From contig JAUIBD010000005.1 of NCBI GenBank assembly GCA_030427525.1, forward strand, positions 1-52,258: a stretch of 52,258 nucleotides of DNA, read 5' to 3'. Under the pieces are notes generated by a model. The model saw only the letters and a list, made by a program, of their open reading frames with translations, made no database searches and had not been told where the DNA came from. Position 1 is the first letter of the stretch. Each line of letters starts with the position of its first letter. This document shows positions 1-52,258 of the stretch, piece by piece. Both the position numbers and the translations under genes were made by a program. This DNA comes from a bacterium (GTDB lineage Bacteria > Patescibacteriota > Saccharimonadia > Saccharimonadales > Saccharimonadaceae).

Positions 1-1111
1 GGTTACGACTCTCGGTCGTGTCGTGGATAAGACCGTAAACATCCATCTGTCCGTCGGCGTTGATATCACCAATTGCCAAGCCCCAGCCATACAGCGCTTC
101 GCCTTCATTAAAGTTATTCCAGTAAAAGCGCGTTTGTGTCGGGTCAAAGCCTGTTTCTGTACCTGCGTGATAATACAGACCCTTCTGATCAGACGCAACA
201 ATATCTTCTATGCCGTCACCGGTAATATCAGCGTATTCTGCATCAGTCATCGGCTTCAGCCGCGACAAGTTCCATGAGCCTACTTCTGTAAAGCCATTGC
301 CGAAATTATTTCGGAATAATTGACCACGTGTATTTTTATAGTTGCAGGCAAGTAAGTCGATCCAGCCGTCTTTGTTATAATCCATAGGCACCGCACAGTT
401 AACACCTGTCGACGGGTTCGGTGTGGCAAATTGCGGTGCGTATACAAATCTTTCGCCATCGTCGTTTAGGAACACTTTCGAGTAGCTGTGATGCTCTGTA
501 TCTTCAAGTGGGTCACATTCTGGGCTTGCAACGTCACGTGGTTTTTCGTTACCGACAAATAAATCCTCCCAACCATCGTTATTCAGGTCTAGAAACGCCA
601 CGAATCGTCCACGTCCACAGGGGTCTCCTACGCCCCATTCGGTGCCAGCTTCAGTAAATTTACCTCTGCTTACTTGAAGCCATAGCTCGTTGTCTTTTTC
701 AGCAGTTTTGTAATAGTTTTCGAGATTACGGCCGCCAGAGCAGTACATGTCCTTGAAGCCATTGTGGTCCACGTCCGCCCACGCACAGTCATGTCGATCT
801 AAAATGCCACCATCATCGTTTACACGAGCAGTTACATTGTGAGCAACACGGGTGTAGGTACCGTCTCCATTGTTGCGCATAAGTTTTGAGTCTACTTGCT
901 GGTGATAGCCTAGCCAAATATCTTCGAGACCATCGTTGTTAAAGTCAACTGTGTTCGCCGACCACGTTCGCTGATAGCCGTACAAGCCCGAACCTTTAAT
1001 ACCATCTTCAAGTTCAGCAGAAGCAGCCTTACTAATTGTAGCGAATCCAGCAACCAAGCTTGCAATGGTAAGAACGCTAGCAAAAATAAACTTGGTGTCG
1101 ATGGACTTCAT
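1..1111 (-). CDS. Secreted FG-GAP/VCBS-repeat protein (partial, 3' end outside window)
   Basis: The reading frame opens at an ATG at 1111, nine bases after a GGAGA Shine-Dalgarno sequence on the minus strand, and is still open at base 1, so the C-terminus is missing. The N-terminus is a short basic stretch followed by a hydrophobic segment (about residues 8-28), consistent with a signal peptide or anchor. The rest carries at least six acidic DxNxDGxxD-type loops (for example DFNNDGLED, DLNNDGWED, DYNKDGWID, DINADGQMD), the calcium-binding signature of FG-GAP/VCBS beta-propeller repeats. It is a paralogue of the next gene upstream (1238-2590). The likely role is an extracellular adhesion or surface protein; the ligand cannot be told from sequence. 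Confidence 0.85.
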   Translation of the reverse strand, partial: MKSIDTKFIFASVLTIASLVAGFATISKAASAELEDGIKGSGLYGYQRTWSANTVDFNNDGLEDIWLGYHQQVDSKLMRNNGDGTYTRVAHNVTARVNDDGGILDRHDCAWADVDHNGFKDMYCSGGRNLENYYKTAEKDNELWLQVSRGKFTEAGTEWGVGDPCGRGRFVAFLDLNNDGWEDLFVGNEKPRDVASPECDPLEDTEHHSYSKVFLNDDGERFVYAPQFATPNPSTGVNCAVPMDYNKDGWIDLLACNYKNTRGQLFRNNFGNGFTEVGSWNLSRLKPMTDAEYADITGDGIEDIVASDQKGLYYHAGTETGFDPTQTRFYWNNFNEGEALYGWGLAIGDINADGQMDVYGLIHDTTESRN

Positions 1112-1190
1112 GGTGAACAATCTCCGAATATATGCTTTATTAATTAAATTTACTCTAACCTCTTTTTCGAAAAAACGCAACAGCAACGGT

Positions 1191-1222
1191 AAAAAATCGC
1201 TGGTCTAAGCCAGCGATTTTTT
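1191..1222 (-). terminator. Rho-independent terminator after the FG-GAP protein gene
   Basis: A 13-bp perfect stem (AAAAAATCGCTGG paired with CCAGCGATTTTTT) closes a six-base loop. On the minus strand it ends in a T-run and lies 16 bases after the stop codon at 1238. The symmetric A and T tracts would let it work in both directions. It separates the two FG-GAP paralogues into different transcripts. Confidence 0.9.
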
Positions 1223-1237
1223 AATGGTCAGTATAAC

Positions 1238-2590
1238 TTAGTTTTCTGCCCAGCTAATCAGCTGAACTGGTCCCGGCGCTGCTTTTTCGTCATTACCACC
1301 ATTAAGTACGACAAACTGCGCACGGCCGTTTACTAGCACTGCCTCGACATCGTTTGCGTCCCCACCAGCACTTGGAGCTGCATGTGCTACAAATGTGCCG
1401 TCTGTTTGGCCAACATATACTATGTCATTTGGGTTAGCGCTGCCCGCTGTCGCAGCACGGACTAGGCCGTAAATGTCATTTATGCCATCTCCGTTAATAT
1501 CGCCCACAGCTACTCCCCACGCACGTTGGCTAGATGGCAATGAAGCGATTCGGTTTACTGACGTACTGACACCAGTCGCGGTACCGCGCATCCATGCAAA
1601 GCCATTGTTATCTGCAAATACCACATCTGTGTAGCCGTCGCCGTTTACGTCACCGGTGCTTGCACCGTTCATCAGCGGAAAGCGCTTCGTACCAGCACGT
1701 GACATTTCAGTAAAGCTAGTACCATTGTTGCGGTAAAAGTATGGTCGGTTGTTCGCAAATGCTTGTGTCAGTAGGTCTGGGCGGCCATCGTTGTTCTCAT
1801 CCCAACTTATCGCAAAGCGATTACCTGTGTTCTTTTGGCTAACGTTATATTCGCTCGCAATGCGGAAACCTGCCCAGCCACCATATGAATTAAGGCCGCG
1901 GTTGATAAAGATTTTAGACTGTTCATTTGTGGGGGAGTCTGGCAAATTGTTACATACATCAGCGCTGTCTGCTCGCTCATACTGTGCGCCTAGGAACATA
2001 TCTACCCAGCCGTCGCCGTTAAAATCGGCGAATACAGGGAAGCGACCACGTGAACATTCTTCACCAACGCCCGCTTCAGTTGCCGCGTCTTCAAAAACTC
2101 CCGGTGCTGTCTGCAGCCATAGCTCGTTGTTTATTCCTTCGTCCTTGAACTTGTTGCTTGCCCATCGACCAGCAGCGTTATATAAATCCAGCAAACCGTT
2201 TTGGTCTACGTCTGCAATCGCACATGCGTGTCGGTCAACATAAGAATTCTTTGCGAAACCAGGCGTTGGCCTGGGTGAAATGACACTAGATGCTACTCGC
2301 GTGAAACTACCATCACCATTACTCTGGTATAGCGGTCCAGAATTCTTCATATGTAAACTAACATGGAAATCTTCATTTCCGTCGTTGTTAATATCGCCAA
2401 CACACACGTCCCACGATGGGGTAGATGGGTAGTTTACACCGGCTAGTACAGCACGGTCCTGTAGGTTCAGCGATGCAGCCAGCACGCCGACAGCTGCTAC
2501 CAGCGACAGCGTCAGTACTCCGGCTACGCCAGCTGTAAAGCGCTTTGATTTACCCTTCAAAAATCGAAGTTTACTAATAGTTTGTGACAC
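1238..2590 (-). CDS. Secreted FG-GAP/VCBS-repeat protein, paralogue of the neighbouring gene
   Basis: The frame could extend to an ATG at 2707, but the best start is GTG at 2590: AAGGAG lies 7 bases upstream, and only the shorter form puts the basic/hydrophobic signal segment (KSKRFTAGVAGVLTLSLVAA) near the N-terminus. That gives 450 residues. Six calcium-loop motifs (DINNDGNED, DVDQNGLLD, DFNGDGWVD, DENNDGRPD, DVNGDGYTD, DINGDGIND) mark FG-GAP/VCBS repeats of an integrin-like beta-propeller. It shares order and spacing of motifs with the partial gene at 1-1111, so the two arose by tandem duplication. It is probably exported and surface-exposed. No catalytic domain is visible. Confidence 0.85.
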   Translation of the reverse strand: MSQTISKLRFLKGKSKRFTAGVAGVLTLSLVAAVGVLAASLNLQDRAVLAGVNYPSTPSWDVCVGDINNDGNEDFHVSLHMKNSGPLYQSNGDGSFTRVASSVISPRPTPGFAKNSYVDRHACAIADVDQNGLLDLYNAAGRWASNKFKDEGINNELWLQTAPGVFEDAATEAGVGEECSRGRFPVFADFNGDGWVDMFLGAQYERADSADVCNNLPDSPTNEQSKIFINRGLNSYGGWAGFRIASEYNVSQKNTGNRFAISWDENNDGRPDLLTQAFANNRPYFYRNNGTSFTEMSRAGTKRFPLMNGASTGDVNGDGYTDVVFADNNGFAWMRGTATGVSTSVNRIASLPSSQRAWGVAVGDINGDGINDIYGLVRAATAGSANPNDIVYVGQTDGTFVAHAAPSAGGDANDVEAVLVNGRAQFVVLNGGNDEKAAPGPVQLISWAEN

Positions 2591-2844
2591 TCTGGTCTCC
2601 TTTATGCCTTCCACCGAGGTGATTACTAATTGATATAAGTGTATAACTTTTTTTAAAAAAGTAAAGATTAAATTTATCTGACTATTTTTACGTATTTCGT
2701 CGTTCACGACTCGTGAGTAGAACTTAAAAGTTTACACTCAATTGATGTAGAGCTGAGACGATGGAGGTCTTTGCTAAAAATTGAGTATCAGTTGGACTAG
2801 TTTATGTAGCGAGTCGAAAGATTTACACATCAAGATAAGTGAGA

Positions 2845-3297
2845 CTACAGATCAATTTGATCAGTTTGATCCTGGATCGATGTACTAAAACTGTTTACAA
2901 AACGCGTAACGATTTCCAGTTCGTCATCAGAAAACTCTTTCAGTAGCTCTTGTTGAGCTGCCTGAGCACCCGCCAGAAAGGGTAGAATCATACTTCTTGC
3001 CTCGGGCTGCAGCTCTATCATAGTCCCTCTGCGGTCTTTAGGGTTTGGTACTCGGCGAATAAATCTCAATTTTTCTAGCCTGTCCAGCATAGAGGTTGTT
3101 GCGCCCGATGTAAGCCCCGTGTAGCGCGATAGTTCACCAGGCGTTGATTTCGTTTTTATAAGCATATAATTCAAGCAGCCAATATCTGTGATATTCAGAC
3201 CTAGTTTCTTTCCGATAGCATTACGAAACATCACAGAGTTTACTCCGAATGATTGCATTGCGCCAAATACTTCGTGTCGGGGGTTATCTTTATTCAT
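2845..3297 (-). CDS. MarR-family transcriptional regulator
   Basis: A 150-residue protein with the MarR winged-helix layout: N-terminal dimerisation helices, a helix-turn-helix around LSRYTGLTSGATTSMLDRLE (about residues 56-75), then a wing of the form RRVPNPKDRRGTMIEL (about 81-96). Length and the DRR motif are typical of the family. It is divergent from the 3378-4383 gene group, and an inverted-repeat operator fills the intergenic region, so it probably represses itself and that group. A GATAAT -10-like hexamer lies 12 bases before the ATG and no Shine-Dalgarno sequence is seen, so the leader would be very short. The effector ligand is unknown. Confidence 0.85.
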   Translation of the reverse strand: MNKDNPRHEVFGAMQSFGVNSVMFRNAIGKKLGLNITDIGCLNYMLIKTKSTPGELSRYTGLTSGATTSMLDRLEKLRFIRRVPNPKDRRGTMIELQPEARSMILPFLAGAQAAQQELLKEFSDDELEIVTRFVNSFSTSIQDQTDQIDL

Positions 3298-3310
3298 ACA
3301 GTTGTTGACA

Positions 3311-3338
3311 TTATCTTGAATATCAAGTATCTTGATAA
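3311..3338. promoter_or_regulatory. Putative MarR operator, overlapping inverted repeats
   Basis: Two overlapping perfect inverted repeats, CTTGA-ATA-TCAAG (3315-3327) and ATCAAG-TAT-CTTGAT (3322-3336), lie in the divergent intergenic region. They overlap the predicted -10/-35 area of the MarR gene and sit upstream of the 3378 gene. TTGA/TCAA half sites of this kind are typical for MarR dimers. Assignment to the adjacent regulator is by position only. Confidence 0.6.
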
Positions 3339-3377
3339 TACAGTAATATTATAAAAAATGCAAGTAGGGAAGTATAT

Positions 3378-3743
3378 ATGCCAAGTAATACCAGCAAAGA
3401 AAAAGCAGATGAGGGGTTAAAAGAAGTTCTTGCGGCAGTGGACTCTATGCCAGATGATGACCGCGCTATAGGACAGCGATTACATGAGATTATCAGCTCC
3501 AATGCACCCGACTTAGTACCTCGTACATGGTATGGTATGCCAGCTTATGCTGATAGCAACGGTAAGGTTCTATGCTTTTTTCGTAGCAAGAAAAAATTTG
3601 GCGAACGATTCATGACGCTTGGATTTAATGATGTTGCAAAATTAGACGACGGTAATCTTTGGCCGATCAGCTACGCGATAACAAAATTAACAGACGATGA
3701 GGAGGCTATAATTGCTGAGCTTGTTCGAAAGGCGGTCAGTTAA
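3378..3743 (+). CDS. DUF1801-like (YdhG/CyaY-fold) small protein
   Basis: A 121-residue soluble protein. The central segment (VPRTWYGMPAYADSNGKVLC, about residues 47-66, followed by a KKKFGERFMTLGF stretch) matches the pattern of DUF1801/YdhG-type proteins, which have a frataxin-like fold and no firmly known activity. It is the first gene of a three-gene group controlled from the MarR intergenic region; GGGAAG lies ahead of the ATG. Its neighbours are a small membrane protein and a YdeI-type protein, all common in stress or detoxification groupings. Family assignment is fairly sure; function is not. Confidence 0.65.
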   Translation: MPSNTSKEKADEGLKEVLAAVDSMPDDDRAIGQRLHEIISSNAPDLVPRTWYGMPAYADSNGKVLCFFRSKKKFGERFMTLGFNDVAKLDDGNLWPISYAITKLTDDEEAIIAELVRKAVS

Positions 3744-3744
3744 A

Positions 3745-4125
3745 GTGGCAAATATATTACAGACCATTCGCAAACGACAAGGCTGGTTTCTCGCCATTAT
3801 GATACTAACGCTCGTTGTCGGCGACTTGCAGATACCGTACTACATAGCAAACCCAGACGAGCTAAAAACGATCTATAGTACAGTGCCTTCATGGTACTCG
3901 CTCTATGCAGTTGTGGGCTTGCTCAGCAATATCGCTATTATCATCGGTATGTGGCGTATGAAGAAATGGGCGGCTTATCTGCTTGTAGTCTACTTTGCTT
4001 CAAAGATAGCTGTAGATCTCGTGTATGTCGTGCCCGAGATGCAGGCAATGGTATTTATCACTACCATAGCAGGTGCAGGACTATGGTTTTGGGCTGTCTA
4101 CAGAAAATGGAAATTGTTCACATAG
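3745..4125 (+). CDS. Small four-helix membrane protein, unknown function
   Basis: The start is taken as GTG at 3745, two bases after the preceding stop, with AAGGCGG nine bases upstream; an in-frame ATG at 3712 would overlap the previous gene. The roughly 126-residue product has four hydrophobic segments (around WFLAIMILTLVVG, SLYAVVGLLSNIAIIIG, WAAYLLVVYFASKIAVDLVY and AMVFITTIAGAGLWFWAVY) and a basic C-terminus. I do not recognise a characterised family. Tight spacing on both sides shows it is co-transcribed with the DUF1801-like and YdeI-like genes. Confidence 0.7.
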   Translation: MANILQTIRKRQGWFLAIMILTLVVGDLQIPYYIANPDELKTIYSTVPSWYSLYAVVGLLSNIAIIIGMWRMKKWAAYLLVVYFASKIAVDLVYVVPEMQAMVFITTIAGAGLWFWAVYRKWKLFT

Positions 4126-4131
4126 GTCGCC

Positions 4132-4383
4132 ATGGATAAAGTTGCTACAGGTACTGTTCATAAATTGCCAAACGATTTGCGTGATGCGTTATTGTCTAGC
4201 GACCAAGCCTTTGTTGTATGGCAAGACATAACTCCTCTTGCTCGTAATGAATGGATTTGCTGGGTAACCTCAGGTAAAAAAGAAGAAACCAGAAATATTC
4301 GTATTCAAAAAGCGTTGTCCAAGTTGGGTGGTGGCATGAGACGACCATGTTGCTGGATTGGATGTCAGCACCGAAACAACTAG
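4132..4383 (+). CDS. YdeI/OmpD-associated family small protein
   Basis: An 83-residue protein with the near-diagnostic pattern of short YdeI/OmpD-associated proteins: LPNDLRDAL, WQDITPLARNEWICW, KKEETRNIRI, and the cysteine-bearing tail GGMRRPCCWIGCQHR. The family has been linked to bacteriocin or antimicrobial peptide resistance in some bacteria, but no mechanism is shown here. The ATG follows an AGGTCG sequence, six bases after the membrane-protein stop. An intrinsic terminator 16 bases downstream ends the operon. Confidence 0.8.
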   Translation: MDKVATGTVHKLPNDLRDALLSSDQAFVVWQDITPLARNEWICWVTSGKKEETRNIRIQKALSKLGGGMRRPCCWIGCQHRNN

Positions 4384-4398
4384 CACTTAATACTAATT

Positions 4399-4426
4399 AA
4401 AAATAAGCGCAGCTGCGCTTATTTTT
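4399..4426. terminator. Perfectly symmetric bidirectional terminator
   Basis: A 28-base perfect palindrome (AAAAATAAGCGCAG joined to its reverse complement) follows the YdeI-like gene. A GC core flanked by A-run and T-run can terminate on both strands, serving the plus-strand operon and any read-through from the sensor-kinase gene on the minus strand. Confidence 0.9.
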
Positions 4427-4436
4427 AATGATCTAG

Positions 4437-4586
4437 TCGTGGTGCCAGATTTCTGACATATTTCAAACTCTTCGAACAGAGGAAGTAGATTATTACAAAC
4501 TATCCGGACTAGCTCAGCTTTGCAACTTCGATGGTGGGTTAATAGAAAAAGTCGATGTTAGTCATCAAGGGGTAAGCGCACAGTAA
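4437..4586 (+). pseudogene. Coding-like fragment A, paralogous to 8947-9063
   Basis: A start-less open frame of 49 codons follows the terminator and overlaps the 3' end of the kinase gene. Its translation begins SWCQISDIFQT and continues with KLSGLAQLCN. A fragment at 8947-9063 reads SWCKIVEAFQT with RLKHLVDVFN at the same spacing, and the DNA is also alike (TGGTGC, AGAT, TTTCAAAC in register). Both start just after an intrinsic terminator on the plus strand. No start codon or Shine-Dalgarno sequence is seen, so I read it as the tail of a lost gene, not an active gene. Confidence 0.35.
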
Positions 4587-5589
4587 ATATCGAGCCTTTC
4601 CCGCGTGTGCTGGTCGCTTCTATTTGCGCATGAATCTTTTTACTAATTTTCTCTGCGATTGCTAGACCAAGTCCGTACCCAGAGCTTTCATCACTTGTTC
4701 GTGATTTGTCGGCACGGTAGAATCTCTGGAAAATATGAGGAAGGTCGGAGGCACGTATCCCATAGCCTGTATCCTGTACGTGCAGACTGAGAGTTTTGCC
4801 TTGAACGGTGCTCGTTAAAGTAATTTTGCCACCAGAGGGACTGTATTTAACTGCATTGTCGAGTAGTACGCCTAACAATTGCTCTAGCAGCGACTTATTG
4901 GTTAGGGCAGTTGTATTCTCGACTCTGTCGTCAACTGAAATGTCTTTTGACTGCGCTAATGGAATAATGGATTGCATAGCATCTCGCACAACCTCTTGAA
5001 TATCGATTGGTTCTAGCGTCACGTCTGATGTTTCGTCACTCAGTAATTCAAGCAACGTGTTCGATAAATCACGAAGCTTTTTTGTTTCAGTCACATTATG
5101 CTCTAAAATCTCAGTCGTTTCGGCCGCTGAAAGTTTTTTCTTCCGTAATGCAACTTCGTTGGTTGTTTGAAGTACTGTCAGCGGTGTGCGGAGTTCGTGA
5201 GAGGCATCTGAAATAAACTGTGCCTGAGCCTCCATGGTCTGTTCAATTGGCTCAAGTGATTTGCGTGCTAGGAAATAACTAACCCCAGCACCCACCAGCA
5301 AAATACACCCATTTATCCATATCAAACGAATAAATAGTTCTTGTCTGGTTTGTTCTAGCCGTTCCGTGATTGCTTGTCGTACTTGTATGTCGAAGACACG
5401 TGGGTCGGTAAAGGGGAGATTTACTTGGCTGCTCGCGGGAGTGTTTGGTCTGTCGAACGGCCGCGTCGTCGCGTTATAGAATATTACGCTAAAAGAAATA
5501 CTCATTAGCATGATAATAGCGAGGTAAGTAAGCGCAAGCCGGTAGGTTGGCGTCTTAATAATTGTCATGAACTGTTCAGTTTTGCTCAT
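4558..5589 (-). CDS. Membrane sensor histidine kinase (EnvZ/PhoR-type)
   Basis: A 343-residue kinase. Two membrane segments (about residues 17-38 and 87-107) bracket a short extracellular loop of about 50 residues. HisKA follows with the H-box SHELRTPLTVL (phospho-acceptor His131), then HATPase_c with the N-box LLDNAVKYSPSGG, the G1 box DTGYGI, the F-box FQRFYRADKSR and the G2 box GYGLGLA. The sensory loop is small, so the signal is probably membrane-based or peptide-like. It lies one base after the response-regulator stop and is co-transcribed with it. The divergent MacB-type exporter is the likely target, as in many antimicrobial-sensing systems. Confidence 0.93.
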   Translation of the reverse strand: MSKTEQFMTIIKTPTYRLALTYLAIIMLMSISFSVIFYNATTRPFDRPNTPASSQVNLPFTDPRVFDIQVRQAITERLEQTRQELFIRLIWINGCILLVGAGVSYFLARKSLEPIEQTMEAQAQFISDASHELRTPLTVLQTTNEVALRKKKLSAAETTEILEHNVTETKKLRDLSNTLLELLSDETSDVTLEPIDIQEVVRDAMQSIIPLAQSKDISVDDRVENTTALTNKSLLEQLLGVLLDNAVKYSPSGGKITLTSTVQGKTLSLHVQDTGYGIRASDLPHIFQRFYRADKSRTSDESSGYGLGLAIAEKISKKIHAQIEATSTRGKGSIFTVRLPLDD

Positions 5590-5590
5590 G

Positions 5591-6262
5591 CTATGTCTCT
5601 ATCTTGTACCCAAAACCACGTACCGTGTGTATGAGTGGCTTTGCTTTAAACGGTTTATCAACCTTTGCTCGCAAATACGTGATGAACACTTCTAGGTTGT
5701 TCGGTAAAATGTCAGAGTCAAAGTCCCACACGTGTGTCATAATATTTTGCTTGCTCAGCACTTTGCCTTTATGACGCATCATGTACTCAAGTATGGCGAA
5801 TTCCTTGCTGGTCAGGTCAATTTGCTTCTCTAAACGGGTCACTATTTTTGTAGTCAAATTTAGCCGCAAGTCACCGGCGACCAGTTCGCTATCGAGCGAC
5901 TCATGAGGGCGTCTAAGGAGTGCACGTATGCGGGCTAGTAAAACCTCAAACGAGAATGGCTTTGCGAGATAATCATCGGCGCCTTTGTCCAAACCTAGCA
6001 CGATGTCTCTGTCTTGGTCTTTTGCCGTCAGCATCAGGATGGGTGTCTGGTTGCCCTGTTTGCGTATAGTGGTGCACACCTCAACCCCATTAAGGCCTGG
6101 CAGCATAACATCAAGTAGTATCAGGTCGTAATCATCTGCCAATGCTGCATTTAATCCATCTTCGCCGTCAAACGCTAGGTCCACGGCGTAACCTTCTTGC
6201 TCCAGGCCTTCTTTGATTGCGCGAGCGACTCGATGCTCATCCTCGACTACTAGTAGTTTCAT
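5591..6262 (-). CDS. OmpR/PhoB-family response regulator
   Basis: A 223-residue regulator: receiver domain (acidic cluster VEDEH, phospho-acceptor Asp51 in LLDVMLPG, conserved Lys in AKPFSFEVL) plus a C-terminal winged helix (about residues 128-222, ending VRGFGYKIE). A TATACT -10 hexamer (6270-6275) stands 7 bases before the ATG and there is no Shine-Dalgarno sequence, so the mRNA is predicted to be leaderless. An 11-bp direct repeat just upstream suggests autoregulation. It forms an operon with the kinase and probably controls the divergent exporter genes. Confidence 0.93.
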   Translation of the reverse strand: MKLLVVEDEHRVARAIKEGLEQEGYAVDLAFDGEDGLNAALADDYDLILLDVMLPGLNGVEVCTTIRKQGNQTPILMLTAKDQDRDIVLGLDKGADDYLAKPFSFEVLLARIRALLRRPHESLDSELVAGDLRLNLTTKIVTRLEKQIDLTSKEFAILEYMMRHKGKVLSKQNIMTHVWDFDSDILPNNLEVFITYLRAKVDKPFKAKPLIHTVRGFGYKIET

Positions 6263-6269
6263 TGCTAAA

Positions 6270-6303
6270 AGTATATCTATTAAATACTTAAAGAAAGATT
6301 AAA
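6270..6303 (-). promoter_or_regulatory. Response-regulator promoter with 11-bp direct repeat
   Basis: On the minus strand, TTTAATCTTTC and TTTAAGTATTT (6303-6282) form a direct repeat with 11-bp period, the one-turn spacing recognised by OmpR/PhoB-type regulators. It occupies the -35 position relative to TATACT at 6270-6275. The similar repeat in the opposite promoter (6342-6363) supports one regulator acting on both units. Confidence 0.5.
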
Positions 6304-6341
6304 AAACAAAATCCACAGGTGTTAGCTCCATAAAATAACGT

Positions 6342-6376
6342 TTTTAAGTCTCTTTTAAAACTTCCTTATGCATACT
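6342..6376 (+). promoter_or_regulatory. Exporter-operon promoter with 11-bp direct repeat
   Basis: TTTTAAGTCTC (6342-6352) and TTTTAAAACTT (6353-6363) repeat with 11-bp spacing and overlap the expected -35 region of a CATACT -10 box (6371-6376). This is the arrangement of class II activation by OmpR/PhoB-type regulators. It shares the TTTAA core with the repeat in the regulator's own promoter. Confidence 0.5.
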
Positions 6377-6409
6377 GCTAGGGAAACTAAATTCATAAGG
6401 AAGGACTTT

Positions 6410-6868
6410 ATGACACAAAATCATAATGACGATAATGAGTTTGAGATGCTCTATCTCAAGGAGAGGAAAAAGAGTTCAATCTTACTAATCGTAGCTATTG
6501 TACTGGCCGTAGCCACCGCAGGAAGCGTACTATGGGCAGTGAACAAAGAACCAGCTAGCTCAAGCCAATTCCCGAGCGGAACACCTGGACAAGACTTTAA
6601 TGGACAAGGCGGATTCCCCGGTGGCGGTCAAGGTGGCCCTGGCTTTGGATTAGATGTCACATCATTCTTTAAGGACGATGGGTCTGTTGATACAGACAAG
6701 GTTGATGAAACAACGAGTCGATTCCCTGGCGGTGGTGATTCAAGGTTTACCGACCTTATGCAGCAACGTGTTGACCAAGCCGTGGAGGATGGCGATATCA
6801 CACAAGACCAAGCCGATAAGCTAATGGACGCATTTAGCACTGCTACGGAGTCATCGAATGCCAGCTAG
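6410..6868 (+). CDS. Single-pass membrane protein with glycine-rich linker
   Basis: The start is ATG at 6410, preceded by AAGGAAGGA; an upstream in-frame ATG at 6368 lacks a ribosome site. The 152-residue product has a short charged cytoplasmic N-terminus, one membrane helix (SSILLIVAIVLAVATAGSVL, about residues 22-41), a glycine/proline-rich stretch (GQGGFPGGGQGGPGFG) and a helical C-terminus (LMQQRVDQAVEDGDITQDQA). It lies before the ABC ATPase gene and overlaps it by 11 bases. The position is where a MacA-type adaptor would sit, but no MacA fold is visible. The permease carries similar FPGG loops, suggesting a shared extracellular interface. Confidence 0.75.
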   Translation: MTQNHNDDNEFEMLYLKERKKSSILLIVAIVLAVATAGSVLWAVNKEPASSSQFPSGTPGQDFNGQGGFPGGGQGGPGFGLDVTSFFKDDGSVDTDKVDETTSRFPGGGDSRFTDLMQQRVDQAVEDGDITQDQADKLMDAFSTATESSNAS

Positions 6869-7547
6869 TACACCAGTCATTGAGCTAAAAGACATTCAAA
6901 AAACGTACCGCACGTCTGCTAATGTCGAAACACAGGCGCTAAAAGGTGTCAGTATGTCAGTACACAGGGGAGAATTCGTTGCCATTATGGGTTCAAGCGG
7001 TTCAGGCAAGTCCAGTCTTATGAGCATCATTGGCTTGCTCGACAGGCACTTCGAAGGCACATATGAACTCGATGGCCAAGATATCACTGAGCTGTCTGAT
7101 AATGACCTAGCCGAAGTGCGAAGTCAGAGCATTGGTTTCATCTTCCAGCAATTCAATTTGCTAAAACGTACGACGGTGCTAGAAAACGTGTTGCTCCCAA
7201 CAACCTACAAGAGCAGCTCAGATGATGAACACCGTGCCCTGCAAGCAATTAAACAAGTAGGTCTTGAAAAGTATATTAACAACCATACTAACCAGCTTTC
7301 AGGTGGCCAGATGCAGCGTGTGGCTATTGCCAGAGCGCTCATTATGAATCCATCGATTTTACTAGCTGACGAGCCGACAGGAAACCTCGACCACGCCACA
7401 GCTCATGAAATTATGGAGCTGTTTAAGGCTATCAATCGACAAGGCACGACCATTGTTCTAATTACACATGAAGACGACATTGCCGAATACGCAGGCAGGA
7501 AGCTCTCGCTCTATGACGGCCAATTTAAAAAGGAGACCACGCGATGA
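6858..7547 (+). CDS. ABC transporter ATP-binding protein (MacB/LolD type)
   Basis: A 229-residue ATPase with Walker [10 protein letters not shown], the Q-loop FQQFNLL, signature [15 protein letters not shown], Walker [13 protein letters not shown] and a switch histidine in LITHE. The sequence around the Q-loop and the GNLD extension match the MacB/LolD/FtsE-type group that powers mechanotransmission. The start overlaps the upstream gene by 11 bases and the stop overlaps the permease start by 4, so the three are translationally coupled. It probably energises export of, or defence against, membrane-active compounds. Confidence 0.93.
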
Positions 7548-8890
7548 AAATTACCGCACTAATCAAACAAAGTCTCAAAAGTATTTGGTCAAATAAAATC
7601 CGTAGTTCATTAACGATTCTTGGGGTTGTTATAGGTATTGCTGCGGTTATTTCGCTTGTAGGGCTTGGCAAAGGATTGCAAGATAACGTTACATCAAACA
7701 TTAGTAGCCTAGGTACAACCGACGTCACTATTAGTTCGCAAGACCCAGACCGACAGACATCTGAGCGTGGCCCAGGTGGAGGCGACGGTCCCATTGGCGG
7801 TGGTGCGCCACGTGGTGGATTCAGCTTTGGCGGCGGCACCACGGCCACTATTACGACTGCAGAGTATGAATACATCAAAAACCTTGATGGAATATCAGAG
7901 GCTTCACCCAATGAATCAACACAGATAGCGGTCACGAAATCGTCAACCAGCGACACCGCTTCACAGTACCAGGTATACGGTGTAGACAGCGACTACTTTA
8001 GCCTTGAAGACCTGCAACTAACAGATGGTAAGAATCTTTCAGTGTCACAGATAGCCAACGCATCAAAAGTAGTTCTGATAGGTAGCGATGCAGCCGAAGA
8101 ACTATTTGGTGACGAATCGCCAGTCGGCAAGCCTATCTACTTCAGCGATACTAAATACACAATCATCGGTGTGTTTGAAAGTAGCGATACGTCTAGTAGC
8201 GATGGTCCTGGTGGTGGATTCCCCGGTGGCGTGAATCGTGTCACTAGCAGTTTTGTGACAGGCTACGAGGCGTGGTTAAAATTAGCAGACAAGAAAAAAC
8301 TGAGTTCGATTACTGCAAAGGCTAGTAGTGAAGACGTGGTAGATTCAGTTGCAAGTACCATCGAAACAAAACTATATAGCGACCATGACGTTACGGAAGA
8401 CGACGCAGATGTGGCTGTAGCGACTAGTAAAGACCTGCTAAACACGGTTAGTAGCGTGACTTCGGGCTTTACAACGACTTTGGCTGGTATCGCGGCTATA
8501 TCGCTGGTTGTCGGCGGCATAGGCATCATGAACATTATGCTCGTAACGGTTACCGAACGAACCCGTGAGATTGGGCTACGTCGTGCGCTTGGCGCAAAAC
8601 GTCGACATGTCGTGTACCAATTCTTACTTGAATCGGTCCTTCTTACGCTGATTGGTGGTTTGATAGGCGTGGCTATCGGTATTCTATTCGGCTCAAATGC
8701 AACCAGCCTCATTAGCTCTGGCTTTGGTGGGGGACGACTTGCAGGAGGCTCGGACACGCAGGTTGTCATAGATATGACGACCATCCTGATTGCGGTAGGG
8801 GTATCATGTGCAATTGGAATCGTCTTCGGACTATTTCCAGCACTAAAGGCGTCCCGCCTCGACCCAGTAGAAGCACTGCGCTACGAATAG
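7544..8890 (+). CDS. MacB-like ABC transporter permease
   Basis: A 448-residue permease with the MacB layout: N-terminal helix (SSLTILGVVIGIAAVISLVGLG), a large extracellular MacB_PCD domain (about residues 45-295), then three C-terminal helices with the FtsX core (ISLVVGGIGIMNIMLVTVTERTREIG split around residue 320, GLRRALGAKR, and a tail ending LKASRLDPVEALRYE). Two glycine-rich loops (GPGGGDGPIGGGAPRGG and GPGGGFPGG) are unusual and echo the glycine-rich protein encoded at 6410. It completes the operon, which ends at an intrinsic terminator. Confidence 0.92.
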   Translation: MKITALIKQSLKSIWSNKIRSSLTILGVVIGIAAVISLVGLGKGLQDNVTSNISSLGTTDVTISSQDPDRQTSERGPGGGDGPIGGGAPRGGFSFGGGTTATITTAEYEYIKNLDGISEASPNESTQIAVTKSSTSDTASQYQVYGVDSDYFSLEDLQLTDGKNLSVSQIANASKVVLIGSDAAEELFGDESPVGKPIYFSDTKYTIIGVFESSDTSSSDGPGGGFPGGVNRVTSSFVTGYEAWLKLADKKKLSSITAKASSEDVVDSVASTIETKLYSDHDVTEDDADVAVATSKDLLNTVSSVTSGFTTTLAGIAAISLVVGGIGIMNIMLVTVTERTREIGLRRALGAKRRHVVYQFLLESVLLTLIGGLIGVAIGILFGSNATSLISSGFGGGRLAGGSDTQVVIDMTTILIAVGVSCAIGIVFGLFPALKASRLDPVEALRYE

Positions 8891-8906
8891 ACGACGTGTG
8901 CACAAT

Positions 8907-8937
8907 AAATCAGAGCCCTAAGGTGGGCTCTGATTTT
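8907..8937 (+). terminator. Rho-independent terminator of the exporter operon
   Basis: A 12-bp stem (AAATCAGAGCCC with GGGCTCTGATTT) with loop TAAGGT and a short T-run lies 16 bases after the permease stop. It closes the three-gene exporter transcript. Confidence 0.88.
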
Positions 8938-8946
8938 ACATTACAA

Positions 8947-9063
8947 TCATGGTGCAAGATAGTTGAAGCATTTCAAACATCGGCTATCAACGCGCATAAC
9001 GATTTTAGACTAAAACATTTAGTCGATGTCTTTAATTTATCTGGCGACTTACTAAATACTTAA
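8947..9063 (+). pseudogene. Coding-like fragment B, paralogous to 4437-4586
   Basis: A start-less frame reads SWCKIVEAFQT then RLKHLVDVFNLSGDLL and stops at 9061. It matches fragment A at 4437 in both protein pattern and DNA register, and like it begins right after an intrinsic terminator. It ends four bases into the stop region of the convergent immunity-like gene. I interpret both as C-terminal relics of a duplicated gene; a short non-ATG gene cannot be excluded. Confidence 0.35.
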
Positions 9064-9560
9064 AAGCCTTCACTTTTATCAATAGATATTCTTAACCTAC
9101 TCTTACTGTCATCAACAATAATTCTGCTCATAATCTCGTTTCTCAGATGCTCGGGTAGCTCCCGTTCTTGCCATTGTAACTCTTTCTCTACTTTTTCCTT
9201 TGCATTTTTAGGGTTAGCAGCAGCAACTGCCTTGAGAGCATAGTATGAGCCGCCATATGCGTGTTGCGGTACGTGGGCAGTTGCAACAGCTTGTCCCGCC
9301 GCGTGTGCTGCAAAACATTCAGCGTCACTTTGTTTTACATCTTTAGCGGCTGCGTGTGCACCAAGCGAGACAGCACGAATAACCGCCATACTGAATATGC
9401 CGGTTCGCACCCACTCCCTACCAGCTTCAATTGCTTTTCTGGGTCTTTCATCGTCAGGATTGGCTGTTTCAAATAACGGCAATACTCGCTCAGCACAATC
9501 CAGCGACCAAGTTGCCATTAGTTTTTGGTCCTCTTTGGTGTATTTTTTATAACTTCCCAT
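9060..9560 (-). CDS. Imm5-like putative immunity protein
   Basis: A 166-residue protein with the hallmark stretch WSLDCAERVLPLFE (about residues 19-32), then DDERPRKAIEAGREW and an alanine/histidine-rich helical region (SLGAHAAAK, HAAGQAVATAHVPQHAYG). This pattern is typical of proteins annotated as putative immunity proteins of the Imm5-like group, thought to neutralise polymorphic toxins. No cognate toxin is adjacent; it sits alone beside a restriction-modification gene. The start at 9560 keeps the family's usual residues before the WSLDCAE motif. An orphan immunity gene could protect against toxins of neighbouring cells. Confidence 0.7.
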   Translation of the reverse strand: MGSYKKYTKEDQKLMATWSLDCAERVLPLFETANPDDERPRKAIEAGREWVRTGIFSMAVIRAVSLGAHAAAKDVKQSDAECFAAHAAGQAVATAHVPQHAYGGSYYALKAVAAANPKNAKEKVEKELQWQERELPEHLRNEIMSRIIVDDSKSRLRISIDKSEGF

Positions 9561-9574
9561 ATATAAAGATTAAC

Positions 9575-9597
9575 AAAAAAGAGCCTATAATAGGCTC
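9575..9597 (-). terminator. Rho-independent terminator downstream of the type IIG gene
   Basis: GAGCCTA-TAA-TAGGCTC (9581-9597) is a 7-bp stem followed on the minus strand by six T residues (9575-9580). It lies between the type IIG gene and the immunity-like gene and would end the former's transcript. The preceding 180 bases (9600-9779) hold no convincing gene. Confidence 0.85.
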
Positions 9598-9779
9598 AAT
9601 TGTTTGAAAGCTCCCTGCTGAAGTATCGTTTGGGTTGTATTGGTGCAATATCTAGAGTTATTTTTACACGAAATTAGGGATGAGATGGCCAAATGGAGAG
9701 TGATCTTAGCAGTACCATATAGGGAGTATCTTACAAATAAGTAGGTGCTTCGACTCACACTTCATATTAGACTTGGCAT

Positions 9780-12700
9780 CTATTCATCCAAGAGGCGTGT
9801 ATACAGCTCATCTAGCTGTTGATCTATCACTTTCATTTCATCGAGATTATCGTATGAATTATGTGCGCTTCTCGACAGATCGGCGAGTTGATTCTGAATG
9901 TCTGCTCCAGTATATACTGGGATCTTAAAAGGTGGGCGAATCTTAAATGTTCTTGAGTCGGAAGACTGTCTAATGAATGCTTGCACTACAGGTGCGTTCA
10001 TTACAGCGCAAATGTAATGTGCTTCGGTTTCAGTCAGTGAGCTGCCGTCAGGCTTTTGAGAAATCGAAACGGCGTGATTCTGAAAAACCGGCTGCTTCAA
10101 TCCGAACCATTCATCATTCGCAGAAACAACAGCAGCCTGCCACTTCGTGTTGTCTCGAAATGCGACGTGATAAGGTTCGAATGTATACGCGCCAACTCTT
10201 GCAAGAGCATAGAATTCAGCCTTCTTTTTGCCAATTATCCTGTCGTTGTAACTCGTTTGCGCTTCCATTACAGACTGATGACGAGTTAGATAACTAGCAA
10301 GCTTAGGTGCTTTTTTTGTCAACTGGCTAAGTTCGATTGGAAGACGTGTATCTGAGCTTTCATAAGGAAATGGCACAACGAACTTCGGAGCAGAAATATG
10401 AAACCTTCCTATATTCACGCCCTTAATTAATGGATGCAGCTGACTCTTCTCTAAAACAAGCTTCTCAACAGCAATTTTATGTTTTGATCGTTGACTCTGA
10501 TAGTTCTTCAATAGCATCGTGTCGTGGTCGGGTTCGGAAATCGGCTCTAGGAGGAATAGTTCTTGTGGGTAAAACTCGATACCCTCACGACCCTTATAAT
10601 CACTCACACCTGCAAGACGCGAGAATCTTTCTTTTTCCTCCGCACCTGACGCATAAGAGAATGCAGTTATAGCGGGGTTGCTCTGGACGGCAACGCCATC
10701 GACTTTACTGAAGACATCAGCGAGTTCATTAAATGTCGACGCTTTACTATAAGCTGCAAGGTTTTTACCATTTTTTTTCTGGAAACTGACAACTGGGATA
10801 CCTTTGGCATAATCTTGCGCCCTAGCACTTACGAAGTATGTTAGAAATTCTTGCTGGACTGGTTTGAATGGATGTCCAGCTTTTGTCCAGTCATGAATTT
10901 CTTCAAAGAACATTCTATTGCCGTCGTCTAGATACAGATTCCTAAAGCCCTCGTATGACTGCTGAAACAGCAACGGCTTTGGCATTAGAAATGCTAATAC
11001 GCCATCCTCCTTAAGCCAGTTTTGAGTTGCTACGTTACTGATAAGCGCACATATGTTTAAGTTGATACCGCCAGTTACTCTGTCTCCTGAGAAGAGATGC
11101 CTAGATACGCATAGACCTTTAATTCTCTCACGGTAACCCGCCGGAAGAGTTTTCCAGTCAATCCATGGTGGATTTCCTACGATTATGTCTACCCGATGTA
11201 AACTAGCTGTCGTCAAGAAGTTCGTAACGATTCTAGCCCAGATACCATTCCAATGATTTCGTTCGAGATCAACAAAGTCTTCAGCAAGTTGTTCGATGCT
11301 TTGGTTTACCTCTTTTAGTTGCTTTTCTGCATCAGGCACTAAATCCATTAGCCTTTCGACAATTGCTGGGGCATTGAGCTGCTTAATATCTAATTCAATA
11401 CTTGTCATCGCGTTAGAAAATGCACCTGGTTGAGTAATGATACTCCTTGGCATACGAATTTTCAGTTCTTTCTTGAGGGTATTTATGCTGTATTGATAGA
11501 ACTGAACACCGCCATCATTTACCAACTCTGGCACGTAAGAAGCATCTCCTAGGTATACGGGTATATCGATATTCCTACTTTTTGATAAAAGACCAGAAAT
11601 ATTAATAAAATAGTTAACTCGAGCAGTTAATACCGCGAGTGGGTTTAGGTCTATGCCTTTAACCCTATCCAGTACGGCATCAAGCCTGTCTTCCTCCTCG
11701 AGTTCAGTTGTTTCGTTTAATACTTTCTGTATCATTACGTTCACAAAAGTACCCGAACCTGCGCATGGGTCTAGCCCTGACCAGTGTTGATTACTTTGTT
11801 TACTAATCGCTTCTGATACTACGTGTTCTGCAAGCCAGGTTGGGGTGTAGAACTCGCCAAGGCTATGCCGCACCTTATCGGGCATAATCTGTAGGTAAAG
11901 CTCCCTAAAGAGATCTTGAGCGCTATTCTTTGAACCAAAGATAGCAATGTCCTCATAGCGGCTCAAGATTCGAAAGGTGTCCCTGACATGCTCCGCAATG
12001 TCCTCATCCCACTGGTACTCCTCGCAATACCATGAGAAGAAATCACCCTCTAACAAGTTACCTATTCCTATTTCACGAAATACTGCACCGTCTTCAAGCC
12101 TGTGCATTACTGAACGCAATGTTGCACTTTTTATACTTGAGTAGGAGCTAAATTCAAAAAACTTGTCATCAAATTTTGCGTTACATGCAACCTTATAAGC
12201 AATTATTTTGACTATAATAGCGTAAGCCGTTTGAATGCTGTATAGGGCTTTATATTCCTCATCATTGCTTTTTAAATTTCTGCCGATCGCCTGCGCAAGT
12301 GCTTCGCTTCGCTCAATGATAGCCTGTTGTTTTGATGAGTCATCATGAGCAAGTTTGAAAAGTTCTTTCCATTCCTGGAATAGCATCAGCGTTCTATCCG
12401 TAGGAGTAGTCTGTAGTTTATTGTAGAGTTCGGCAACCATACGTTTGACTACGTTATTACCAAATGGTTTACAAAAGCTATCTATAAGATTTTCGGGCGT
12501 TAATGCTAGTTTGTCGAGCAGGACAATACTTTTGATCATTTGGTCTAGATGGAAAGATTGCAATGGAGATATGCTGCCTTCTGTAATCTTACCGAAGTGC
12601 ATTTCTACGAGCTTTGCATTTACACCGTCAGTAACAAATCCTATGTAATCCGCCTCGTGATTGGCGTACAAGCCCTTTAAGTAGTCTTTGAGTTGTTCTG

Positions 12701-13043
12701 TTGCTTTAGTGATATCGGATGCAGTTCTAAGCTTGCTTGGCTGCTTATATTCAATAACTAAAGCGCCGATTTTGGAGTCAATCTTACCCTTGGCAACATG
12801 ACGAACCGTATCAACACCTTCCTCTTTGCTCGGGTAATAGTCTAGACCAAAATGTTTACGCAAAAATATGAATAATTGAACATCAAAAACATTAACGACC
12901 GTCGCCTCATTTTGGGCGTCTATACAATGTGAGGTTATCTCTTTAGAGAGTAGAGAAAGTTCAGAGATATAGTCGTCGTCAACTAGCGTTTCTTCAATTC
13001 TTGTTTTTTGCTCGAAGCTAGCAAGCTGCACTATATTGGTCAT
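9780..13043 (-). CDS. Type IIG restriction-modification enzyme (fused nuclease, N6-adenine methyltransferase, specificity domain)
   Basis: A 1087-residue single-chain enzyme. The N-terminus has a PD-(D/E)XK nuclease core (Asp89, then Glu98-x-Lys100 in ALVIEYKQ). A helical connector leads to an N6-adenine methyltransferase with motif X-like LGEFYTP (about 395-401), SAM-binding motif I LDPCAGSGTF (424-433) and catalytic motif IV NPPW (624-627). The C-terminal 400 residues resemble Eco57I/MmeI-type target-recognition regions. Such enzymes cut near an asymmetric site and methylate one strand. No separate methyltransferase lies nearby, so host protection rests on this protein. A TATAAT -10 lies at 13093-13098. 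Confidence 0.88.
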   Translation of the reverse strand: MTNIVQLASFEQKTRIEETLVDDDYISELSLLSKEITSHCIDAQNEATVVNVFDVQLFIFLRKHFGLDYYPSKEEGVDTVRHVAKGKIDSKIGALVIEYKQPSKLRTASDITKATEQLKDYLKGLYANHEADYIGFVTDGVNAKLVEMHFGKITEGSISPLQSFHLDQMIKSIVLLDKLALTPENLIDSFCKPFGNNVVKRMVAELYNKLQTTPTDRTLMLFQEWKELFKLAHDDSSKQQAIIERSEALAQAIGRNLKSNDEEYKALYSIQTAYAIIVKIIAYKVACNAKFDDKFFEFSSYSSIKSATLRSVMHRLEDGAVFREIGIGNLLEGDFFSWYCEEYQWDEDIAEHVRDTFRILSRYEDIAIFGSKNSAQDLFRELYLQIMPDKVRHSLGEFYTPTWLAEHVVSEAISKQSNQHWSGLDPCAGSGTFVNVMIQKVLNETTELEEEDRLDAVLDRVKGIDLNPLAVLTARVNYFINISGLLSKSRNIDIPVYLGDASYVPELVNDGGVQFYQYSINTLKKELKIRMPRSIITQPGAFSNAMTSIELDIKQLNAPAIVERLMDLVPDAEKQLKEVNQSIEQLAEDFVDLERNHWNGIWARIVTNFLTTASLHRVDIIVGNPPWIDWKTLPAGYRERIKGLCVSRHLFSGDRVTGGINLNICALISNVATQNWLKEDGVLAFLMPKPLLFQQSYEGFRNLYLDDGNRMFFEEIHDWTKAGHPFKPVQQEFLTYFVSARAQDYAKGIPVVSFQKKNGKNLAAYSKASTFNELADVFSKVDGVAVQSNPAITAFSYASGAEEKERFSRLAGVSDYKGREGIEFYPQELFLLEPISEPDHDTMLLKNYQSQRSKHKIAVEKLVLEKSQLHPLIKGVNIGRFHISAPKFVVPFPYESSDTRLPIELSQLTKKAPKLASYLTRHQSVMEAQTSYNDRIIGKKKAEFYALARVGAYTFEPYHVAFRDNTKWQAAVVSANDEWFGLKQPVFQNHAVSISQKPDGSSLTETEAHYICAVMNAPVVQAFIRQSSDSRTFKIRPPFKIPVYTGADIQNQLADLSRSAHNSYDNLDEMKVIDQQLDELYTRLLDE

Positions 13044-13306
13044 GTTATCTGCCTACTCTTTTGGTCTTTTTGTGTTGATTATCTTTGATATTATTATACC
13101 ATAAGCACAATCTACACAGCTAAAGACACGAAATAATCTATAAATTGAATCAATTATATCTCTAAATAACGTATTTATGAGCTATATTTGCGACTTTTTA
13201 ATTAGTCTATCAATGAAATTTGATTACTTAAATATATAGACATAGGGGGGGATGGGCGCTCTCCACCCCTGATAATTAGACTCCGCCCTATAAATACCGA
13301 AAATGG
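13044..13306 (-). promoter_or_regulatory. AT-rich leader/promoter region of the type IIG gene
   Basis: This stretch holds no open frame. The minus strand has TATAAT at 13093-13098, about 50 bases before the ATG, and an AGGCAG sequence near the start. Farther out, 13247-13269 forms an imperfect GGGGATGG/CCACCCC hairpin beside the left REP palindrome. Nothing else is recognisable in the AT-rich part (13100-13240). Confidence 0.45.
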
Positions 13307-13328
13307 TTCCAAGGACAATCCCTGGAAT
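13307..13328 (-). repeat. REP-like palindrome, left copy flanking the RAYT gene
   Basis: A 22-base sequence beginning TTCCAAGGACAATCCC is the exact reverse complement of 13991-14012, on the other side of the transposase gene. Each copy is itself an imperfect palindrome (TTCCAGGG-ATTGT-CCTTGGAA with one G-T pair). Inverted REP pairs around a Y1 transposase are the defining layout of REP/RAYT systems. Confidence 0.85.
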
Positions 13329-13346
13329 AGATAAAGCATTACATAG

Positions 13347-13964
13347 TTAGCCATTTGCTAGTTCTGCCTTTATGCTATCGCGTTCACGCTGGAGTTGCTC
13401 GTAGTCATCTACGAACTCAACGTATCTTTCAATACTAGTGAAGAGGTCCAAGATAGGTTGTGTTTCCAACCAGTCTTTGTCTGACGTGTAGATGTAGTCG
13501 AGGTAGCTACTATAGGGCCATGCACGGAAGTCTTTGTGGTTTAGGTGGATGTAGCGGGTTATATGAAGCAGCTGCTCGTCTTTTACTACAGGCACGGCCT
13601 TGTATGTGCTTTCAAATAATGAGCCTCTGCGATGGTACTTTTTGTTGAAGTACATGGTATAAGCGGTGAGTATACTTGCCATTAGTTTAGCAATCATATT
13701 AGGTTCGTCAAACTGGTATACCAACAGATGAAAGTGGTTTGGCATGAGACAATAGGCTAGTATGCGAACGTCGTTGCTGTAATACGCATACTCACGACCT
13801 TTGCGATCTTTCACTGGCTCTGGCGAGCAGTGACGTGATAGTAGCCACTCAAAGTATTCATAGTCATCATGTTCTTTGAATATTTCTGTACGATTCCAGC
13901 CTCGATTGTAGAGGTGGTAGTAAGTATTGGGGATGTATACTTTAACCCTGTTTCTAGTTGGCAT
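13347..13964 (-). CDS. REP-associated tyrosine transposase (RAYT, IS200-like Y1)
   Basis: A 205-residue protein with an N-terminal YHLYNRG motif, the HUH metal site MPNHFHLLVYQ, a helix with the candidate nucleophile tyrosine (LTAYTMYFNKKYHRRGSLFE) and the following YIHLNH segment, all standard in the Y1 transposase family and in RAYTs. These enzymes process single-stranded REP hairpins and are usually domesticated, single-copy genes. Inverted REP palindromes lie 19 bases after the stop and 27 bases before the start. TATACT at 13972-13977, seven bases before the ATG, predicts a leaderless mRNA whose -35 region lies in the REP. Confidence 0.92.
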   Translation of the reverse strand: MPTRNRVKVYIPNTYYHLYNRGWNRTEIFKEHDDYEYFEWLLSRHCSPEPVKDRKGREYAYYSNDVRILAYCLMPNHFHLLVYQFDEPNMIAKLMASILTAYTMYFNKKYHRRGSLFESTYKAVPVVKDEQLLHITRYIHLNHKDFRAWPYSSYLDYIYTSDKDWLETQPILDLFTSIERYVEFVDDYEQLQRERDSIKAELANG

Positions 13965-13990
13965 TATGCATAGTATATACTATTTATCAT

Positions 13991-14033
13991 ATTCCAGGGA
14001 TTGTCCTTGGAATCCCTTGGAATCTTGGAATCC
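13991..14033 (+). repeat. REP-like palindrome, right copy, with three TTGGAATC repeats
   Basis: 13991-14012 (ATTCCAGGGATTGTCC plus six more bases) is the exact inverse of the left REP. It merges into three direct copies of TTGGAATC (14007-14014, 14017-14024, 14025-14032). Tail repeats next to a REP suggest repeated RAYT action at this end. The recombinase remnant starts immediately after it. Confidence 0.8.
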
Positions 14034-14035
14034 AA

Positions 14036-14386
14036 AAGAAAGCCGAATTGTTAAGCAAAAAGAAGTCGCTGGAGGAGCAATCTGGTAAGCAAACGCTTGC
14101 CGCTAATGCGTGGCTCAAACCTGCGCGCCAGTGGCTTACGAAAAGTAATTCAATCTGTAAAATAACAGCCAGTGATGATTTACTTGCCAAAAAGGAACTT
14201 TGCCAAGAAATCTTTGGCTCAAACCTCATTCTAAAAACCAAACAGGCGCAGCCTACGGCTGCCCATTATTCTTTTTCTCCCCCTGAAAACATCTGGCTGG
14301 CGCTCCGCGCCACCATAAAAAATGCCGCCCTTTCGGGCGACAAATTTCTAGAAAGTCAATTTCTGGTGCGGGTTAGGAGACTCTAA
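14036..14386 (+). pseudogene. C-terminal remnant of a serine site-specific recombinase
   Basis: The open frame from 14036 encodes LLSKKKSLEEQ, then ANAWLKPARQWL, then DDLLAKKELCQEIFGSNL. This ANxWL...DLLAKK...IFGSNL pattern is familiar from the tail of large serine recombinases. The catalytic and zinc-ribbon domains are missing: the upstream side ends abruptly at the REP. A frame start at 13958 lies outside the homologous part. The last codons (14364-14386) run antisense into the 3' end of tRNA-Gly, as expected for an element integrated at a tRNA 3' end. It is a fossil of an integrative element. Confidence 0.65.
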
Positions 14387-14439
14387 CTCCTGGCCTCTTC
14401 CATGGCAAGGAAGCGCTCTAACAACTGAGCTAAACCCGC
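14364..14439 (-). tRNA. tRNA-Gly (anticodon GCC)
   Basis: A complete 76-nt cloverleaf on the minus strand: acceptor GCGGGTT paired with AACCCGC, D-arm with AGTTGTTAGA, anticodon stem CTTCC/GGAAG with loop TTGCCAT (GCC reads GGC), T-arm AGGAG/CTCCT, discriminator A and an encoded CCA. Its 3' end overlaps the recombinase remnant, marking it as a past integration site. The first 15 bases are nearly repeated at 14601-14615. Confidence 0.93.
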
Positions 14440-14486
14440 ATATATTGAAATGTACTTTTGCGAAACTTAGCTTAGTGTAGAACAGC

Positions 14487-14615
14487 TTCCTTGGCCTGGC
14501 AAGGGAAGGTCACATTCTGCGACCCCGCAACTCAGGCAAATGAACCAGTTCATTTGTGAGGTTACCTTGCGAACTGCCACCGGCAGTTCTCACTCTAAAA
14601 CTGAACTAAACCCGC
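14487..14615 (-). other. Chain of four hairpins ending in a tRNA-Gly-like 5' segment
   Basis: Four consecutive inverted repeats fill this stretch: TTCCTTGGCC/GGCAAGGGAA (imperfect, 14487-14506), GGTCACA/TGCGACC (14508-14524), CAAATGAAC/GTTCATTTG (14537-14556) and GAACTGCC/GGCAGTTC (14571-14589). On the minus strand the segment opens with GCGGGTTTAGTTCAG (14601-14615), almost the first 15 nt of the tRNA-Gly next door (GCGGGTTTAGCTCAG). No complete second cloverleaf can be folded. It may be a decayed tandem tRNA, an attachment-site scar, or a structured RNA. The rest of 14616-14693 holds nothing recognisable. Confidence 0.45.
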
Positions 14616-14693
14616 ATGTTGTTTCCAGATGATTATAAGGAATTTTGGTGAATATTTCAACAAGGAAGACGGAAGAACTCAAACCGCTTAACG

Positions 14694-14722
14694 TTTACAT
14701 TCACCAGCGACCCACCTATGAT
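14694..14722 (+). promoter_or_regulatory. Sigma70-type promoter of the sortase operon
   Basis: TTTACA (14694-14699), a 17-base spacer and TATGAT (14717-14722) give a good vegetative promoter. The leader of about 60 bases ends with GAGGGGAG at 14774-14781, a strong Shine-Dalgarno sequence before the ATG at 14789. Confidence 0.65.
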
Positions 14723-14788
14723 GGTATACACAATAACAACTGGGTGGCGAGAACTTTACTTTAATACTCAAGCGAGGGGAGTATAACA

Positions 14789-15313
14789 ATGAAAAAGTTG
14801 AAGCAAATAGTAGCCACGGTAGTTTTGGTGCTAGCACCATTCACAACTGCAGGTATTGCAGCAGCCGACACATGTGAAATCGGCTACACAGGGCCAAATT
14901 CTGAAAACCTATGTGTGTCAGAGCAAGAATATACCTGTACAGTAACCAACGAAAATGAAGTTACTATCGACCAAACAAATCAACAAATTACGGTAAGCGG
15001 CGATGCAAACAATACTGATAACACAAACGGTGGCGGCGCCCAGAGTGGTTCTGCTACAAACGAAAACAATGTTACATTCAATGTTACGGTGGAAAATGAC
15101 GAGGTATGTACGGTAGTCGCAACAGTACCAGCAACACCGACGCCAACGACTTCAGAACCAGAAGTCACGGTAACCCCGGAAGAAACTTCAACACCAGCAG
15201 TACTAGCACCAACAGCGAGTGATTCAACCGCAAAGCTACTTGTTATGCTCGGTGCAATTACAGGTGTCGCGACACTAGCGACACTGGCTATCACACGTAT
15301 CGTTAGGCGATAA
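14789..15313 (+). CDS. Secreted, cell-wall-anchored protein (likely sortase substrate)
   Basis: A 174-residue protein with a signal peptide (MKKLKQIVATVVLVLAPF, cleavage near AIAAAD), an Asn/Thr-rich domain of about 80 residues with cysteines, a Pro/Thr/Glu linker (about 112-138), and a tripartite C-terminus: LAPTA at 139-143, a hydrophobic helix (about 150-168) and the basic tail RIVRR. This is the layout of a sortase sorting signal, with LAPTA in place of LPXTG; class E sortases use the related LAXTG. The next gene is a sortase seven bases away, making enzyme and substrate a natural pair. Function of the exposed domain is unknown. Confidence 0.7.
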   Translation: MKKLKQIVATVVLVLAPFTTAGIAAADTCEIGYTGPNSENLCVSEQEYTCTVTNENEVTIDQTNQQITVSGDANNTDNTNGGGAQSGSATNENNVTFNVTVENDEVCTVVATVPATPTPTTSEPEVTVTPEETSTPAVLAPTASDSTAKLLVMLGAITGVATLATLAITRIVRR

Positions 15314-15319
15314 AAATCT

Positions 15320-15904
15320 ATGCGACCCGGCTTGCTGGATCGAACTCAAATTGTAGCAGCCGTCTGCGTCAATGCTCTAGTGGCATTGATGCTGACGGCT
15401 GTTTTGTGGCAGGTCCCGTCGGTTACGTACGCCGCACCGATTCGCGCTGTAGCCCAAAAACAGAAATTTATTCCAACCGTCGGCACACCGTCAATGTTGC
15501 GCATTAGTTCTGTGGGTATACAGCTTGCCGTTGTAGAGGGTGATTACCAGGCAAAAACAAATAGCTGGACACTTAGCGACAATGATGCAATGCATGCAAC
15601 CAGTACTGTACCGCTGAACGATTCAAATGGCACGACACTACTATATGGTCACGGCACCGCCGCTGTATTTGCAAATTTAGTGATGTTAAAAAAAGGTGAC
15701 ATAGCAAATGTGCAGGCACGAAGTGGCGATACCTACATCTACCGATATGTACAAAAACGTGATGTTTTGCCTGACGATACCAGCGTGTTTCAAGTGACGG
15801 GTAAACCAAAACTGGTACTTCAGACGTGTTCGGGCCCTTGGGATTCACAACGCTCACTGTATACATTCGAATTTGTGAAGGTGAATCATGAACGAGTTAG
15901 TTAA
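15320..15904 (+). CDS. Sortase family transpeptidase
   Basis: A 194-residue sortase with one N-terminal membrane helix (about residues 10-38) and an extracellular beta-barrel domain. The catalytic triad is visible: His111 in LLYGHGTAAVF, Cys170 in LQTCSGPW and Arg178 in SQRSLYTF. The C-terminal part is compact, nearer to class D/E/F sortases than to class A or B. It would cleave the sorting motif of the neighbouring secreted protein and attach it to the envelope. Its 3' end overlaps the next gene by 17 bases, so the three genes are coupled. Confidence 0.85.
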   Translation: MRPGLLDRTQIVAAVCVNALVALMLTAVLWQVPSVTYAAPIRAVAQKQKFIPTVGTPSMLRISSVGIQLAVVEGDYQAKTNSWTLSDNDAMHATSTVPLNDSNGTTLLYGHGTAAVFANLVMLKKGDIANVQARSGDTYIYRYVQKRDVLPDDTSVFQVTGKPKLVLQTCSGPWDSQRSLYTFEFVKVNHERVS

Positions 15905-16832
15905 TGGCCTGCTGCAACAAGGCATGCTATTTTCTGCGGTAATTATTTGTCTAGTAGTGCTAGCAGCAAGTCTACATGAAATAGAAACAACGCTAACAAG
16001 TGGTAACACGAAAAATAAACGTGCAAAACGTAAACATATTACGGTCATTATTGAAGCTCGTACGGCTTCAACCACAGAAGTCGTGAAAACGATAGATTCT
16101 CTAAAAGCGAATCGCTACAGGTGGTACGACATTGTGGTAATAGCAGCTCGGGGTACAACACTACCGAATGTTCGTATCTACCAGCCAGCACCAACCACTA
16201 AAAAGGTGAAAATACTGAAATATGCCTACAGCCGCAGTCGAAAAGGCGAGTATGTGGTGTATCTAAACGGAGGCGGTGAAGTCTTGTCTACTCTACTACA
16301 AGACCTAAATCGTACATTCCACTTTTCTAAAAAAACAAATACGGTTGCGCTGCAATCAAATCTACCGGCAAGCAGCCTAGAGCACTACCACCACATTATA
16401 GCGACGACATTTTTACATTTAGTACAAGGCGCTTTTGCCTTATTCGGTGTCGTGCCACGTTCCTTGGCTGCAAATTACGCCGTACGAAGTTACGCTAGCA
16501 AACGCAGACACGCAGTTATTATGCAAAATGCATTCACGAAAAATGCACACTCTTACACAAAGTTCGGATGGTTTGTGAGTATGGCATACCTATTAGCAGT
16601 CGTAGTCGTGGTCGCAAGCTATCTATTTTGGCAGGCAACTGCGCAGCTTGTAGCGCTGACTCTTTTCATGGCAGTGGTTTCCATAATTTTCGGTATTTTA
16701 CAGCAAAACCGTGCGCGCCGAATGTTATTACTATTTTCGCCAAGTGCTATATTTGCTCTCTTCGCAGCTATTCTTATAGGAATAGCTCAACAGGTATCTC
16801 CCATTACGCCAGCAACTAGAAAGGAAAAGTAG
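15888..16832 (+). CDS. Membrane protein with degenerate GT2-like glycosyltransferase domain
   Basis: A 314-residue protein: N-terminal membrane helix (about 8-28), a cytoplasmic domain (about 48-190), then three or four C-terminal helices (from about 228). The central domain follows the GT-A path of family 2 glycosyltransferases: HITVIIEARTASTTEVVKTI, DIVVIAARG, KYAYSRSRKGEYVVYLNGGG. Where active enzymes have Asp-x-Asp this one has NGGGE (127-131), and no QxxRW motif is seen, so it is probably catalytically inactive or very divergent. Overlap with the sortase gene ties it to surface-protein anchoring, perhaps as a scaffold or lipid-linked sugar binder. The GT2 relation is by eye only. Confidence 0.55.
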   Translation: MNELVNGLLQQGMLFSAVIICLVVLAASLHEIETTLTSGNTKNKRAKRKHITVIIEARTASTTEVVKTIDSLKANRYRWYDIVVIAARGTTLPNVRIYQPAPTTKKVKILKYAYSRSRKGEYVVYLNGGGEVLSTLLQDLNRTFHFSKKTNTVALQSNLPASSLEHYHHIIATTFLHLVQGAFALFGVVPRSLAANYAVRSYASKRRHAVIMQNAFTKNAHSYTKFGWFVSMAYLLAVVVVVASYLFWQATAQLVALTLFMAVVSIIFGILQQNRARRMLLLFSPSAIFALFAAILIGIAQQVSPITPATRKEK

Positions 16833-16873
16833 TTTTTCATTTTAGACATTCTCGATTATCATGAATAGAGTAT

Positions 16874-18157
16874 ATGTTTAAACAATTTGTCCAAAAATAT
16901 CTAGAAAACCAAGTACAAGCGTATTTTAAAGCCCATCCCGATGTAAAGCTGGTAGCTGTAGGTGGAAGTGTCGGAAAAACCAGTACCAAAACTGCTATCG
17001 CAACGGTACTGAGTGGCCAATTTCGTGTGCGCATGGCTGAAGGTAACTTAAACACGCACATGAGCGTGCCGGTAAGTATTTTAGGTATTGAATACCCAGA
17101 AAATATACGTAGTATTGGCGCTTGGCTGGCGGTGTTTAGGGCAGCTAGGAAGCGAGTAAAACAGCCCAGTGACGTCGATGTGATAGTACAAGAACTCGGT
17201 ACCGATCGTATAGGTGAAATGGCGCATTTTGGTACATATTTGCAGCCCGATATTGGTGTAGTGACGGCCGTTGCGCCAGAACATATGGAGTATTTTAAAA
17301 CGTTAGATACTGTTGCCGAAGAAGAAATGAGTCTGGCAAATTACAGCAAAAAAGCAATTCTAAACCGCGACATGATAGACAGTAAATATGCCGAAGATTT
17401 GACCAATGCAAGTATGGTGACCTACGGTCGTACCAGTGCCGCTGAATATCGAATAGAAACAGAAGATTTCAGCCTAGACTACGGCTTTAGGGCGAACTTG
17501 ATTGCACCAAACTTCAAAGAACCCAAAGCAACCTATGTGCGTGTGGTAGGCGAGCATAGCCTATTGCCGCCAACTGCTGCGCTTGCCGTTGCGGGTGAAC
17601 TCGGCATGAATGAAGATAAGATTGCTGAAGCAGTCGAAGACATCATACCTGTAAAGGGACGCATGAATGTGCTTCGTGGGGTCAAAGATTCAGTACTAAT
17701 TGACGACACGTACAATTCTAGCCCAGATTCTGCTGCGGCTGCGCTACAAACGCTATATAGCTTTGATGCGCCACAGCGCATCGCGATATTAGGTAGTATG
17801 AATGAGTTAGGTGAACTAGCGGAAACAGCGCACGAAACTTTGGGCGAACTATGTGACCCTGGTCTGCTGGCATGGGTAGTAACCGTAGGCGAAGATGCTG
17901 AAAAATATCTAGCACCTGCTGCTAAAGCTCGCGGTTGCCAAGTGAAATCATTTTCAAATGCTATCGATGCAGGTGGGTTTGTAAACGGAGTATTGGAGGA
18001 AAAAGCGGTAGTACTAGCGAAAGGTTCACAGGGTGGAATTTACTTGGAAGAAGCCTTGAAAATATTGCTTCATGAAACGCACGAAGACCACGAGCTGGTG
18101 CGCCAATCTGCCGCGTGGCAAAAAATAAAGCAAGATTTCTTCAACAGCGTTCATTAG
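16874..18157 (+). CDS. murF: MurF-like UDP-MurNAc-tripeptide D-Ala-D-Ala ligase
   Basis: A 427-residue Mur ligase. The ATP-binding loop GGSVGKTSTKTAIATVL (about residues 30-46), the substrate-loop region EGNLNTHMSVP, the AVAPEHMEYF segment and the C-terminal DDTYNSSPDSAAAAL and AKGSQGGIYLEEAL motifs match MurF. The usual N-terminal UDP-binding domain is nearly absent, so the protein is shorter at that end than the Escherichia coli enzyme (452). It adds D-Ala-D-Ala to the peptidoglycan precursor. It lies 41 bases after the sortase operon, with no terminator between. Confidence 0.85.
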   Translation: MFKQFVQKYLENQVQAYFKAHPDVKLVAVGGSVGKTSTKTAIATVLSGQFRVRMAEGNLNTHMSVPVSILGIEYPENIRSIGAWLAVFRAARKRVKQPSDVDVIVQELGTDRIGEMAHFGTYLQPDIGVVTAVAPEHMEYFKTLDTVAEEEMSLANYSKKAILNRDMIDSKYAEDLTNASMVTYGRTSAAEYRIETEDFSLDYGFRANLIAPNFKEPKATYVRVVGEHSLLPPTAALAVAGELGMNEDKIAEAVEDIIPVKGRMNVLRGVKDSVLIDDTYNSSPDSAAAALQTLYSFDAPQRIAILGSMNELGELAETAHETLGELCDPGLLAWVVTVGEDAEKYLAPAAKARGCQVKSFSNAIDAGGFVNGVLEEKAVVLAKGSQGGIYLEEALKILLHETHEDHELVRQSAAWQKIKQDFFNSVH

Positions 18158-18202
18158 GTTCGCTTTTCTACCTCTAGAAACTCTGCTATACTACCCGTAG
18201 TT

Positions 18203-20650
18203 ATGAAACGTTTTACTCCAAGCGAGATTGAGCCCAAATGGCAAAAAATCTGGGCAGATGATGAGCGCTACCGTGCGCCAGATGAATCGGACAAGCCAAA
18301 ATACTATGTGACTGGCATGTTCCCATACCCTAGTGGTGCTGGTATGCACACGGGGCATTTTTTCGAGCATTCAATTGTTGACGCTGTGGCACGGTACAAG
18401 CGAGCAACAGGCCATAACGTGATGTACCCCATGGGCTGGGATGCGTTTGGTTTACCGGCTGAAAACTATGCGATAAAAACCGGCACAGCCCCAGCTGTTT
18501 CGACCGAGCAAAACATCGCCAACTTTACCAACCAGCTACAACGCGTCGGTGCCAGCATCGACTGGTCGCGCGAAATCACCACTAGTCACCCAGACTATTA
18601 CCGCTGGACACAATGGGTATTCACGAAATTTTACGAGCGTGGCTTGGCCTACCAAAAGGAAGCTAGCCAATGGTGGTGCCCGGTAGATAAAACCGTGCTA
18701 GCGAACGAACAGGTAGAGGACGGCAAATGCTGGCGTTGTGGCAGTGAAGTCGAAAAGAAATCTATGAAACAGTGGTTTTTCAAAATTACCGACTACGCTG
18801 ATGCGCTGCTAGAAGAAACGCCAGCTCTGAACTGGCCAGAGAAAATTAAAACCGCGCAAACTAATTGGATCGGAAAGTCAGACGGTATTATTTACAAGAA
18901 TAAAGTCCGCGACACTGATCTCGAGATTGAATCATTTTCTGCACACTTTGAAGCATTTACAGCGAATACATTTGTAGTCATTGCGCCCGATCATCCATTT
19001 CTGCCAGCGCTAGTTGATGGTGTAGATAATGCAGATGAAATATTGGCTGCGGCAAAAGAAATGGTTATAAAACGTGACTCAGAAGGTCCCGGTAGCCTGG
19101 CAAATGTTGAAGGCATATTTACTGGCCGCAATGCGATCGATATTTTTGGTGATGAAGACTTGCCGATTTGGATAGCGAACTATGCATTGGCAGACTATGG
19201 AACCGGAATTGTACTGTGTTCGGCACACGACGAACGTGACTTTGAATTTGCTCAAAAATACGGCATTCGCTTGAAACCTACCATGGTACCAATCGATCCG
19301 ATTGAAGCCGAAAAAGTAAAAAACCTGGAGTACTGCTTTACCGACATGGCCGATGGCGTACTAATAGAACCAAAAGCCTTTGAGGGAAAGATTGCGGGCA
19401 GTCATCGCCAAGAAATTGTGAAATATCTCGAACACGAAGGCTACGCCACCTCAACTATCAAGTACAAAATGCGTGACTGGCTAATTAGTCGTCAACGCTA
19501 TTGGGGCGCACCGATTCCAGTGATTCACTGTGAAAAAGACGGCGCCGTGACCGTTCCTGAAAAAGATTTGCCGGTACTTCTACCAGAAGTTGAAGATTAC
19601 GAACCAAAAGGCGAAAGTGTACTTGCTAGTCAGCACGAGTGGGTAAACACAACATGCCCTACTTGTGGCGGGCCTGCCAAGCGCGAAACCGACACTATGG
19701 ACGGCTACGCCTGCAGCAGCTGGTACTTGCTACGCTATACCGATCCGCAGAACGACCAAGCAGCCTGGGCGCCAGAAAAAGCCAAGTATTGGACACCAAT
19801 CGATATGTACGTGGGTGGCGACCACGCAGTAGCGCACCTGCTGTATGTGCGATTCTGGAACCACGTATTTTACGACATGGGCCTGGTGCCAACCAAAGAA
19901 CCGGTCGGCCAACTGGTGTATCACGGTCTAATTCAGGCAGAAGACGGCCGCAAAATGAGCAAGAGCCTGGGCAACGTAGTTGACCCGCTTGAAGTCATCG
20001 ATGCCGGCTATGGTGCAGATGCACTGCGTACATTCGAACTATTCCTCGGGCCAATAAACGAGAATAGTAACTGGAGCAGCAAAGGCATTGCGGGCGTCCA
20101 CCGTTTCCTCAACCGCGTCTGGACGATTACGCAGGAGTACATGGAAGCCGAAAAAGGTGACGGCGAAAATACAGAACTAACCGCTTTGCAACACAAGACA
20201 ATCAAGAAAGTTACCCGAGATATTGAACGACTCAGCTTTAACACCGCCATTGCAGCGTTAATGGAATACGTGAACGATCTGTACAAGCTAAAAACTAGTG
20301 GATTTAGTAATGAATGGCAAGCACCGATTGAAAGTCTGGTACAGATGGTGCAGCCCTTTGCACCGCATCTTGCTGCAGAGCTATGGCAGCAACTCGGCCA
20401 CGACGGTCAGTTGGATTTTGAGGCATGGCCAACCTGGGACGAAGCACGGACAGTGGCAGACACCATCACGGTAGTTGTGCAGGTAAACGGCAAAGTGCGC
20501 GCCAAGCTAGAGGTCGCGGCAGATGCCAGTGAAGACAGCGTGAAAGAAGCTGCGCTGGCGGAAGAAAACGTGCAGAAATTCATTGGCGATAAAAAACCGA
20601 CCAAGGTGATATACGTCCCTGGTAGATTAGTCAGTGTAGTCGTGAAGTAA
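18203..20650 (+). CDS. leuS: Leucyl-tRNA synthetase
   Basis: An 815-residue class I synthetase of normal length. It has the HIGH-type motif MHTGHF, two Cys pairs of the zinc insert (CPVDK and CWRCG), the editing domain (IWIANYALADYGTGIVLCSAHDERD, split around residue 340), the DYEPKGESVLA region and the KMSKS motif GRKMSKSLGN. It charges tRNA-Leu. TATACT at 18187-18192 lies ten bases before the ATG with no Shine-Dalgarno sequence, so the leader would be only a few bases long. It starts a run of translation and RNA-processing genes. Confidence 0.97.
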   Translation: MKRFTPSEIEPKWQKIWADDERYRAPDESDKPKYYVTGMFPYPSGAGMHTGHFFEHSIVDAVARYKRATGHNVMYPMGWDAFGLPAENYAIKTGTAPAVSTEQNIANFTNQLQRVGASIDWSREITTSHPDYYRWTQWVFTKFYERGLAYQKEASQWWCPVDKTVLANEQVEDGKCWRCGSEVEKKSMKQWFFKITDYADALLEETPALNWPEKIKTAQTNWIGKSDGIIYKNKVRDTDLEIESFSAHFEAFTANTFVVIAPDHPFLPALVDGVDNADEILAAAKEMVIKRDSEGPGSLANVEGIFTGRNAIDIFGDEDLPIWIANYALADYGTGIVLCSAHDERDFEFAQKYGIRLKPTMVPIDPIEAEKVKNLEYCFTDMADGVLIEPKAFEGKIAGSHRQEIVKYLEHEGYATSTIKYKMRDWLISRQRYWGAPIPVIHCEKDGAVTVPEKDLPVLLPEVEDYEPKGESVLASQHEWVNTTCPTCGGPAKRETDTMDGYACSSWYLLRYTDPQNDQAAWAPEKAKYWTPIDMYVGGDHAVAHLLYVRFWNHVFYDMGLVPTKEPVGQLVYHGLIQAEDGRKMSKSLGNVVDPLEVIDAGYGADALRTFELFLGPINENSNWSSKGIAGVHRFLNRVWTITQEYMEAEKGDGENTELTALQHKTIKKVTRDIERLSFNTAIAALMEYVNDLYKLKTSGFSNEWQAPIESLVQMVQPFAPHLAAELWQQLGHDGQLDFEAWPTWDEARTVADTITVVVQVNGKVRAKLEVAADASEDSVKEAALAEENVQKFIGDKKPTKVIYVPGRLVSVVVK

Positions 20651-20702
20651 ACGACCCTATCTTCTAATTATATCACAAAATATATAAAAAGTCAATGTTC
20701 TA

Positions 20703-20731
20703 TTGAGTAAACAAGTATTTTTCGCTATAAT
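20703..20731 (+). promoter_or_regulatory. Promoter of rpmF
   Basis: TTGAGT (20703-20708), 17-base spacer, TATAAT (20726-20731). A 40-base leader follows, ending in AAAAGGAG ten bases before the ATG. This is a conventional leadered promoter, unlike many neighbours. Confidence 0.75.
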
Positions 20732-20772
20732 AAGCAACAAGTTTATATCAACCTGAAAAGGAGAACATTACA

Positions 20773-20919
20773 ATGGGACAGCCCAAAAAGCAAACCAGTA
20801 TGCGAAAAACTGGTCTACGCCGTAGCCATTTACGCCTGAAATTGGCTCGTATGGTCAACGCTAAATCACCAGTAAAAGTTCACACTACCAAGCGTGAAAC
20901 TGGCAAGAAAACAGCCTAA
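20773..20919 (+). CDS. rpmF: Ribosomal protein bL32
   Basis: A 48-residue basic protein beginning GQPKKQTSMRKTGLRRSHLR, which matches the N-terminal half of bL32 (PKxxTSxxRxxxRRSH). It lacks the four-cysteine zinc ribbon of some bL32 proteins, giving the zinc-free type. A strong AAGGAG lies upstream. It is a structural protein of the large ribosomal subunit. bL32 beside nusB fits a translation gene cluster. Confidence 0.88.
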   Translation: MGQPKKQTSMRKTGLRRSHLRLKLARMVNAKSPVKVHTTKRETGKKTA

Positions 20920-20970
20920 CCCTAGGCTTCTATCAGGGTGGATTTAACATAATAACGAAAGAACCAAACC

Positions 20971-21429
20971 ATGGCTTCTAACCGACATCTAGGAAGAATC
21001 GTTGCCTTACAATCGCTGTACGAATTCGAGTTTCGACAGCAAGCAAATGATGCTGATGTTGATGTAAAAGATATTCTAGAGCGCAATGTTGATCGCTATA
21101 AAGAGGCGATTGAAGACCGCGGATTTGTGGAAGAGCTAGTAAGTGGCGTGCTAAAACAGCAGGCCAAGCTAGACGAACAGCTGCAACCGCTTGCACCTGG
21201 CTGGCCACTTGATCAGATTGCCCGTATCGACCGCAATGTTTTGCGCATGGGGCTCTACGAACTGCTGCATTGTCAGAAAACTGTGCCGCCAAAGGTCGCC
21301 ATCAATGAAGCTGTCGAATTAGCAAAAGCGTTTGGTTCTGATAACTCAAGCAAATTCATAAACGGTGTATTAGGCACCGCATATCGAACGCTTGTGGAGG
21401 AATCAGCCGATGCAGCCGCCTCAGCTTGA
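20971..21429 (+). CDS. nusB: Transcription antitermination factor NusB
   Basis: A 152-residue all-helical protein with NusB signatures: [14 protein letters not shown] at the N-terminus, and near the C-terminus [46 protein letters not shown]. NusB binds boxA RNA with NusE (S10) and prevents premature termination in rRNA operons. The 3' end overlaps the start of the Nudix gene by 20 bases. Confidence 0.95.
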
Positions 21430-21907
21430 TAAGTTTAAGAAATACTTTGGAAAAGGCAAAAAACCTTCCATACAAGAAATAGTGCGCGAACCGACCGCAG
21501 GTGGGATTATTTACAGGCGCACAAAAAATGATGAAATTGAAATACTACTCATCCAAGACGCGAAAGACCGTTGGACAATACCAAAGGGCCACATAGAAGA
21601 AGGTGAAACTGCTGTAGCGACCGCACGTCGAGAGATTGGCGAGGAAGCCGGACTTACCGATGTGGACATGCTTGGGTGGCTAGGCAAGATTCACTTTCGC
21701 TACCGTCGCATGGATAAACTAGTGCTGATGACAACGCAGATCTACCTTGTACGGGCCAAAGGCGACACCAACTCAATTCAAAAAGAAGAGTGGATGAATG
21801 GTATTAAGTGGTTCAAATTCAATGACGCTCTCGATGCGATCGAGTATGAAGATATTGCTAAACTTATGCTAAAAGCAAAAACGAAAATTCGAGAGGAAAA
21901 GCTGTAG
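21410..21907 (+). CDS. Nudix hydrolase
   Basis: The start is ATG at 21410, nine bases after GGAGG inside the nusB end; the in-frame ATG at 21392 has no such site. The 165-residue protein has a perfect Nudix box, [20 protein letters not shown] followed by AG (about residues 60-81), and the preceding TAGGIIYRR and WTIPKGH strands. The PKGH form resembles diadenosine-polyphosphate or RNA-pyrophosphohydrolase relatives. It lies between nusB and rnc and overlaps rnc by one base, so a nucleotide or RNA 5'-end clean-up role is plausible but not shown. Confidence 0.9.
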
Positions 21908-22626
21908 TGTCTGGCATGCAAACCGCGCCGTACCAGGAATTTTCAAAGGAAAAACTCGGTTTTGAGTTCGATAATATTCAACTGCTGGTCACCGCCCTCA
22001 CTCATCGTAGTTATGTAAACGAGCATAAAAAAAGTGTTTCTGAACACAATGAACGTTTGGAGTTTCTGGGCGACGCAGTGCTAGAACTTGTCGTGACAGA
22101 TTATTTGTTTAACAATTTTTCTGAACCCGAAGGTACCCTAACAAGCTGGCGTGCTGCTCTTGTGCGTACCGAAAGTATTGGTGATGCTGGCGCAACATTA
22201 GGTTATGAACCGTTGGTTCGCATGAGCCGAGGCGAAAAGCAGGGTAGTGAACGTGCTCGCATTCAAATTCTCGCCAATGCATTCGAAGCGGTAATTGGCG
22301 CAATATACCTGGAAAAAGGCTATGCAGCAGCAGAAAAATTTATCACCGATACAATCATCGCAAAGCTCGATGGAATTTTAGAAGCTGGCAGCTGGCGTGA
22401 CCCGAAATCGCATTTGCAAGAGGTATCACAGCGCATTGATGGTGCGACACCTCAATATAAAGTGATTGAAGAAGACGGCCCAGACCACGACAAGGTGTTT
22501 ACACTAGGTGTATATGTCGGCACGAAACTCATGGGTAAGGGCGTTGGTCACTCAAAGCAAGTTGCTCAGCAACAAGCCGCTCGCGCTGCTCTGAAAAAAT
22601 ACGCCAAGCAAACAGGCGATGCCTAA
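21907..22626 (+). CDS. rnc: Ribonuclease III
   Basis: A 239-residue enzyme with the RNase III signature HNERLEFLGDAVLELVVTDY (metal-binding Glu and Asp), the second acidic site ANAFEAVIGAIYLEKG, and a C-terminal double-stranded RNA-binding domain (DPKSHLQEVSQ to GKGVGHSKQVAQQQAARAAL). It processes rRNA precursors and structured mRNAs. The start is GTG at 21907, overlapping the previous stop by one base, with GAGAGGA upstream; ATG at 21916 is an alternative. Confidence 0.96.
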   Translation: MSGMQTAPYQEFSKEKLGFEFDNIQLLVTALTHRSYVNEHKKSVSEHNERLEFLGDAVLELVVTDYLFNNFSEPEGTLTSWRAALVRTESIGDAGATLGYEPLVRMSRGEKQGSERARIQILANAFEAVIGAIYLEKGYAAAEKFITDTIIAKLDGILEAGSWRDPKSHLQEVSQRIDGATPQYKVIEEDGPDHDKVFTLGVYVGTKLMGKGVGHSKQVAQQQAARAALKKYAKQTGDA

Positions 22627-22638
22627 ATTCCTCTATCA

Positions 22639-22667
22639 TTGACATCAGAGGTGAAATAGAGTAGAAT
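22639..22667 (+). promoter_or_regulatory. Consensus promoter of rpsP
   Basis: A perfect -35 TTGACA (22639-22644), a 17-base spacer and TAGAAT (22662-22667) drive rpsP. The leader is about 45 bases and carries AAAGGAAG before the ATG. Confidence 0.8.
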
Positions 22668-22717
22668 CATACAGAAGTAACAAAATAACTTTAAGTTTTA
22701 AAAAGGAAGTTTTATTC

Positions 22718-23179
22718 ATGCTCGCAATTCGTTTGCAACGTCTAGGCCGTAAAGGCTACCCGGTTTATCGCATCGCCGTTCAAGAAGCGTGGCGCCACCC
22801 TAGCAGTGGTCGTGTAGTTGCCTATGTTGGTAGTTACAACCCTCACACCAAAGAATCAACTGTTCAAGCAGAACTGGCTCAAAAATACCTCGACAATGGT
22901 GCACAGCCAACTCCTCGTGTTGTAAAACTGCTAAAAGATGCAGGCGTAAAACTGCCTAACTGGGTGAAAGAATCAGCTAACGACAAGCAAAAGTCTGCTA
23001 AAAATGCCGAAAAACTTCGTAAGAATCAGCCCAAAGAAGAAGCTGCTGTAGAAGAAGTTCCAACTGAGGAAGAAGCTCCTACCGAGGAAGCGCCAGCCGC
23101 TGAAGCTGAAGAAGTTGCCACGTCAGAAGAACCTGCTCCTGCCGAAACCGAAGCAGACGCTCCTAGCGACGAAAAATAG
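22718..23179 (+). CDS. rpsP: Ribosomal protein bS16 with acidic C-terminal extension
   Basis: The first 80 residues are bS16 (MLAIRLQRLGRKGYPVYRIA, YVGSYNPHTKE, KYLDNGAQPTPRV). The remaining 70 form a lysine stretch and then a long Glu/Ala/Pro-rich tail (EEAPTEEAPAAEAEEV and onward) not present in typical bS16. It is a structural protein of the small subunit. The tail is low-complexity and strongly negative, so it must project from the ribosome. Confidence 0.95.
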   Translation: MLAIRLQRLGRKGYPVYRIAVQEAWRHPSSGRVVAYVGSYNPHTKESTVQAELAQKYLDNGAQPTPRVVKLLKDAGVKLPNWVKESANDKQKSAKNAEKLRKNQPKEEAAVEEVPTEEEAPTEEAPAAEAEEVATSEEPAPAETEADAPSDEK

Positions 23180-23206
23180 AATACCTCTGTATGCTACAAT
23201 GACTAC

Positions 23207-23746
23207 ATGCATAAGCGTTTTGTCGGCTTTACTGTAGTCGAACTACTGATAATCATTGTTATTATTGGCATTTTGGCGGCTATTGTTATCGTAGGCTACG
23301 GTTCTACAAAGTACACAGCAAACGACACTGCTGTTCAGCAAGATATCTCAAAGATAGCAGATGCTCTAAACGTCTACTATACAGACAGTGCCTCATATCC
23401 TATCAACCAAACACAGTTTCTAACTCTTACTTCTGCGACTATTTCACCTGATAATTATGCAAGTTCTGGTGCAAAGGCAATGTTGTACTGCGTCGACACA
23501 AACGCGTCGAATAATGGAAAATCTATGGCAGTGATTGCTAAAAGTCTTAGTGGTACGGTGTATTATGTGCGCGATGAAAAGCCAATCGCCGAATTTTCGG
23601 GGACATTCCCAAGTGGCAATACCACGACAGATTGCCAAGCGGCAAATAGTGCGATTACCACAGTGACAGCGGTGTGGATACACGATAATACCCGTGCAGA
23701 CTCCGCGGGCGTTTCGGCCGGCGGATGGCTAGTCAACGTATTGTAG
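23207..23746 (+). CDS. Type IV prepilin-like protein
   Basis: A 179-residue protein with a class III signal: basic leader MHKRFVG, then FTVVELLIIIVIIGILAAIVI, the N-methylation/assembly helix with the conserved Glu at +5. The globular part carries a pilin-like segment (VQQDISKIADALNVYYTDSASYP) and two pairs of cysteines. It would be processed by prepilin peptidase and built into a type IV pilus, which many Saccharibacteria use for motility and host attachment. TACAAT (23195-23200) six bases before the ATG, with no Shine-Dalgarno sequence, predicts a leaderless mRNA. Confidence 0.88.
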   Translation: MHKRFVGFTVVELLIIIVIIGILAAIVIVGYGSTKYTANDTAVQQDISKIADALNVYYTDSASYPINQTQFLTLTSATISPDNYASSGAKAMLYCVDTNASNNGKSMAVIAKSLSGTVYYVRDEKPIAEFSGTFPSGNTTTDCQAANSAITTVTAVWIHDNTRADSAGVSAGGWLVNVL

Positions 23747-23800
23747 CGTGGTATAATAAAGCTGTACGATACTTAGTGACCGAAAAACCGAGGAGGGCAT

Positions 23801-24217
23801 ATGTCGAGCATCGATCAGCAGTTTGTAGAATATATCGTAAAATCACTCGTTGGAAACCCCGACGATGTTAGCATAGAACGCACTATCGACGAGAAGGGCG
23901 TACTACTGACGCTCACCGTCAACCCTGAAGATCTAGGACGAGTAATTGGCAAGCGCGGCATGACCGCACAAAGCCTGCGCACGCTTTTGCGTGCACTTGG
24001 CACGAAAAACGATGCGCGTTACAACCTAAAAATTGTCAATAACGACGCCGACGCCGATAGCTACACAAGCACAAGCAGCAAACCTACTACGACATCAGAC
24101 GACGACTCAGACCAGCCTGTGGACGAATCTACAGATGAACCTGTGGAAAACGAAGAATCTGACCTCGCGAAAAATACTCGAAAAGAGCTTGCAGAGCTCG
24201 ATGACCTCGATATATAA
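23801..24217 (+). CDS. khpA: KH-domain RNA-binding protein KhpA with acidic tail
   Basis: A 138-residue protein. Residues 1-80 match KhpA/YlqC: QQFVEYIVKSLVGNPDDV, then the KH core GRVIGKRGMTAQSLRTLLRAL with its GKRG loop. The last 55 residues are a Ser/Thr/Asp/Glu-rich tail that typical KhpA (about 80 residues) lacks. KhpA pairs with KhpB in RNA binding and cell-growth control. GAGGAGGG directly before the ATG gives strong initiation. Its place between rpsP and trmD matches the conserved rpsP-khpA-trmD order of many bacteria, with a prepilin gene added. Confidence 0.9.
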   Translation: MSSIDQQFVEYIVKSLVGNPDDVSIERTIDEKGVLLTLTVNPEDLGRVIGKRGMTAQSLRTLLRALGTKNDARYNLKIVNNDADADSYTSTSSKPTTTSDDDSDQPVDESTDEPVENEESDLAKNTRKELAELDDLDI

Positions 24218-24296
24218 TAAGTCTAGTTCTGAAAACTGCGAGAACTAAAGCTCATGCGAGCAACTTTATAAGAGTTGAGAGCCTTATATGTCTAAG

Positions 24297-24320
24297 AAAC
24301 ACCCTTTCCGGGTGTTTTTT
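24297..24320 (+). terminator. Rho-independent terminator after khpA, overlapping the trmD promoter
   Basis: AAACACCC-TTTCC-GGGTGTTT plus a T-run forms a strong terminator. The trmD -10 box starts only nine bases later (24329), so the terminator occupies the -35 area of that promoter. No open frame fills 24218-24296. Confidence 0.9.
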
Positions 24321-24342
24321 GGTTGCTGTATAATAGCAACAG

Positions 24343-24999
24343 ATGAGAAAACTTCAAGTAATAACACTTTTTCCGGAGATGTTCACAGGTGTATTTGGCG
24401 CATCTATGATGTGGAAGGCGCAAGAGGACAAGCATGTGGAGCTAAGCACGATTAATCTTCGTGACTACGGCATCGGGCCACGCAAGCAGGTCGATGACAC
24501 GCCATATGGCGGTGGTGATGGCATGCTGTTAAAACCCGAGCCACTGTTTGCTGCTGTCGAAGCTGCCAAGGCTAATGACCCTAGCGCAAAAGTCCTGCTA
24601 ATGACGCCACGTGGCGAGCGCTGGCGACAAGCAACGGCGCAAGCGTACGCAGACACAGACAACGGCTACATTTTTATATGCGGTCGTTATGAAGGCTATG
24701 ACGAGCGTATAGTATCTTTGGTTGATCAAGAGCTGAGTGTGGGTGACTATGTATTAACAGGCGGAGAGCTGCCAGCTATGACTATTATCGATAGTATAGT
24801 GCGCTTGATACCAGGCGTACTGGGTGGTGAAATGAGTGCCGAGATAGAGAGTTTTTCAGACGGAAAAACGTTAGAATACCCGCAATATACACGACCAGAG
24901 GAATTTAGGGGAATGAAGGTGCCAGATGTGCTTTTGAGTGGCCACCACGGTGAAATCGCCAAATGGCGCAAAGAGCAATCGATACGAGCAAAAGATTGA
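24343..24999 (+). CDS. trmD: tRNA (guanine-N1)-methyltransferase
   Basis: A 218-residue SPOUT methyltransferase with TrmD motifs: ITLFPEMFTGVFG at the start, VDDTPYGGGDGMLLKPEP, LMTPRGERW, ICGRYEGYDERI, and the knot segment SVGDYVLTGGELPAM. It methylates G37 of tRNAs to keep the reading frame. It is a little shorter than the Escherichia coli enzyme. TATAAT (24329-24334) lies eight bases before the ATG and no Shine-Dalgarno sequence is present, so the leader is 0-2 nt. It stops with TGA. Confidence 0.97.
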   Translation: MRKLQVITLFPEMFTGVFGASMMWKAQEDKHVELSTINLRDYGIGPRKQVDDTPYGGGDGMLLKPEPLFAAVEAAKANDPSAKVLLMTPRGERWRQATAQAYADTDNGYIFICGRYEGYDERIVSLVDQELSVGDYVLTGGELPAMTIIDSIVRLIPGVLGGEMSAEIESFSDGKTLEYPQYTRPEEFRGMKVPDVLLSGHHGEIAKWRKEQSIRAKD

Positions 25000-25030
25000 T
25001 TTTTATATAAAACTATGATATAATAAATAT

Positions 25031-25858
25031 ATGGGCATCAGTAAAACCCAGTTTGCAGATATATTAGATGCACCAACGCTCGATACAGAACGCGTTGGCG
25101 CTATTCAGGCCGAACTGACCGCACGATTATCTCAAACAGGCTTACTAGGTGCATCCTTAGAGTTATTACCAATAGGCTCACAGCGCAATGGCACTGCGGT
25201 TGCGCCAGCTAGCGACCTAGACTTTTTTGTACTACCTACAGATCATTTTGCGCCAAGATTCTTAGATCTAGACAACGAACGTGATGAAGTGCTGGTACGT
25301 ATGAGAGAAGTCGTTGAAGGCGCTTTTTCTGGCATGGAAACTACACGGGCACGGGCTGCAGAAAAATGCATAAAGTTAACGGGTGATTTCGGCGACGTGG
25401 ACCTTACTCCTGCGATACAAGCATATGGCTATGATGCGCATGGTAATTGCGTTGAAGGTGTTGAGTTTATCACGGGTTCTGGCGAGCGTATATTTAGTGC
25501 GCCGCGCACTCATATTGCTAATGGTGAAGACATAGATCGCGCAACGAACGGTGCATATACCGAAACTGTACGTGCTGCAAAGGCTGCTCGTAGTGAAATG
25601 GTTAAAAAAGGAGTTGGCGATTCATCGCTTGCACATTCATTCCATCTAGAATCATATCTTCGCACCGCATCGAATGAATTTTTTGAAATGCCCAAGACAG
25701 ATCGTTTACGCCAAATGGCTGTCTGTATTCTCTCAGCTCCTTCTACAGATCTTGTAGCGATCAACGAGCTTTACTCTATATTTGGCCCTGGCAAACTACA
25801 GTGGCACGTAGGCGATGCACAGCGCTATTCGCGTAGCTTGCTAGAAATGATTAAGTAA
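25031..25858 (+). CDS. CD-NTase-like nucleotidyltransferase (OAS/SMODS fold), orphan
   Basis: A 275-residue protein. The N-terminal half has the pol-beta nucleotidyltransferase core: GS at 49-50 in LPIGSQRNGTA, metal-binding SDLDFFVL (Asp62, Asp64) and a third acidic site GDVDLTPAI (Asp124). The C-terminal half is helical (SLAHSFHLESYLRTASNEFF), as in the OAS/CD-NTase C-terminal domain. CD-NTases make cyclic oligonucleotides in CBASS antiphage defence, but no effector, E1/E2 or HORMA/TRIP13 gene is adjacent. It could make a signal used elsewhere. TTGATT-N17-TATAAT with six bases to the ATG predicts a leaderless mRNA. Confidence 0.65.
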   Translation: MGISKTQFADILDAPTLDTERVGAIQAELTARLSQTGLLGASLELLPIGSQRNGTAVAPASDLDFFVLPTDHFAPRFLDLDNERDEVLVRMREVVEGAFSGMETTRARAAEKCIKLTGDFGDVDLTPAIQAYGYDAHGNCVEGVEFITGSGERIFSAPRTHIANGEDIDRATNGAYTETVRAAKAARSEMVKKGVGDSSLAHSFHLESYLRTASNEFFEMPKTDRLRQMAVCILSAPSTDLVAINELYSIFGPGKLQWHVGDAQRYSRSLLEMIK

Positions 25859-25860
25859 AA

Positions 25861-25892
25861 CTAATACGCCTCGAGACAATGAGGCGTATTAG
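25861..25892 (-). terminator. Hairpin terminator between the CD-NTase-like gene and the second prepilin gene
   Basis: A 12-bp perfect stem (CTAATACGCCTC with GAGGCGTATTAG) and an eight-base loop lie two bases after the nucleotidyltransferase stop. Only the minus strand has a T-run (TTTTA), so as an intrinsic terminator it best serves the convergent prepilin gene, while the hairpin may protect the plus-strand mRNA end. Confidence 0.75.
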
Positions 25893-25928
25893 AAAGAGTT
25901 GTGGTGGATATCGTATAGCGATATTACA

Positions 25929-26015
25929 ATGTTTGTTTTTGGAGTTTTTGTTTTTGTAATATTCGCTGTCATTACTTTACCCTCTGAAGCAAGAAAAAAC
26001 AAGGGTTATGTTTAA
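25929..26015 (+). CDS. Possible 28-residue membrane miniprotein
   Basis: An ATG frame encodes MFVFGVFVFVIFAVITLPSE followed by a basic tail ARKNKGYV: one hydrophobic helix with positive C-terminus. A TATAGC hexamer lies nine bases before the ATG; there is no Shine-Dalgarno sequence. It sits in the 180-base gap between two convergent genes. Short hydrophobic frames arise by chance in AT-rich DNA, so this is only a candidate. Confidence 0.25.
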   Translation: MFVFGVFVFVIFAVITLPSEARKNKGYV

Positions 26016-26073
26016 AAAATAATAAAAATTGTAATAGCGCTATGGCACCGGTCGTTCTTTGCTTGTATCTCCA

Positions 26074-26649
26074 TTAGTTTGCGGCTACGGTAGCGATATA
26101 ACACAGGTGTGTGTCGGGGTCTTCGCTGATCGAAGCGCTACCAAATGGGCTTAAAAATGTTGTTGGGCACTGGTTACCACTTGGTGGAGCGTTAAAACCG
26201 ATACCTCCACTGCATGTATCGATGATGTACGTGGAAGTAGAGTTCGAAGACACCTTGTATACTTGTACAATTGCAGCGCAGCGAGGAGTTGACGGTAATT
26301 CTGGTATGAGTATGCTTATATGGGAAGTCGCAGGGTCACCACCACCTGGGCCTACAACAGGTTCGCCCCAGGAATCAACGAGCAGCCCGCTTTTATACGA
26401 ATTCAAACCTTGCCAGTTAGAATCTGCCATCTCTGTCTCGGTGGGGAATGTGCCGTTGACGGTCATATAGTTTTGAAGAAAATCTCTAGTGCCCTTCACA
26501 CTTGACTCGTTGCTAGCATCGCGAGAGCGTGTTTGAATTCCGTTGAAGGCGACAATCACAATGGCAGCCAATATACCAATGACAACAATTACCATCAATA
26601 ATTCAACAATCGTAAAGCCTGAAATTCGAGTATTTCGGGAACGAAGCAT
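26074..26649 (-). CDS. Type IV prepilin-like protein with cysteine-rich C-terminus
   Basis: A 191-residue prepilin: basic leader MLRSRNTRISG, then FTIVELLMVIVVIGILAAIVIV with Glu at +5. The mature part has a short helical region and a C-terminal domain with four cysteines (TPRCAAIV, DTCSGGIG, NQCPTTF, HLCYIATV). It differs from the 23207 prepilin, so the cell has at least two pilin-type subunits encoded outside a pilus operon. TATACT (26656-26661) six bases before the ATG, with TTGCAA 17 bases farther, predicts a leaderless mRNA. Confidence 0.87.
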   Translation of the reverse strand: MLRSRNTRISGFTIVELLMVIVVIGILAAIVIVAFNGIQTRSRDASNESSVKGTRDFLQNYMTVNGTFPTETEMADSNWQGLNSYKSGLLVDSWGEPVVGPGGGDPATSHISILIPELPSTPRCAAIVQVYKVSSNSTSTYIIDTCSGGIGFNAPPSGNQCPTTFLSPFGSASISEDPDTHLCYIATVAAN

Positions 26650-26751
26650 ACTAGAAGTATACGTATAGGATTTTTATATTGCAAATACCGCTTATGGCTA
26701 GTGTACACTCTGGTACTGGTAATAACGGCGGACAGTATCTATACTGGCAGT

Positions 26752-27066
26752 ATGGACGACAAAGAGATTGCAAAAATACGTACAAATTTTAGGCTCGTCT
26801 CGATTGCAGCCGCAATCGTACTAGGGGCGGGCATAGTGTTCTATCATTTTGTCGAGAAGCTCAGCTACGTCGATGCGCTTTATTTTAGCGTTATTACATT
26901 AACTACGGTTGGCTACGGTGACATATCACCTCAAACAACCATAGGCAAACTCTTCACGGTAGGCTACGTACTAGTCGGCGTTGCCATTATTGCAACCTTC
27001 GCGAATTTATTACTAAAACGCACCATGGCGAACAGACACGAAAAGCGAAACAATCGCAATGACTAG
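26752..27066 (+). CDS. Two-helix potassium channel (ion channel 2 family)
   Basis: A 104-residue channel subunit: two membrane helices (about residues 18-35 and 66-88) around a pore loop with the selectivity filter TLTTVGYGDISP. This is the minimal KcsA-like pore, acting as a tetramer; no RCK domain is attached. The start is ATG at 26752: TATACT (26740-26745) lies six bases before it, so the mRNA is predicted leaderless and the longer frame from 26701 would precede the transcription start. It overlaps the CLC gene by 8 bases. Confidence 0.9.
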   Translation: MDDKEIAKIRTNFRLVSIAAAIVLGAGIVFYHFVEKLSYVDALYFSVITLTTVGYGDISPQTTIGKLFTVGYVLVGVAIIATFANLLLKRTMANRHEKRNNRND

Positions 27067-28156
27067 TATCGTGCGACAACGTGCAGTATTGCTGGTAGGT
27101 TCAGCGTTCGTTGGTGTGTTTATTGCACTGGTGTATCTTGGTTTCGAAGGCCTGCTGCATGTGATGCAACATTTGGTATGGGACGATATATTTCACACCG
27201 AAACGAATAAGCTATCTGTGCTGCTACTTAGCATCGCGCTAGGCATGGCATTTTTTGGCGCCAGGCAATGGCTCGATACAAAAAAAGCCAAGGAATCTCG
27301 GCCAGCCTGGCTAGAATTCTTGGTAATACTACTAATTGGGTTTCTGTCGCTCTTTGCTGGCGCGGCTTTGGGTCCAGAGGCTGTCCTGATACCCGCGGCG
27401 CTACTGGGTGGCCAGCTGGTGGCAAAACGGCTGAAGCTTCATTCGCATGTTGGCTTGTTTGGACTGGCTGGTTTCGTGGCGTTGTTTGTTGCGTTCTTTA
27501 GCTCGGTTTTTGGCGGATTACTAGGCCTGTACCTCGCCAATAAATCTAAGAAACTACAGCTTTCGCTTCTTGATTATGTTGGGCTGGCACTTGCATCCGT
27601 CGCAGCGTTGTTTACTCTTGCTTTGTTTGGTCACCACGGCGCCTTCAACTACCCCGAACAGTCTATTGGCTTTTCGTTCACAGCGATTGCGATGCTACTC
27701 GTATTCTTCGCAGCAGGGTACTTGTACCACGCGCTATTCGCCGCACTATTTCGTGGTATCAAGCAGTTGTATGGCAAACTGCAAGACAGCTGGTACGTGC
27801 ACGGGTTCGTGGCCAGTGCAGGCTTAGGACTACTATTTATCGCAGGTGGGTACTTGGTTCAGTTCACCGGCAATGAGGCTATAAAGCCTATATTTCAACA
27901 GGCTGCAGCCATCGGGCTGGTAGGTGTAATATGGATAAGTCTGGTAAAGGTCGTCACGATCGCGTGGTCACTGGGTATGGGCTACCGCGGTGGGCTTATC
28001 TTTCCGTTTGTATTTGTCGCTAGCAGTATTGTCGCAGCGGCCAGCTTGCTCACGACAGACATCTATTTGATTCCTAGCATCTTCGTATTCCTAGCAGGGC
28101 TGCTGTTCGCAGATCGAAAAGCAAAAATAATCACAGGGCATAGCGGGGAAGACTAA
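27059..28156 (+). CDS. CLC-type chloride channel/antiporter-like protein
   Basis: A 365-residue polytopic protein with about ten hydrophobic segments and CLC signature regions: AALGPEAVLIPAALLG (like the GxEGP-type motif, here GPEA) and GMGYRGGLIFPFVFVAS (like GxxGGxFxPxL). It is shorter than typical CLC proteins (about 450) and the first selectivity motif is altered, so substrate and mode (channel or exchanger) are uncertain. Translational coupling to the potassium channel suggests paired K+ and anion movement in osmotic or pH response. Confidence 0.7.
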   Translation: MTSIVRQRAVLLVGSAFVGVFIALVYLGFEGLLHVMQHLVWDDIFHTETNKLSVLLLSIALGMAFFGARQWLDTKKAKESRPAWLEFLVILLIGFLSLFAGAALGPEAVLIPAALLGGQLVAKRLKLHSHVGLFGLAGFVALFVAFFSSVFGGLLGLYLANKSKKLQLSLLDYVGLALASVAALFTLALFGHHGAFNYPEQSIGFSFTAIAMLLVFFAAGYLYHALFAALFRGIKQLYGKLQDSWYVHGFVASAGLGLLFIAGGYLVQFTGNEAIKPIFQQAAAIGLVGVIWISLVKVVTIAWSLGMGYRGGLIFPFVFVASSIVAAASLLTTDIYLIPSIFVFLAGLLFADRKAKIITGHSGED

Positions 28157-28160
28157 TTCA

Positions 28161-28478
28161 CTACGCGGCCTTTTTTGCCGCGGTTGAAAAATGGTTAACA
28201 GCACGCAGTAGCGGAATCGCTTCTTGGCCAAGTGCAGTTAGACTATATGCCACGTCTGCACGCGATTTCTCGGTGCGTTCCAGCAGGCCACTCGCCTGCA
28301 TATCCTTTAGTCGCTTTGCTAGAGTTGCCGTGTTAGCGTCGTCGATCTTTCGTTCGAGTTCGTTAAACCGTAGCGAATCGCCGTCTGAAAGCTCGTCAAT
28401 AATTCTCAGCGTCCAATAATCGCTCAGAATCTTTAAGCTTGGCAGGCAAATTGGCTGTTTTGTATTCAAAGTTGTCAT
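28161..28478 (-). CDS. HxlR-family transcriptional regulator
   Basis: A 105-residue winged-helix protein with HxlR features: an N-terminal cysteine (PICLPSLKILSDYWTLRIID), FNELERKIDDANTATLAKRLKDMQASGLL for the recognition region (residues split around 45-70), and ERTEKSRADVAYSLTALG for the wing. HxlR proteins often sense electrophiles or oxidants through that cysteine. It is divergent from a NAD(P)-binding reductase gene, with a palindrome in between, a usual pairing of regulator and detoxifying enzyme. Confidence 0.85.
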   Translation of the reverse strand: MTTLNTKQPICLPSLKILSDYWTLRIIDELSDGDSLRFNELERKIDDANTATLAKRLKDMQASGLLERTEKSRADVAYSLTALGQEAIPLLRAVNHFSTAAKKAA

Positions 28479-28498
28479 AAAATACTTGCTTTAGTTTC

Positions 28499-28510
28499 TA
28501 AAGTACTTTA
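28499..28510. promoter_or_regulatory. Putative HxlR operator
   Basis: TAAAGTACTTTA is a perfect 12-bp palindrome in the divergent region between the HxlR regulator and the reductase gene; another AGTACT occurs 17 bases farther (28518-28523). TACT/AGTA half-sites are typical of HxlR-family operators such as the YodB box. Assignment is positional. Confidence 0.5.
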
Positions 28511-28562
28511 TATTAGATAGTACTATATAAATTATATCAAAAAACCATCAGGAGGGTCAAAT

Positions 28563-29165
28563 ATGAACGTAACGATTATTGGTAGCGGCAACATGGCAAA
28601 AGGCATCGCCGCTCGATTTGTGGGTGGGGGACATACCGTGACAATCCATGCGCAAGACGAAGAAAAAGCGAAGGAGATCGAAGGCGTACGTGTGGTAGCA
28701 GTGGGCAGCGAAACAGATGAAATAGTCGTACTTGCTACACCATACACAGAAGTTGAAAACATCGCGAAAAGCTACGGTGGCTTCGCCGGGAAGGTTGTTA
28801 TCGATATTTCAAACCCCGTCGATTTTAATACGTTTGAATTACTGCCAAAACCAGGCGAATCTGGTGCTCAGCACGTCGCAGATGTACTCTCTGATGCAAA
28901 GGTAGTAAAAGCGTTCAATACAACGCTAGCTGGAGCACTCGTTGCAGGCGAGGTCGAAGGCAAGCAGCTCGACGTATTTGTCGCTGGCGATGACGACGAG
29001 GCGAAAAGTGCTGTGAAGGAACTTATCAACACTAGCAGCCTGCGCGCAATTGATGTTGGTCCGCTATCAGAATCTCGCCACCTCGAGGGCTTTGGCTTGA
29101 TCCAAATGAAAATCCAAGACCAAATTGGCACCAATTGGATGAGTGCGTTGAAATTCCTAGGCTAG
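28563..29165 (+). CDS. NAD(P)-binding reductase (F420-dependent NADP reductase-like)
   Basis: A 200-residue protein with a Rossmann motif at the extreme N-terminus (NVTIIGSGNMAKGIAARFV), VVLATPYTEVENIA, DISNPVDFN and VKAFNTTLAGAL. It matches the group annotated as NADPH-dependent F420 reductase, but no F420 biosynthesis is expected in such an organism, so the partner may be another flavin or quinone-like acceptor. AGGAGGG precedes the ATG. Divergent HxlR control suggests a role in redox or electrophile stress. Confidence 0.75.
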   Translation: MNVTIIGSGNMAKGIAARFVGGGHTVTIHAQDEEKAKEIEGVRVVAVGSETDEIVVLATPYTEVENIAKSYGGFAGKVVIDISNPVDFNTFELLPKPGESGAQHVADVLSDAKVVKAFNTTLAGALVAGEVEGKQLDVFVAGDDDEAKSAVKELINTSSLRAIDVGPLSESRHLEGFGLIQMKIQDQIGTNWMSALKFLG

Positions 29166-29340
29166 GAATTTCTCCTGTGCATATACCCAAGTAACTTGAG
29201 TGCCCACTGAGCCGACGGGACATATTTTTCGGGTGTTTCTTTGGATATCTATTCCAGCTCCGGTTTTGACATCCAGCAGTAATCTTCAATTTCTTCACCC
29301 TGAATAGCAATGACGGCTTCGTCTTTGTTTGTGATGGCAC
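29162..29340 (-). pseudogene. Decayed C-terminal fragment of a second Nudix protein
   Basis: Read on the minus strand, the region gives NKDEAVIAIQGEEIEDYCWM, then SKPELE, an in-frame TAG at 29249-29251, then ISKETPEKYVPSAQWALKLL and a stop at 29162. This is the typical end of a Nudix hydrolase (EEIEDxxW and KxxPSAQWALKLL), interrupted by the stop and with no Nudix box upstream. It lies just downstream of the intact Nudix gene 29360-29836 and is a remnant of a neighbour. Confidence 0.55.
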
Positions 29341-29359
29341 TTTACCACTGTATAATTTT

Positions 29360-29836
29360 TTACGAATCAAAATCCTCTGGCACCGTAATGCCATTCATAC
29401 CTAGTTGGCTAGCATATTTAAGAATCGTAGTTCTGATTTGCGAGTGAAGTGGCTCAGGAAAGTTGCTTGGCTCAAACCAACCTAAATCAGTAAATTTGTG
29501 AGGTTCGTTTATTCGCGTCTCTGCTGGGTGAAGTAACGCTAAAAAATCAATACCAACCCAATGAGTAGGGGTGCCGTCTTCAAGTTTTCTAAAAATATCA
29601 CGATACCCCAAAAAGCTGATCTCTTTTGGCGTGGTGGCAAATTCTTCCTCTATTTCGCGGCTAGCGTTATCAATGGCTGTCACGCCAAAATCTAAGCCGC
29701 CACCACCAATTTCCCAGGTTCCTTTTTCATCTCGCGCGTTTTCGCTACGTTTTGCTAGTAGCACGCGACCGTTGCCATCGTGGCAGATAAAACAAGTTGT
29801 TATACCTACGAAATCAACTCCCATTTGGTGTGTCAT
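29360..29836 (-). CDS. Nudix hydrolase with altered Nudix box
   Basis: A 158-residue Nudix protein. The box reads GGLDFGVTAIDNASREIEEE (about residues 46-65): the catalytic REIEEE core is intact, but the first conserved glutamate is Val and the late glycine is Ala. It has the usual preceding strand (GRVLLAKRSENARDEKGTWEIGGG). Substrate is unknown. TATACT (29843-29848) lies six bases before the ATG and there is no Shine-Dalgarno sequence, so the mRNA is predicted leaderless. Confidence 0.85.
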   Translation of the reverse strand: MTHQMGVDFVGITTCFICHDGNGRVLLAKRSENARDEKGTWEIGGGGLDFGVTAIDNASREIEEEFATTPKEISFLGYRDIFRKLEDGTPTHWVGIDFLALLHPAETRINEPHKFTDLGWFEPSNFPEPLHSQIRTTILKYASQLGMNGITVPEDFDS

Positions 29837-29926
29837 AGCTAAAGTATAACAAATGTTCAGAGTCTCGCTCGATTACTTTTCTCCAGCCTATCAAAGAAAA
29901 CTAGTTTGATTTATAGTCTATAGAGT

Positions 29927-30559
29927 ATGGACAATAAAAAAGCTATTGTGTTTGATTTCGACGGGGTAATTACAGACGGTATACCTTTTCATGATCAAGC
30001 TTACTCAAAAACATTTGAAACATATGGCTTAAATGTACCTCTCGAAGAGCTACATTCGATGATTGGCTCAACGAGCAAACAGGTCTTTGAAAAGATATTC
30101 AGTAGTCGTGACCTTGCGACAGATCCAGAAGAAGCCAGCAGAGAGCATGCTGCGATGTTATTTAACCTATATAAAGAAAAAGCCGAGATGCCTGAAGGTT
30201 TAGTGGGTTTTCTACAGCATTGCAAAGAAAAAGGCCTACATATTGGGCTCAGTTCTTCTACTCATTCCAATATTCTAAAAGCTGTATTAGAAAAATTTCA
30301 AATAAGTAATTATTTTACGGCAGTTGTCGGAGGTGAAGGAGTGTCTAAGGGTAAGCCAGACCCTGAGATGATACTAAAAGCGTTAGACGTACTAAACGTA
30401 CAACCTGAAGATGCAATTGCCATTGACGATGCGAAAAGCGGTATCCTGGCGGCGAAGAGCATAAATATGTATGCTATCGCGTATCTAAACTACAGCAAAA
30501 TAGAAATTCCTCAGGCAGACATCAATGTTTATAATTTTGAAGAAATTACCTCGAAGTAA
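29927..30559 (+). CDS. HAD-superfamily phosphatase/phosphoglucomutase-like protein
   Basis: A 210-residue HAD hydrolase: motif I DFDGVITDG with the nucleophile Asp, an alpha-helical cap (about residues 18-90), motif II LSSST, motif III Lys in KGKPDPE and motif IV AIDDAKSGILAAK. The pattern is that of the beta-phosphoglucomutase/phosphatase subgroup; the substrate is a small phosphorylated compound that cannot be named from sequence. TATAGT (29912-29917) lies nine bases before the ATG without a Shine-Dalgarno sequence. Confidence 0.9.
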   Translation: MDNKKAIVFDFDGVITDGIPFHDQAYSKTFETYGLNVPLEELHSMIGSTSKQVFEKIFSSRDLATDPEEASREHAAMLFNLYKEKAEMPEGLVGFLQHCKEKGLHIGLSSSTHSNILKAVLEKFQISNYFTAVVGGEGVSKGKPDPEMILKALDVLNVQPEDAIAIDDAKSGILAAKSINMYAIAYLNYSKIEIPQADINVYNFEEITSK

Positions 30560-30603
30560 CGCCATACTACATTGCTACTCTAGTGATTCGATTACTTTTC
30601 TCC

Positions 30604-30677
30604 TGGCTGGGGATGAGGGATTCGAACCCCCGATCATGGGACCAGAACCCACTGCCTTACCACTTGGCTAATCCCCA
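30604..30677 (-). tRNA. tRNA-Gln (anticodon CTG)
   Basis: A 74-nt cloverleaf on the minus strand: acceptor TGGGGAT paired with ATCCCCA, D-arm AGCCAAGTGGTAAGGC, anticodon stem GTGGG/CCCAT with loop TTCTGGT (CTG reads CAG), T-arm GGGGG/TCCCT-type with TTCGAAT, discriminator G and encoded CCA. All canonical positions are filled. Confidence 0.93.
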
Positions 30678-30745
30678 ACAAAAGCCAGGAGAGAAATAAT
30701 CGAACTCTCAAGCATTGTACCCTAAAAGCACGTTTACCTCAAGAA

Positions 30746-31534
30746 CTAGTCTTCTTTTGGTGGCCAGGGCACAAGTGCATTTGTCTTTTTTGCGTAGGCT
30801 TTCCAGCCTGGCTTGGTGCTGGCGCGTTTCTCCGCGGGCGGAATACCCGATACAAATACAATCAGAAGAGTAATGGCAAGTGGTCCCATAAAGCCAATGA
30901 GTGCGTAAGGCGTGCCATACGTCATGATTCCGATACCCCACCACAGCAATATTTCGCCAAAATAATTCGGGTGGCGCGAGTACGCCCATAGGCCATCTTG
31001 CATAATCTTACCCCTGTTTTCAGGAGCAGACAAGAATATGCGTAACTGAGCATCGGCAATAATCTCGATACAGAAGCCAACCAGCCACACAGCGATGCCT
31101 AGCGATGCAAGCGTAACTAATGGCAAGATGGTGCCACCAATAATTAAAATTACTGGTAGCGACACTAACGTAGCCAATACTGCTTGCACTAGGTAGATGC
31201 GAAGGTAAATTTGCAGAGGAATAAAGCGTTTCGGCCATTTTTTACGTAGTTCAATATACCGCGGGTCTTCGGCTTCTGATTTTCGAAAACGTGAATAAAT
31301 GTGGTACGACAATCGTATTCCCCACGCGCTCACCATCAGAAGTAGCGCCAGTGTGACTGGTGTGAGGTTGCTCTCACGTACAACTAAACTCAGCGCAATC
31401 ACTATAAACGCAGGGCCCCAAGCGGAGTCGATGATATCGTAGCGTTTTTTCGTGTACCCATAGGCGAACACCAGGGTCAGAAAACCAAGTGCGGCAACAA
31501 AACTCCACACTATATCGTACAAAAACGCGCTCAT
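30746..31534 (-). CDS. DUF1295 (steroid 5-alpha-reductase-like) membrane protein
   Basis: A 262-residue polytopic protein with about seven hydrophobic segments. The C-terminal core DGLWAYSRHPNYFGEILLWWG is the conserved nucleotide-binding signature of the DUF1295/ICMT-like family, which includes reductases and methyltransferases acting on lipids. The KTNALVPWPPK ending is also typical. It starts one base after the DUF2177 stop and the two form an operon, so a joint role in membrane-lipid chemistry is likely. The actual substrate is unknown. Confidence 0.85.
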   Translation of the reverse strand: MSAFLYDIVWSFVAALGFLTLVFAYGYTKKRYDIIDSAWGPAFIVIALSLVVRESNLTPVTLALLLMVSAWGIRLSYHIYSRFRKSEAEDPRYIELRKKWPKRFIPLQIYLRIYLVQAVLATLVSLPVILIIGGTILPLVTLASLGIAVWLVGFCIEIIADAQLRIFLSAPENRGKIMQDGLWAYSRHPNYFGEILLWWGIGIMTYGTPYALIGFMGPLAITLLIVFVSGIPPAEKRASTKPGWKAYAKKTNALVPWPPKED

Positions 31535-31535
31535 G

Positions 31536-31940
31536 CTACATTCCTAGTTGTTTCAATGCGAAGAAAGAAAGCGTAGTAACGGTTCCGGTAAGTACTGCTC
31601 CCCATAGCAGGTCAACAATAACAAGTTTCAGTGGCCAATCTTTAAGCGTGGCCAGATTTGTCAGGTCGTAGGTTGCATATGCTATAAATCCAAACAGTGC
31701 ACCGAGTCCCGCTGCTAGCAGCCAAGAGTCTTTCTCGAGTGCCGGTGTGAGTGCGAACACCACGATACCCACCACGTAGATGACATAAAAGGCAACCGCG
31801 GCCACCATGTTTGGCTTTTCCAGTAGCAGCTGGCCTATTTGGCTTTTATAAAATTTGTTTGCGACAACTGCCAGCCAAAACGCGTCTAGCACGCCCATAA
31901 TACCGCCAGCTATCAATATTCGTAGTAAAAATTCTCCCAT
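31536..31940 (-). CDS. DUF2177 family membrane protein
   Basis: A 134-residue protein with four hydrophobic segments and the family signature FGFIAYATYDLTNLATLKDW near the third. The start is ATG at 31940, six bases after TATACT (31947-31952), so the longer frame from 32000 would precede the mRNA start. DUF2177 genes commonly neighbour DUF1295-like or cyclopropane-lipid genes, and here they are one base apart. Molecular function unknown. Confidence 0.85.
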   Translation of the reverse strand: MGEFLLRILIAGGIMGVLDAFWLAVVANKFYKSQIGQLLLEKPNMVAAVAFYVIYVVGIVVFALTPALEKDSWLLAAGLGALFGFIAYATYDLTNLATLKDWPLKLVIVDLLWGAVLTGTVTTLSFFALKQLGM

Positions 31941-32012
31941 ACCACTAGTATACAGAATGCCACAATAATTCCATATATGTTTATAGAAATAATGGCACAA
32001 ATCAGTGCCTAC

Positions 32013-32153
32013 CTAGATGTAATACCAGTTGCATTCATTGCACGTACTACTAGATGTTGTCGGGGTGTAGTCATCGCCTGTAAAGATATAATGGGTGCCA
32101 GCGGGTGATTCACCAAAACACGATGTCGCATCGAAAACAAAAAGCTGATACAA
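32013..32153 (-). pseudogene. C-terminal remnant of a secreted/pilin-like protein
   Basis: The minus strand reads YQLFVFDATSCFGESP, then AGTHYIFTGDDYTP, then STCNECNWYYI and a TAG stop at 32013. No start codon, leader or hydrophobic N-terminus is present and a TGA lies 12 bases upstream. The four-cysteine, aromatic-rich tail resembles the ends of the secreted and pilin-type proteins in this window. It fills most of the 240-base gap 31941-32180 and looks like gene decay. Confidence 0.4.
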
Positions 32154-32180
32154 TAGGCCTAGTCAAATAGGGAGAAACAT

Positions 32181-32672
32181 ATGGCAAAAATGATTGAGGC
32201 GCGAGATCCTCGAACCGTGTGGGCGACAATGAACTGGCGTGCGCTGGTATCGATAGGGCTAATTGGCCTCTTGGTTGGCGTCGTTACCTATGCACTGTAT
32301 TTACTGCTTTTAAATTTTGTTTTCGAACCAATCATGTGTCGAGCAGGTGATTTAACGGCACGCTGTGGCAACAAAGAAGGCTTCGCTAGCGCTGTTGCTA
32401 TTATTCTAGGCTCAATGGTAGGCTTGGTATTTCTTGTACGTGAACGGGTATATAGGCCGCTGCTTGTTATTCTTGCGGTTGGTCTTTCTATGTGGGGCGT
32501 GTTTGGTGTCATCACTGGCCTCGCTTGGTTGCCAGCAACGTTGGTAATTGCAGCAGCCTTTGGCCTTAGCTATATGCTATTTGCTTGGGTAGTGCAACCC
32601 ATCAGCCTAGTGATTGCCTTGGCGTTAGCCACACTTGCGGTTGTTATCGTGCGACTCGTGCTCACCGCCTAA
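32181..32672 (+). CDS. Polytopic membrane protein, unknown function
   Basis: A 163-residue protein with five or six hydrophobic segments separated by short loops; the first outward loop carries two cysteines (IMCRAGDLTARCGNKEG), which could pair. AGGGAG lies eight bases before the ATG. It is 16 bases upstream of rmuC but the latter has its own -10 box, so co-transcription is partial at most. I do not recognise a characterised family. Confidence 0.75.
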   Translation: MAKMIEARDPRTVWATMNWRALVSIGLIGLLVGVVTYALYLLLLNFVFEPIMCRAGDLTARCGNKEGFASAVAIILGSMVGLVFLVRERVYRPLLVILAVGLSMWGVFGVITGLAWLPATLVIAAAFGLSYMLFAWVVQPISLVIALALATLAVVIVRLVLTA

Positions 32673-32688
32673 GTGCTATACTAGAACC

Positions 32689-33759
32689 ATGACTACAGAA
32701 CTTATGGTTATGTTGGTATTAGCGGCTATTGTGGCCGGTTTTGGGCTGGTTATCTTTGTCTTAAACCAGCGCCTCAAAGAACTAAAAAATGCTAGTGCGG
32801 TAGAGCTCATGAAGAGCGACGTGACCGAGTTGACTCGTAGTATTGGTCAGCTACAAACTGCCATGGGCGACAAATTAGAACGTTCAAACACGAATATTCA
32901 ACAGTCGGTACAAAAACAACTCTCAGAAAGTGCGAAGTTGGTGGCAGATGTTACTCAACGCTTGGCAAAACTCGATGAAACCAATAGGCGAGTTGTTGAT
33001 GTAGCTGATGAACTAAAAACGTTGCAAAATGTACTGTCAAACCCAAAACAGCGAGGTGTTTTTGGCGAATACTACTTGCAAACAGTTCTCGACAATGTGC
33101 TGCCACCTGGCAGGTTTCAAATGCAGTACAAATTTAAAGATGGCGAAATTGTAGATGCGGTGATTTTTCTTGAAAAAGAGCAGATTTTGCCAATAGACAG
33201 CAAGTTCAGTCTAGAAAACTATAATCGTATGATTGAGGCCAGCGGTAAAGAGCGTGAAGCCCTTCTAGGCAAAGTAAAGAGTGACCTAAAGCTGCGAATA
33301 GACGAAACCAGTAAATACATTCGGCCTAGTGAAAATACAATGGACTTCGCGTTCATGTTCATTCCTAGTGAGTCGTTGTATTATGATTTGCTAATAAATA
33401 ACATTGGGGAAGGCGGCAGTTCGCGCGACCTTATAGAATATGCCTTCCGTGACAAACGGGTGATTATCGTTAGCCCAACTAGCTTCATGGCGTACCTACA
33501 AACCGTGCTTCAGGGCCTACGCAGTTTGCAGATAGAAGAACAAGCCAAAGATATTCAAAAGCGCGTAGGGAAACTAGGCCAGCATATTGGTAAGTTTGAG
33601 GTGTTCATGCAGAAACTTGGTGCTAGTCTGTCAACAACGGTCAATCACTATAACTCGGCACATAAAGAGCTTAGCAAAGTAGACAAAGACGTCGTAAAAA
33701 TTGCGGGGAACGATTCCTCTGTAGATCCACTACAACTTGATAAGCCGAGTTCAGACTAA
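32689..33759 (+). CDS. rmuC: RmuC-family DNA recombination protein
   Basis: A 356-residue protein: N-terminal membrane helix (about residues 4-24), a coiled coil (about 25-115), then the RmuC nuclease-like domain (NPKQRGVFGEYYLQTVLDNV, ILPIDSKFSLENYN, MDFAFMFIPSE, VIIVSPTSFMAYLQTV). RmuC limits recombination between inverted repeats and is associated with defence and genome-stability functions. The start is ATG at 32689, six bases after TATACT (32677-32682), predicting a leaderless mRNA; the frame start at 32635 lies before the promoter. Confidence 0.92.
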   Translation: MTTELMVMLVLAAIVAGFGLVIFVLNQRLKELKNASAVELMKSDVTELTRSIGQLQTAMGDKLERSNTNIQQSVQKQLSESAKLVADVTQRLAKLDETNRRVVDVADELKTLQNVLSNPKQRGVFGEYYLQTVLDNVLPPGRFQMQYKFKDGEIVDAVIFLEKEQILPIDSKFSLENYNRMIEASGKEREALLGKVKSDLKLRIDETSKYIRPSENTMDFAFMFIPSESLYYDLLINNIGEGGSSRDLIEYAFRDKRVIIVSPTSFMAYLQTVLQGLRSLQIEEQAKDIQKRVGKLGQHIGKFEVFMQKLGASLSTTVNHYNSAHKELSKVDKDVVKIAGNDSSVDPLQLDKPSSD

Positions 33760-33762
33760 ACA

Positions 33763-33788
33763 AAAAGCTCCTCAGTGGAGGAGCTTTT
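33763..33788. terminator. Terminator between rmuC and a convergent gene
   Basis: AAAAGCTCCTC-AGTG-GAGGAGCTTTT, an 11-bp perfect stem with A and T tracts on either side, starts four bases after the rmuC stop and lies 15 bases from the convergent gene's stop. It can serve both transcripts. Confidence 0.9.
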
Positions 33789-33802
33789 AGCTACGTTAGT
33801 TC

Positions 33803-34420
33803 CTATACCCAGTCTTCTACAAGAACTGACTTCTTCAGATCAAATAACTGGAATCCAGTAGACGGCTTGTAGTATGTGGAGATGCCCTGTCCCGTAACAG
33901 GATTCGGCTCTAAGGTAACACGCCACTCTGGGTTGTCTGGTGTGAAATACCACCACAGGGCACCGTTTACATTACTTGTTTGAGTTAAATCGCTATAAGT
34001 TGTGCAGCCACTCGCGCTCAGTGCGGGACTCTCAGTCGTCCAACTAGACAAATATGCATGAACATTCCCCCCATTCGTCTGATCCTGAACAACTAAACTA
34101 GGGCTTAGCCCTGTATAATATGGGTCACTTGATTTGTTGATGGAGTTCACGCAAACAACAATAGCGACGGGCGCAACTTTTCTATATGCGGTTCCACAGT
34201 TGCCGTAATAAAGTTGTACTGTCGCGTCTATAGTACCACTGCCGGCATACTGCTGATTGGCCGTAGTGCGTACCCAACTGTCCCACTCAAGAGGTACGGT
34301 TTGTTTAAGGGTACGAGCATTCGTAGATGAACACGTAGCTGCATATGCAGATGTGCCCAGTGATGAGATTGCTGCTACGGCTAAAATGAGCGCAACCGCA
34401 AAATGTTTAAATTTTATCAT
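33803..34420 (-). CDS. Secreted protein, unknown function
   Basis: The start is ATG at 34420, after AAGGGGGAAAG; the longer frame from 34450 would put charged residues before the signal. The 205-residue product has a clear signal peptide (MIKFKHFAVALILAVAAISS, cleavage near SAYA-A) and a Ser/Thr/Tyr-rich beta-type mature domain with four cysteines. No membrane anchor, sorting motif or calcium loop is seen, so it is probably released or loosely bound. I do not recognise the family. Confidence 0.75.
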   Translation of the reverse strand: MIKFKHFAVALILAVAAISSLGTSAYAATCSSTNARTLKQTVPLEWDSWVRTTANQQYAGSGTIDATVQLYYGNCGTAYRKVAPVAIVVCVNSINKSSDPYYTGLSPSLVVQDQTNGGNVHAYLSSWTTESPALSASGCTTYSDLTQTSNVNGALWWYFTPDNPEWRVTLEPNPVTGQGISTYYKPSTGFQLFDLKKSVLVEDWV

Positions 34421-34530
34421 TCTTTCCCCCTTGCACCGCTGTGGTGGCATTATGGATTTGATGTATCATATGGACCTCCCGTGGTGCATATACCCTGATA
34501 GTATTCTGAGAATTAAATCATGTCAATATA

Positions 34531-34561
34531 AAACGTCCGCTTTGCTATAAAGCGGACGTTT
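34531..34561 (-). terminator. Terminator of the aquaporin gene
   Basis: A 13-bp perfect stem (AAACGTCCGCTTT with AAAGCGGACGTTT, loop GCTAT) begins 15 bases after the aquaporin stop on the minus strand and is followed by T residues. Confidence 0.9.
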
Positions 34562-34575
34562 TTGAATGCTAGAAA

Positions 34576-35403
34576 CTAGTATTTAGCTTCAGATTCTTTG
34601 GTTACAAGGTCGTTTAGAGCAAAGCCGAGTACACCACCAACGAGTGGTGCAAGTACATACACCATGATTGGCCATAGGTCCCATTTAACAGCTTGCAATG
34701 CACTGGCAACAGCTGGGTTTACAACAGCGTTTGCACCTACGTAGCTTGCTGCGCTACCTGCTAGCAGCAATGCTACGTACAGACCGCCACCTACGGCAAG
34801 TGCTGCCGCACCACGTTCCTTCATGCGTAGTGCACTGGCTACTACAAAGCTGAACACAACAGCACCCAGTAGTTCTGCTGAAAGCACAACCCATTGCTTA
34901 CCTTCAGGAATTTCAGCTGCCTTGAATAGTTCTGGAGCAGTTTGTCCAAACTGAGCAGCTTGGCTGCTAACTTCAGGAGCAGCGTTTACAAATGCATTCA
35001 TGACAACAAGTGCCATCAAGGCACCGAGTACCTGTGCTACAAGGTAGCTTACAGCGCGAACGCCACTAATACGTTTAGTAGCCCATGCACCAACTGTTAG
35101 CAGTGGGTTTACATGCGCACCAGACATAGCACCAATAGCAAGTACTACTGCTGCGAGACCGAACAGAATAAATAGCGGTTGACCTGATACAGCTAGTACT
35201 ACGGCTGCAAAGATAAAGGTACCGATAAATTCAGCAACTGATGCGGCTAGCAGTGGCGAGCGGCTGAAGTTAAACTTCTTTGCTGCGCGGCTAGATGCAC
35301 TAACAGTTTTTACGGTAGTTGTTGTTTTCTTGGCGACTGGAGCCGACTTCGCTTTTGCGGTCGTCTTCTTTTTGGCAGTCGAGGCAGTTTTTTTCGTTGC
35401 CAT
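34576..35403 (-). CDS. Aquaporin (MIP family) with histone H1-like N-terminal tail
   Basis: A 275-residue MIP channel with six membrane helices and two half-helix motifs: the first is altered to NPL (GAHVNPLLTVG), the second is NPA (ANAVVNPAVAS). The first 45 residues (ATKKTASTAKKKTTAKAKSA and onward) are lysine/alanine/threonine-rich, like histone H1 tails, and are not part of the family. The tail is cytoplasmic and could bind nucleic acid or the anionic membrane. Water or small solute conduction is likely; the NPL change may alter selectivity. AAGGAGGG and a TATACT box lie upstream, giving a normal leader. Confidence 0.85.
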   Translation of the reverse strand: MATKKTASTAKKKTTAKAKSAPVAKKTTTTVKTVSASSRAAKKFNFSRSPLLAASVAEFIGTFIFAAVVLAVSGQPLFILFGLAAVVLAIGAMSGAHVNPLLTVGAWATKRISGVRAVSYLVAQVLGALMALVVMNAFVNAAPEVSSQAAQFGQTAPELFKAAEIPEGKQWVVLSAELLGAVVFSFVVASALRMKERGAAALAVGGGLYVALLLAGSAASYVGANAVVNPAVASALQAVKWDLWPIMVYVLAPLVGGVLGFALNDLVTKESEAKY

Positions 35404-35494
35404 AGAATATTTCCCTCCTTATATGAAAATATGGTTTCAGTATAGCATAGTCAGCCTGAAAGTAACCAAAGCCTAGTGATATAATAGAATAACT

Positions 35495-35734
35495 ATGTCG
35501 ATACTTATTCCGAAAACAAACGAACGCACCGAGCTACAAAAGCGCATCGAGGCTGAGCTGGTTGAAAAGGCCAAAAAGCGTGCCGAGGGCGGTGATAGTG
35601 AACTACCAGATGGCGTTACGGACTCTGCTTACATAAAAGACACTAAACAAACCACATCGCTTGCATGGGTGTGGCTACTCATTGGCATAGCAGCAGTCGT
35701 TGCATTGGTGTGGCTTGTCGTTGCCACTAGCTAA
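35495..35734 (+). CDS. Small tail-anchored membrane protein, unknown function
   Basis: A 79-residue protein with a charged helical N-terminus (ERTELQKRIEAELVEKAKKR) and one C-terminal membrane helix (LAWVWLLIGIAAVVALVWLV) with almost nothing after it. No family recognised. TATAAT (35480-35485) lies nine bases before the ATG and there is no Shine-Dalgarno sequence. It lies directly upstream of pheS, which has its own promoter overlapping the last codons. Confidence 0.65.
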   Translation: MSILIPKTNERTELQKRIEAELVEKAKKRAEGGDSELPDGVTDSAYIKDTKQTTSLAWVWLLIGIAAVVALVWLVVATS

Positions 35735-35752
35735 AGGTATACTTACTAACAG

Positions 35753-36799
35753 ATGAGTTCTCACGATGACATTGCTGCCGTGCGCGACCAGCTGCTAGCG
35801 CGCTACGAAACGCTTGAAACCAAAAGCGACATCTTAAAATCTGCAGAACTGAAACAGCTATTTGGTAAAATTCCATCTCTTCCGCCCGCAGAGCGTGGGG
35901 CTTTTGGCCAGGCTATAAATCAGCTTTCAAATGAACTAAAAGAAAAAGTTGCGGCCGATGCTCACGCGGCAAACGAACTTCCCGCTATTGATGTCACGGC
36001 TCCATTCGATACAAACGCTTCCAAACCAGACTTATTGCCAAGCCAACACGGCACCATACATCCTCTTACGCAAGAGATTGCAAAACTCAGCGATATTTTC
36101 GGACGCATGGGCTACGTAGTAGAGCAATCTCGTGAAATTGACGACCAGTACCATATGTTTGAAGCGCTCAACTTTCCAAAAGGTCACCCCGCACGCGACG
36201 ATTACGACACCTTTATGACTGAAGAAAAAGATACAGATGGCGAGCCGTTTGTTGCGCCAGCTCATACTAGCACCATGCAAAATCGTATTCTGAAAAAATA
36301 TAAACAAAATCTAGCAGACGGTGAAGCTATCGCCGCCATCGTGCCAGACCGCGTATTCCGCAACGAAGACCTCGACGCTCGCCACGAGCACACGTTCTAT
36401 CAGCTAGAAGGTATTTATGTTGCCAAGGGCGTACACGCAGGCATGCTAATTGCCACACTACAAAAGTTTCTCGAAGAATACTACGGCAAGAAACTCGACG
36501 TTCGTGTGAACCCATTCTATTTCCCGTTCACCGAACCAAGTTTCGAGTTCGCTCTCAGTTGTCCATTCTGCGAAGGCAAAGATGATAGCTGTAAAGTTTG
36601 TAGTGGCGAAGGTTGGGTAGAGCTACTAGGGTGTGGCATGATTCACCCGAATGTATTAAAAGCTGCCGACATTGATCCGAATGAATACACCGGTTTCGCA
36701 TTTGGCTGCGGTATCGATCGTTTGGTTATGATGAAGCACCAAATCGAAGACGTCCGCCATTTCGAAAGTGCTAAATTAGATTTCTTGAGGCAGTTTTAA
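35753..36799 (+). CDS. pheS: Phenylalanyl-tRNA synthetase alpha subunit
   Basis: A 348-residue class II synthetase subunit: N-terminal coiled coil, motif 1 region (HPLTQEIAKLSDIFGRMGY), the HTSTMQNR segment, motif 2 (RVFRNEDLDARHEHTFYQLE) and motif 3 (FAFGCGIDRLVMMKHQI). Four clustered cysteines (CPFCEGKDDSCKVC) form the zinc-like knuckle common in bacterial PheS. It pairs with PheT to charge tRNA-Phe. TTGTCG-N17-TATACT with nine bases to the ATG gives an almost leaderless mRNA. Two unrelated genes separate it from pheT. Confidence 0.96.
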   Translation: MSSHDDIAAVRDQLLARYETLETKSDILKSAELKQLFGKIPSLPPAERGAFGQAINQLSNELKEKVAADAHAANELPAIDVTAPFDTNASKPDLLPSQHGTIHPLTQEIAKLSDIFGRMGYVVEQSREIDDQYHMFEALNFPKGHPARDDYDTFMTEEKDTDGEPFVAPAHTSTMQNRILKKYKQNLADGEAIAAIVPDRVFRNEDLDARHEHTFYQLEGIYVAKGVHAGMLIATLQKFLEEYYGKKLDVRVNPFYFPFTEPSFEFALSCPFCEGKDDSCKVCSGEGWVELLGCGMIHPNVLKAADIDPNEYTGFAFGCGIDRLVMMKHQIEDVRHFESAKLDFLRQF

Positions 36800-36800
36800 G

Positions 36801-37379
36801 ATGAAACAAGCAATTCTTATTCACGGCTGGAACACCAAAGCTGAATTTACGGATCCGCAAGAAGAGTCACCTAGCAACCAGCACTGGTTCCCCTGGCTCA
36901 CGAAACAATTGATGATTCGCGACATACACACAGTGTCGTTAGAAATGCCGAACTCATTCTATCCGCAGTACGATGTATGGAAAAAGGAACTTGAACGCTA
37001 TGAGCTTACGCCTGAAACAATCTTAGTGGGGCACAGCTGTGGCGGCGGCTTTATAGTTCGCTACCTGAGTGAACATCCAGAGCTGAAGCTAGACAAAGTC
37101 GTATTAGTCGCACCATGGCTCGGCTACAACACGGGAACTGAACCATTCGATGAAACATTTTTCCAATTTGAGATAGATCCAAATCTATCAGTTCGAACGA
37201 AACATACAGTTTTACTAGCCTCTACAAACGATTTACCTGCAGTACAAAAGAGTATTGCCAAAATCAAGCAAGACATCAAAGATATTCGCTATGTTGAGCT
37301 ACAAAACAAAGGCCATTTCTGTGAGGAAGATTTAGGAACAAAAGAATTTCCAGAATTGCTACAGGAGATAGTTAGATGA
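36801..37379 (+). CDS. Small alpha/beta hydrolase (RBBP9/YdeN-like)
   Basis: A 192-residue hydrolase starting two bases after pheS. It has an early HGWN motif (oxyanion region), the nucleophile elbow GHSCGGGF, VLVAPW after it, and a final GHF histidine: the serine-hydrolase pattern of the RBBP9/YdeN group. Substrate unknown. The stop overlaps the cupin start (ATGA), so it is part of the pheS-pheT transcript. Confidence 0.88.
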   Translation: MKQAILIHGWNTKAEFTDPQEESPSNQHWFPWLTKQLMIRDIHTVSLEMPNSFYPQYDVWKKELERYELTPETILVGHSCGGGFIVRYLSEHPELKLDKVVLVAPWLGYNTGTEPFDETFFQFEIDPNLSVRTKHTVLLASTNDLPAVQKSIAKIKQDIKDIRYVELQNKGHFCEEDLGTKEFPELLQEIVR

Positions 37380-37717
37380 GTCACGTATCCAAAGAGCCAA
37401 CTGACTATAAATTTCGTGATGTGAATGGCCATCACGGCAAGGAGTTTAAGGTCAATTCTGCTCTAATTGATGCCCTAATAATAGAATGTGACGACGAAAT
37501 GACAGTTACCCTACAGGAAAAAGAAGTCGAGCGATTATATTACGTAATCTCCGGCAACGGCTATTTTATTGTGGATGGCGTAAAAGAAGATGTCAGCTCT
37601 GGGGACCTAGTGCATTTACCAAATAATTCTATTTTTACATTCGGCGGCACGCTAAAGATGCTTCTTGTAGATGCACCACTTTGGTCGCCCGAACAGGAGA
37701 TAATACATGCGCGTTAG
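37376..37717 (+). CDS. Cupin-domain protein
   Basis: A 113-residue single-domain cupin: EVERLYYVISGNGYFIVDG (motif 1 region, poor in histidine), then VSSGDLVHLPNNSIFTFGG (motif 2 region). Most metal-ligand histidines are missing, so it may be a non-metal binding cupin. It overlaps the hydrolase by 4 bases and pheT by 11, so it must be translated with them. The function is unknown; small ligand binding is the general family role. Confidence 0.8.
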   Translation: MSHVSKEPTDYKFRDVNGHHGKEFKVNSALIDALIIECDDEMTVTLQEKEVERLYYVISGNGYFIVDGVKEDVSSGDLVHLPNNSIFTFGGTLKMLLVDAPLWSPEQEIIHAR

Positions 37718-40235
37718 TCTGAATACAATCAAACAATTCACGCCTGTCGATATTTCTGTAGATGAATTAGTGCAGAAAATAAATCAGCAACTTGGTGGCG
37801 TTGAAGAAGTTGTAGACCTTGGTGTGCGCTACGAAGGCGCGGTTATTGTGCGCGTTGTAGAATGTGAAAAGCATCCAGACGCAGACAAATTAAATGTCTG
37901 TATGGTAGACGATGGCAGTGGCGAGCTAACTCAAGTAGTGTGTGGTGCGCCAAATGTGCGCCCTGGCATTATGGCTGTGTGGTTGAAGCCGGGGGCTACA
38001 GTGCCATCTACTGCGAACGACCCTGAACCATTTGTTCTGTCGCCAAAAGAACTTCGCGGCGTAGTCAGCAACGGCATGTTGGCAAGCGCTAAAGAGCTAG
38101 GCATCGGCGATGACCACAACGGCATTGTAGAACTAGTAGAGACAGATGTTGCCGAAGGAAAATCGCTGGATGTAGGCGCCAGTTTTGCCGACACGTTCGA
38201 CTTAAACGACACGATTATCGACATTGAAAACAAAATGTTTACCCACCGCCCAGACCTTTTCGGGCAACTCGGCGTCGCGCGTGAAATTCGGGCAATACTG
38301 CAGCCCGAACCAAGTGCCACTGAACATTCCGAACAATTCACCGATGATGCCGACTGGTACTGGCGAGAGTGCACATTTGAACCAGCCGAAGGTCTAGATC
38401 TTGCGGTTAGTAACGACATCCCCCAGCTCGTTCCTCGTTTTATGGCCGTCGTATTAAACAATGTGACAGTTAGCCAAAGCCCAATGTGGCTGAAAACGAC
38501 GTTGGTTCGTTGGGGCTCAAAGCCTATCAACAACGTGGTCGACCTTACAAACTACATTATGCTACTTACGGCGCAGCCAACTCACGCGTACGATTACGAC
38601 AAGCTGCGTGGCCACACGTTAAATGCGCGCATGGCGAATGAAGGCGAACAGCTTGAACTGCTCAATGGTAAAACCTACACTCTGAGCACAGACGATATCG
38701 TGATAGCCGACGGCGAGGGTGCCATTGGCCTGGCTGGAATAATGGGCGGTAATAACAGTGAGGTTTCTGCCGATACGACAAGCATTGTACTGGAAGTCGC
38801 CACGTTCGATATGTATGCCGTACGTAAAACTGCTATGCGTCACGGTGTCTTTACCGATGCTCTCACCCGCTTCAATAAAGGTCAGTCATACTTGCAAAAT
38901 CACCGCGTACTAAACCGCCTTATGCAACTTATGGGCAGTATAGCTGGCGCGCAGCAGGCAAGTGATGTGGCCGACCTTAGCGGTGATAAATCGGTTAAAA
39001 ACCAAGAAAGTATACACGAGCCATTACGGCTAGATGCGAGTTTTGTAAACGAACGACTTGGTTTAGAACTCAATGCCATTCAGATAGGAAATATTCTGCG
39101 CCCAGCACAATTCGCAACGTATCGCCCAGATGATGGTGCAGAAAGTGAAGTACTTATTCATGCACCGTTTTGGCGTACCGATATTGAGCTGCCAGAAGAT
39201 ATTGTTGAAGAAGTCGGCCGTTTGTACGGGTTCGATAAGCTACCCCGCGAACTGCCACTACGCCACACCACGCCAGCGCCGAAAAACACCGAACTTGTAC
39301 TGAAGCAATCCGTTCGCAACAAACTCGCGGCTGCGGGTGCCAACGAAGTGCTGACCTACAGCTTTGTGCACGAAAACACTATTCAAAAAGCTGGCCAAGA
39401 TGCCATGCACGCCTTCAAGCTATCAAACGCTCTCAGCCCAGATCTGCAGTACTACCGCCTGAGTGTCACGAGTAGTTTGCTAGAAAAAGTTCACATGAAC
39501 TACCGCGCGGGCTACGACCAGTTCGCTTTATTTGAACTAGGCAAAACGCACTTCAAGGGCGAAATGGATGAAACAGACCCATCTGTGCCGAACGAAGATT
39601 CGCACCTCGCTCTTGTGCTGACATATGGCGACAAGCAAAAACCAGCCGGCGGCGCATACTACCAGGCACGAAACTACCTAGAACAGCTGATTGAGCTAGA
39701 AACTATTACGCTACAGCCACTTGCTGACTTTGACCTTTCTACCGACGAATGGGGCGCACAGCTTTGTTCAGCCTATGCACCAAAACGATCGGCGGTGATT
39801 GTAAAAGACGGCCAAATTTGGGGCGTGGTAGGCGAGTTTAGCGCGAAAGTTCGCGATGCATTCAAATTACCAGCCTACAGCGCAGGGTTCGAAGTGCATC
39901 TAGACGTACTAAAGCAAAGTGAAAAAGGCTATCGCCCGTTGTCACGCTACCCCAGCACCTGGCAAGACATTTCACTGAAAGTTGCCAGCAGTGTTCCATA
40001 TGCTAGTGTATTTGAAACTGCCAAAAACGCCGCGCAGTCAGCCGCAAACGACATTGAAGTTGAACTCACGCCACAAAGCATTTACCAGGCAGATGATGAT
40101 AGTGAACATAAAACCATCACCTTGCGCGTAATGCTAACGCATCACGACCGCACGCTAAAAGAAGCCGAAGCTACGGCTGTCATCGAAGCCGTCGCGGCGG
40201 CAGCAGGCAGCGAACATGGCGCCCAGCACGTGTAA
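37707..40235 (+). CDS. pheT: Phenylalanyl-tRNA synthetase beta subunit
   Basis: An 842-residue subunit with full domain order: N-terminal tRNA-binding OB fold (VRVVECEKHPDADKLNVCMV), B3/B4 editing region, B5 domain (PEDIVEEVGRLYGFDKLP), catalytic-like core, and the C-terminal ferredoxin-fold anticodon-binding domain (YPSTWQDISLKV to TLKEAEATAVIEAV). With PheS it forms the heterotetramer and edits mischarged tyrosine. It starts inside the cupin gene. Confidence 0.96.
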   Translation: MRVSLNTIKQFTPVDISVDELVQKINQQLGGVEEVVDLGVRYEGAVIVRVVECEKHPDADKLNVCMVDDGSGELTQVVCGAPNVRPGIMAVWLKPGATVPSTANDPEPFVLSPKELRGVVSNGMLASAKELGIGDDHNGIVELVETDVAEGKSLDVGASFADTFDLNDTIIDIENKMFTHRPDLFGQLGVAREIRAILQPEPSATEHSEQFTDDADWYWRECTFEPAEGLDLAVSNDIPQLVPRFMAVVLNNVTVSQSPMWLKTTLVRWGSKPINNVVDLTNYIMLLTAQPTHAYDYDKLRGHTLNARMANEGEQLELLNGKTYTLSTDDIVIADGEGAIGLAGIMGGNNSEVSADTTSIVLEVATFDMYAVRKTAMRHGVFTDALTRFNKGQSYLQNHRVLNRLMQLMGSIAGAQQASDVADLSGDKSVKNQESIHEPLRLDASFVNERLGLELNAIQIGNILRPAQFATYRPDDGAESEVLIHAPFWRTDIELPEDIVEEVGRLYGFDKLPRELPLRHTTPAPKNTELVLKQSVRNKLAAAGANEVLTYSFVHENTIQKAGQDAMHAFKLSNALSPDLQYYRLSVTSSLLEKVHMNYRAGYDQFALFELGKTHFKGEMDETDPSVPNEDSHLALVLTYGDKQKPAGGAYYQARNYLEQLIELETITLQPLADFDLSTDEWGAQLCSAYAPKRSAVIVKDGQIWGVVGEFSAKVRDAFKLPAYSAGFEVHLDVLKQSEKGYRPLSRYPSTWQDISLKVASSVPYASVFETAKNAAQSAANDIEVELTPQSIYQADDDSEHKTITLRVMLTHHDRTLKEAEATAVIEAVAAAAGSEHGAQHV

Positions 40236-40261
40236 TCTGCTACAATAGGAAAGCTTAACAA

Positions 40262-40362
40262 TTTAATATCACGAAGCGGCCAGAGAACTGACTCGATGAC
40301 CCGCTAGCAACCAGCATATATTGTGCAAGGTGCTCCATTCAGCCCAAGAAAGGGATAGATAT
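40262..40362 (+). promoter_or_regulatory. SAM riboswitch (SAM-I/SAM-IV clan) controlling metK
   Basis: The leader shows the S-box core in order: TATCACGAAG, ACTGACTCGATGA, GCTAGCAACC, AAGGTGCTCCATTCAGCC and GATAGATAT. P1 can form from ATATC (40266-40270) and GATAT (40358-40362); P2 from AGCGG (40275-40279) and CCGCT (40301-40305); P4 from CCC (40343-40345) and GGG (40352-40354). The GGG of P4 is also the Shine-Dalgarno core (AAAGGGA), and P1 ends at the base before the ATG. SAM binding would therefore hide the ribosome site directly. A TACAAT box (40239-40244) is a likely -10. Confidence 0.82.
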
Positions 40363-41331
40363 ATGACATTCTATCGAACGGCGGAGTCTGTGTCGCCAAA
40401 ACACCCAGACAAACTATGCGACCAAATATCGGACGCAATTCTAGACGCGTATTTGCGTGAAGACCCAGACGCGCGCGTGGCAGTCGAAACAGTTGGCGGG
40501 CACGGTAAAATTTTTATCACCGGCGAGGTGTCTAGTAACTCGCACCCAGCGCTTGAACCAATTGTTAAGCGCATTGCTGGCGATATAGAGCTAGAAATTC
40601 ACTTGGCTAAACAAAGTAGCGAAATTGCCCGTGGTGTAGACACGGGCGGAGCCGGCGACCAAGGCATTATGGTTGGCTATGCATGCAACGAAACACCTGA
40701 ATTTTTGCCACTCGAAGTTGTACTAGCTCGTTCGCTGAACCAATATTTGTATGAAAAATGGCCATTCGATGGCAAAACCCAAGTAACGCTAAAAGATGGC
40801 GAAATAGTAGCGGCGGTAGCGAGTTTTCAAAACTCAGCCCACGATGAACTCTTAGCTGCGGTAAAAGAATGGGCTGCCGGGTGTGGTACGCGGCTTGTTC
40901 CAGACTCGCCAATCCACGTGAACCCTACGGGTGACTGGCACCAAGGCGGCTTCGATGCTGACGCTGGCCTGACGGGTCGCAAATTGGTAGTAGACAATTA
41001 CGGCCCGCGTATTCCTATAGGTGGTGGCTGTTTTTCTGGTAAAGACCCATCAAAAGTAGACCGCAGTGCGGCGTATATGGCGCGTAAAATTGCGCTCGAT
41101 TACCTGAAAAAACGAGGAGCAAGCGAAGTATTTTGCCACTTGGCCTATGCTATTGGGTACGATCAGCCACTGGAAGCTACGGTGACAATAGACGGTGTGC
41201 AGGTACAAGTCGAAGGCTACGACTTATCACCAAACGGCATCATACAAACGCTTGATCTAAAACGCCCTGTTTACGAACAAACCGCCCGCTATGGCCACTT
41301 TGGCCATCGCGATTTTGCATGGGAAAGCTAG
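40363..41331 (+). CDS. metK: S-adenosylmethionine synthetase, short form
   Basis: The start is ATG at 40363, seven bases after AAAGGGA; the frame upstream to 40321 belongs to the riboswitch. The 322-residue enzyme has the MetK motifs AESVSPKHPDKLCDQISDA, the ATP motif GAGDQGIMVGYA, HVNPTGDW, GLTGRKLVVDNYG and the loop GGGCFSGKDPSKVDRSAAY. It is about 60 residues shorter than typical MetK (380-400), mainly by deletions in the N-terminal and central domains; the C-terminus ends at the usual GHFGHRDFAWE. It makes SAM from ATP and methionine, matching the SAM riboswitch upstream. Confidence 0.95.
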   Translation: MTFYRTAESVSPKHPDKLCDQISDAILDAYLREDPDARVAVETVGGHGKIFITGEVSSNSHPALEPIVKRIAGDIELEIHLAKQSSEIARGVDTGGAGDQGIMVGYACNETPEFLPLEVVLARSLNQYLYEKWPFDGKTQVTLKDGEIVAAVASFQNSAHDELLAAVKEWAAGCGTRLVPDSPIHVNPTGDWHQGGFDADAGLTGRKLVVDNYGPRIPIGGGCFSGKDPSKVDRSAAYMARKIALDYLKKRGASEVFCHLAYAIGYDQPLEATVTIDGVQVQVEGYDLSPNGIIQTLDLKRPVYEQTARYGHFGHRDFAWES

Positions 41332-41344
41332 CTAAGCCATGCGA

Positions 41345-41394
41345 AACCCCCGAAGGGGTCTCACGCGCCGAAGCGCTGTCTCCTCTCGGGGGTT
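41345..41394 (-). terminator. Structured terminator after the first HTH/zinc-ribbon gene
   Basis: AACCCCCGA (41345-41353) pairs with TCGGGGGTT (41386-41394) around a nested GCGC-CGAA-GCGC hairpin. It lies 25 bases after the stop at 41419 on the minus strand. The same outer stem recurs at 41875-41927 behind the paralogous gene. Confidence 0.7.
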
Positions 41395-41418
41395 GAGACT
41401 TGGGGTAGGCGAGGTCTG

Positions 41419-41775
41419 CTAGTCGCAGCAGGCGCCCGATGCAGGTAGCTCGAGGTGGCAGATGATACAGATCGCCACGGCGAGCGTGCTACGCCGAGGC
41501 TGACCATGAGGCTTGTCGCCTGGTGTGCCTTTGTCTGACACGTCGAACTTCTCATCGAGTATGTCAGACATAGGCACGCCGAGCGCTACTGCCAGCGCCA
41601 TGCCACACTGCCGGTTGGTCCTGAACCGCACGGCTGTGCGACCCTCGATGTTCTGAATCACGAACCGTGAGACACCAGCGCGCCGTGCGAGCTCTGCGAT
41701 TGTCCAGCCCTTCGCCACGCGTAAGGCTTCCAGCGGTGTGACATGATGGTGAGCAGGTTGCTGGGCTACTGTCAC
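41419..41775 (-). CDS. XRE-family HTH regulator with cysteine-rich tail (GC-rich)
   Basis: A 118-residue protein: an XRE helix-turn-helix (EALRVAKGWTIAELARRAG, VSRFVIQNIEGR, about residues 15-46), VALGVPMSDILDEKFD, then a C-terminal cluster CIICHLELPASGACC that could bind zinc. The start is GTG at 41775, seven bases after AGGAAGG. Codons are strongly GC-ending (the row 41581-41640 is 41 G/C of 60 by hand count), unlike the flanking genes. It shares layout and the CxxCHL motif with the 41929-42282 gene. Its DNA target is unknown. Confidence 0.75.
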   Translation of the reverse strand: MTVAQQPAHHHVTPLEALRVAKGWTIAELARRAGVSRFVIQNIEGRTAVRFRTNRQCGMALAVALGVPMSDILDEKFDVSDKGTPGDKPHGQPRRSTLAVAICIICHLELPASGACCD

Positions 41776-41828
41776 GTCATTGCCTTCCTGTCTAGGTACT
41801 TCCCGGTTTTCCCCTGAATCCTACTTAA

Positions 41829-41856
41829 ACATTAGCAGAAAGATTCGGTGTGTCAA
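41829..41856 (-). promoter_or_regulatory. Promoter of the first HTH/zinc-ribbon gene
   Basis: On the minus strand, TTGACA (41856-41851), a 16-base spacer and TAATGT (41834-41829) form a promoter in an AT-rich gap between two GC-rich genes. A leader of about 45 bases with AGGAAGG follows. Confidence 0.6.
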
Positions 41857-41874
41857 TATTTTTTAATACGAAAG

Positions 41875-41927
41875 AACCCCCGAGGGGGTCCTCTCGTGAG
41901 TTGGTCACGGGAACTTCTTCGGGGGTT
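41875..41927 (-). terminator. Structured terminator after the second HTH/zinc-ribbon gene
   Basis: AACCCCCGA (41875-41883) pairs with TCGGGGGTT (41919-41927) around GC-rich inner pairing, one base after the stop at 41929 on the minus strand. The outer stem is identical to that at 41345-41394. Confidence 0.7.
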
Positions 41928-41928
41928 G

Positions 41929-42282
41929 TCAGGCTGCGATGCGCTCACCGCAGTTCTCGCACCCGATGTGAACGGGAGCGATCAGATGGCAGCCCAGGCA
42001 CGTCATCTCGTTGATGAACGCGTCGGGCGCCAGCTGCGCGATCGGCTTGCCTGTATGGGCCGGTCGACCCAGGTGCGAGAGCTCGTTGTGGCTGAAGATG
42101 TCGCCGACCTCGCAGTCCAGCGCATCGGCCAAGGCCTTAGCTACGCCTTCGTTCGTCTTGTAGGGGTTTCTCTCCGGGTTCTCGATCCGGTAGATCGCCG
42201 ACATCGAGATGTCAGAGAGGATTGCCAGATCGGCGACGGAGAGTCCGTAAGACTCCCGAACGACTTGCAGCATGTGCTTCAA
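41929..42282 (-). CDS. XRE-family HTH regulator with C-terminal zinc ribbon (GC-rich)
   Basis: A 117-residue protein: XRE helix-turn-helix (YGLSVADLAILSDISMSAIY, RIENPERNPYK, about residues 12-42), ALADALDCEVGDIFSH, and a C-terminal zinc ribbon CLGCHLIAPVHIGCENCG. The start is TTG at 42282, nine bases after AGGAG; ATG at 42273 is too far from it. GC-ending codons dominate. It is a diverged paralogue of the 41419 gene. This combination is common in actinobacterial phages and plasmids, which suggests transfer. Each of the two genes has its own promoter and terminator. Confidence 0.75.
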   Translation of the reverse strand: MKHMLQVVRESYGLSVADLAILSDISMSAIYRIENPERNPYKTNEGVAKALADALDCEVGDIFSHNELSHLGRPAHTGKPIAQLAPDAFINEMTCLGCHLIAPVHIGCENCGERIAA

Positions 42283-42340
42283 GAGAATTCGCTCCTGTGG
42301 GTTGTAGGGGTCCTAACCTCTGGAAAGAGGCCTATTTTGC

Positions 42341-42369
42341 ATTATAGCATAAGCTTTATAAAAAGTCAA
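42341..42369 (-). promoter_or_regulatory. Promoter of the second HTH/zinc-ribbon gene
   Basis: Minus-strand TTGACT (42369-42364), 17-base spacer, TATAAT (42346-42341). The leader of about 50 bases contains a CCTCT-TTCC-AGAGG hairpin before the AGGAG ribosome site. Confidence 0.75.
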
Positions 42370-42384
42370 TAATCTTGTATTAAA

Positions 42385-43191
42385 CTACTTCAATAGCGAG
42401 CGCATTTGCTTGGCTATCAGCTTGGTGGCGAACACTGGGCTTACACGGTAAAGTTTGTTCATCATTTTCGAATCTTTGCCGGTGTATATCTGTGGCTTGT
42501 TTGCTTCCATGCCGTCTACGATTAGCCTGGCTGATTCGCTGGCAGGCAGCATCGGGAACTTCTTTGCCGCTTCGTCGGCTTCGGCACTAGCTGGGGCATT
42601 TACACCAGAATTTTTGGTAATGTCGGTTTTGGTTGCACCAGGGAATACCAAGCTTACGCGTACGCTCGTTTCTAACAGTTCGGCGTACAAGCCTTCGGTG
42701 AGTAATTTTACAGCTGCTTTACTGGCACCGTACACACTCTGGCCAGGCACTGGCAAAAAGCCACCCATGCTGGCTACGTTCACCAGGTGTGCTTCTTCGC
42801 GAAGTAGCAGGGCAGGTAGGAACGATTTTGTCATATATAGCGTGCCATAAAAATTCACGTTCATCACGCGCTCTATGTCGTCGTACCCCAGGTCATTCAC
42901 CTTTACAAATGGCTGCACTATACCTGCGCAGTTTACGAGACCATCTATGTGCCCGTGGGCTTTTTCTACCTGTGCGGGTAATGTTTCTACGGCTTTTCGG
43001 TCGCTAATGTTCAGTGCATATGTACTTAGCTTTTCGCCCGCAGATAGTTTTTCTTTCAGTGCTTGCAGTGATTCGTCGCGTAGATCTACGGCGGCCACTT
43101 TTGCGCCACGTTTTAGTAGCTCGGCCACCACCTCGCCGCCAATGCCACCGCCGGCGCCTGTTACCACTACTACTTTGCCTTGTACCTTCAT
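42385..43191 (-). CDS. Short-chain dehydrogenase/reductase
   Basis: A 268-residue classical SDR: cofactor motif VTGAGGGIGGEVVAELL, Asp in AAVDLRDE favouring NAD(H), the NCAGIVQPF motif, catalytic Ser in VNVASMGG and the YGASK active site, followed by LVFPGATKTDI. The C-terminal 70 residues resemble acyl/sterol-type SDRs. Substrate is unknown. Base composition is like the native genes, in contrast to the GC-rich regulators just downstream. Confidence 0.9.
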   Translation of the reverse strand: MKVQGKVVVVTGAGGGIGGEVVAELLKRGAKVAAVDLRDESLQALKEKLSAGEKLSTYALNISDRKAVETLPAQVEKAHGHIDGLVNCAGIVQPFVKVNDLGYDDIERVMNVNFYGTLYMTKSFLPALLLREEAHLVNVASMGGFLPVPGQSVYGASKAAVKLLTEGLYAELLETSVRVSLVFPGATKTDITKNSGVNAPASAEADEAAKKFPMLPASESARLIVDGMEANKPQIYTGKDSKMMNKLYRVSPVFATKLIAKQMRSLLK

Positions 43192-43278
43192 ACTGTTTCT
43201 TTCGTTTATTTGCTAATTATATTTTAGCACTTTCACGCTAACGCTTGTATTTTCTATTCCTAGGGGTAAAATGTGCCT

Positions 43279-43812
43279 ATGACACAACAATATAGTGGTG
43301 GCAAAGATCGCGAGCCCGCAACACAAGCCAGTATAGACGAAATTGAACATTCGCTTTCATCGCTAATGCAGATTGTCTCAGAGCGTGCGTTGTACTGTGC
43401 GGCGCTATACGATGATTCTATTCCAATTGGTGGCGTGAAAGAATTTATGCGTAGTTTGCAGCCACATCTCGACCATGTCATTGAAGGTTCGCCGCTTGCT
43501 GACGGACCAAGAGTGACTGTGCAAGGAACTGGCAATATGTATGGAATGCGAGGTGAAGAAATTTGTAAGCTCGTAAAGTTCGATGCTGAAAAAACCGTGG
43601 TTGGATCAGTTGCGGGCGCAGCTGCTATCGAACTGCCGCCATGGCATCGTGCCGCCAATCACGATCGTGGACGATTTGTAGCAGCCCTTCGCTTAAAGAA
43701 TGTACACACCGCCGAGCTATCTGACGAAGGTGTTCGCACTGTTCAACAAGACCCTGTGTACGAAAGCTTTGTTCATCTAACGCCTGCGGTGCGGGTGGCT
43801 ATTCATCAATAA
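43279..43812 (+). CDS. Conserved-looking soluble protein, unknown function
   Basis: A 177-residue protein without membrane segments or signal. It starts at ATG 43279, six bases after TAAAAT (43267-43272) with TTGTAT 16 bases farther, and has no Shine-Dalgarno sequence, so the mRNA is predicted leaderless; a frame start at 43273 lies too close to the -10 box. Helical first half (SIDEIEHSLSSLMQIVSERA), then a mixed region (RVTVQGTGNMYGMRGEEICK) and PPWHRAANHDRGRF. I do not recognise the family. A hairpin-chain stretch follows directly. Confidence 0.65.
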   Translation: MTQQYSGGKDREPATQASIDEIEHSLSSLMQIVSERALYCAALYDDSIPIGGVKEFMRSLQPHLDHVIEGSPLADGPRVTVQGTGNMYGMRGEEICKLVKFDAEKTVVGSVAGAAAIELPPWHRAANHDRGRFVAALRLKNVHTAELSDEGVRTVQQDPVYESFVHLTPAVRVAIHQ

Positions 43813-43821
43813 CTATTACAA

Positions 43822-44049
43822 CTACTTTTGGGCGGCAAAAGTAGCAAAACCGCTTCCTTTGTAGGCAAACGAAGCCAAACCTCTGGGGCGGCTTCACTCC
43901 GCCGAGTGCAAAGCTCCTTTGCTTTTCTGGCAACTGCGGAACTCCCGGTGGTCGCCCCTTTGGGGTCGTCCTCGCCGCGCAGTAAAACCACCGGTGCTTT
44001 GCTATCGGGTTGTTGCAGATGCCCCAGACCCCGTAGAGCCCCAGACCCC
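43822..44049. other. Hairpin-chain intergenic stretch (left of the GC-rich glycan operon)
   Basis: At least five inverted repeats follow one another: CTACTTTTG/CAAAAGTAG (43822-43844), GCTTCCTTTG/CAAACGAAGC (43852-43875, one mismatch), GGCGG/CCGCC (43887-43903), GCAAAG/CTTTGC (43908-43922), and CCGGTGGT/ACCACCGG (43945-43994) enclosing CCCC-TTT-GGGG. A 12-base direct repeat GCCCCAGACCCC (44021 and 44038) ends it. The first 60 bases resemble the stretch starting at 46479. No gene is convincing here; 44050-44127 is featureless. Confidence 0.6.
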
Positions 44050-44127
44050 AAGAAACCTGAATATATTATAAAGATTTATTCAAAAGTCGACACAATTGAC
44101 GAGCACGTCATCAACTCTGTTGACTCT

Positions 44128-44166
44128 GGGACGGGAGGCGCTCCTGTGAAGGAGGCCTCCCGTCCC
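44128..44166 (-). terminator. Large hairpin ending the GC-rich glycan operon
   Basis: GGGACGGGAGGC (44128-44139) pairs perfectly with GCCTCCCGTCCC (44155-44166), and CTCC/GGAG continues the stem inward. It lies eight bases after the glycosyltransferase stop at 44175. There is no T-run on the minus strand, so it may be a rho-type, actinobacterial-style terminator. Confidence 0.65.
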
Positions 44167-44174
44167 AGCACGTG

Positions 44175-45299
44175 TCATGCCTTGAAGGGCCGGTTCGGGC
44201 GGATCACCCCGAAGTTGCGTTCGGGGATTGCCATCACGAAGTACCAGACGACACCGATGGGAGTGAGGATCAGGCTGTTGAACAACGCGTAGGGCGGCAT
44301 CAGTAGTAGCCACCTGTTGCGCGTCTCCCAGTTCACCCAGATCACGCTCGCGTAGTACAGCACGGCGACTCCCAGCAGGACCCACGACGGCTCCATCAGC
44401 GTCCACCACCGCAGTCCGACCATCATGATGGTGATCAGACCACCGTACACCCACAGCAGAGGGTGCTTGATGACGTACCGGAAGTTGGTGATGAACAACC
44501 GGAACTCGCCGCCGGCCCACGCGATACGTTGGCGCCACCACGGCCTCAGCCGCGACGGAACCTCGGTGTCGACGTCGAACGGAAGGTGCACCGCCTTGTA
44601 GCCCAGCTGCTCTCCGAGCAGACCGGCCTCGACGTCGTTGCCTTGGAAGAACAACGAGTGCCGCTGCATGATGTCTCGGAAGACCTCCGTCTTGCCCACG
44701 TGGCAGGCTCCAGAGATCATCCACGGCAGCAGAAAGCGCATCCGCATCGACTGGCGGTACTCGTGCCGTTGTAGCTGCACGAGCATTCCTCCGTCAGACT
44801 GCGGAACCAGCTCGATCGAAGCGAAGTCGGCATCCGACTGCTCCAGGGCTCCCACCAGCTTCTCCAGCGGATCTGCTGTCGCGGTGTCGGCGTCGATGCA
44901 CACGGTGTAGGCCCCCAGCCCCACCATAGAGCTCAGTGCGTCACGGATGACACGGTCTCGGATGACGCCGCCGGTACGTCGCTTCTTCGACGACGTCACG
45001 GCCTTGTAGGGGCTGATGTACTGCCGAAAGCCGTACTGCTCGACGACATCGACAAGCTCGTTGTAGAACTCGTCCGACTCGCCGCTGGTGGTACACAGGA
45101 CCACCCGGTCGCCGAAGCGTGCCAGGTAGTCCAGGTTCACCAGGTAGTTCATGCTGCCGTAGATGGGGACCAGGATCGAGAAGTCCTCGCTCCAGCCGTC
45201 AGTCAGTGCGACGTTCTTGTACTTACGGGCCCGCAGGCTCGCGAAGACGTCGACGCTGACCCAGAACAGAGGTAGCGCAATCAGCGCAAGCCACCACAT
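44175..45299 (-). CDS. Membrane glycosyltransferase family 2 (processive synthase-like), GC-rich
   Basis: A 374-residue enzyme: N-terminal membrane helix, GT-A domain (EDFSILVPIYG, AYTVCIDADTATADPLEKL with the metal-binding DAD, LLPWMISGACHVGKTEVF, FFQGNDVEAGLLGEQLGY) and RPWWRQRIAWAGGEFRL, the Q/RxxRW-type acceptor motif of hyaluronan/chitin/cellulose-type synthases. Three or four C-terminal helices follow. It probably polymerises or transfers an activated sugar at the membrane. Codon use is GC-rich and actinobacterial in look. It overlaps the dehydratase gene by 19 bases and has GAAGGAG before the ATG. Confidence 0.85.
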   Translation of the reverse strand: MWWLALIALPLFWVSVDVFASLRARKYKNVALTDGWSEDFSILVPIYGSMNYLVNLDYLARFGDRVVLCTTSGESDEFYNELVDVVEQYGFRQYISPYKAVTSSKKRRTGGVIRDRVIRDALSSMVGLGAYTVCIDADTATADPLEKLVGALEQSDADFASIELVPQSDGGMLVQLQRHEYRQSMRMRFLLPWMISGACHVGKTEVFRDIMQRHSLFFQGNDVEAGLLGEQLGYKAVHLPFDVDTEVPSRLRPWWRQRIAWAGGEFRLFITNFRYVIKHPLLWVYGGLITIMMVGLRWWTLMEPSWVLLGVAVLYYASVIWVNWETRNRWLLLMPPYALFNSLILTPIGVVWYFVMAIPERNFGVIRPNRPFKA

Positions 45300-46351
45300 G
45301 TTGCTCCTTCGTTGTTGAGGGTGAGCGCCGCACGCAGAACTTCTGCGCTGGCGCCGGACTTCAGGAGGCCGTCGAGCTCCTCCAGTGTTGCAGGCACGTT
45401 CACCTCGCTCTTCACCAGCGCCATGTTGACACGCGGGTGGGGGGTCGGGCTGTGCTCTTCCTGGCTCGAAAAAAGCTCCTCGTGGAGCTTCTCGCCAGGT
45501 CGCAGACCGATGAACTCGATCAGGGGGAGCGGCTGGTCAGACAGTCGGGCGAAGTCCTCGATCAGGTCGACGATGCGCACGGGGGTGCCCATGTCCAGGA
45601 TGAAGACCTCTCCACCCTGGGACATGCGCGCGGCCTCGATCACCAGCCCAGTCGCTTCCGGGATGGTCATGAAGTAGCGCGTGACGTCCGGGTGAGTGAC
45701 CCGGATCAGCTGTCCGCGAGCCAGTTGGTGCTGGATCACGGGAAGCAGCGAGCCGTTGCTGCCCAGCACATTGCCGAAACGCACGCTCGTCACGAGCGTC
45801 TCGGTGTTCGTGTAGTGGGCTCCCACCAGCTCAGCTAGACGCTTCGACCAGCCCAGCATCGAGCTGGGGTCGGCCGCCTTGTCGGTGCTGATGTTGACGA
45901 CCTGGGGTACGTTGTTCTCCAGGGCAGCCAACACCACCGAGCGCGTACCGAACACGTTGACGCGAATCGCCATGTCGGGGTGTGCCTCGGTCAGCGGCAG
46001 GTGCTTCTTCGCGGCGGCGTGGAACACGATGTCCGGTCCAGTCGCCGCCATCAGGGTGCTCAGCGCCATGTGGTCGCTGACATCCATCAGATACAGGTCG
46101 TCCGAGGGGCCGAACAACGCGTGGCCGTTCAGGTCGAGCGACAGCTCGAAGAGCGCTCGCTCGTCGATGTCGACCTTGATGATCCTCGCGGCTCCGAGAT
46201 TCCGACACTGTCGGACGATCTCGCTACCGATCGAGCCACCTGCACCGGTGACCAGGACGGTCTTGCCGGAGATCAGCAGCTCGGCCTCGGGCCCGTAGAC
46301 GGGCTGCGAGTCGCGGGGAAGCAGTCGTTCGGGTGCAACAGACAGATTCAT
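45281..46351 (-). CDS. CapD/PglF-like nucleotide-sugar 4,6-dehydratase (SDR), GC-rich
   Basis: A 356-residue SDR of the polysaccharide-biosynthesis group: VLVTGAGGSIGSEIVRQC for NAD(P), KVDIDERALFELSLDL, FHAAAKKHLPLTEAHP, NISTDKAADPSSMLGWSKR (Met replaces the usual catalytic Tyr, as in CapD/FlaA1-type inverting dehydratases), SVRFGNVLGSNGS and FIGLRPGEKLHEEL. It converts UDP-GlcNAc or similar to a 4-keto-6-deoxy sugar. The membrane half of FlmA/WbpM-type proteins is missing. GC content is high (row 45361-45420 is 38 G/C of 60). It is first in a two-gene operon with the glycosyltransferase. Confidence 0.88.
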   Translation of the reverse strand: MNLSVAPERLLPRDSQPVYGPEAELLISGKTVLVTGAGGSIGSEIVRQCRNLGAARIIKVDIDERALFELSLDLNGHALFGPSDDLYLMDVSDHMALSTLMAATGPDIVFHAAAKKHLPLTEAHPDMAIRVNVFGTRSVVLAALENNVPQVVNISTDKAADPSSMLGWSKRLAELVGAHYTNTETLVTSVRFGNVLGSNGSLLPVIQHQLARGQLIRVTHPDVTRYFMTIPEATGLVIEAARMSQGGEVFILDMGTPVRIVDLIEDFARLSDQPLPLIEFIGLRPGEKLHEELFSSQEEHSPTPHPRVNMALVKSEVNVPATLEELDGLLKSGASAEVLRAALTLNNEGATCGGLR

Positions 46352-46405
46352 CAGAACCTATCCTCTCTGTCGGGTGTTATTAAAGGGCGTTTGACACAAG
46401 TGCAG

Positions 46406-46434
46406 ATTATAATAGAAAATACGGTTTTTGTAAA
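46406..46434 (-). promoter_or_regulatory. Promoter of the GC-rich glycan operon
   Basis: Minus-strand TTTACA (46434-46429), a 17-base spacer and TATAAT (46411-46406) lie in AT-rich DNA just outside the GC-rich coding block. The leader of about 45 bases ends with AGAGGAT nine bases before the ATG at 46351. Confidence 0.7.
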
Positions 46435-46478
46435 TACCCAAGGTTGTGCGTTCTGCCTATTTTTCGCAGAACCAACGA

Positions 46479-46662
46479 CTACTTTTGGTGTCAAAAGGTA
46501 GCAAAAACGTACTTTCTTTCGATGAAAGTACCAAAGGAACGACTCGGGATGTCAGTACCGTCGCCATAAGTCACATTACGCCAGGTCGTGGTCACGAGAT
46601 AACTCCCTGCGGTCGATTCGCCATATTTTATGTTTTACGTATGGCAAACTGCGATCTCGTGA
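46479..46662. other. Hairpin-chain intergenic stretch (right of the GC-rich glycan operon)
   Basis: Inverted repeats follow in series: CTACTTTTG/CAAAAGGTAG (46479-46501), GTACTTTC/GAAAGTAC (46509-46531), and TCACGAGAT (46592-46600) with ATCTCGTGA (46654-46662) enclosing GCCATA/TATGGC (46620-46645). The first 50 bases align with the left stretch at 43822 (ACTACTTTTGG, TAGCAAAA, CCAAA in register), so related elements flank the GC-rich operon in the same orientation. 46663-46806 shows no gene I can support. Confidence 0.55.
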
Positions 46663-46819
46663 ATGACTCCACGCCCAGCGAACGTGCCTTGTGGGCGGTA
46701 CTGCTCCCAAGACCCAATGGCTTCAATAAAATGAACTCCACCACCGCTTCGTCGACAAATCCGAGAGCCCGTTTTTGAATTAGATAAACAATTATATAAT
46801 TCAGCGTATAATAATGCCA

Positions 46820-47467
46820 ATGGTTAGCATCAAGGATAGAAACAAAGACGACAGACCACGAGAGAAGCTGGCGAGATATGGCTCTGAAAAGTTGAGCGAC
46901 CTCGAGTTGTTGATGGCAATCATTGGCAGCGGCAATGCATACTCGGATGTGACAAAAATCTCACGAGACGTAAAGAAGCTCATTTCAGATAAGGGCAGCG
47001 AGCTGACGTACGAAGATCTATTAGGTATCAAAAGCCTCGGCCCCGCTAAAGCCACACAGATTATGGCGGGTTACGAGCTGTGGAGAAGACAGTTCGAAGT
47101 TTCAGAACGGCCCATTATCGATTCGCCAGAAAAGGCTGTCGCACAGCTAGCTGACATTCGTGACAAAAAGCAAGAATACTTCGTGTGCCTCACGCTCGAC
47201 GGCGCAAATCGACTGATAGCCAAGCGTGTCATCACCATCGGAACACTCACCAGCAGCCTCGTTCATCCACGCGAAGTCTTTGCCGACGCTATCACCGACC
47301 GCGCTGCGAGTATCATTATCGCCCATAATCATCCTAGCGGGAGTATTAACGTTTCTGATGCAGATCGAAATGTGACTGATCGGTTGCGGCAAGCTGCCGA
47401 AATCATCGGTATCGAGCTGATCGACCACGTTATAATTACAAAAAATCAAAGCACAACTGTATTATAA
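46820..47467 (+). CDS. radC: RadC-family JAB/MPN domain protein
   Basis: The start is ATG at 46820, seven bases after TATAAT (46807-46812); the in-frame ATG at 46814 is too close to the -10 box, so the mRNA is predicted leaderless. The 215-residue protein has the N-terminal helix-hairpin-helix region (EKLSDLELLMAIIGSGN, GIKSLGPAKATQIMAGYEL) and the JAMM metalloprotease-like core with AHNHPSGSINVSDAD. RadC proteins are common next to restriction-modification and mobile loci; a nuclease or DNA-repair role has been proposed but is not settled. Confidence 0.92.
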   Translation: MVSIKDRNKDDRPREKLARYGSEKLSDLELLMAIIGSGNAYSDVTKISRDVKKLISDKGSELTYEDLLGIKSLGPAKATQIMAGYELWRRQFEVSERPIIDSPEKAVAQLADIRDKKQEYFVCLTLDGANRLIAKRVITIGTLTSSLVHPREVFADAITDRAASIIIAHNHPSGSINVSDADRNVTDRLRQAAEIIGIELIDHVIITKNQSTTVL

Positions 47468-47490
47468 TCTCTGTAACGCTACGTTTGTAT

Positions 47491-47518
47491 TTGACAACGC
47501 TAGATTTCGGAGTATAAT
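47491..47518 (+). promoter_or_regulatory. Consensus promoter of the type I restriction-modification locus (leaderless)
   Basis: A perfect TTGACA (47491-47496), a 16-base spacer and a perfect TATAAT (47513-47518), followed by only seven bases before the ATG at 47526. No Shine-Dalgarno sequence is possible between them. This is the clearest leaderless promoter in the window. Confidence 0.85.
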
Positions 47519-47525
47519 CGGTTAT

Positions 47526-48083
47526 ATGATGGAGTTACGACAACTATTCACAATCTCTACGGGTTACACTTTTCGTGATGCCATCGCGACCATGGAACCT
47601 GGCAATACCGCAGTAGTACAGGCCGGTGATATCACAGCGGCTCGGTTAGCTAGTGTTCCGCGCATCGCTTTTGATAACCCGCGCCATATGTTGCAAGCTG
47701 GTGACATATTGATAAGTGCTCGCGGCAGCGTTGTTGCGCGTACGGTTACACCAGACTTACTGCCAGCGATTGCCGCGTCGTCGGTGTTTGTGTTGCGTCC
47801 AATTTTGGACGATCTCAATCCTCGTTTTGTAGCACGATACCTCAACTCCGCTTACGGCCAAGCGGCGTTGCGGCAAATTGCAACTGGCGCGTACATCAAA
47901 TCGCTGCGGAAACCAGACATAGCGTCGCTCCAGATTCCACAACCTCCGGTTGCCACCCAAGACATTATAGTAAGGTTGCACGATGTCATAGATGAAAATC
48001 GAAAATTACTAAGACTCAAGGACGAGCTGCTACAGCAACTCGACAATTCCGTCATAAATCAACTACAAGGAGAAAACCAATGA
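47526..48083 (+). CDS. Half-size HsdS-like specificity subunit (one target-recognition domain)
   Basis: A 185-residue protein with one target-recognition domain (AGDILISARGSVVARTV, ARYLNSAYGQAALRQIATGA, KSLRKPDIASLQIPQPP) and a C-terminal coiled coil (LHDVIDENRKLLRLKDELLQQL). Full HsdS proteins have two such units; a half-size form would work as a dimer recognising a palindromic or two half-sites. It overlaps hsdM by 4 bases. A second, full-length-type HsdS starts at 51595, so HsdM could be shared by two specificity proteins. Confidence 0.8.
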   Translation: MMELRQLFTISTGYTFRDAIATMEPGNTAVVQAGDITAARLASVPRIAFDNPRHMLQAGDILISARGSVVARTVTPDLLPAIAASSVFVLRPILDDLNPRFVARYLNSAYGQAALRQIATGAYIKSLRKPDIASLQIPQPPVATQDIIVRLHDVIDENRKLLRLKDELLQQLDNSVINQLQGENQ

Positions 48084-49585
48084 CTCAAATAACTCAAGAC
48101 GAACTCAACAAGGTGCTGTGGTCGGCGGCCGATTCGTCACGAATGTCCGTCGGTGCAGATGTGTACAAAGATTATGCCTTGACGATGCTATTCTTTAAGT
48201 ACTTGAGTGACAAGTCAAAAGCTGAGTACGAGAAATTCCACGAGCGCTTCGCTGGCGATGAGGCTCGGGTCGATGCCAAGATGAAAACATCGAGGTTTTA
48301 TCTGCCACCCAAAAGCTCGTTTGACGATGTATTCGCCCAAAAGGAAAATGACAATATTGGCGAAATTATCAATACCGCATTACATGCTATCGAGGATCAC
48401 AATAAAGACAAGCTGGCTGGTGTATTTAGTGTCGATTTCAACTCCGAGTCGATTCTCGGAAAGCCTCAGCAACGCAACAAGATGATGCGCCATCTGCTCG
48501 ATGACTTCAACAAAATAGATCTACGTGACGTCACAGAAGATATTATCGGTAACTCCTATATGTATATGATCGAAAAATTTGGTGCGGATGCGGGTAAAAA
48601 GGCGGGTGAGTTCTTTACGGTTCGCTCGGTTGCCGAACTGGTAGCTCGTCTAGCTCGACCAAAGCCGGGCGACCGCATTGCCGACCCAGCCGTGGGTTCT
48701 GGAGGCTTGCTACTACTTGCTGGTGAGCAAGTAAAGAAGCAGGGTAGTAGTAATTTTGCACTCTACGGCCAAGAAGCGACTGGCAGCACCTACCAGTTGG
48801 CGCGTATGAACATGTTTTTGCACGGCATGGACACTGCCCACATTGAATGGGGCGATACACTCAACAACCCACTACTGGTAGAGAATGACGGACTTATGAA
48901 GTTTGATGTAACAGTAGCAAACCCACCATTTTCGCTCAAAAAATGGGGAGCCGAGAGTGCAGATGCCGATCCGTACAAGCGCTTCTGGCGCGGTATTCCG
49001 CCAAAAGACAAGGGGGACTATGCGTTTATCTCTCATATGATTGAGACGCTCAAACCGCAGACCGGTCGCATGGCGGTGATTGTACCGCACGGCGTATTGT
49101 TTCGTGGTGGCGCAGAGGGCAAAATTCGTCAGCAGCTTATCGAAGAAAACATCGTCGATGCCGTAATCGGGCTTGCACCTGGACTTTTCCAGACCACCGT
49201 TATTCCCGTAGCTGTGCTCGTAATTGATCGCTCGCGGGAAAAGGGCGGTGCTCGTCAAAACGACAAAAACATCCTGTTTATCGAAGCATCGAAGCAGTAT
49301 AAGCCTGGTAAGGCGCAAAACAGTCTCACCCAAGAAAACGCAGATAAGATTTTTGATACGTTTACTGCGCGCAAAGATGTCGAAAAGTTTGCACACATCG
49401 CTAGCCCAGCAGAAATCAAAGAAAACGACTACAACCTCAATATCACCCGCTACGTAGACACGTTCGAAGAGGAAGAAGAAGTCGATATCGCTGCGACCAT
49501 CAAGGCTATCGACGAACTCAACCCACAGCTGGAAAAACTCGAGGCACAGATGAAGCATTACCTGAAGGAGCTAGGGATTAAATAG
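48080..49585 (+). CDS. hsdM: Type I restriction-modification methyltransferase subunit
   Basis: A 501-residue N6-adenine methyltransferase: HsdM N-terminal helical domain (residues 1-150, LNKVLWSAADSSRMSVGADVY), AGEFFTVRSVAELVARL, SAM motif I ADPAVGSGGLLL (Asp202) and catalytic motif IV NPPFSLKKW (281-289), then the VIVPHGVLFRGGAEGKIRQQ region and a C-terminal coiled coil that docks to HsdS. It methylates the target and is needed for cleavage by HsdR, which is not in the window. Confidence 0.95.
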   Translation: MTQITQDELNKVLWSAADSSRMSVGADVYKDYALTMLFFKYLSDKSKAEYEKFHERFAGDEARVDAKMKTSRFYLPPKSSFDDVFAQKENDNIGEIINTALHAIEDHNKDKLAGVFSVDFNSESILGKPQQRNKMMRHLLDDFNKIDLRDVTEDIIGNSYMYMIEKFGADAGKKAGEFFTVRSVAELVARLARPKPGDRIADPAVGSGGLLLLAGEQVKKQGSSNFALYGQEATGSTYQLARMNMFLHGMDTAHIEWGDTLNNPLLVENDGLMKFDVTVANPPFSLKKWGAESADADPYKRFWRGIPPKDKGDYAFISHMIETLKPQTGRMAVIVPHGVLFRGGAEGKIRQQLIEENIVDAVIGLAPGLFQTTVIPVAVLVIDRSREKGGARQNDKNILFIEASKQYKPGKAQNSLTQENADKIFDTFTARKDVEKFAHIASPAEIKENDYNLNITRYVDTFEEEEEVDIAATIKAIDELNPQLEKLEAQMKHYLKELGIK

Positions 49586-49586
49586 T

Positions 49587-49976
49587 ATGGCCAAAGGGCA
49601 GAAGTTTCAAGTAATTATCCCGGCTGACGTGGACCCAACACCTGAGGTGCACGAAGTGTCTGCTGCGCAAATTGTCGGGCGTTTTCTTGGGGCTGATGTA
49701 CATTTTATGGCGCGCAGTCACTACAAAAGTCCTGATGTAAAAATCGGCAACGAACCATGGGAGATAAAAAGCCCTACCGGAACAGGCAAGCGAAATATCG
49801 AGCGTCAGCTGCAGCTTGCTATGAAGCAGTCGAGCTGTGTCATATTAGACGCACGGCGATCGAAAATCCATATGGCAAAGATACGGAGCAGACTTGTGTA
49901 TCAGGCAGGTATGACAAATAGCCTGAAGAGGTTGCTGCTCATTACTAAGTCCGGAAAAGTTGAGGTGATCAAATGA
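49587..49976 (+). CDS. Small PD-(D/E)XK-like protein related to CdiA-CT tRNase domains
   Basis: A 129-residue protein one base after hsdM. The core SPDVKIGNEPWEIKSPTG has Asp50 and Glu59-x-Lys61 in PD-(D/E)XK spacing, followed by RNIERQLQLAMKQSSCVILD, the RQL...A..Qs pattern seen in CdiA C-terminal tRNase-like and related phage-island nucleases. Here it stands alone, without the toxin delivery part. It may be a nuclease serving the restriction locus or a toxin. No immunity-like partner is adjacent unless the downstream membrane or HEPN-like protein serves so. The family call is by eye. Confidence 0.6.
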   Translation: MAKGQKFQVIIPADVDPTPEVHEVSAAQIVGRFLGADVHFMARSHYKSPDVKIGNEPWEIKSPTGTGKRNIERQLQLAMKQSSCVILDARRSKIHMAKIRSRLVYQAGMTNSLKRLLLITKSGKVEVIK

Positions 49977-50091
49977 AAAGGCTAAAAAATGAAAAGAACC
50001 CGACTTGTGTAATCCAACACTGCCGAGGTCTTTATGCATCTATAATACCAAACCATGACCACATTGTCAATATAGAGGCAGGGTGGCTGTA

Positions 50092-50577
50092 ATGGGATTG
50101 CTTGCAGATATCCTCAAGAATCTTGTATCGCGTTCTATAGACCTCTCCGTCAATGAGCGCGTAAAAGATTATCGTTCGCAGTTCTTCCGCTACCAAGACA
50201 TGATGACGCAGGTGACGATCGAGACCGACAAAGCACTCATGACGTTTTCTATCGCGGCGCTGGCGGCACTTGCCGCGCTGAACAACAACGTATTTGAGCC
50301 ATACGGCTGGCTGTCGTTTCTTACATTTACATGCTTCGTGTTGGTAGTGATTACAGTTATGATAGGCTACTATGTATCCAAAGAACTGATCAAAGATGCT
50401 CAGCGAATCGTCAGCGCCAACTTTAAAAAATCGCTCACCACGCCACTGGGCCAAGGGCTCGAGAACGTCAAGTTCGCTCGCCTAAGCGAATGGCTGAACC
50501 GTATTAGCCTGAGCACGTTTGTAGCCGGGGTGACTTTGTTCGTTGTATTAATGGGATGCTATATCAAAGGAGTGTAA
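50092..50577 (+). CDS. Three-helix membrane protein in the restriction locus, SLATT-like layout
   Basis: A 161-residue protein: an amphipathic N-terminal region (about 1-45), two close membrane helices (KALMTFSIAALAALAALN and GWLSFLTFTCFVLVVITVMI), a cytoplasmic helical stretch, and a last helix (STFVAGVTLFVVLMGCYI). The layout recalls SLATT-type and other predicted pore-forming effectors of defence loci, but no family is assigned. ATG at 50092 follows AGGGTGG; GTG at 50083 after GAGG is an alternative. A TATAAT box (50041-50046) suggests a promoter inside the locus. Confidence 0.65.
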   Translation: MGLLADILKNLVSRSIDLSVNERVKDYRSQFFRYQDMMTQVTIETDKALMTFSIAALAALAALNNNVFEPYGWLSFLTFTCFVLVVITVMIGYYVSKELIKDAQRIVSANFKKSLTTPLGQGLENVKFARLSEWLNRISLSTFVAGVTLFVVLMGCYIKGV

Positions 50578-50578
50578 A

Positions 50579-50797
50579 ATGAGTGACGATAGCCAATCAG
50601 GCCAACAACGTATAGTAGGAGAAATGTTTGATGCTGCCAACATAGCGCAGCCAGAAGTACCAATCGAAACACGTGGGTTTACGGTCGACAACGTTCAGCA
50701 GCCTGTACAAAAGCCGCAAACCGAAGATAATGGATTTACGAGTGACAATATCCAGCAACCAAATCCGCAACCCGAACTGGAGAAAAATGATGGATAG
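50579..50797 (+). CDS. Small disordered protein with internal GFTxDNxQQP repeat
   Basis: A 72-residue protein rich in Gln, Pro, Asn and Asp, without predicted fold. GFTVDNVQQPVQKP and GFTSDNIQQPNPQP form a tandem repeat of about 20 residues. It lies one base after the membrane protein and its last codons overlap the start of the HEPN-like gene, so it is translated with both. The repeat may be a linear docking motif between locus proteins. I know no homologue. Confidence 0.55.
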   Translation: MSDDSQSGQQRIVGEMFDAANIAQPEVPIETRGFTVDNVQQPVQKPQTEDNGFTSDNIQQPNPQPELEKNDG

Positions 50798-51602
50798 CGA
50801 GGCAACACAGCTGGTGCGAAAAAAGATTTCTGTACACGATTTTTATTTTGAAACTCCACTCTATGACGTGGTTGAATCGAATAATATTGATGGCAACGTA
50901 TTTTCTGGCACGGTCGATGGATTTAGCCATAACGACAAGCGTGAAACGACTTACAAAATAGACATGGTTGACCTAGATGACTATACCTATCGTCTCGGTA
51001 GCCTGAAAGCAGTAATACTGACAGACAAGCGCGCCGATAGACACGACCTGACGTTCTTTGTTGTAACAACAGATGACAACGAGCGTATTGTGAAAGTAGG
51101 ACAAATTCCATCGTTGGCAACGGTACAGTATGCGGATATCGCGGAAAAATATCAGGCTGTTACGAGCAAAGAAGATATGTTCATGCTAAAGCGTGCAATC
51201 GGGCTGGCGGCGCACGGTACCGGCATTGGTTCGTACGTGTACCTACGGCGCATACTAGAGAATCTTATCAATGAAACGTATGCGAGTCATGCAGACGACC
51301 TCGAACTGAAAGAGGAAGATTTCGGAAAACTCCGCACGAAAGAAAAAATCCAAAAACTCAAAAAGTTTCTGCCTGCAAGCATGTCAAAGCTAACACCTCT
51401 GTATGGCATACTGTCAAAAGGTATTCATGAGCTGACTGAGGAAGAATGTTTGGCCTACTTCGACACCATGAAGCTTGCTATCGAGCTGATATTGCGCCAG
51501 AAGATAGAGCAAAAACGCCAGCAAGACGAAGAAAACGAAACAATTCGCCGTATGCAAGCAGCATCACAACAGCTCGCGGAGAAAGAGAAGAAAGATGACT
51601 AG
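50790..51602 (+). CDS. Restriction-locus protein with HEPN-like helical C-terminus
   Basis: The start is ATG at 50790, seven bases after GGAG (ATG at 50787 is too close). The 270-residue protein has a beta-rich first half (KISVHDFYFETPLYDVVE to AVILTDKRADRHDLTFFVV) and a helical second half with AHGTGIGSYVYLRRILENLI and LYGILSKGIHELTEEECLAY, ending in a charged coiled coil. The helical part resembles HEPN/DUF4145-type domains often found in abortive-infection and restriction loci; a strict RxxxxxH motif is not obvious. It overlaps the next hsdS by 8 bases. Function unknown. Confidence 0.55.
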   Translation: MDSEATQLVRKKISVHDFYFETPLYDVVESNNIDGNVFSGTVDGFSHNDKRETTYKIDMVDLDDYTYRLGSLKAVILTDKRADRHDLTFFVVTTDDNERIVKVGQIPSLATVQYADIAEKYQAVTSKEDMFMLKRAIGLAAHGTGIGSYVYLRRILENLINETYASHADDLELKEEDFGKLRTKEKIQKLKKFLPASMSKLTPLYGILSKGIHELTEEECLAYFDTMKLAIELILRQKIEQKRQQDEENETIRRMQAASQQLAEKEKKDD

Positions 51603-52258
51603 CTGGCAGATAAAGAAGCTCGGAGCGATTGGAAAAGTTGCGATGTGTAAGCGGGTTATGAAAGATCAAACCTCGTCGTCTGGTGATATTCCGTTCTATA
51701 AGATTGGCACGTTTGGAAAAGAAGCAGATGCATACATATCAAGTGAGCTTTATGCAGACTATAAGTCAAGATATTCATACCCAAAAGTTGGAGAAATACT
51801 CTTATCAGCATCAGGGACGATTGGACGCGCAGTAGTATACGATGGAAGGCCTGCTTACTTTCAAGACTCCAACATCATATGGCTATCACACGATGAAAAG
51901 GTTGTATCTAATCAGTTCCTTGGTTACGCATACACTCGCGTAAACTGGCAAACTGACAGCGGGACAATCGCAAGATTGTATAATGACAACTTTCGTCGAG
52001 TGACCATAGAGGTTCCGGGTTTAGCAGAGCAGGAGCGGGTTGTGGGGGTTTTGGAGGTTTGGGATGAGTATATCGAGAAGCTGGAGCAGAAGATTGCGCT
52101 GAAAGAGCAGCTTAAAAACGGCTTGATGCAGCAACTCCTCACCGGTAAACTACGCCTGCCCGGTTTTGTTGGCAATTGGCAGACACGCAGAGTGAGCGAA
52201 CTAGTTGATGTCAAAAAGGGTTCTGGGCTTTCTAAGGACACTTTGAGCTCAGATGGAG
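51595..52258 (+). CDS. hsdS: Type I restriction-modification specificity subunit (partial, 3' end outside window)
   Basis: The frame starts at ATG 51595, overlapping the previous gene by 8 bases, and is open to the window end. The first target-recognition domain begins SWQIKKLGAIGKVAMCKR and runs to FRRVTIEVPGLAEQERVV; the central conserved coiled coil is EYIEKLEQKIALKEQLKNGLM, shortened here to QQLLTGKLRLPGF, and a second recognition domain opens (TRRVSELVDVKKGSGLS). This is the standard full-length HsdS plan. It directs HsdM (and an HsdR not seen here) to a bipartite site. Confidence 0.92.
   Translation, partial: MTSWQIKKLGAIGKVAMCKRVMKDQTSSSGDIPFYKIGTFGKEADAYISSELYADYKSRYSYPKVGEILLSASGTIGRAVVYDGRPAYFQDSNIIWLSHDEKVVSNQFLGYAYTRVNWQTDSGTIARLYNDNFRRVTIEVPGLAEQERVVGVLEVWDEYIEKLEQKIALKEQLKNGLMQQLLTGKLRLPGFVGNWQTRRVSELVDVKKGSGLSKDTLSSDG

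Follow-up and report, generated by a model that had tools for sequence, protein, structure and literature searches.

A GC-rich glycosyltransferase–dehydratase gene pair of probable actinobacterial origin beside a lineage-specific pair of predicted regulator genes in a member of the Saccharimonadaceae

Two GC-rich stretches lying close together in the genome of a member of the Saccharimonadaceae (assembly GCA_030427525.1, contig JAUIBD010000005.1) raise the question whether this bacterium acquired genes from an actinobacterial host or from a phage of that host, as had been proposed for both stretches in an initial annotation. The DNA analyzed, here called the window, comprises 52,258 nucleotides and the two blocks were found in it where they had been placed, at positions 41419–42282 and 44175–46351. 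The first block contains the genes for two predicted helix-turn-helix (HTH) proteins (HTH1 and HTH2) and the second those for a predicted glycosyltransferase (GT) and a predicted nucleotide-sugar dehydratase (DH). GC contents counted by hand in single rows were about right for the second block (63%) and somewhat high for the first (68%), and the baseline of about 35% GC used for comparison was too low, as the whole window has 47% GC and the native neighbor genes have 48–51% GC with a GC content at third codon positions (GC3) of 0.38–0.54. The genes of the HTH block have 61% GC and GC3 values of 0.67 (HTH1) and 0.81 (HTH2), with an intergenic gap of 48% GC, and GT (62% GC, GC3 0.85) and DH (64% GC, GC3 0.82) make up the other block. 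When stretches totalling 715 kb, or 72% of the genome, were used as baseline, GC3 amounted to 0.453 ± 0.079 and its 99th percentile to 0.845, and GT and DH are extremes of this distribution. In terms of codon usage, GT and DH are nearer to Actinomycetaceae than to native genes by about 105–112 ln units; HTH2 also fits the Actinomycetaceae set, and HTH1 and the gene at 43273 fit the native set. The two genes between the blocks had been considered native, which holds for the SDR gene by composition and synteny; the other one (43273, given before as 43279) has native composition but is missing from 13 congeners. The analysis described below leads to the conclusion that the blocks are two different things with separate histories: high GC alone had flagged two adjacent blocks as foreign, and only one of them appears to be so.

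Table 1. Features of the region containing the two GC-rich blocks (window positions).
Feature	Position	Strand	Basis
GC-rich hairpin, terminator-like, 3' of HTH1	41345..41396	-	fold -31.2 kcal/mol, z -2.8
HTH1, predicted XRE/Cro-type HTH protein with C-terminal Cys motif; GC-rich, common to genus	41419..41775	-	PF01381 above cut-off
HTH1 promoter-like site, TTGACA, 16 nt, TAATGT	41829..41856	-	sequence reading; best upstream score 9/12
GC-rich hairpin, terminator-like, 3' of HTH2	41876..41927	-	-26.5 kcal/mol, z -2.9
HTH2, predicted XRE/Cro-type HTH protein with C-x2-C...C-x2-C zinc-ribbon-like C-terminal tail	41929..42282	-	PF13443 above cut-off
HTH2 promoter-like site, TTGACT-17-TATAAT with TG	42341..42369	-	11/12 match
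SDR oxidoreductase, native; landmark in conserved order	42385..43191	-	72% identity, same order, G001/G011
Orphan gene, native composition, not in 13 congeners	43273..43812	+	composition, congener search
Left flank element with palindrome TACTTTTGGGCGGCAAAAGTA	43813..44060	.	related DNA in G002, G001/G011
Putative hairpin terminator of GT-DH unit, 14-bp perfect stem	44126..44168	-	-44.2 kcal/mol, z -7.6
GT, predicted membrane family-2 glycosyltransferase, probable actinobacterial origin	44175..45299	-	PF13632, tree, structure model, motifs
DH, predicted PglF/WbpM-like soluble nucleotide-sugar 4,6-dehydratase, probable actinobacterial origin	45281..46351	-	PF02719 300 bits, tree, TDK motif
AT-rich promoter-like site of GT-DH unit, TTTACA-17-TATAAT	46406..46434	-	11/12; local GC 28-33%
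Right flank element	46475..46800	.	corresponding place in G001/G011, 75% over 246 nt

A scan of named genomes detected 22 relatives of GT, nearly all of them from Actinomycetota, and the one labelled Methanosarcina is a metagenome bin. In nearly all of the actinobacterial loci DH is located directly ahead of GT, as in the window, where the two genes overlap by 19 nt. In a tree of 29 rows, GT is the sister of four Actinomycetaceae proteins, among them one from Actinobaculum sp. oral taxon 183 (99/94), and the next sister of this group is Arthrobacter (100/99). In the DH tree, the sister is Arthrobacter (100/95) and DH has a long branch (1.0). When the proteins were forced to group with homologues from their own class, the resulting topologies were rejected by the AU test for both GT (p-AU 0.0024) and DH (p-AU 9e-6), and neither GT nor DH was found in the 13 genomes of the same genus that were searched. 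The trees are nested in Actinomycetota against the species tree, composition is donor-like, and the genes are absent from kin in which the site is recognizable. A reading in which GT-DH is old in this bacterial class and was lost elsewhere might draw on the distant GT2 homologues (31–37%) and the long-form PF02719 proteins present in other class members, but the rejected topologies, a composition that has not been ameliorated and the lack of the pair in the congeners render it extremely improbable, and at this sampling a long-lived class gene set is ruled out by the AU tests. These results indicate that GT-DH was probably acquired from an actinobacterium of the Actinomycetaceae/Micrococcaceae type, as a self-contained and presumably working unit whose promoter is AT-rich and of the type used by the recipient. 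For the block at 44175–46351, the proposal of an actinobacterial transfer is thus upheld by trees, AU tests, codon usage, absence from the congeners and, as described below, a different cassette at the corresponding site. The closest sampled GT is only 53–55% identical, and among 396 sampled genomes from the order of the Actinobaculum genome no nearer donor was found beyond the relatives already known. The Actinomycetaceae loci examined have GT without an adjacent DH and the sister of DH is Arthrobacter, so that a single donor for GT and DH is presumed rather than observed.

The HTH block gives another picture. The gene order metK–HTH1–HTH2–SDR is identical in the window and in two congeners (G001 and G011), in which the HTH1 homologue adjoining metK shows 43% identity and an element related to the hairpin downstream of HTH1 occupies the matching place (90% identity over 51 nt). 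HTH2-like genes are located near metK in several further congeners, and a class-wide search with an alignment of nine members showed that other genera of the family also have HTH-zinc-ribbon proteins of full length; outside this bacterial class no such full-length protein was found. When 151 genomes from the family of Actinobaculum were searched, the matches were almost entirely confined to the generic HTH. Because the full-length relatives belong to the same class and the matches in the Actinobaculum family concern little more than a generic HTH, a transfer of this block from an actinobacterial host is unsupported, and for 41419–42282 the nearest relatives and the conserved synteny with metK speak against the initial annotation. 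The HTH pair is a long-standing, lineage-specific family of predicted regulators and stands outside the GT-DH transfer. An older transfer from an actinobacterium or actinophage, into the ancestor of the genus or the wider family, would be in agreement with GC3 values of 0.64–0.82 that are found for the family across most of the genus, well above those of neighbor genes, with the codon fit of HTH2 and with weak similarities to Cro-type proteins of mycobacteriophages, all phage matches of the HTHs being weak. We nevertheless consider it unlikely, given that full-length relatives are confined to the class while Actinomycetaceae matches cover nearly the HTH alone, that no relatives were found in IMG/VR, that HTH1 codons fit native genes better and that some family members have low GC3 (0.31–0.45). 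It is an oddity of this family that it is GC-rich across most of the genus, yet a few members from outside the genus are not.

The GT-DH unit is located between SDR and a conserved intergenic element that precedes type I restriction genes, and this slot, taken from SDR to the right flank element, contains in the window the 43273 gene, the left flank element and GT-DH. In G001 and G011, SDR is followed by a different GC-rich ORF (locus L090, 6292–6630, minus strand, GC3 0.77, or a shorter reading), which has a promoter-like stretch of AT-rich DNA and terminates in a GC-rich sequence resembling a hairpin, then by the counterpart of the right flank element and then by the restriction genes. The slot is filled by another cassette in these genomes, and not empty, and from the distinct ORF and the shared flank element it follows that the cargo of the slot differs between species. 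Promoters located in AT-rich DNA had been noted before for the GC-rich genes, and those ahead of DH and HTH2 proved to be strong matches, with the site ahead of HTH1 being weaker (Table 1). A promoter match of at least 10/12 was present in 6 of 12 GC-rich genes, a small set that was chosen by GC, versus 47 of 343 native genes that are preceded by a gap (p=0.004). Self-contained units made of short GC-rich genes with strong promoter matches and putative GC hairpin terminators are found in the genus. It is conceivable, although we would sooner doubt it, that the genus keeps interchangeable GC-rich cassettes that are swapped at fixed slots (adjoining metK and before the restriction genes) and that GT-DH is one captured host module among these. 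Such a cassette would consist of a near-consensus AT-rich promoter, a GC-rich ORF that is in most cases an orphan and a hairpin terminator rich in GC, and would occur singly between native genes. In the HTH family, GC3 stays high across most of the genus although protein identities are 30–45% and, if such cassettes exist, the composition of the family would therefore be renewed by repeated exchange with a GC-rich partner or held by selection.

The GT-DH unit lies outside any prophage, having metK, SDR, RadC and type I restriction genes as neighbors, and classical marks of a genomic island were not found at GT-DH: there is no nearby tRNA and no integrase among the assigned ORFs, only imperfect palindromic flank elements. 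A search for a phage source of GT, DH and the HTHs yielded nothing close except for a diverged DH-GT pair on one 136-kb IMG/VR contig (L241). This pair groups with other actinobacteria and not with the pair from the window, and the contig is possibly a piece of a chromosome. Neither 50,697 phage records nor a pattern scan of IMG/VR with GT yielded a relative of this protein, a plasmid source for GT was likewise not found, and therefore the suggestion that a host phage was the source is not sustained for either block. In a related scenario, GT-DH would have been brought by phage as morons and would still serve phage exclusion by surface modification, not attachment. Its own promoter and terminator combined with foreign GC are moron-like, L241 carries a DH-GT pair and phages targeted by spacers from both Saccharibacteria and Actinomyces have been predicted (PMC10746230), but with no phage genes beside GT-DH, no GT relative in the phage records or the IMG/VR scan and the L241 pair falling outside the window's group on a contig of possibly chromosomal nature, we judge this scenario to be improbable.

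The palindromic flank elements also bear on the question of whether actinobacterial host DNA was fused to epibiont DNA during assembly, or is a contaminant. The genome consists of 29 contigs with an estimated contamination of 3.44%, Actinomycetota are the usual hosts so that the sample would hold host DNA, and one G002 contig terminates in such a flank element. However, a chimera would need two joins inside 2.5 kb, GT-DH is flanked on either side by native genes in the interior of a 52-kb contig, its AT-rich promoter resembles the promoters that other GC-rich units have in this genus and a comparable GC-rich cassette occupies the same slot in G001 and G011, which makes an assembly artifact very unlikely. 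The flank repeats were considered as multi-copy misassembly points and discarded, as each occurs only once in the 715 kb of the genome examined.

GT and DH look like working enzymes from the motifs they retain. The best solved relative of DH is WlaL/PglF from C. jejuni (5bju, 225 bits), and DH possesses a PF02719 domain, a GxxGxxG motif and an intact TDK motif. In PglF and WbpM a Met replaces the usual Tyr, giving Mx3K instead of Yx3K, and these enzymes are tyrosine-free (PMC8987622). The Mx3K signature was not found in DH, in which the position of the former Tyr is occupied by Leu (Lx3K), likewise in all 21 actinobacterial-type relatives aligned. This Leu need not abolish DH activity, because the Met of PglF is not the base. 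For GT, no relative of solved structure was found by sequence search, and a structure model (pLDDT 85) had hyaluronan synthases as best PDB matches (TM-score 0.57–0.68 of the query, 12–16% identity). The DxD motif is retained; the QxxRW motif of hyaluronan synthases was not found in GT, which has QRIAW at this place, and most relatives have QR[IL]AW. Among highly conserved actinobacterial columns, GT differs at 1 of 72 and DH at 7 of 82, none of them in catalytic motifs.

If expressed from its AT-rich, sigma-70-like promoter of the recipient's kind, the unit would allow DH to convert UDP-GlcNAc, probably host-derived, to a UDP-4-keto-6-deoxy-HexNAc through a mechanism that, like that of PglF/WbpM, does without a tyrosine. 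The hyaluronan-synthase-like membrane GT2 might then add sugar to a glycan that belongs to the envelope or is exported, and this glycan, made from UDP-GlcNAc, would contain a 6-deoxy-HexNAc-type sugar. The epibiont might in this way gain an actinobacterial-type surface sugar that could help it to attach, to be camouflaged or to avoid phages. The genes may have been taken up by natural competence, which is known for TM7x (PMC12206443), or through phages that come into contact with both partners (PMC10746230), and either route is possible. A reconciliation study reported comparatively few transfers into these bacteria whose source lay beyond the three CPR lineages studied (PMC8406219). The locus would provide a tangible example, its phylogeny resolved, of an epibiont with a predicted surface-sugar module from its host's lineage, and glycan mimicry or a change of host range through gene capture becomes a testable idea.

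In comparison with known systems, the HTH domains of HTH1 and HTH2 resemble those of XRE/Cro regulators (HTH_3 and HTH_26, above the Pfam cut-off), but the pair adds a zinc-ribbon-like C-terminal tail and a SHLGRPxxTGxPI linker, and this full-length form was found in this class only. With foreign-composition transcription units that have their own promoter and terminator and are exchanged at one site, the locus is similar to phage morons and cassette hotspots, from which it differs in that the units of the window have no adjoining prophage, integrase or tRNA site. GT shares its predicted fold with membrane helices and the DxD motif with hyaluronan synthase and other processive membrane GT2 enzymes, and differs from hyaluronan synthase by low identity, by QRxAW in place of QxxRW and by being shorter. 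DH has in common with the UDP-GlcNAc 4,6-dehydratases PglF (C. jejuni) and WbpM (P. aeruginosa) the PF02719 fold, the TDK motif and the lack of a catalytic tyrosine (PMC8987622), whereas it has Leu instead of Met (TDK...Lx3K) and is devoid of the N-terminal membrane domain. The stand-alone DH-GT pairs of Arthrobacter, Actinopolymorpha, Actinoplanes and Streptomyces have the same genes, gene order and catalytic motifs (44–54% identity), and in contrast to these the unit of the window resides in a reduced-genome bacterium of another phylum, is preceded by an AT-rich promoter and encodes a DH on a long branch.

The segment at 43.8-46.5 kb has related palindromic elements, TACTTTTGG...CAAAAG(G)TA, on its two sides. 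Of these, the one on the right is kept in two congeners (G001 and G011), where it lies upstream of the restriction genes, and a contig of a third congener, G002, terminates in the left-hand one. The type I restriction locus adjoins the variable slot, the site between the SDR gene and the conserved element ahead of the restriction genes. The orphan gene is of native composition, has no family match and was not found in 13 congeners.

Positions of the features in the window, in other stretches of the same genome (L042, L043, L052, L053, L054 and L107) and on an IMG/VR contig (L241)
Feature	Stretch	Position
PheT and MetK	window	37707-41331
Orphan gene	window	43273-43812
Left palindrome	window	43822-43844
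Dehydratase (DH)	window	45281-46351
Right palindrome	window	46479-46501
Type I restriction locus (RadC, then HsdS-like gene, HsdM, one further gene)	window	46814-49976
GC-rich gene	L042	10523-11560
GC-rich gene	L043	300-743
GC-rich gene	L043	2914-3246
GC-rich gene	L043	11777-12121
GC-rich gene	L052	17977-18393
GC-rich gene	L053	14245-14841
GC-rich gene	L053	15353-15673
GC-rich gene	L054	15700-16851
GC-rich gene	L107	17661-18428
DH-GT pair	L241	5001-7237

When the window was compared with the G002 stretch L094, PheT was 90% identical whereas the adjoining MetK was only 77% identical, and this drop in identity suggests a recombination break between the two genes. The GC-rich genes scattered outside the window have GC3 values of 0.76-0.94 and none of those listed matched a Pfam family above the cut-off; most of the four checked within the genus are absent from congeners.

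A pair of dehydratase and glycosyltransferase (GT) genes of actinobacterial type is also present on the 136-kb contig L241, possibly the genome of a large phage, possibly a fragment of a chromosome that was filed in the wrong place. The variants given in the searched passages of a review (PMC8987622) do not include Lx3K, with Leu for the catalytic Tyr/Met, and it is Leu (TDK...Lx3K) that occupies this position in all 21 of 21 aligned relatives of the PglF/WbpM-like DH.
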